Virus record (IMG/VR): IMGVR_UViG_3300025131_000448 | Span: 1-23,372 of that record | DNA from: a virus | Length of the DNA: 23,372 nt | Reading direction: 5' to 3' (one strand) | Shown: positions 1-23,372 of the stretch, piece after piece | Layout of the letters: the number at the start of each line of letters is the position of its first letter | Numbering within the stretch: position 1 is the stretch's first letter | Translations under genes and position numbers: made by a program | The notes under the pieces: model-generated | What the model was told of the DNA's origin: nothing | What the model saw: only the letters and a program-made list of their open reading frames with translations | Databases searched by the model: none

Positions 1-84
1 AAAAGACTGGTAGATGAAGGATATAATGATCCTGAGAGGCTTGCGAAAGAAATAGCAGAAGCCTTTGGATTAAAAAATGGTTAA
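1..84 (+). CDS. C-terminal end of an unknown protein (partial)
   Basis: The first frame is open from the window edge and stops with TAA at 82-84, giving the last 27 residues of a protein whose start lies outside the window. The visible part is charged and probably helical (it contains DEGYNDPERLAKEIAEAFG). The next gene starts inside it at 77, an 8-base overlap typical of translationally coupled phage genes. This overlap, and the lack of any other start for the next gene, are the reasons to believe the fragment is a real gene end. No function can be assigned. Confidence 0.5.
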   Translation, partial: KRLVDEGYNDPERLAKEIAEAFGLKNG

Positions 85-547
85 AAAAATACTAGCAATT
101 TACCTGGTTGTTTTCCTCGTCGGGGCGCCGGCCACAGTTGCCGCAGAAGAGCCAGAGACGGAGTTTCCGGATTACGTGGTGCTTCCCATTGAAGCTGGAA
201 CCGTCGCCCCCTTTGATGGGGTCCTATTGTCTCTGGATGCTGCGGCAAAGATCATAACTGAGAAGAAGTTTGAAGATGCCGAGTGTGACCTGCGCATTGG
301 ATACGAACTCCACATACAAGAAGAAAGATTTCAACTACAACTTGACTATAAAGATATTGAAATTGCTTCCTGGAAAGATAAGTATGAGTCCATGATGATT
401 TTGAAGAGTGTTGAGAACGATCGGCTAACTGATTTAATCATCAAACAAAAGCCCGGAAAAGATCCATTCATGGTTGCTCTCGGGTTTGGAATTGGTACGC
501 TTGCTTCGTTGGGGATATTTGCTCTTTCTACTGAAATAGTTCGATGA
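77..547 (+). CDS. Secreted or membrane-anchored phage protein, function unknown
   Basis: 156 residues. Residues 1-22 look like a signal peptide: Lys-Lys, then a hydrophobic core (ILAIYLVVFLVG), then a small-residue stretch ending ATVAAEE that could be cut by signal peptidase. A conserved-looking PFDGVLLSLDAAAKI segment follows. Residues about 80-115 are charged and probably helical or coiled coil. A second hydrophobic stretch near the C-terminus (FMVALGFGIGTLASLGIFAL) could be a membrane anchor. The topology would place the charged middle in the periplasm. A lysis-associated role (spanin- or holin-like) is possible because marine phages often carry such proteins, but nothing here proves it. 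It overlaps the previous gene by 8 bases and the next by 4 (ATGA). Confidence 0.75.
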   Translation: MVKKILAIYLVVFLVGAPATVAAEEPETEFPDYVVLPIEAGTVAPFDGVLLSLDAAAKIITEKKFEDAECDLRIGYELHIQEERFQLQLDYKDIEIASWKDKYESMMILKSVENDRLTDLIIKQKPGKDPFMVALGFGIGTLASLGIFALSTEIVR

Positions 548-930
548 AGAAGCCAGATCAAGAATATATAGCAAGACTTGAAAAAGCTATATCACAGAAA
601 TACGGCGCCGAGGCTATTAACAATCCACGTAGATTTTGGGACCAAGAAAAAGAAAAAGAGTATATTCAACAATCCTCCGAAGAAAGACGGAAGTTCGCGA
701 AACTGGCTGAATCCCAAGACAAAGTAGAACAAGACGGATTTTTAATAAACAAAAAACTACTTAATAGAGATCATAACAGGACATGTCCGGTTTGTGATAA
801 ATATTCTTTTCATCCGCGGGATGATTTGTATATGAATAAGTTCGAAGCCTGCTTCGGCTGCTATATACAATACGTTGACGGAAGAGAATCAAGATGGGCC
901 ACCGGCTGGCGACCCAATAAGGAAGAATAA
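544..930 (+). CDS. Small zinc-ribbon protein, function unknown
   Basis: 128 residues. The N-terminal 70 residues are highly charged and probably helical (Lys/Glu-rich, with a YIARLEKAISQKYG helix). The C-terminal third holds CPVCDKY and EACFGCYIQY, two Cys-X2-Cys pairs about 25 residues apart, the expected ligands for one structural zinc. A conserved-looking aromatic tail (WATGWRP) follows. Zinc ribbons occur in phage regulators, recombination proteins and small virion factors, so the role cannot be narrowed. It starts with an ATGA overlap on the previous stop and is followed one base after its TAA by the next ATG, so it belongs to the same transcription unit that leads into the terminase. 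Confidence 0.75.
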   Translation: MKKPDQEYIARLEKAISQKYGAEAINNPRRFWDQEKEKEYIQQSSEERRKFAKLAESQDKVEQDGFLINKKLLNRDHNRTCPVCDKYSFHPRDDLYMNKFEACFGCYIQYVDGRESRWATGWRPNKEE

Positions 931-931
931 T

Positions 932-1477
932 ATGGCAACAGTATACGAAATCATTCAAGGAATTAATCAAGCAGCCGCCAACGCTGGCTGGGACGGAGCC
1001 CATGAAGAAAACCTTCAGGCCGACGGCAAGGCCCGCGATGCCGGGCTGTCGCGCGAGGATGGACACTACATTAATGATAGGCGCGTCATGGATGGTTTCA
1101 ATGTCACCTTCCACGGACCCCTTCTCCGCATTAAATATCAAGCAGAAGCTCGCATTAAAGATGTGAAAAATAATAATTTTGAGAACGAGATTATAGGGCA
1201 CCTTAAAGAGATTGTTAAATTCCTGAAGAAAGAATATAAAGCCATCACAGGCAACACACTAACTTTAACCATAGAAGGTGAGCATCACATTTTAGTACAG
1301 AGAATTTCTAATTATCGTACAGATTGCCAGGCACATTGTGATTATCGTATCGGTGGCTTAACTGATGTTGTTGAGGTAAATAAGGGTTCCGATGACGACC
1401 GCCTAGACAAAGCAGTCAAAGACTTTCTTTCGTTAGGGAGAGACAAAGCCAAGAAGCCTTCTAATGTAAAGGTTTGA
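932..1477 (+). CDS. Conserved-type hypothetical protein next to the terminase
   Basis: 181 residues from the ATG at 932. A longer in-frame start at 875 exists but would run 56 bases into the zinc-ribbon gene, whereas 932 has an AAGGAAG ribosome binding site at 919-925, so 932 is preferred. The protein begins MATVYEIIQGINQAAANAGW and contains RRVMDGFNVTFHGPLLRI and a Lys-rich helix (IVKFLKKEYKAITG), then an Asp/Lys-rich C-terminus. It ends three bases before the large terminase. That is the place of the small terminase (gene 16) in T4, but I see no helix-turn-helix or coiled-coil arrangement that would support that identity. Function is unknown. Confidence 0.75.
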   Translation: MATVYEIIQGINQAAANAGWDGAHEENLQADGKARDAGLSREDGHYINDRRVMDGFNVTFHGPLLRIKYQAEARIKDVKNNNFENEIIGHLKEIVKFLKKEYKAITGNTLTLTIEGEHHILVQRISNYRTDCQAHCDYRIGGLTDVVEVNKGSDDDRLDKAVKDFLSLGRDKAKKPSNVKV

Positions 1478-1480
1478 TAA

Positions 1481-3064
1481 ATGGTTGCTTTAAACAAGCA
1501 AGAAATATTAAAAGAAGTAATTAAGGCCGGCAAAGACCCGGTTTACTTCACTGTCAATTACTGTCGCATCTCTCACCCTCAAAAGGGACTTATTCCATTT
1601 AAAGCATACGATTATCAGGAAACACTTTTAAAAGATTTTCGAGACTATCGCTTTAATATTATCCTTAAAGCTCGCCAGCTCGGCATCTCAACAATCACAG
1701 CAGCATATATTGCGTGGCTTATGCTTTTCCATCGGGATAAAAACATTCTTGTCGTGGCAACAAAACTTCAGACAGCCACAAACTTAGTTAAAAAAGTCAA
1801 AGCAATAATCAAGAACTTGCCCGATTGGATGAGGATTAGTGATATTGAGATTGATAATCGCACCTCTTTTGAACTAAAGAACGGCTCGCAGATTAAAGGC
1901 TCCTCCACATCGGGAGATGCAGGACGATCGGAAGCTTTATCGTTGTTGGTAATTGATGAGGCTGCTCACGTTGAAAAGCTCGACGAGCTGTGGACCGCAC
2001 TGTATCCCACTCTTTCTACTGGTGGACGATGCATAGCCCTTTCTACTCCCAATGGCGTTGGCAACTGGTTCCATCAGAATTGCGTTGAATCCGAGAACGG
2101 CACAAATGATTTCTACATGACAACCTTGATGTGGGAAGTACACCCAGATCGAGATAAAAAATGGTTCGACAAAGAAACCAAAAATATGTCCAAGCGACAG
2201 ATAGCTCAAGAGCTTGAGTGTAACTTTAATGTATCCGGTGAGACTGTTATCCATTCAGACGATCTACACTGGTATTTAGAAAGAATTAAAGCACCTAAAT
2301 ATAGAACTGGATTCGATAGGAATTATTGGATATGGGAACAGTACGATGAAACTAAGCCCTATCTAATCGTTGCCGACGTCGCTCGCGGCGATGGTAAAGA
2401 CAACAGTGCCTTCCATATAATTCAGCTTGAAGACCTCGTACAAGTTGGCGAGTATGTGGGCAAGCCAACGCCCGATGACTTTGCGGATATATTGTATAAC
2501 GTCGCCGGCGAATACGGTAATCCTATGTTGGTCATAGAAAATAATAATATAGGATACGCAGTACTTAAAAAACTGATTGATAAAGAGTATCCTAACCTAT
2601 ATCATTCGGCCAAGGGAGATCACCAGTATGTGGATCCCGTTTCGGCTACATGGCAGTCTAACGTGATAGCGGGCTTTACTACTTCTTCAAAAACCCGTCC
2701 CCTTATCGTGGCTAAGACGGAAGAGTTTATGAGAAACAAACTAATTACAATTAACTCTAATCGTTTGCTTTCAGAAATGAAAACATTTATTTGGCGCAAT
2801 GGCCGGCCCGAAGCGATGCGAAGTTATAACGATGATTTGGTAATGTCATTTGCTATTGGATGTTGGGTGAGAGACACGGTGATTGTAGAAAATCAAAAAA
2901 ATATAGAATATAGCAAGAGCTGCTTGTCAGCAATCTCTACATCTACAACTGCAATTTCTACTACCATCAATGGTATGACAGGACATAAAATGACCAAAGA
3001 AAACCGGCGCTCCCAAGAGGGTATGATATTTAACGAGCAATACTTTGCTTTGATAAAGGGATAG
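1481..3064 (+). CDS. 17: Large terminase subunit (gp17-like)
   Basis: 527 residues, close to the usual size of the family (T4 gp17 about 610). It is the ATP-driven motor and nuclease that packs DNA into the prohead through the portal. The N-terminal ATPase has a deviant Walker A at residues 64-71 (ARQLGIST), a Walker B at 155-160 (LLVIDE, catalytic Glu160) and a coupling motif at 188-192 (STPNG). The position of the classical P-loop Lys is occupied by Ile69, and a Lys lies just upstream at residue 63. The C-terminal RNase H-like nuclease shows the expected acidic triad: Asp299 (IVADVARGDGKD), Glu353 (LVIENNN) and Asp451/452 (SYNDDLVMSFA). The portal gene follows after six bases, as expected for packaging partners. 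Confidence 0.96.
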   Translation: MVALNKQEILKEVIKAGKDPVYFTVNYCRISHPQKGLIPFKAYDYQETLLKDFRDYRFNIILKARQLGISTITAAYIAWLMLFHRDKNILVVATKLQTATNLVKKVKAIIKNLPDWMRISDIEIDNRTSFELKNGSQIKGSSTSGDAGRSEALSLLVIDEAAHVEKLDELWTALYPTLSTGGRCIALSTPNGVGNWFHQNCVESENGTNDFYMTTLMWEVHPDRDKKWFDKETKNMSKRQIAQELECNFNVSGETVIHSDDLHWYLERIKAPKYRTGFDRNYWIWEQYDETKPYLIVADVARGDGKDNSAFHIIQLEDLVQVGEYVGKPTPDDFADILYNVAGEYGNPMLVIENNNIGYAVLKKLIDKEYPNLYHSAKGDHQYVDPVSATWQSNVIAGFTTSSKTRPLIVAKTEEFMRNKLITINSNRLLSEMKTFIWRNGRPEAMRSYNDDLVMSFAIGCWVRDTVIVENQKNIEYSKSCLSAISTSTTAISTTINGMTGHKMTKENRRSQEGMIFNEQYFALIKG

Positions 3065-3070
3065 AGAACA

Positions 3071-5032
3071 ATGGCAAGAAATGATAATAATCCAAGAAAC
3101 CCAGGATCACCACTATTCAAAAGGCTGACCCGATTACTTTCGGGACCTATTGTAAACTATCGAGCGCAGGTTGCTCGGCAGGAAAAGCGCGGCGAGCTTG
3201 ATAAATATCGATATCGCTTCCGGTCTTTAAGCGGACAAGAGTTCAAACGCTCCGACAATAACATGTCGCAGAACTATAATCTTTTTACGTCAGCTGCATT
3301 CCGAAATCAAAACCGCGCGGAGCGCTATATTGATTTTGAGCAGATGGAATACATGCCCGAGATCGCCTCGGCTATTGATATTTATGCTGACGAGATGACA
3401 ACATGTAATGATTATGACAAGCTCGTGAGCATCGACTGTCGCAATCTAGAAATTAAAACAATTATTGAAACACTGTTCTACGACGCATTAAACATTGAGT
3501 TTAATGCTTTCGGCTGGGCCCGCTCAATGTGTAAATATGGAGACCTGTTCTTGTATATGGACATCGATGAGAAACTTGGAGTGACCTCAGTTATAGGACT
3601 ACCAAATAATGAGGTGGAACGCCTCGAAGGGACAGACCCATCAAACCCGAATTATGTACAGTATCAGTGGAATGGCGGCGGCGTTACCTTTGAGAATTGG
3701 CAGGTTGCACACTTCCGCATTTTGGGCAACGACCGCTACTCCCCATACGGCACATCAGTCCTCGACCCAGCTCGACGCATCTGGCGCCAGCTTGTTTTAC
3801 TAGAGGACGCGATGATTGCTTACCGCGTCGTCCGTGCACCGGAACGACGTATCTTCCAGATCGACGTTGGCAACATCCCTCCGCAAGACGTGCCACAATA
3901 TATGGAGAAGGTCAAGAGTGAAATGAAGAGAAACTCCCTGGTCGATGCCACCACTGGCCGCGTCGACCTTCGCTACAATCCGCTGTCACTTGAAGAAGAT
4001 TATTTCATCCCCATGCGCGGCGGACAAGGATCTGACATTAAGTCTTTAGCGGGCGCCTCGAGCCTTAATGATATTGATGACGTAAAGTACTTGCGCGACA
4101 AGCTGTTTTCAGCGATCAAAATACCTCAGTCTTATCTTACAAACCTAGAAGGTGACACTGAAGACAAAACGACGCTAGCTCAGAAAGACATTCGTTTCGC
4201 GCGAACTATCCAACGTCTGCAGCGACCTTTTGTATCGGAGCTAGAAAAAATCGCTGTGGTACACTTATACACTTTAGGTTTCCGCGGAGAAGACTTAATA
4301 AGCTTTACTTTGTCTCTCAATAACCCTTCGAAATTGGCAGAACTTCAGCAGCTCGAATACATGCGCACTAAGTTCGATGTTGCAAATGCTATTCCAGAGG
4401 GCACATACAGTAAACGATGGGTGGCAAATAACATACTGGGACTATCTGATGACGAATTCTTACGTAATCAACGAGAGTCGTTCTATGATAGGAAGTGGCA
4501 GCAGTCTTTGGAGGCGGTTACAGAACAGGGCGCCGAAGACGCCCTTGCCGGCGGTGACTTAGGCGGAGACCTCGGCGGTGACTTAGGCGGAGACCTCGGC
4601 GGTGACTTAGGGGGCGAAGATCTAGGAGGTGAAGGTGCCGCGGAAGAGACAGGAGACGACTCAGCACTATTAGCTACTCCTGGTCGAAGAGAGGACCTTG
4701 AAGAAGATAACCACACGAGTCATTATTCCAAGAGCCGCACCTATACTCGAAAGGATGGACGATCGGATAAGCGACGGACGTATTCTACCGGTCCTCACCG
4801 CAGGGAGATAAAAAACACAGCCCTCCCGGAGGCACCAGCTCTTCGTAGCGACCGCGTCCGGACCCCAGGATCTTTAGAAATGATAGATTTTACATCACTA
4901 GTAGGACTCGAAGAGAATACTCCATCTATTTATAATAAAAACGAAAGATCTTTAATGGAGAACACCACACGAGTCCGGCGACTCGTTGAAGTAATGGAAA
5001 AAAAAGAGGCTGACAAAGATGAAACACAATAA
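3071..5032 (+). CDS. 20: Portal protein (gp20-like) with long C-terminal extension
   Basis: 653 residues, about 130 longer than T4 gp20. It should form the dodecameric ring at the head vertex through which DNA is packed and to which the neck binds. The core (residues about 30-480) has the features of T4-like portals, for example RYIDFEQMEYMPEIASAIDI near the N-terminus, then DPARRIWRQLVLLEDAMIAY and IPQSYLTNLEG. Residues 494-513 are five GGDL units encoded by a short DNA repeat, then more Gly/Glu-rich sequence. A basic, Ser/Tyr/Arg-rich tail (HYSKSRTYTRKDGRSDKRR) and an acidic-basic end follow. A DLEED segment after the repeat would fit the protease consensus Leu-X-Glu. The 3' end overlaps the next gene by 14 bases. 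Confidence 0.93.
   Translation: MARNDNNPRNPGSPLFKRLTRLLSGPIVNYRAQVARQEKRGELDKYRYRFRSLSGQEFKRSDNNMSQNYNLFTSAAFRNQNRAERYIDFEQMEYMPEIASAIDIYADEMTTCNDYDKLVSIDCRNLEIKTIIETLFYDALNIEFNAFGWARSMCKYGDLFLYMDIDEKLGVTSVIGLPNNEVERLEGTDPSNPNYVQYQWNGGGVTFENWQVAHFRILGNDRYSPYGTSVLDPARRIWRQLVLLEDAMIAYRVVRAPERRIFQIDVGNIPPQDVPQYMEKVKSEMKRNSLVDATTGRVDLRYNPLSLEEDYFIPMRGGQGSDIKSLAGASSLNDIDDVKYLRDKLFSAIKIPQSYLTNLEGDTEDKTTLAQKDIRFARTIQRLQRPFVSELEKIAVVHLYTLGFRGEDLISFTLSLNNPSKLAELQQLEYMRTKFDVANAIPEGTYSKRWVANNILGLSDDEFLRNQRESFYDRKWQQSLEAVTEQGAEDALAGGDLGGDLGGDLGGDLGGDLGGEDLGGEGAAEETGDDSALLATPGRREDLEEDNHTSHYSKSRTYTRKDGRSDKRRTYSTGPHRREIKNTALPEAPALRSDRVRTPGSLEMIDFTSLVGLEENTPSIYNKNERSLMENTTRVRRLVEVMEKKEADKDETQ
4550..4609 (+). 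repeat. 24-bp tandem repeat encoding GGDL units in the portal tail
   Basis: A 24-bp unit (GGCGGTGACTTAGGCGGAGA plus CCTC) is present at 4550-4573 and exactly again at 4574-4597, followed by a half unit to 4609. Each unit encodes GGDLGGDL. The exact identity, including alternation of the synonymous codons GGT/GGA, GAC and TTA/CTC, shows duplication at the DNA level. It lies in frame, so copy-number change would alter only the length of the flexible acidic linker. Confidence 0.9.
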
Positions 5033-5831
5033 AAAGAGAAACACAGCGTTTATTTATGAAACCTTGTCGCGTGAATTAACTAAAACTATTTTAAACAAAG
5101 ATGACGCAAAAAAAAGTCAGATTGTTTCTATTTTTAAGGAATATTTTTCTGGAAATAATATCCTCGCTCAAGAACTACAAATTTATAAATCAATTCTTGA
5201 CACGAACAATATAAAAAAGAATTTAGCGGAGAGAATTTTACAAGAATCTAAGATAGCCCATGCTTCTTTAAATGAGAAAAAGATCTTTGATGCTCAATCT
5301 CAACTTATAGCCCAAGTTAACAAGGGACTAGGACAACAGGTGTGGTCTAATTTTATACCAAATTTTAAATTTCTAGCTTCTATAGATGCTATTTTTAATA
5401 AGAAAGCCTCTCTTAAAGGCCGCGTGTTATTTGAGCAATCAGCCATAGATACGATGAGTGAAAAGAGGGAAACTTCCTCGGGCGGTGCGCTCAAACCAGT
5501 GGATACTCTAACCTATAGAACTTTTATCAATAAATTTAATGGTAAGTATGAAACCTTGCTGCAAGAACAAAAAGACTTGCTGAACAATTATATAGCAAGC
5601 TTTGCTGATGAAGGCTTTGAAATGCGGTTATATTTAAACCGCGAACTAGGGCGCCTTAAATCTACGCTTGTTGAATCTCTTGAAGATACTCAAGACGAAT
5701 ATATGAAACAAAACATAGTAGGCATTACTGAATATCTAGATGGCTTTAGAAAAAGGGAGTTTAGTGACACAGATCTAATTAAGGTACTAAAAACCCAAGA
5801 ATTAGTACAGGAGCTGTCAGCAGATGATTAA
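5019..5831 (+). CDS. Unknown protein between portal and protease genes
   Basis: 270 residues, mostly predicted helical and charged, with no signal peptide or membrane segment. The start MKHNKKRNTAFIYETLSREL is reached through a 14-base overlap with the portal gene, with AGAGG a few bases upstream. The gene is noticeably more AT-rich than its neighbours. In T4 the corresponding interval holds the small prohead-core genes 67 and 68, so a head-assembly role is plausible by position only. The central part (residues about 125-160) has a basic KKASLKGRVLFEQSAIDTM and the C-terminal half is a long helical series ending QELVQELSADD. I do not recognise a domain. It overlaps the next gene by 8 bases. 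Confidence 0.8.
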   Translation: MKHNKKRNTAFIYETLSRELTKTILNKDDAKKSQIVSIFKEYFSGNNILAQELQIYKSILDTNNIKKNLAERILQESKIAHASLNEKKIFDAQSQLIAQVNKGLGQQVWSNFIPNFKFLASIDAIFNKKASLKGRVLFEQSAIDTMSEKRETSSGGALKPVDTLTYRTFINKFNGKYETLLQEQKDLLNNYIASFADEGFEMRLYLNRELGRLKSTLVESLEDTQDEYMKQNIVGITEYLDGFRKREFSDTDLIKVLKTQELVQELSADD

Positions 5832-6330
5832 AATAAAGATCGGCGGGCCACAGGCTACAGTAGAACTGAACGCGCGCAAGGCGCTCGACGGCTCTTTATT
5901 AATTATGGATCATAGAAAGATCGATATAGCAGTTGTACCAGACGGCATGAAGATAGTAACGTTCCCGAAAGATAGTGCCACTGAAGATGTTTATGAATAT
6001 CAGAATAGATTATTAGAATTGTTGGCCGACAAAGGAATCCTCAATCGCGCTTCCATACAAGGAGGTAATATTTTTAGATCTTTAGAGGGGATTGTATATG
6101 AGAGTAAAGAAGTTAATCCTATACAAGCTGCGGTGTATGTAATTAGCGAATTCATACAAACAGAGGCCTCCCACGAAAAGATCGCGGATAATTACGAAAA
6201 AGAACTTGAAGACATGTACACGCATCCCGATGATCGGGATTCCACAGAACTGGGTGAAGTACCCCAGTCCGGACAGAAGGGCTCCATGCGCCCTGGCTAC
6301 TACTATTATCCATTACGGAACCGGTATTAG
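5824..6330 (+). CDS. Unknown small protein
   Basis: 168 residues. The first 55 residues look beta-rich (MIKIKIGGPQATVELNARKA, then DIAVVPDGMKIVTFPKD). The middle is a helical segment (YEYQNRLLELLADKGILN), and the C-terminal 40 residues are acidic then aromatic and disordered-looking (GYYYYPLRNRY). A ribosome binding site AGGAG lies about ten bases before the ATG, inside the preceding gene, and the two genes overlap by 8 bases. No catalytic motif is visible and no family is recognised. Its place in the portal-to-protease interval makes a head-assembly role possible but unproven. Confidence 0.75.
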   Translation: MIKIKIGGPQATVELNARKALDGSLLIMDHRKIDIAVVPDGMKIVTFPKDSATEDVYEYQNRLLELLADKGILNRASIQGGNIFRSLEGIVYESKEVNPIQAAVYVISEFIQTEASHEKIADNYEKELEDMYTHPDDRDSTELGEVPQSGQKGSMRPGYYYYPLRNRY

Positions 6331-6333
6331 ACC

Positions 6334-6951
6334 ATGAGCGACATGAAACTCATTATGGAGAACTGGCGCTCATATGGTCGCGTGCTTGAGCAGGAGTATT
6401 CAGATTGCCCTACTAATAGTATGAAATTATCACAAATTGCTTTAGGTCTGCTCGGCACTATACAAGACGACGAACAGAGAGCAAAGGAGATTGATAAGCT
6501 TGAAAAACAACTTAATAGTCCCCTTAAGGAAAAGCTTGAAGGTCTTGAAACGGTTACCGCTGTTCTGGTTGGCGCGGGTGCCATTTTTGCGCCGGCGACT
6601 GGTGGTCTCTCAGTAGGCATCGCCGGTCTTGTTGGGGCAACGGCAGGGCTAATTAGCAGCTTACTTCAACGCTCTAGCGCCAAAAAGATTGATACAGGCA
6701 AGAAAGAGATTCGAGCACTTTTAAAAATTTTTTGTATTGACGACGAAACACTCGATCTGATCTCCAATGAATATGAAGCAAAATACTACAATGAGTCGGG
6801 CATTTTTGATGAGATCAAAAGGCTTGTTAACGAAGCCCTCCAGGGCAACGATATGGAGATTCCTGATCTGACCAAGCATTTGGTAGACTGGATTAACAAC
6901 AACACTGAATATAAAAATTCAGATGCCTCCTCAATTGAAATGAAAAGATAA
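6334..6951 (+). CDS. Hydrophobic-hairpin protein with tag-like N-terminus
   Basis: 205 residues. The first 21 residues (MSDMKLIMENWRSYGRVLEQ followed by Glu) are a short amphipathic, aromatic-containing segment ending in a Glu-rich stretch. It resembles in style, not in sequence, the capsid-targeting tags of T4 internal proteins. Residues 44-72 are a charged helix. Residues 74-111 are a Gly/Ala-rich hydrophobic stretch (VTAVLVGAGAIFAPATGGLS and GIAGLVGATAGLISSLL) long enough for a helical hairpin in a membrane. The remaining 90 residues are soluble and acidic. An in-frame alternative start is Met4 at 6343; neither start has a strong ribosome binding site. It follows the previous stop after 3 bases. 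Possible roles are an ejected internal head protein or a membrane-acting host-interaction protein; this is inference. Confidence 0.75.
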   Translation: MSDMKLIMENWRSYGRVLEQEYSDCPTNSMKLSQIALGLLGTIQDDEQRAKEIDKLEKQLNSPLKEKLEGLETVTAVLVGAGAIFAPATGGLSVGIAGLVGATAGLISSLLQRSSAKKIDTGKKEIRALLKIFCIDDETLDLISNEYEAKYYNESGIFDEIKRLVNEALQGNDMEIPDLTKHLVDWINNNTEYKNSDASSIEMKR

Positions 6952-6956
6952 AGATA

Positions 6957-7277
6957 ATGGAACTACTACACTTTATACTTGCCGCATACGGCATGACATT
7001 CATTATTATACACGGACATATCTTTAATAAGATACGCCCAAAGTGCGAATCCTGGGGCGGCTTTGGTCGTTTATTCCATTGTCACTTATGCATGGGATTC
7101 TGGGTTGGGGTATTTCTGTGGGGCATTAGTCCATACACAGAACTATTTAGTTTTAGTAGTCAGCCCATGACAGCGTTCATGTGCGGTTGCATTAGTGCCG
7201 GAACCTCATACTTTTTGAGTATGCTGGTCGAGGACTACGGGATCCGAGTGATCCATAAAGGAGGTGAGCAATCATGA
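6957..7277 (+). CDS. Small multi-pass membrane protein (DUF1360-like)
   Basis: 106 residues with about three hydrophobic segments: residues 2-21 (ELLHFILAAYGMTFIIIHGH), about 42-58 and about 72-90. The second begins with FHCHLCMGFWVGVFLWG, a Cys-X2-Cys followed by Phe-Trp-X-Gly. That combination is characteristic of the small DUF1360 membrane proteins of bacteria and phages, whose function is unknown. It lies five bases after the hairpin protein, and its stop overlaps the start of a 16-codon ORF (ATGA). The end of its coding sequence contains a perfect ribosome binding site for that ORF. Confidence 0.75.
   Translation: MELLHFILAAYGMTFIIIHGHIFNKIRPKCESWGGFGRLFHCHLCMGFWVGVFLWGISPYTELFSFSSQPMTAFMCGCISAGTSYFLSMLVEDYGIRVIHKGGEQS
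7257..7267 (+). promoter_or_regulatory. Ideal ribosome binding site for the 16-codon ORF
   Basis: AAAGGAGGTGA is fully complementary to the 3' end of bacterial 16S rRNA (UCACCUCCUUU) over 11 bases. The aligned AGGAGG core sits at normal distance from the ATG at 7274. It is the strongest ribosome binding site I see in the window and decides that the short ORF is probably translated. Confidence 0.75.
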
Positions 7278-7324
7278 AAAAATGGATGATCCAACCAGTT
7301 CGACGATGCTGCTCCGGCAGTTGA
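7274..7324 (+). CDS. 16-residue cationic microprotein
   Basis: A 17-codon ORF including stop (MKKWMIQPVRRCCSGS), starting in an ATGA overlap with the preceding membrane-protein gene and preceded by the perfect ribosome binding site at 7257-7267. It is basic, with two adjacent Cys and one Trp. It is too short for gene finders. The translation signals are far better than chance, but the product is not recognised. It could be a functional peptide or a leader whose translation matters more than its product. Twenty-one bases separate its stop from the next gene. Confidence 0.5.
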   Translation: MKKWMIQPVRRCCSGS

Positions 7325-7345
7325 CTACTTTAAAGGAATAATATT

Positions 7346-8422
7346 ATGGCACGCAGAAAAAATGTAAAAAGAATAGATCCGAGATACTTCTTGCACGAGA
7401 CAGTCAATCGTGATATAAACACGGGCGAAGCTCTAGAGGAAGAGAGACAAGCTCCGGTCACTCATTGGATCGCCGGACCCGGCGGACTAGTAGATCAGCA
7501 CGGCGACGTATTTGTTAAACACGGGACACCCTTTGCCGCCCAAAGATCTCCCACCCAACCCGGCATGATGAAAATAGGCGTGAGAATCGGCACTGGCACA
7601 GAGCAATGGTTTAGTGAACGCCCCGTACCCTACGAGGATGTCCAGAAACATTCATCAAACTCAAACTACAATCCACCCCGCCCGGGCCCAGAGCATCGCC
7701 CTCGAAGCGGTTGGAATGAGACGGTGAATCGTAATGATGATGGTTCGGCGCTTGAGGAGTCGGGCGCCGAGATCAACGCGGCATTTGGTGGACCAATTAA
7801 TCTTCGTCTTCCGCAGACGCTGATCGACCGAGTCAAAGAGCTGATGGCGCTCCCTCCGGGCCACCCACACTCGATCACTCCAGAAACCGGACCCACCATC
7901 GTTGTTCAGATCAACAATGCGCTGCAAAAAGCCGATGAGGCCGAGCGCGCCGAACTTCATGCGCTGAAGAAGGAGCTGATAGATAGCGGAGCAGTAAAAC
8001 AGAGCCGCGGACAGGAGGACCGAGAAGCCCATCGACATCGCCGCGCCGTGAATATGGGCGCGCCGCTTGAGGAAGGGGAAGGGGATCTTGATCCGGAGTC
8101 TCTGATCAACAAGACAAAAGAAATCTTAGACTCGGGAGCAGAACTCAGTCTAGACCAAATTCACAACCTCCGTAAGCCCATCAACCGCCTACAAAGGCGA
8201 TTGTATGACGCCGGGAAGAGAGCAGAAAGTTCGAAGCAGTACCAACAGACCGCAGCTCTTCTCCGCGCTCTCGACAAAGCTCAAAAGGCATCCGAACCAG
8301 TGAAGATCTGGACGGGCGACGGCGACGGTGATCCGTACGCCGCTGATCATGAAGAGCGCGGCCAGCGCGCCAAAGCCAACTGGGACAGGGAAATGCACCA
8401 ACGCGGCGGCTTCAAAAGATAA
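7346..8422 (+). CDS. Triplicated LEE-module protein upstream of the prohead protease
   Basis: 358 residues, hydrophilic, no membrane segments. A short module recurs three times: residues 17-32 (HETVNRDINTGEALEE), 124-138 (NETVNRNDDGSALEE) and 232-243 (RRAVNMGAPLEE). Each ends in Leu-Glu-Glu, which fits the T4 prohead protease consensus Leu/Ile-X-Glu. The segments between differ: one Gly/Pro-rich (about 36-120), one with helical LIDRVKELM and AERAELHALKKELID parts (about 150-215), and one helical and basic (about 250-320). The protease gene begins three bases downstream. I infer a prohead-core or internal head protein that may be cut into pieces; there is no recognised domain. AAAGGA at 7332-7337 is the ribosome binding site. 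Confidence 0.8.
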   Translation: MARRKNVKRIDPRYFLHETVNRDINTGEALEEERQAPVTHWIAGPGGLVDQHGDVFVKHGTPFAAQRSPTQPGMMKIGVRIGTGTEQWFSERPVPYEDVQKHSSNSNYNPPRPGPEHRPRSGWNETVNRNDDGSALEESGAEINAAFGGPINLRLPQTLIDRVKELMALPPGHPHSITPETGPTIVVQINNALQKADEAERAELHALKKELIDSGAVKQSRGQEDREAHRHRRAVNMGAPLEEGEGDLDPESLINKTKEILDSGAELSLDQIHNLRKPINRLQRRLYDAGKRAESSKQYQQTAALLRALDKAQKASEPVKIWTGDGDGDPYAADHEERGQRAKANWDREMHQRGGFKR

Positions 8423-8425
8423 ACA

Positions 8426-9046
8426 ATGCCCCAACTTCTACGAGAATACTATGAACTATGCGAAGGCGGCGTCTGTCAGGATCTACTGACGGAAGCCGAG
8501 AAGCGTTTCGTTAGCGAAGGCGGAATGATGCTGTCTGGTAAGCTGCAGGAAGCAGATTGTCAAAATGGTAATGGACGCGTGTATCCTCACTCCATTATGG
8601 AGCGAGAAGTTAAAAAGTACAAGGCTCTTGTAGATGATCACCGTGCGTTAGGAGAACTAGATCATCCTGACTCTTCTATTATTAATCTGGTTAATGTATC
8701 TCATATGGTAACAGAGGTATGGATGGATGGACCATCAGTTATGGGCAAGATTAAAGTACTTGGTACTCCCTCTGGTCAAATCCTCAAAGCCCTGGTGGAG
8801 TCCGGAGTGAAAACAGGGATCTCATCGAGAGGCATGGGGTCTGTAAGAGAACATCAGGGCAAAACGATTGTAGAAGATGACTTCCAGCTGATCTGCTTTG
8901 ATATTGTGTCAGAACCCTCGACGCCGAATGCTTTTATGGCGTTGCAAGAAAATAAACTTATGAACAAGAAAGTTGAGAAGACAAATAAGATTCTCAGCCT
9001 AATGAATGAAATATTGGAGAAACAAGATGCTTATACCTCAAAATGA
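8426..9046 (+). CDS. 21: Prohead core protease (gp21-like, peptidase family S77)
   Basis: 206 residues, similar to T4 gp21 (212). This serine protease is built into the prohead core and cuts scaffold, capsid and internal proteins after Leu/Ile-X-Glu during maturation. Visible hallmarks are GNGRVYP near residue 50, the His in GELDHPD (His80), the nucleophile region GISSRGMGS (Ser133/Ser134) and an FDIVSEPSTP segment (Asp159). An LTE at residues 21-23 could be a self-cleavage site, since gp21 removes itself from the head. The start is three bases after the preceding gene, and the end overlaps the following gene by 20 bases. Confidence is high because the His and Ser motifs and the family spacing are both present. 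Confidence 0.94.
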   Translation: MPQLLREYYELCEGGVCQDLLTEAEKRFVSEGGMMLSGKLQEADCQNGNGRVYPHSIMEREVKKYKALVDDHRALGELDHPDSSIINLVNVSHMVTEVWMDGPSVMGKIKVLGTPSGQILKALVESGVKTGISSRGMGSVREHQGKTIVEDDFQLICFDIVSEPSTPNAFMALQENKLMNKKVEKTNKILSLMNEILEKQDAYTSK

Positions 9047-9767
9047 TCTAGAGGAGATCATCAAAGAAGAAATCGAGAAAGCAATTAACGAAGGTTGGCT
9101 GGATCGAATGATCGGAAAAGGTTCTGGACTAGCTTCCCGCGCCGCCGGCGCCATGTCTGGTCTCGGCGCTAAAGCTGCCCGCGGACTAGGCGCCGACACT
9201 GCCGCCGGCGAAATGGAGGCCGCCGGCGCCGCGCGCACAGCTGATGCCCCAAATCAGGAAAAGCTGGGACTAATGAAGCAGCATGCTCGCAAGTTTAGTA
9301 TTATGTCGGCCGACATGATCAAAGATGCCAAGAAGCTAGAGCTGCTGACAGATCCCAATTTTAAGAAAGCATTAGCTGCAACCAAAGCAGTAGCAACACG
9401 TCTGAACAACATTGTGACAGCTTGGGAAAAGGCCCCCCAAGAGATGCCAGGCGCAGAATCCGGCACCGAGCAAGGAGCAGCCGACAGCGCCAACCTCATC
9501 GCCTCACTCAGCTCCGGCGACCCTGTTGTATATACTGACGCAAAAGGGAAGAAGAAGAAAGCGACCGTCGTAAAGGCTCTAGATACTAAGGACGCGCAGG
9601 GAGATCCCCAGATTCAACTGAAAGTCGGCACCGCCGTATTTGCAGTAGACCAATCAAGTATTGACCTCGACAAAGAGGTCGCGGACCGACAAGCCGCCGG
9701 TTCCCCGGCGATCCGTGAGATCCTTAAAAAGGTTATACGAGAAGAGTTAGAAAGTTTGAGTAAATAG
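9027..9767 (+). CDS. Unknown, likely head-associated protein with terminal amphipathic helices
   Basis: 246 residues from the ATG at 9027. An upstream in-frame ATG at 9006 exists, but 9027 has a GGAG ribosome binding site about eight bases before it, so it is preferred. The N-terminus has an amphipathic acidic-basic helix (LEEIIKEEIEKAINEGW). A Gly/Ala-rich flexible region follows (about residues 30-70), then a helical middle. Residues about 160-215 resemble a small beta-barrel (DPVVYTDAKGKKKKATVV, later TAVFAVDQSSIDLD). The C-terminus has another helix of the same style (IREILKKVIREELESL). It starts inside the protease gene, so it is translated with it. A structural or prohead-core role is likely by context; no family is recognised. 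Confidence 0.75.
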   Translation: MLIPQNDLEEIIKEEIEKAINEGWLDRMIGKGSGLASRAAGAMSGLGAKAARGLGADTAAGEMEAAGAARTADAPNQEKLGLMKQHARKFSIMSADMIKDAKKLELLTDPNFKKALAATKAVATRLNNIVTAWEKAPQEMPGAESGTEQGAADSANLIASLSSGDPVVYTDAKGKKKKATVVKALDTKDAQGDPQIQLKVGTAVFAVDQSSIDLDKEVADRQAAGSPAIREILKKVIREELESLSK

Positions 9768-9770
9768 AGA

Positions 9771-10220
9771 ATGAAAAAATCTGAGTTAAAGAATATTTTA
9801 AAGCCCCTTATTAAAGAATGTATAAAAGAGGCCATATTTGAAGATGGGGTCTTATCGGGGATAATAACCGAAGTGGTTCAGGGCATGAAGGTCATCCGAA
9901 CCGAAGCTCCTGCGACGATCGTCCCTAAAGTAAGTGCCGACGTCCAGCGTCTACAGCGCAATGCCTTTAGCGAGCAATCCAAAACAAAACTACAAGATCA
10001 TAAAAGTAAATTAATGGCAGCTATTGGTGGAGATTCATTTAACGGGGCTAACCTATTCGAAGGTACCACTCCGGCAATGGGTGAATCATCCATGACACAG
10101 CAAGCTGCGCCTATGTCCGGTGTAGAGCCCACCGACCGCGGAGTCGACATAAGTGGTCTATTGGGCACCGTCGGCCGAAATTGGACTGCTCATATGGGTG
10201 GCGTAAAAGAAGGAAAGTAG
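9771..10220 (+). CDS. Unknown head-region protein
   Basis: 149 residues. It opens with an amphipathic helix (KKSELKNILKPLIKECIKEA) like those at both ends of the preceding protein. It continues with a Met/Pro-rich middle (about residues 80-120, with LFEGTTPAMGESS) and ends in a Gly/Trp-containing tail (VDISGLLGTVGRNWTAHMGG). No membrane segment or enzyme motif is visible. It lies three bases after the previous gene and seven before the bS21 gene, so it is part of the protease transcription unit. I infer a small virion or assembly factor; the specific role is unknown. Confidence 0.75.
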   Translation: MKKSELKNILKPLIKECIKEAIFEDGVLSGIITEVVQGMKVIRTEAPATIVPKVSADVQRLQRNAFSEQSKTKLQDHKSKLMAAIGGDSFNGANLFEGTTPAMGESSMTQQAAPMSGVEPTDRGVDISGLLGTVGRNWTAHMGGVKEGK

Positions 10221-10227
10221 GTGTAGT

Positions 10228-10440
10228 GTGTCGACAAACGTGAGAGTGGAGCTAAGAAGGGGCGAGTCGGGCGAGCGCCTGATCCGAAGATTTATTAAAA
10301 AATGCAAAAAAGATAAGATAGTAGAACAGTATCGCGCGCGCACCGATTACTATATTAGACCAGCAGTGAAACGGAAGCTCAAGAGCGCGAGAGCACGTCG
10401 AGAAGAAAAAAAGCTTCAGAATAGAAAAAACAGAAGATGA
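10228..10440 (+). CDS. rpsU: Phage-encoded ribosomal protein bS21
   Basis: 70 residues from a GTG start (E. coli bS21 has 71). The whole protein matches the bS21 pattern: a short N-terminal strand (NVRVELRRGES), the helix LIRRFIKKCKKDKIV, the Arg/Tyr/Pro turn (RARTDYYIRPAVKRK) and a very basic C-terminal helix (SARARREEKKLQNRKNRR). bS21 binds the 30S subunit near the anti-Shine-Dalgarno end of 16S rRNA and aids initiation. Phage copies are known from aquatic phages and are thought to replace the host protein on ribosomes. It sits directly after head genes, so it is likely expressed late. The ribosome binding site is weak (AAGGA about 13 bases upstream). Confidence 0.88.
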   Translation: MSTNVRVELRRGESGERLIRRFIKKCKKDKIVEQYRARTDYYIRPAVKRKLKSARARREEKKLQNRKNRR

Positions 10441-10456
10441 AACAAATTACAGTGGT

Positions 10457-10463
10457 CTATTTA
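10457..10463 (+). promoter_or_regulatory. CTATTTA motif, candidate late promoter
   Basis: CTATTTA in the 44-base gap before the gene at 10485, ending 21 bases before its ATG, with GGAGAGGA between them. It is one of five intergenic copies in the window. The promoter role is inferred from position and repetition. Confidence 0.5.
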
Positions 10464-10484
10464 GTAAACGGAGAGGAATAAAAG

Positions 10485-10895
10485 ATGGCACAAGGAAACT
10501 ATAGTTATAAGCCAGGTTTAGGCGCAGTCGGCGCATATCAGGTTTCAGGAGTACCCTATGTAACGGGGAACGTTGACACAGCAGCCCAAACGGTTCAATT
10601 GGATTTCCCCAGAGTAACACAGTGGGTAGTGATAAGTAATGGAGCCGGCTCCGCAGTCTCCGCCTCATTTTCTGCAAACGGTATGGAAGCAAGCGAATCT
10701 AATTTTTTTGAAATCCCCGCCTCGACAATTTCACCACGACTTGAAGTCAAGGCCACACAGCTTTTTCTAAAAGGGAACGACGGAGTATCGGTGATGGCCG
10801 GCCTAACCGGTATTGATTCTGAATACATTGACAATAGTGCTGTTTCTCCCTCTGGAACTAATTGGTCTGGATCAGCCGGAGCCTTGGTGGGATAA
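10485..10895 (+). CDS. Small virion structural protein (decoration- or fibre-like)
   Basis: 136 residues, beta-rich, with few charged residues. It begins NYSYKPGLGAVGAYQVSGVP and has repeated strand-like segments (FPRVTQWVVISNGAGSAVSA, LEVKATQLFLKGNDGVSVMA) and a Gly/Ser-rich C-terminus. This composition and the placement after its own CTATTTA motif, immediately before the gp14-fibre gene, fit a surface virion protein such as a capsid decoration or fibre-associated protein. GGAGAGGA 6-13 bases upstream is a good ribosome binding site. There is no catalytic motif. The exact location in the particle is not shown by the sequence. Confidence 0.75.
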   Translation: MAQGNYSYKPGLGAVGAYQVSGVPYVTGNVDTAAQTVQLDFPRVTQWVVISNGAGSAVSASFSANGMEASESNFFEIPASTISPRLEVKATQLFLKGNDGVSVMAGLTGIDSEYIDNSAVSPSGTNWSGSAGALVG

Positions 10896-10927
10896 GGAGG
10901 AGATCCTATGCCACGGAGGGCGACTGA

Positions 10928-12556
10928 GTGTCTGATCCAAAGAACAAATGGAACCAACCCGCGGCTCCTCCTCCCCCCATGTTTCTGGGGAAGAAAGAAC
11001 GCGACCTTGTTAAGCAAGTTAATGATGAACTTGCCGAACGCGTCGTCGGACAGACCATTGCTTATTACCCAATAAGCATTGAAGATTCTAATTTTAATGA
11101 AACATATGGCGAAGCGGTAGAGAAAATTGCTCTCCCACCTGTGCGAGTTCATGCATATGTGGTTGTTGAAAACGAGCAAACAAATGATCGCTATGGTTAT
11201 GAATATCTAAGTAAACTAACAGTTAACTTTCATCGTAGGAGATTAACAGAAGATCAGAACTTGTATGTCCGCGTTGGTGACTTTATCCAATATGGCGATA
11301 TTTTTTATGAGATTGTAAAAACATATAATGATACTCGCTATTACTTTGGACAAGTAGAACACAAGTTTCAAATAAGTGCTGAGTGTGTTAGGGCCCGAGA
11401 AGGCGTCTTCCGGGTGATGCCTTCGGTCGATCGACCGGGCGAAGTCTCTCGAGACGATTCTCCTGCCGAATCCCCCGAGCCACGCGCAGCCCCCTACCCT
11501 CCGGCCGCGGCCTCTTATGTAACAGTGAATCCCGAAAGGAGGCTCCCTAACGAACGTGTTCTTGCGGCCGGATCGGGGATTACACTTACTGATGCTGGCG
11601 CAGGAGGTGATTTAACAATTAGCTCGACGGCAGAGGCCGCACAGGGAACAACAGGATCAGTTCAGTTCGGCGCAGGAGCAGGCACGTTTGCTGGCAATAC
11701 GAGCCTTACCTACTTGACTGCTAGCGATGCTCTTAACTTTACGGGTACATATAGTGTTTCCGGTGACATTACTGCTTCCTCTACAATATCGGCCAGTATA
11801 TTTTATGGTGATGGCTCGCAGCTTGATGGTATTGTAGGCTCCCCCGGGGGCTCTACTACACAGATTCAGTATAATAGTGGCGGCTCATTTGCGGGGTCTT
11901 CTAATCTTACGTTTGATGGTACAGCGCTAACAGGATCCTTCACAGGATCTTTAGGACAGTTAAATGTGCTGTCAGCGTCTTTGATAAACTTGGGACCAAC
12001 ATCAGGTTCCTTGGCAGGCACAGGAAGCTATTTAGGACTTGACGCTAGCAACAATCTGGTCTTAACGTCAGCTGCAGCAACCTCGGTTACACCAGGAGGC
12101 GCGACTACTCAGGTTCAGTATAATTTAAGCGGCGACCTTGCCGCGTCCTCCAACCTTACTTTCAACGGGACAACACTGACGGGCTCTTATACAGGATCGT
12201 TAGCTGAAATAACAACGGTCTCTTCCTCTGTACTGTCGGTGTCTCGCCAATCCTATCTATCAGGCGGCATTACTCACAAAAGAACTGCCATCTCTACCCA
12301 CTATACTGCGTCTGCTACTGACTATATTATAGGCATAACATCGGTACCACTTTCTATTGAGTTTAATGCAGCCGCCTTTAATGACGGACAGGTTGTTGTT
12401 GTTAAAGACGAGAGCGGCAACGCCACAGCTACAAGTGTAATCGCTATAAGTGGTGCCTCGACACAGACAATAGATGGCGACGATAACGTGGCCATTAGTT
12501 CTCCCTATGGATCTATACTATTATATTGTAATGGGTCGAATTGGTTTATTTACTAG
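10928..12556 (+). CDS. gp14-like neck protein fused to a fibre
   Basis: 542 residues from a GTG with GGAGGG at 10915-10920. Residues about 20-155 follow the T4 gp14 (head-completion/neck) pattern: a first helix (ERDLVKQVNDELAERVVGQT), an IAYYPISIED strand, then NFHRRRLTE, the VGDFIQYGDIFYEI block, and YYFGQVEHKFQISAECVRA. A Pro/Ala-rich linker (about 165-190) leads into a fibre. Its repeats include FYGDGSQLDGI and two copies of the type TQxQYN...SSNLTFxGTxLTGS. The last 65 residues form a terminal module (QTIDGDDNVAISSPYGSILL, ending NWFIY) also found in the next two proteins. The neck call is by family pattern. A fixed neck fibre is inferred, analogous in role to T4 fibritin whiskers. Confidence 0.75.
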   Translation: MSDPKNKWNQPAAPPPPMFLGKKERDLVKQVNDELAERVVGQTIAYYPISIEDSNFNETYGEAVEKIALPPVRVHAYVVVENEQTNDRYGYEYLSKLTVNFHRRRLTEDQNLYVRVGDFIQYGDIFYEIVKTYNDTRYYFGQVEHKFQISAECVRAREGVFRVMPSVDRPGEVSRDDSPAESPEPRAAPYPPAAASYVTVNPERRLPNERVLAAGSGITLTDAGAGGDLTISSTAEAAQGTTGSVQFGAGAGTFAGNTSLTYLTASDALNFTGTYSVSGDITASSTISASIFYGDGSQLDGIVGSPGGSTTQIQYNSGGSFAGSSNLTFDGTALTGSFTGSLGQLNVLSASLINLGPTSGSLAGTGSYLGLDASNNLVLTSAAATSVTPGGATTQVQYNLSGDLAASSNLTFNGTTLTGSYTGSLAEITTVSSSVLSVSRQSYLSGGITHKRTAISTHYTASATDYIIGITSVPLSIEFNAAAFNDGQVVVVKDESGNATATSVIAISGASTQTIDGDDNVAISSPYGSILLYCNGSNWFIY

Positions 12557-12719
12557 TATTTGTTTTATTTTGGACTTTAAAGTTCGAGGGACCTATATGG
12601 TAATAGAAAACGATTGTGGATAACTATATTTATTTACTACTCCTCCGATGAGTGTTCGCGAACATAACTTATTATTACATCACCCGTTTTGTCATTAATC
12701 TATAGGAGGATTTAAAAAA
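12557..12719. other. Longest intergenic gap, with palindromes and an A/T-rich promoter-like element
   Basis: 163 bases without a gene. It holds ACTTTAAAGT (12574-12583, palindromic), CTATATTTATTTA (12624-12636, a possible variant of the CTATTTA motif), the perfect 12-bp palindrome TGTTCGCGAACA (12653-12664) and AGGAGGA (12704-12710) as ribosome binding site for the fibre gene at 12720. The palindrome could be an operator or RNA hairpin. No T-rich terminator is seen. Confidence 0.5.
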
Positions 12720-14210
12720 ATGGCATATAAATTTCAGAAAGGGACAGCAAACCTTTCAGGATCAATTAAACTTGACTCAGGATATGATCTCCTCGCCGCC
12801 GGATCCAACGATCTCGGCACGAGCGCTGCAAACTTTGCAGTAGGTTATGTTTCTGTTCTCAGCGCTAGTACAGTAGTTTCTGGCGCATTCTTTGAAGGTA
12901 ACGCATCCAGAATGACGGGGATTGCCGCTACTGACGTTACAACAACTGGTACATCTACCAATTCGGATTTCTATCCGCTTTTCGTTGATACCGCAGCTGG
13001 TGAATCTGGAGAAACTGTTCGAGTTCACTCCACGGTTGCAATTAACCCGGGCACAGGTAAACTGTCTGCAACGTCAGTGAGTGCCTCAACAGGTACAGGT
13101 AGCTTCGGCGGCGGCATTAGTGCCGGCAACGCCGGCTTTACTGTTGGCTACACAGGCGCAGTGACTTCTACTGCCGCTATCACTGCAGGCACCTCGTTCA
13201 TCATCGGTTCTGCCGACTTGAACGAAGCCGATATGGAGAAGCTTGATGGTATTACTAACGGTACTGCCGCTGCTTCCAAGGCTGTCGTCTTGGATGCATC
13301 CAAGGACGTCGCTGGTCTCAACGATGTCTCAGCTGCTGGTTTGACTTTGTCAGATCTAGATGAAGGCGGCATTCTGTTCGCCGGCTCGTCCGGTGCGCTA
13401 AACACCTCCGTTGACAACCTCCAGTGGGCCGAAGACCGCGAAGACAACGACGGCTATCTAAGTCTGTTCGTTTCTTCTTCTGCCAGTGGTAGCGGCCAAC
13501 TCGGTGACGGGATGTTCATGCTGACGGATGCAGAAGACGATGACATCTGTTATATCAACTATGAAGGCGCCGAATTCGCAGTCAACCTCGAGGTTGACGG
13601 TACGGTTTCTGGTTCTGGCGTTCTAAGTGTCGGTGCCGGCGCAACGTTGGCTGGTGCTCTCAACCTGCAAGCTGGTGGAATCACCAATGCTGGTTCGATT
13701 GCTGGTGCAACCACAATCTCTGGTTCTGGCGCTCTAAGTGTTGGTGCCGGCGCAACGTTGGCTGGTGCTCTCAACCTGCAAGCTGGTGGAATCACCAATG
13801 CTGGTTCGATTGCTGGTGCAACCACAATCTCTGGTTCTGGCGCTCTAAGTGTTGGTGCTGGTGCAACACTTGCTGGTGCTCTTAGTCTTAACGCCGGCGT
13901 TGACTTCGGAGGTCAGAAGACATTAACTGCAAGTGTGAACCTTGATGTAGCTGGAGGGTCTGGTATCTATCACGTCCACAGTCACTATATTGTAAGCGGT
14001 TCCTCAGCTGTTGTGGTTGATTTGCCAAGCCTTGAGAACGGTGATTCCATGTGGTTTAAACGTCACCCAAGCATGACAAACGATGTTACAATCCGGCCTA
14101 GTGGGTCTACCAACTTGATTGATGGTATTAATGATCCGGTAGTGTTGGAAACGGCGGGTGCTTCTATGCAGCTAGTTGGTTCGGGTTCCCTGAACTGGTA
14201 CATCTACTAA
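12720..14210 (+). CDS. Fibre protein with 111-bp internal repeats
   Basis: 496 residues, low in charge and rich in Gly, Ala, Ser and Thr. The N-terminus (MAYKFQKGTANLSGSI) is shared with the next gene and may be an anchoring tag. The middle includes ADMEKLDGITNGTAAASKAV, a motif style common in phage tail fibres, then about two and a half copies of a 37-residue repeat (each with SVGAGATLAGALNLQAGGIT). A C-terminal module of about 75 residues (IYHVHSHYIVSGSSAVVVDL, later TNLIDGINDPVVLE, ending LNWYIY) is paralogous to those of both neighbouring fibre proteins. The repeats suggest a beta-helical shaft of variable length. It is a trimeric fibre by family habit. Whether it attaches to the tail, neck or head is not known. 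Confidence 0.85.
   Translation: MAYKFQKGTANLSGSIKLDSGYDLLAAGSNDLGTSAANFAVGYVSVLSASTVVSGAFFEGNASRMTGIAATDVTTTGTSTNSDFYPLFVDTAAGESGETVRVHSTVAINPGTGKLSATSVSASTGTGSFGGGISAGNAGFTVGYTGAVTSTAAITAGTSFIIGSADLNEADMEKLDGITNGTAAASKAVVLDASKDVAGLNDVSAAGLTLSDLDEGGILFAGSSGALNTSVDNLQWAEDREDNDGYLSLFVSSSASGSGQLGDGMFMLTDAEDDDICYINYEGAEFAVNLEVDGTVSGSGVLSVGAGATLAGALNLQAGGITNAGSIAGATTISGSGALSVGAGATLAGALNLQAGGITNAGSIAGATTISGSGALSVGAGATLAGALSLNAGVDFGGQKTLTASVNLDVAGGSGIYHVHSHYIVSGSSAVVVDLPSLENGDSMWFKRHPSMTNDVTIRPSGSTNLIDGINDPVVLETAGASMQLVGSGSLNWYIY
13608..13889 (+). repeat. 111-bp tandem repeat, 2.5 copies, in the fibre gene
   Basis: Unit 1 is 13608-13718, unit 2 is 13719-13829, and a third, diverged partial unit runs from 13830 to about 13889. 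Units 1 and 2 differ at only two bases near their starts (GTTCTAAGTGTC versus GCTCTAAGTGTT). The unit is 37 codons, so the reading frame is kept. Near identity, including synonymous positions, indicates recent duplication or homogenisation. Confidence 0.95.
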
Positions 14211-14249
14211 GATTGTGTTGAAGGCTTAATAGTCGAGTATAAAAACTTT

Positions 14250-14266
14250 AAGGGTGCACCCTTTTT
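14250..14266 (+). terminator. Hairpin with T-run after the first fibre gene
   Basis: AAGGG-TGCA-CCCTT followed by TTT: a 5-bp stem with a 4-base loop, and five consecutive T at 14262-14266. It lies 40 bases after the fibre stop and just before a CTATTTA motif and the next fibre gene. The stem is short, so termination may be partial. Confidence 0.5.
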
Positions 14267-14278
14267 GTATCTGAGGCT

Positions 14279-14285
14279 CTATTTA
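14279..14285 (+). promoter_or_regulatory. CTATTTA motif, candidate late promoter
   Basis: CTATTTA ends only four bases before the ATG at 14290, and no ribosome binding site fits between. If it is a promoter core, transcripts would be nearly leaderless; otherwise the start is served by read-through. It follows directly after the hairpin at 14250-14266. Confidence 0.4.
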
Positions 14286-14289
14286 AGAC

Positions 14290-15315
14290 ATGGCATATAA
14301 ATTTAGAAAAGGAGATGCAGAATTATCAGGTGCGATGACCACCGATGATATTGCCTATTTCTATGACACGGACACCAAAATTGATTGGGACAACGATTAT
14401 ATAAGTCTTCAGACGGACGGTAATGACGTTTTGGTGGTTAGCGGCTCCCGCGTCGGCATTGGCACATCATCACCGGATCATACTTTAACGATATCTGGTT
14501 CTGTCTCAGCCTCGTCAGACATGTCTGCCTCAGCTTTCTATGGCATGGCACTTTCTGCATCGGGAGATGCTTATATCGGCAACAACCTGTTCGTTTACAA
14601 CAATTCAGTACAGCTCTGGGGTGGTCTGGATCTCAACAGCGCAGGTATTACTGCTACCGGACCGATTGCTGACGCCACAACGGTGTCCGGCTCCGGTCCC
14701 GCATATTTTGGGAGTATACAAACCTCCGGAAGCGTAACATTAGATGGGGGAGTTTTATCTTCATCCGCCAATGTCTCTGCCTCGGCTTTCTACGGCGATG
14801 GTTCTATGTTGCAAGGCGTGACCGGTTCTGGCGGTGGAGCCTCCCCCGGAGGCGACGACACTCAAGTTCAGTTTAACAGCGGTGGCTCTTTTGATGGGGA
14901 TTCCAAATTTACATGGAACGACGGACTTGAGGAACTAGCAGTGTCGAGCATTTCTAGTTCCACATACATTAGCGCGTCAACAGTTGATATATATACCGCC
15001 ATTCATTTTTCACAGTCCGCCACGCAGACATCTGACTTTAATGTTGCCAGCCCGGGGATTCCCTGCTATAGAGTTGATACAAGTTCTGCGGTTGTAACTG
15101 CCTCTTTGCCGGCATTAGCTTCCGGTATGGAAGGGAGGTGGGTCAATATTAAAGATATTGGACTTAGCGCATCAACCAACAATGTGGTGGTAGAACCAAA
15201 TGGTAGCGATACAATTGACGGGGCCACCAGTTTAAAGATTCAAGCCAACGGGGGATCTGTGGGACTACAGGCAGATCCAGACTCGACCGAGTGGTATATC
15301 GTTTTTACGAATTAG
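14290..15315 (+). CDS. Second fibre protein, paralogue of the preceding gene
   Basis: 341 residues. It shares with the previous fibre the N-terminus (MAYKFRKGDAELSG) and the C-terminal module (ASLPALASGMEGRWVNIKDI, later GSDTIDGATSLKI, ending STEWYIVFTN). With the gp14-fibre protein it shares FYGDGSMLQGV and the QVQFNSGGSFDGDSKFTW block. The middle is otherwise different, as expected for fibres that diversify by exchange. It includes RVGIGTSSPDHTLTISG, a short motif found in many phage and bacterial fibre-like proteins. There is no lectin or enzyme motif. It is probably part of the same attachment apparatus as its neighbour. The start codon has no clear ribosome binding site. Confidence 0.85.
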   Translation: MAYKFRKGDAELSGAMTTDDIAYFYDTDTKIDWDNDYISLQTDGNDVLVVSGSRVGIGTSSPDHTLTISGSVSASSDMSASAFYGMALSASGDAYIGNNLFVYNNSVQLWGGLDLNSAGITATGPIADATTVSGSGPAYFGSIQTSGSVTLDGGVLSSSANVSASAFYGDGSMLQGVTGSGGGASPGGDDTQVQFNSGGSFDGDSKFTWNDGLEELAVSSISSSTYISASTVDIYTAIHFSQSATQTSDFNVASPGIPCYRVDTSSAVVTASLPALASGMEGRWVNIKDIGLSASTNNVVVEPNGSDTIDGATSLKIQANGGSVGLQADPDSTEWYIVFTN

Positions 15316-15324
15316 GAAAAGAAT

Positions 15325-16188
15325 ATGGGATTAGTATTAGAAAGTGACACATGGAAACTCCAGTCAGACGCAGACTGGTACGTGGAGTACACCGTTGACT
15401 TCACCACGCAGAGTTCTGCTGCGATCGCTCACAACGAGACGTTTAGTCTTGGAGCACAGACCGGCGATGGGTCAGCCGCGACATGGACCGCTGAGGAGGA
15501 TGACACGGGAGATACCGACGACGCTATCGGCACGCTTGAGTGGGTCGCCGGCTCAGGGCTCAAGGTCACTCCAGCAACTGGCACCAACACATGGAACCAG
15601 GGACTAGACTCCCCCTGCCTCACGGTAGCCCTGTCAGACTGTATCCCAAACCTGACGAGCCAAGACGTCATCTGTGTCCAAGCTTTTACTGCAGAGCCAG
15701 TCACTCTCGCTGCCAATCACGATGGGTATGGTATTGTCTTGTATGACCCCGCGGCAGACCTTGCGTCGGTCAGCAAGTGGATCTATTATCGGAACTATTA
15801 TACCAACGGCGCGCGGTATTGGCAGGTCAGCGGGAATCCAACCAATGCCGCCGGGACAAATGACGCGGGTGGTGTCGCGACAGTTCCAAGAAGTTTCGAG
15901 ATCGTCGCCTATCTCACTGGAGGAAGTGCGATCTGCGCTCATTCAACATCGACAGACACCAGCGCCGTTCCGCTGAACACAATCTCGACAGACCGAGCAT
16001 GGGTCGAGGCTGCCGACAACCCCCTGAGCTCCTGGGGGACATTCTCTGAGCCGACCATGGCCATCGACCCGGACGACTGGAGACTGGCTCTCATGAGCTT
16101 TAAGGTGGCCTCCGGGACAAGCTTCTATAATTACTTTTCGTCCGTTAGGATCCTTCGCCTTGGTGGACTCGGCGGTGGAGCCGATTAA
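15325..16188 (+). CDS. Probable virion surface protein of unknown fold
   Basis: 287 residues, acidic and Trp/Thr/Ala-rich, apparently beta-rich, without signal peptide or membrane segment. It starts MGLVLESDTWKLQSDADWYV. AGGAAAAG overlaps the end of the preceding fibre gene and gives a good ribosome binding site for this ATG. Its region looks more GC-rich than the surrounding fibre genes, which hints at separate ancestry. The C-terminal half (DDWRLALMSFKVASGTSFYN, RILRLGG) resembles the edge strands of jelly-roll or lectin-like domains in general character only. By position downstream of two fibres it may be a receptor-binding or fibre-associated protein; this is inference and no family is recognised. 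Confidence 0.7.
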   Translation: MGLVLESDTWKLQSDADWYVEYTVDFTTQSSAAIAHNETFSLGAQTGDGSAATWTAEEDDTGDTDDAIGTLEWVAGSGLKVTPATGTNTWNQGLDSPCLTVALSDCIPNLTSQDVICVQAFTAEPVTLAANHDGYGIVLYDPAADLASVSKWIYYRNYYTNGARYWQVSGNPTNAAGTNDAGGVATVPRSFEIVAYLTGGSAICAHSTSTDTSAVPLNTISTDRAWVEAADNPLSSWGTFSEPTMAIDPDDWRLALMSFKVASGTSFYNYFSSVRILRLGGLGGGAD

Positions 16189-16237
16189 TTTCAACGACCC
16201 TAAATCACAACTATTAGTCATTTCCCTATCTTACGAA

Positions 16238-16244
16238 CTATTTA
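16238..16244 (+). promoter_or_regulatory. CTATTTA motif, candidate late promoter of the scaffold gene
   Basis: CTATTTA in the 90-base gap before the scaffold gene, ending 34 bases before its ATG at 16279, with GGAG at 16267-16270 as ribosome binding site between them. I see nothing else structured in this gap. Confidence 0.55.
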
Positions 16245-16278
16245 TTTCTGATAAGTCATCAGATCTGGAGTTAATTTT

Positions 16279-17430
16279 ATGTCTTCATTATTAGAAGAAG
16301 CAATCGTAGATGCTAAAGCCCTTAAGGAAGCAGCACTTAAAAATGCTGAAAATACCGTATTAGAGAAATATTCGGGTGAAGTAAGACGCGCCATCGACAC
16401 TCTCTTAGAGCAGGATGACCTGGGACTAGGTCTAGAAGAGGACGCTGCCACCGAAGGCGCCGACGCTGATTTGATGGAGTTTACCAAAGATGTTCCATAC
16501 GGACATCAAGACGAGGCACTAGATGCCCCGGCCCAGGACGAGATTATTGAGATTGACTTTAATGAGCTTAAGACGCGTCTTGAAGAAGAAGACGAAGTTG
16601 TGGGGCCTGACGACTTGATCGATGCGACTGCCTTGGCAGACGACATTGCTCTGGAAGAGAGCGGCGCGGAAGAAGTCGACCCTTCCGATCCCGTCGCCTC
16701 CGAAGAAGGAAACGAGGCTGAGTTGGCTGCCGGGGCACGGGAGAACGAAGACGATTCCGGACCCGGACCCTCGACAATGTCCGAAGAACAAGACGATGAC
16801 CTTAATCTTACCGAAGAGATGATCAGTGATCTTATTGAAGAACTGGTGTCCGAGAAAATCACCTTTGATGGTACTCCACGTCCGCAAGGCTGGTCGTCCC
16901 TTAACTCCGCCGACAATAGTGTTGAGCAAGCAAACAACGACGCCATGGCAGCGGCCCAAGCTGCCCTCCTCGACGAAGAGGAAGAAGAACTAGAAGAGGA
17001 GTCCACGGCACCTGATGTGATATCGGACGTGACACTCTATGAGACTAAGATCTCAAAACTTACAGAATCAACAAAAGAGTTACATTCTCTTTTGACTGAA
17101 GCCAAGAATCAGCTTACTAAGTTGAACTTGGCGAACGCCAAGCTTGTTTATCAAAACAAGGCTTTGAATAGCGCCTCCTTGAATGAGCGACAAAAAGAAC
17201 AAATTGTCGAAGCTGTTCAATCTGCCAATTCTGTTGAAGAAGCGAGCATGATTTTTGAAACAATTCAAAACGCAGTGGGGGCCCCGAAAGATCATCGGAT
17301 ACGCCCACAGACACTTCGTGAAGCGGTTCAAAGACCTACGTCGCTTTTACTCAACTCTAAGAAAAACAACGAGGCAACATATGATCCTAAAATGGATCGT
17401 ATGCTGCGTTTAGCAGGTTTGAATAAATGA
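16279..17430 (+). CDS. 22: Prohead core scaffolding protein (gp22-like)
   Basis: 383 residues, strongly acidic, directly upstream of the major capsid gene as gene 22 is in T4. It should form the inner core around which the capsid assembles and be degraded by the gp21-like protease. Many Leu-X-Glu sites are visible (for example LLEEAIVD at the N-terminus, GLEEDAA near residue 55 and LEEEDE near 100). The C-terminal third is coiled coil (about residues 255-320) with a conserved-type block: AKLVYQNKALNSASLNERQK, then EAVQSANSVEEASMIFETIQ. The end MLRLAGLNK may contact the capsid protein. It is longer than T4 gp22 (269) through the acidic middle. The gene has its own CTATTTA motif and GGAG site. 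Confidence 0.82.
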   Translation: MSSLLEEAIVDAKALKEAALKNAENTVLEKYSGEVRRAIDTLLEQDDLGLGLEEDAATEGADADLMEFTKDVPYGHQDEALDAPAQDEIIEIDFNELKTRLEEEDEVVGPDDLIDATALADDIALEESGAEEVDPSDPVASEEGNEAELAAGARENEDDSGPGPSTMSEEQDDDLNLTEEMISDLIEELVSEKITFDGTPRPQGWSSLNSADNSVEQANNDAMAAAQAALLDEEEEELEEESTAPDVISDVTLYETKISKLTESTKELHSLLTEAKNQLTKLNLANAKLVYQNKALNSASLNERQKEQIVEAVQSANSVEEASMIFETIQNAVGAPKDHRIRPQTLREAVQRPTSLLLNSKKNNEATYDPKMDRMLRLAGLNK

Positions 17431-17450
17431 CATTCAATTATTACAATTAT

Positions 17451-17458
17451 AAGGAGGT
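17451..17458 (+). promoter_or_regulatory. Strong ribosome binding site of the major capsid gene
   Basis: AAGGAGGT, a perfect match to the anti-Shine-Dalgarno sequence, seven bases before the ATG at 17466. It fits the very high protein output needed. No CTATTTA motif occurs in this 35-base gap, so scaffold and capsid genes are probably co-transcribed from 16238. Confidence 0.85.
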
Positions 17459-17465
17459 TATATAA

Positions 17466-19241
17466 ATGTCTATTGTACAGAAATTAACAGAAGGCATCGT
17501 TAACCGTGATCTTTCTTCGGAAGGCTCTGCCCTCATTGCAAAATGGGAACAGACCGGTCTTCTGGAGGGTCTCGGTTCCGATGATTCTAAAAACGGTATG
17601 GCTCGATTGCTTGAAAATCAGGCAAAAGAGCTTCTCCGTGAGTCCAGTTCCATGGCCGCAGGCGGGGATGTTGAGGGCTTTGCAGCCGTCGCGTTCCCAC
17701 TCGTCCGTCGTGTATTCGGCTCCTTGATCGCTAACGAACTTGTTAGTGTTCAGCCGATGAGTCTCCCCTCGGGACTTATCTTCTTCCTCGACTTCACCTA
17801 TGGTGGTGTTGTAGAGGATACGACAACCGCTCGACTCGGATTCGAGGTTGGTAAATCAGTGTATGGTGGCGACGTTGTCGGTGCCCAGATCACTGGTGGT
17901 GTTGATCTAAGTGGTCACGATGGCGAAGATGCTGGTGGTGTGTATAACTTACGCAACGGCTACTCTTCTCCAACGGGATCGGCTGCGACAAGCCCCGCCT
18001 GCGACATCTCTGGTAACATTGATGGCGGCGGCGCTGTTGGTGACAACGCTCTCTCCAATGGCTGGACCTCAGCTATCGGCGGTGGCGGACTCACCGCACA
18101 GTACATCAGTGCTCAGATGCTGAAGTATGATCCTGATCTTACTTCGGGCTCTAGCTTTGCTGTTTTAACACAGGACCTTTCGTCCACACAGTTCAACTAT
18201 GATGACCTTGTTGGCATCGATGCTCAGTGGACCACAGCGCTCAACCCTGACAATGACATTCAGATTATTCGTCGACTGTCTTCATTAAGTAAGTCCTCTG
18301 ATCTGTCGACCACATCTGATGGTATCGTCCGTATCGTCGCTGTTGGTACTGGTTCGGCCGCACAGGTCGGCGCAGCACTTAATGCTGCAACGCTGACGTA
18401 TCCCATCGTGGACAACTTCGGTGGCAACACTACAGGTAACCCAATTGGTGCGGTTCTGCCGGCTACCACGTGGGGACTTGAAGGTGCTGATAACATCCCC
18501 GAGATCGACATCAAGGTCGATTCCGTGGCTGTCACTGCAATGACCAAGAAGCTCAAGGCCAAGTGGACCCCAGAGTTAGGACAGGATCTTAACGCTTACC
18601 ACAACCTTGACGCTGAGGTTGAGCTGACTCAGATTCTTTCTGAGCAGATTGCTCTTGAGATTGATCAGGAGATCCTTGAGGACCTCGTTAAGGGTTCGAC
18701 GGCCGGAGTTCGCTTCTGGTCTCGCAACCCCGGCGATTTCCTTAATCGTACGACTGGCGCTGCCAACTCTTCGCCTGAGTTCACCGGTAACGTGTCTGAG
18801 TGGTATGAGACCCTCGTTGAGACTATCAACGATGTCTCCGCTCTGATTCACCGTAAGACTCTGCGTGGTGCTGCTAACTTTGTGGTGTGTTCACCTGAAG
18901 TTGCTAACTTGCTTGAGTTCACTGCTGGCTTCCGTGCCAACGTGACTGCTGATAGCGATCGTGGTGACATCGGTGCTGTTAAGGTCGGTTCGCTTTCGAA
19001 GAAGTTCGACGTTATGGTCGATCCTTACTTCCCGCGTAACATCATTTTGGTGGGACGTCGTGGTAGTAGTTTCCTCGAGAGTGGTTATGTGTATGCACCC
19101 TATGTGCCGCTGCAGACCACACCTACGATCTTCGGTGTTGAAGATTTCGTGCCCCGTAAGGGAGTCATGACTCGATACGCCAAGAAGATGGTTCGCCCGG
19201 ATATGTATGGCTTAGTTGTCGTTAAGGCTCTGAACGAATAA
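17466..19241 (+). CDS. 23: Major capsid protein (gp23-like)
   Basis: 591 residues (T4 gp23 521). It should form the hexamers of the head. The N-terminal part (residues 1-59) looks like the propeptide: helical, ending MARLLENQAKELLRE, where Leu-Arg-Glu59 fits the prohead-protease consensus and lies near the T4 cut after residue 65. The mature protein would start SSSMAAGGDVEGFAAVAFPL. HK97-fold landmarks of gp23 include VQPMSLPSGLIFFLDFTYG (about 95-115) and, in the C-terminal half, GVRFWSRNPGDFLNRTTGA. The extra length falls mainly in a Gly/Ser-rich region around residues 135-215. A perfect ribosome binding site precedes it and a strong terminator follows. No separate vertex protein (gp24) is seen in the window. 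Confidence 0.96.
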   Translation: MSIVQKLTEGIVNRDLSSEGSALIAKWEQTGLLEGLGSDDSKNGMARLLENQAKELLRESSSMAAGGDVEGFAAVAFPLVRRVFGSLIANELVSVQPMSLPSGLIFFLDFTYGGVVEDTTTARLGFEVGKSVYGGDVVGAQITGGVDLSGHDGEDAGGVYNLRNGYSSPTGSAATSPACDISGNIDGGGAVGDNALSNGWTSAIGGGGLTAQYISAQMLKYDPDLTSGSSFAVLTQDLSSTQFNYDDLVGIDAQWTTALNPDNDIQIIRRLSSLSKSSDLSTTSDGIVRIVAVGTGSAAQVGAALNAATLTYPIVDNFGGNTTGNPIGAVLPATTWGLEGADNIPEIDIKVDSVAVTAMTKKLKAKWTPELGQDLNAYHNLDAEVELTQILSEQIALEIDQEILEDLVKGSTAGVRFWSRNPGDFLNRTTGAANSSPEFTGNVSEWYETLVETINDVSALIHRKTLRGAANFVVCSPEVANLLEFTAGFRANVTADSDRGDIGAVKVGSLSKKFDVMVDPYFPRNIILVGRRGSSFLESGYVYAPYVPLQTTPTIFGVEDFVPRKGVMTRYAKKMVRPDMYGLVVVKALNE

Positions 19242-19267
19242 TATAACTGACGTAGGTTAAATTAATG

Positions 19268-19297
19268 AAAGCCCCGTCTCTTTTGAGGCGGGGCTTT
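19268..19297 (+). terminator. Strong terminator after the major capsid gene
   Basis: A 13-bp stem (AAAGCCCCGTCTC pairing with GAGGCGGGGCTTT, one T-G wobble) closes a TTTT loop, 26 bases after the capsid stop. The 3' arm ends in TTT and runs into CTATTT. It is the most stable hairpin I see in the window and should end the scaffold-capsid transcript. Confidence 0.9.
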
Positions 19298-19304
19298 CTA
19301 TTTA
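19298..19304 (+). promoter_or_regulatory. CTATTTA motif, candidate late promoter after the terminator
   Basis: CTATTTA starts at the base after the terminator stem, ending 27 bases before the ATG of the gp13-like gene at 19332. A GAGGA at 19319-19323 serves as ribosome binding site. A terminator followed at once by a promoter would separate capsid from neck/tail transcription. Confidence 0.55.
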
Positions 19305-19331
19305 GTAATGGACTAATCGAGGACCTCTTTA

Positions 19332-20600
19332 ATGGCTATACCCAAACTTAACCCCGCATCTACTTCAAACTCTAACGTGTTGCCTGTCACGGGCAGTACA
19401 GACAACGTTGTCGCAACGCTACCGTTTGGAATCTATGCCGCATCTACTGCGTTTGTATCCGGCGCCGCAGACCAGGTATCCTATACTTACAAAAAGCTGG
19501 GAGGAGATGTCCTCGATATTGAAATGACTGAAGGGAATGTGTATGCGGCCTATGAAGAAGCGGTCTTAGAGTATTCCTATTTGGTAAATCTACATCAAAC
19601 CAAAAACTCTCTTTCGAACTACCTTGGAGCAGCAACTGCATCGTTCGATCAGGACGGACAGATTATTTCCGGAGACTCACTATCCGGATCCAATGTTGAA
19701 TTGAAGTATCCTAGGTTTAATTATGGGTACGTCCGTCGTATCTCAGAAGGACTGGCAACGGAAGCTGGATTCGGTGGGCTCACTCCCATTTACTCAGCCT
19801 CTATCAAGACAAACGCCGGCACCCAAGATTATGATCTACAGACTTTAATTTCTGGATCCTCCGCCCTTAGTGCTTCAGTTCCTTATTATGGAAAAGTAAA
19901 GGATAAAAGGGTAATCATTCGCAAAGTGTTCTTTAGGACACCACGCGCCATGTGGAGATTCTATGGATATTACGGAGGATTCTCCGTTGTTGGAAATATG
20001 AGGACTTACGGACAGTATGCAGATGATTCTACGTTCGAGATAATCCCAACATGGCAGAATAAGGCACAGGCCATGGCTTATGAGGATGCCTTATATACGC
20101 GCATTTCTCACTATTCTTATGAGATTAAAGACAACTGGCTAAGGATATTCCCAAACCCGGACTCCACAAGTCCCAGGAATTTTTGGATACAGTTTAGTAT
20201 TGATCAAGAATACGAACCGTGGCAGGAAACCGGCCGCGGCTCAGATGGTGTTTCCGGCATCAATAACCTTAATACAGTACCTTTTAGTAATTTACCGTAT
20301 GAGAGCATCAACTCTATTGGAAAGCAGTGGATCCGGCGCTTTGGACTAGCGTTAGCTAAGGAGATGCTCGGCCAGATCCGCGGAAAGTTTAGTACCGTTC
20401 CTATTCCCGGCGAAAGCGTAACTTTAAATGGGACAGAACTATTAAGCCAGGCCGCCGCCGAACAATCTTCTCTACGTGATGAATTGAAGGCAATACTGGA
20501 TGAAATAACCTATGACAAGCTGGCAATTACTGACTCCTCTATGCAGGATGCAGCCGAAAAAGTGCTGGTCAATGTTCCCGCCGGCATTTACGTAGGATAG
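19332..20600 (+). CDS. 13: Neck protein (gp13-like)
   Basis: 422 residues, longer than T4 gp13 (309). gp13 closes the filled head and with gp14 forms the neck. The segment at residues 56-99 (LGGDVLDIEMTEGNVYAAYE, then EAVLEYSYLVNLHQTKNSL) has the T4 gp13 N-terminal pattern, where a Leu-Gly and hydrophobic-Glu-Leu-Thr strand precedes a helix ending in a Tyr-rich turn. Near the C-terminus, INSIGKQWIRRFGLALAKEM and PIPGESVTLNGTELLSQA match the family's final helices and the Pro-Gly-Gly/Val-Thr-Met-Asn-Gly type loop. The extra residues are mostly at the N-terminus and around 130-190. It is followed after nine bases by the gp15-like gene. Based on family pattern, not on a search. Confidence 0.78.
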   Translation: MAIPKLNPASTSNSNVLPVTGSTDNVVATLPFGIYAASTAFVSGAADQVSYTYKKLGGDVLDIEMTEGNVYAAYEEAVLEYSYLVNLHQTKNSLSNYLGAATASFDQDGQIISGDSLSGSNVELKYPRFNYGYVRRISEGLATEAGFGGLTPIYSASIKTNAGTQDYDLQTLISGSSALSASVPYYGKVKDKRVIIRKVFFRTPRAMWRFYGYYGGFSVVGNMRTYGQYADDSTFEIIPTWQNKAQAMAYEDALYTRISHYSYEIKDNWLRIFPNPDSTSPRNFWIQFSIDQEYEPWQETGRGSDGVSGINNLNTVPFSNLPYESINSIGKQWIRRFGLALAKEMLGQIRGKFSTVPIPGESVTLNGTELLSQAAAEQSSLRDELKAILDEITYDKLAITDSSMQDAAEKVLVNVPAGIYVG

Positions 20601-20609
20601 GAAGGGCTC

Positions 20610-21554
20610 ATGTCACGCAGTAAACGTACACAAGCTCAAATTCAAGACAAGAAGGCTCAGGAGTATGATTATGTTGGGAATAAAGAAGTTGCGTCCCACT
20701 TGCATGAAATCGAATTGGCTGAGTCGACGTTGGAAACCATTGATGGAGCAATGCTTAACTTTATTAATGAAGATCTTGATCTTTCTGTCTCTCGAAATGA
20801 TGGATTCGAAAAGGTCCCGGTCTTGTGGGTGAGCGCAGAGCGCGCCTATCAAATTAAACACAACAAAGATCTGAGAGACAGAGAAGAAACACTTGTCCTT
20901 CCATTAATTACTATAAATCGGTCTTCGGTTGTTAAAGAACCAGACTTTAGGGGGACAGCCTGGGCGAATATCTACCCTCAACCTGATGCAGCCGGCGGAA
21001 CTATCACTCTAGCACGCACCATCAATCAAAAGAAGACGGCCGAATTTCAAAATGCGTATGCTAATCGAAAATACGGCACCGAAGGCAACGTCACAAGTAA
21101 AATGAAAAACTCCAATAAACGAAACATGTCGACTCAACGCGTTGTATATGAAACTATCACGATGCCGCTACCAGTATGGGTGAAAGTTACTTATGAAATC
21201 TCTTTACGCACCGAGTACCAGCAGCAGATGAACACTCTCATCACCCCCTTCTTTACTATTGCTGGCAACTCAAGGATGCCCAAGCGAATTGAAAATGAGG
21301 GGCATGCCTATGAGGTCTTCATTGATGGGAGCTTCAGTGATAATGCCAATAAAACCGATCTCGGGATGGCACAGCGCAACTATGAGACCATTATTACCGT
21401 AGAGGTCTTAGGATACCTGGTGTCCGCCGGGGAAAATCAGGAAAAACCGAAGATTGTCCGAAGGCAAAACCCCGTCGAATTTAAATTTTCCCGTGAAAGG
21501 ACAATCGTGGGCGATATACCCCGTAATATTAAAGATGGATTTTTTAAACAATAG
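20610..21554 (+). CDS. 15: Tail terminator / sheath stabiliser (gp15-like)
   Basis: 314 residues (T4 gp15 272). gp15 forms the hexameric ring that ends the tail tube and sheath and binds the neck. The order of recognisable segments follows T4 gp15: a VPVLWVSAERAYQIKHNKDL region, then LVLPLITINRSSVV (T4 has ETILPRINLHLVD), then MPLPVWVKVTYEISLRTEYQ (T4 MIYELSIFTRYED), a hydrophobic LITPFFTIAGN, and late RNYETIITVEVLGYLV (T4 IEWSLTFEVNGWMY). The sheath gene comes next, as expected for a tail-end protein. The middle has an insertion of basic residues (about 145-180, KMKNSNKRNMSTQR). The start follows the gp13-like gene after nine bases. Confidence 0.82.
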   Translation: MSRSKRTQAQIQDKKAQEYDYVGNKEVASHLHEIELAESTLETIDGAMLNFINEDLDLSVSRNDGFEKVPVLWVSAERAYQIKHNKDLRDREETLVLPLITINRSSVVKEPDFRGTAWANIYPQPDAAGGTITLARTINQKKTAEFQNAYANRKYGTEGNVTSKMKNSNKRNMSTQRVVYETITMPLPVWVKVTYEISLRTEYQQQMNTLITPFFTIAGNSRMPKRIENEGHAYEVFIDGSFSDNANKTDLGMAQRNYETIITVEVLGYLVSAGENQEKPKIVRRQNPVEFKFSRERTIVGDIPRNIKDGFFKQ

Positions 21555-21575
21555 TTCTGTTAGGATAGTTTCAGA

Positions 21576-21582
21576 CTATTTA
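21576..21582 (+). promoter_or_regulatory. CTATTTA motif, candidate late promoter of the sheath gene
   Basis: CTATTTA in the 67-base gap before the tail sheath, ending 39 bases before its ATG. GAGGAG at 21606-21611 is the ribosome binding site, ten bases before the ATG. Confidence 0.55.
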
Positions 21583-21621
21583 ACTTTGAAGAATTAGTTA
21601 CTTGTGAGGAGACCGTAACAC

Positions 21622-23372
21622 ATGTCAGTAAAAAAATATAGGTTCGTATCACCCGGCGTTTTTGTCAACGAGATTGACAACTCCCAGATCCCGGCGTCGC
21701 CAGCAGGAATGGGACCTCTGCTCATCGGCCGCGCCGAAAAAGGCCCTGCGCTGCGCCCCGTTACCGTAAACTCTTTCGAAGAATTCGTACAGATCTTTGG
21801 TACTCCGGCCCCCGGCGGCATCGCCTCCGGACGTGCCGGCGATGTATGGAGAAAAGGCAACGATAAGACCGCAGCCACTTATGGTATGTACGCGGCCCAG
21901 GCATATCTCAGAAACAGCTCCCCCATAACGTACATCCGTCTCCTTGGAGCACAGACCACCGCCGACGGCGGACCCGTTGCAGCCAGCGATGGTGAAGCCG
22001 GCTGGAATGAAGCCAACGCTTATGGTCTTGTCGTGTTTAATTCTGCGTCTAATAACCAGGTCACCGGTGCTCTAGCTGCCATCTTCTATGGCAACGCCGA
22101 CACTACCTTTGAACTCACAGGTACTCTTATGGCCGCCGACAACCACACTTCTGGACCCAGTGGTTCAGGGATGGCCGTCTCTGGCGCCGATGTGGTTATT
22201 GAAAATGTCTCCAGTGCGAACCAGTTCAAGCTCATGATTGGTAACTATAGAGGAACAAGCACTCTTACCACAACTTTTAACTTTACTGACACCGATTCGC
22301 GGTACATTCGTAAAGTATTCAACACCAACCCACAGATGACTAATTCGAGCCTCATGGGATCTGGTGAAACAAAGCTTAATTACTTCTTGGGTGAAACCTT
22401 CGACCGACACCTTAATGCCAACATTACAAACGGGACATCCGCTGCGATTGTGAGGCTTTACAACACAGGCTCTTCACTAGCCGGCTCCGACTTCAATGGT
22501 AGTCTAAACGGAGCACAGACACCCCCCATCATTAGTTGCCGCCTCGACCCAACCGACGAGCCGGTCGACCTCTTCACGGTTCATGCTCTCGAAGAGCCGG
22601 GCGACTGGACCAACCGAAACCTTAAGATCTCCATTCAGGATATCAAGCGACCCGGGAACGACCGGGACGATTATGGAACCTTTTCGCTTGTTGTACGACA
22701 GCTAAACGATTCAGACAACGTTGTCCGGGTTATCGAGCAGTGGAATCAGTGCGATCTCAATCCTGAGTCGGCCAACTATGTTGCCCGACGCGTCGGTGAT
22801 ATGTACCGCGAGTGGAACGAGGTTGAGCGCCGATACATTCAGCGTGGTAACTACCCTAGCAACTCTAACTACATTCGTATCCAGGCTGCAAGCATGGTTG
22901 ATGGTGGATTGGCGAATGCGTCCCTTCTTCCCTTCGGCTTCCGCGGAATGGTCAAGTACGACGACGAAGAGATTAACGGGGCCGGCGGGACTCCTTATTC
23001 GACGGGCATGCAACAGGGGAATTGGGTTTCCTCTTCGATCTCCGAGCCGTCGATGGCGGCCATTACGGCTTTCTTCCCTCAAACGTCGGTGTACGTTCCC
23101 TTCATACTGGGCGACTCGCCCACCTCCGCCTCTGTTCTTTACCCTGCCCCCGAATTGCGCATCAGCGCATCGAGCGGAGACCTGAGCCATAACACTGACG
23201 CATTTTTCGGTTTCCAGACCTCTCAAGGCGCCGGAAGTACAGTTTTTGATCATTCGTCAATTGACCTGTGCCGTCCCCGCGGTGGCGAGATTGGGTCTAT
23301 GTTCGCGACCGGAGATCAGATGGAACGTTCCGTAATGTTCAGTCTTGACGATGTTTGTGGCAATACCAATGG
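21622..23372 (+). CDS. 18: Tail sheath protein (gp18-like), 3' end outside the window
   Basis: The frame from the ATG at 21622 stays open to the window end, giving 583 residues of a protein probably somewhat longer (T4 gp18 659). The N-terminus VSPGVFVNEIDNSQIPASPA and GPLLIGRAEKGPALRPVTVN is the hallmark of contractile-tail sheaths. YGMYAAQAYLRNSSPITYIR is the conserved strand-helix that follows. The middle (about 120-250) is the variable outer domain. Later, FTVHALEEPGDWTNRNLKIS, WNEVERRYIQRGNYPS and MFATGDQMERSVMFSLDD fit the polymerisation core. The sheath surrounds the tail tube and contracts on infection. The missing end should hold the last handshake strand. Confidence 0.95.
   Translation, partial: MSVKKYRFVSPGVFVNEIDNSQIPASPAGMGPLLIGRAEKGPALRPVTVNSFEEFVQIFGTPAPGGIASGRAGDVWRKGNDKTAATYGMYAAQAYLRNSSPITYIRLLGAQTTADGGPVAASDGEAGWNEANAYGLVVFNSASNNQVTGALAAIFYGNADTTFELTGTLMAADNHTSGPSGSGMAVSGADVVIENVSSANQFKLMIGNYRGTSTLTTTFNFTDTDSRYIRKVFNTNPQMTNSSLMGSGETKLNYFLGETFDRHLNANITNGTSAAIVRLYNTGSSLAGSDFNGSLNGAQTPPIISCRLDPTDEPVDLFTVHALEEPGDWTNRNLKISIQDIKRPGNDRDDYGTFSLVVRQLNDSDNVVRVIEQWNQCDLNPESANYVARRVGDMYREWNEVERRYIQRGNYPSNSNYIRIQAASMVDGGLANASLLPFGFRGMVKYDDEEINGAGGTPYSTGMQQGNWVSSSISEPSMAAITAFFPQTSVYVPFILGDSPTSASVLYPAPELRISASSGDLSHNTDAFFGFQTSQGAGSTVFDHSSIDLCRPRGGEIGSMFATGDQMERSVMFSLDDVCGNTN

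Follow-up and report, generated by a model that had tools for sequence, protein, structure and literature searches.

A putative precursor of three internal head proteins, apparently fused from leader-bearing genes, beside the prohead protease gene of an uncultured marine phage

The window, a 23,372-nucleotide stretch of viral DNA (positions 1 to 23,372 of IMG/VR record IMGVR_UViG_3300025131_000448), carries a 358 aa open reading frame, P0001, at positions 7346-8422. Its stop codon (TAA, 8420-8422) is separated by a 3-base gap from the ATG at 8426 of the next gene; both positions and the Peptidase_S77 match of that gene bear out a preliminary description of this DNA, in which the protease gene was said to begin three bases downstream. 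The features discussed here are as follows.

7316..7345, plus strand: conserved 5' flank, including a ribosome-binding site (GGCAGTTGACTACTTTAAAGGAATAATATT); almost unchanged ahead of unrelated cargos in many relatives
7346..8422, plus strand: P0001, putative tagged cargo polyprotein, 358 aa
7346..7399, plus strand: leader MARRKNVKRIDPRYFLHE, aa 1-18, probable capsid-targeting sequence with FLxE end, predicted cut after E18
7400..7441, plus strand: remainder of tag 1, aa 19-32, with LEE end as second predicted cut site
7442..7714, plus strand: cargo 1, aa 33-123, predicted beta-rich domain; related one-cargo genes in loci L240 and L250
7715..7759, plus strand: internal tag 2 NETVNRNDDGSALEE, aa 124-138, leader cleavage half, predicted cut after E138
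7760..8038, plus strand: cargo 2, aa 139-231, predicted helical; stand-alone at L025:6943-7416, fused in L212 and L294
8039..8074, plus strand: internal tag 3 RRAVNMGAPLEE, aa 232-243, degenerate, predicted cut after E243; weakest boundary
8075..8419, plus strand: cargo 3, aa 244-358, predicted helical domain; searches gave no relative
8426..9046, plus strand: prohead maturation protease (Peptidase_S77), presumed processing enzyme, by Pfam, PHROG and alignment to T4 gp21
17466..19241, plus strand: major capsid protein, Gp23 family (Pfam/PHROG), evidence for a T4-type head

The gene after P0001 encodes an S77 prohead protease (PF03420, 2.3e-30; PHROG head maturation protease, 2.5e-55). H85 and S140 of T4 gp21, presumably the catalytic residues of family S77, are conserved in it as H80 and S133. 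Together with the Gp23 capsid gene, it gives the window the T4-type head genes that would accompany an internal protein of the T4 kind. Elsewhere in the window are a portal-like protein with a GGDL repeat run near its C-terminus (3071-5032) and a predicted fibre-like protein with near-identical internal repeats SGALSVGAGATLAGALNLQAGGITNAGSIAGATTI (12720-14210). Immediately 5' of the leader gene lies a short open reading frame, MKKWMIQPVRRCCSGS (7274-7324), which ends within GGCAGTTGACTACTTTAAAGG, a sequence conserved 5' of many leader genes.

The preliminary description recognized in P0001 three tags ending in LEE, of the Leu/Ile-X-Glu form associated with T4-type prohead proteases. Its coordinates for the reading frame and the residues proved exact, and the three LEE (residues 30-32, 136-138 and 241-243) exceed chance (shuffle mean 0.20, P(>=3) = 0.00075). 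The total number of [LI]xE in P0001 is ordinary, at 4 against 3.7 expected, and all four are within tags. The fourth, FLHE at residues 15-18, had been overlooked, and FL-x-E is the family's most conserved candidate cut site. Each segment had also been credited with a targeting-and-cleavage tag of its own; the internal tags do carry the putative cleavage half, but the putative targeting half, MARRKNVKRIDPRYFL, is present in tag 1 only. Tag 2, which in context reads W-NETVNRNDDGSALEE, is identical at 15/15 residues to tags of other phages, for example the leader of L199. Since it is a 15-residue copy of such leaders, the joint falls inside a former leader, whose targeting half would have been lost there and whose cleavage half was kept. 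Tag 3 is a weak match to the tags (shuffle p = 0.01 as protein, 0.006 as DNA), and of the predicted cuts the one after E243 is the least certain. Internal translation starts at the tags were considered and rejected: GTG or ATG codons occur in frame, but without a Shine-Dalgarno sequence. The exact fusion is found on one metagenomic contig only, that of the window; the reading frame runs uninterrupted through both joints, an argument against chimeric assembly.

At full length, P0001 has no match among viral contigs and GenBank phages, none in PHROGs and none at a usable level in Pfam. Its N-terminus, on the other hand, belongs to a large family. A phmmer search of open reading frames from 160 IMG/VR loci, gathered through their protease and capsid genes, returned about 34 relatives, nearly all immediately 5' of the protease and similar to P0001 mainly in the first 20-30 residues. 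A DNA pattern for KRIDPRYF, run over viral contigs, yielded at least 126 distinct proteins, at least 119 once contained fragments are removed. The leader M-x-RKN-x-KRIDPRYFL-x-E is common to these at least 119 distinct IMG/VR proteins and is followed by unrelated cargos, which form at least 64 sequence groups, 50 of them singletons, among the 119 listed members. The consensus is MARRKNVKRIDPRYFL-x-E-T. R9, D11, P12, R13, Y14, F15 and E18 are invariant in an alignment of 114 listed members, an invariance that is by construction within KRIDPRYF (fixed by the search) and at the L/M after F (fixed by extraction); E18 was not required. The E of FLxE is present in 119/119 listed members, as is F-[LM]-x-E, with L in 95%. 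This leader end is built like ...EFIAE, the tag of T4 internal proteins, so that in site form the leader ends as a capsid-targeting sequence (CTS) of the T4 type does, and cutting there is predicted.

Neither leader nor P0001 has a match in 50,697 phage records (GenBank, T4 included), and no homology to the CTS or mature part of T4 internal proteins appears in phage records or PHROGs. The 16 pattern matches in cellular genomes are at chance level only, and those that translate show no leader. Pfam, PHROGs and PADLOC gave only weak, isolated matches for the 114 listed members, none convincing, including to known anti-defence families; the same members show no known enzymatic or peptidase domain of the sort found in polyvalent proteins (Pfam, PADLOC). 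About 65 of 91 listed leader genes with a protease in the same locus sit directly 5' of it (some contigs in this count were fetched twice); others belong to tandem arrays and are placed one or two genes farther 5', ten are 6-11 kb off, and some other leader genes are on fragments where no protease was found. Three genes consist of almost the leader alone (L024:7176-7304, a 26-aa open reading frame in L162 and a 38-aa one in L271) and are perhaps decayed or cargo-less tags.

Turnover of the cargos is rapid. Among 39 phages with both leader and protease, a cargo is common to 8-11% of pairs, whether the proteases are <65% or 85-99% identical, and the nine phages closest to the window by protease (85-91%) include none with a detectably shared cargo. 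Genes whose cargos are unrelated have nearly the same leader DNA and nearly the same sequence in part of the 5' flank. Synonymous-codon difference is 0.25 in the leader, 0.31-0.40 in the first 18 codons of the protease gene and 0.37-0.65 in the first 18 of other genes. Such conservation would suit two homology arms flanking an exchangeable cargo, although it is suggestive only.

An AlphaFold2 model of P0001, built from only six aligned sequences (mean pLDDT 66), falls below pLDDT 50 at residues 1-34, 109-143 and 220-247, the three tag regions. The predicted folded blocks are beta-rich (38-99) and helical (about 156-213 and 250-316). In this model all three tags are in disordered linkers beside or between the folded segments. 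Foldseek against PDB and BFVD gave no significant match for P0001.

The preliminary description compared P0001 to three internal proteins joined in one gene, and alignment of homologues upholds this in that tags are conserved, segments vary, and segments 1 and 2 are separate genes in relatives. Segment 1 (33-123) matches one-cargo genes with a full leader in L250 and L240 (49% and 47%; E = 2e-19 and 8e-17), and segment 2 (139-231) matches another leader-bearing one-cargo gene, L025:6943-7416 (47%, 7e-10). Segment 3 has no relative found; its homology to segment 2 was considered and is unsupported (hhalign probability 6%). Stand-alone cargos mapped onto longer family members define 14 joints. 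Grouping by evident common descent, and adding L294, gives 11, with L212 and L294 entered separately despite a possible common origin. At 11/11 joints an [LI]xE is found at, or no more than about seven residues from, the stand-alone tag site, mostly offset by zero or one residue, and at 11/11 its middle residue differs. By chance, a 13-position stretch would include a site with probability 0.10 in all cargos and 0.18 in fused cargos. The joints look as if only the positions recognized by the protease had been held. In L298 two blocks are linked by QLEEG, the second being without a stand-alone match. Read from sequence, the slot is modular, with cargos swapped, fused and split among marine phages.

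We therefore favour, with a probability of roughly 0.7, the reading of P0001 as a precursor from which three internal head proteins derive, one that arose by fusion of leader-bearing genes in a slot of rapid cargo exchange. It is somewhat less certain, though still probable, that several head-packaged and probably injected proteins are carried in one chain behind a single leader and freed in the prohead by the maturation protease. Docking in the prohead core would be the task of the N-terminal leader, as it is of the CTS in T4 IPI-III. The S77 protease encoded by the next gene would cut after FLHE and/or LEE, freeing the leader, and likewise after each internal LEE; the products, as many as three small folded proteins, would then stay in the head and be ejected with the DNA, with early action in the host as their likely benefit. 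The gene itself would have originated from once-separate leader-bearing genes, each added one losing the targeting half and keeping the cut site. Rapid exchange would most simply follow from action against host defences, as with T4 IPI and IPIII, and the cargo slot of the family is perhaps an anti-defence one.

The joint sites could instead be inherited remnants of fusion, the protease cutting at the leader alone and the three segments remaining one multidomain virion protein. Restriction of the targeting half to tag 1 would fit such a protein, as would the many one-cargo members, which need just the leader cut. Inheritance at fusion, as the sequences read, accounts for the presence of the sites, but not for P3 and P1 being kept while P2 changes at every one of the 11 joints. 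Cargo interiors, moreover, are poor in sites, and L011, L172, L254 and P0001 have no [LI]xE beyond tags and joints. Cutting at the leader alone is for these reasons unlikely, though it deserves more weight than the alternatives considered below.

The distribution of sites across the family bears on these alternatives. In 102/119 listed members FLxE is followed, at most 25 residues on, by a second [LIM]xE, which the other 17 lack. Per residue, [LI]xE stands at 5.0% and 3.5% in the first two 10-residue bins past FLxE, about 0.35% over the following 30-40 residues and about 1% beyond. The tag region holds 101 [LI]xE against 32 in shuffles of the same stretches (3.2x, z 13.8), and cargos hold 0.82 of the shuffled expectation; with one member per cargo group the figures are 52 against 18.9 expected in the tag and 43.6 against 63.6 expected in the cargo. 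Among control patterns in the tag region, [LI]xD, [LI]xxE and [LI]xxxE are depleted, [AV]xE and [FWY]xE show no enrichment, and those that overlap the site ([LI]E, E[LI] and Ex[LI]) are only slightly elevated, at 1.4-1.8x. As a T4 control (AF158101), IPI, IPII and IPIII have one [LI]xE each, near the N-terminus, which in IPII and IPIII is IAE at residues 8-10; this IAE is reported to govern processing of the IPIII CTS (PMC9026906).

Could P0001 be a core or scaffold protein, like T4 gp67, gp68 and gp22, which is chopped to peptides during maturation and mostly lost? Its gene is placed as T4 gene 68 is, directly before the protease gene, and the annotation of T4 gp67 describes a precursor of internal peptides. 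Core proteins, however, are full of sites (16 [LI]xE in T4 gp22, 5 in the 141 aa of gp68 and 21 in the scaffold candidate of the window), whereas the present cargos are depleted of them and the four of P0001 are all in tags. Nor, unlike an essential scaffold, are cargos conserved between phages with 85-91% identical proteases, and P0001 has predicted folded domains. We regard a core protein as quite improbable, and the term "prohead-core protein" of the preliminary description is better replaced by internal-protein (cargo) precursor, given the abundance of L/I-x-E in T4 core proteins and its scarcity in these cargos. Less probable still is docking of the leader elsewhere than in the capsid (e.g., at the tail or a host target), with L/I-x-E incidental to an acidic linker: it would suit the leader genes at a distance of 6-11 kb from the protease and those on fragments that yielded no protease, but the spacing is specific, that acidic stretch showing no enrichment of [LI]xxE, [LI]xD or [AV]xE, and the E of FLxE is universal among the listed members.

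For the preferred internal-protein precursor, the closest known kind is the set of T-even internal proteins with a shared CTS, and the best reading, by analogy, is that P0001 would work as T4 IPI-III do. T4 IPI acts as an inhibitor of the gmrS/gmrD nuclease, T4 depends on IPIII when its host is strain ECOR17, and Rao and Black describe the T-even internal proteins as diverse defence proteins with only the CTS in common (PMC3012670, PMC9391042). Likenesses are the short N-terminal tag ending in aromatic-[L/I]-x-E (EFIAE in IPII and IPIII, YFLxE in the leader family), one tag on diverse cargos with no or few other [LI]xE, small genes in tandem, and a T4-type protease. Unlike in T4, the tag sequence is unrelated save for the site, the genes are mostly beside the protease gene, and several cargos with internal sites may share one chain, an arrangement not found described for T4 internal proteins. 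No description of a polyprotein route for head cargo was found in the literature examined, and both the leader and the polyprotein form appear to be new.

The nearest precedent for a multi-module injected protein is that of the polyvalent proteins (Iyer 2017, PMC5512222) which, like P1 Dar, and as we infer for P0001, place several modules in one host-delivered protein; that paper itself draws the polyprotein analogy. Polyvalent proteins have embedded peptidases and known enzymatic domains (PMC5512222), whereas the modules of P0001 are small, include no embedded peptidase, and are bounded by sites compatible with the head maturation protease encoded immediately downstream. In SPN3US gp53 (PMC10052503) one prohead protease makes several cuts in one head protein, as predicted for P0001; the cuts in gp53 remove a propeptide and follow the motif AxE, whereas the P0001 sites lie between predicted folded cargo modules found elsewhere as separate genes. 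T4 gp67 and gp68 share with P0001 the map position beside the protease gene but no sequence that was found, and leader-family cargos differ from them in being variable and depleted of cut sites.

If the proposed reading is true, it extends the T4 internal-protein idea to a large group of uncultured marine phages. The tag RKN-x-KRIDPRYFL-x-E would then predict head-packaged proteins among phage proteins lacking an assigned function, at least 64 cargo groups could be screened for anti-defence activity, and proteins might be loaded into these heads with the leader as a candidate targeting tag.

A second N-terminal tag, with a consensus of about MKITKxQLKQIIKEELxxVLNE and several [LI]xE, is present on at least 92 small open reading frames of unlike sequence in the loci examined, among them L166, L187, L191, L192, L217 and L247; a text search of the literature found neither this tag nor the leader sequence. 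These reading frames are often in tandem arrays, interleaved with RIDPRYFLxE genes. In the window, the genes that follow the protease (9021-9767 and 9771-10220) carry divergent tags of this type, and an IIKEEL-type motif is also found at the C-termini of 12 open reading frames (among them those in L026, L051 and L223, and SPAIREILKKVIREELESLSK at 9700-9767 of the window).
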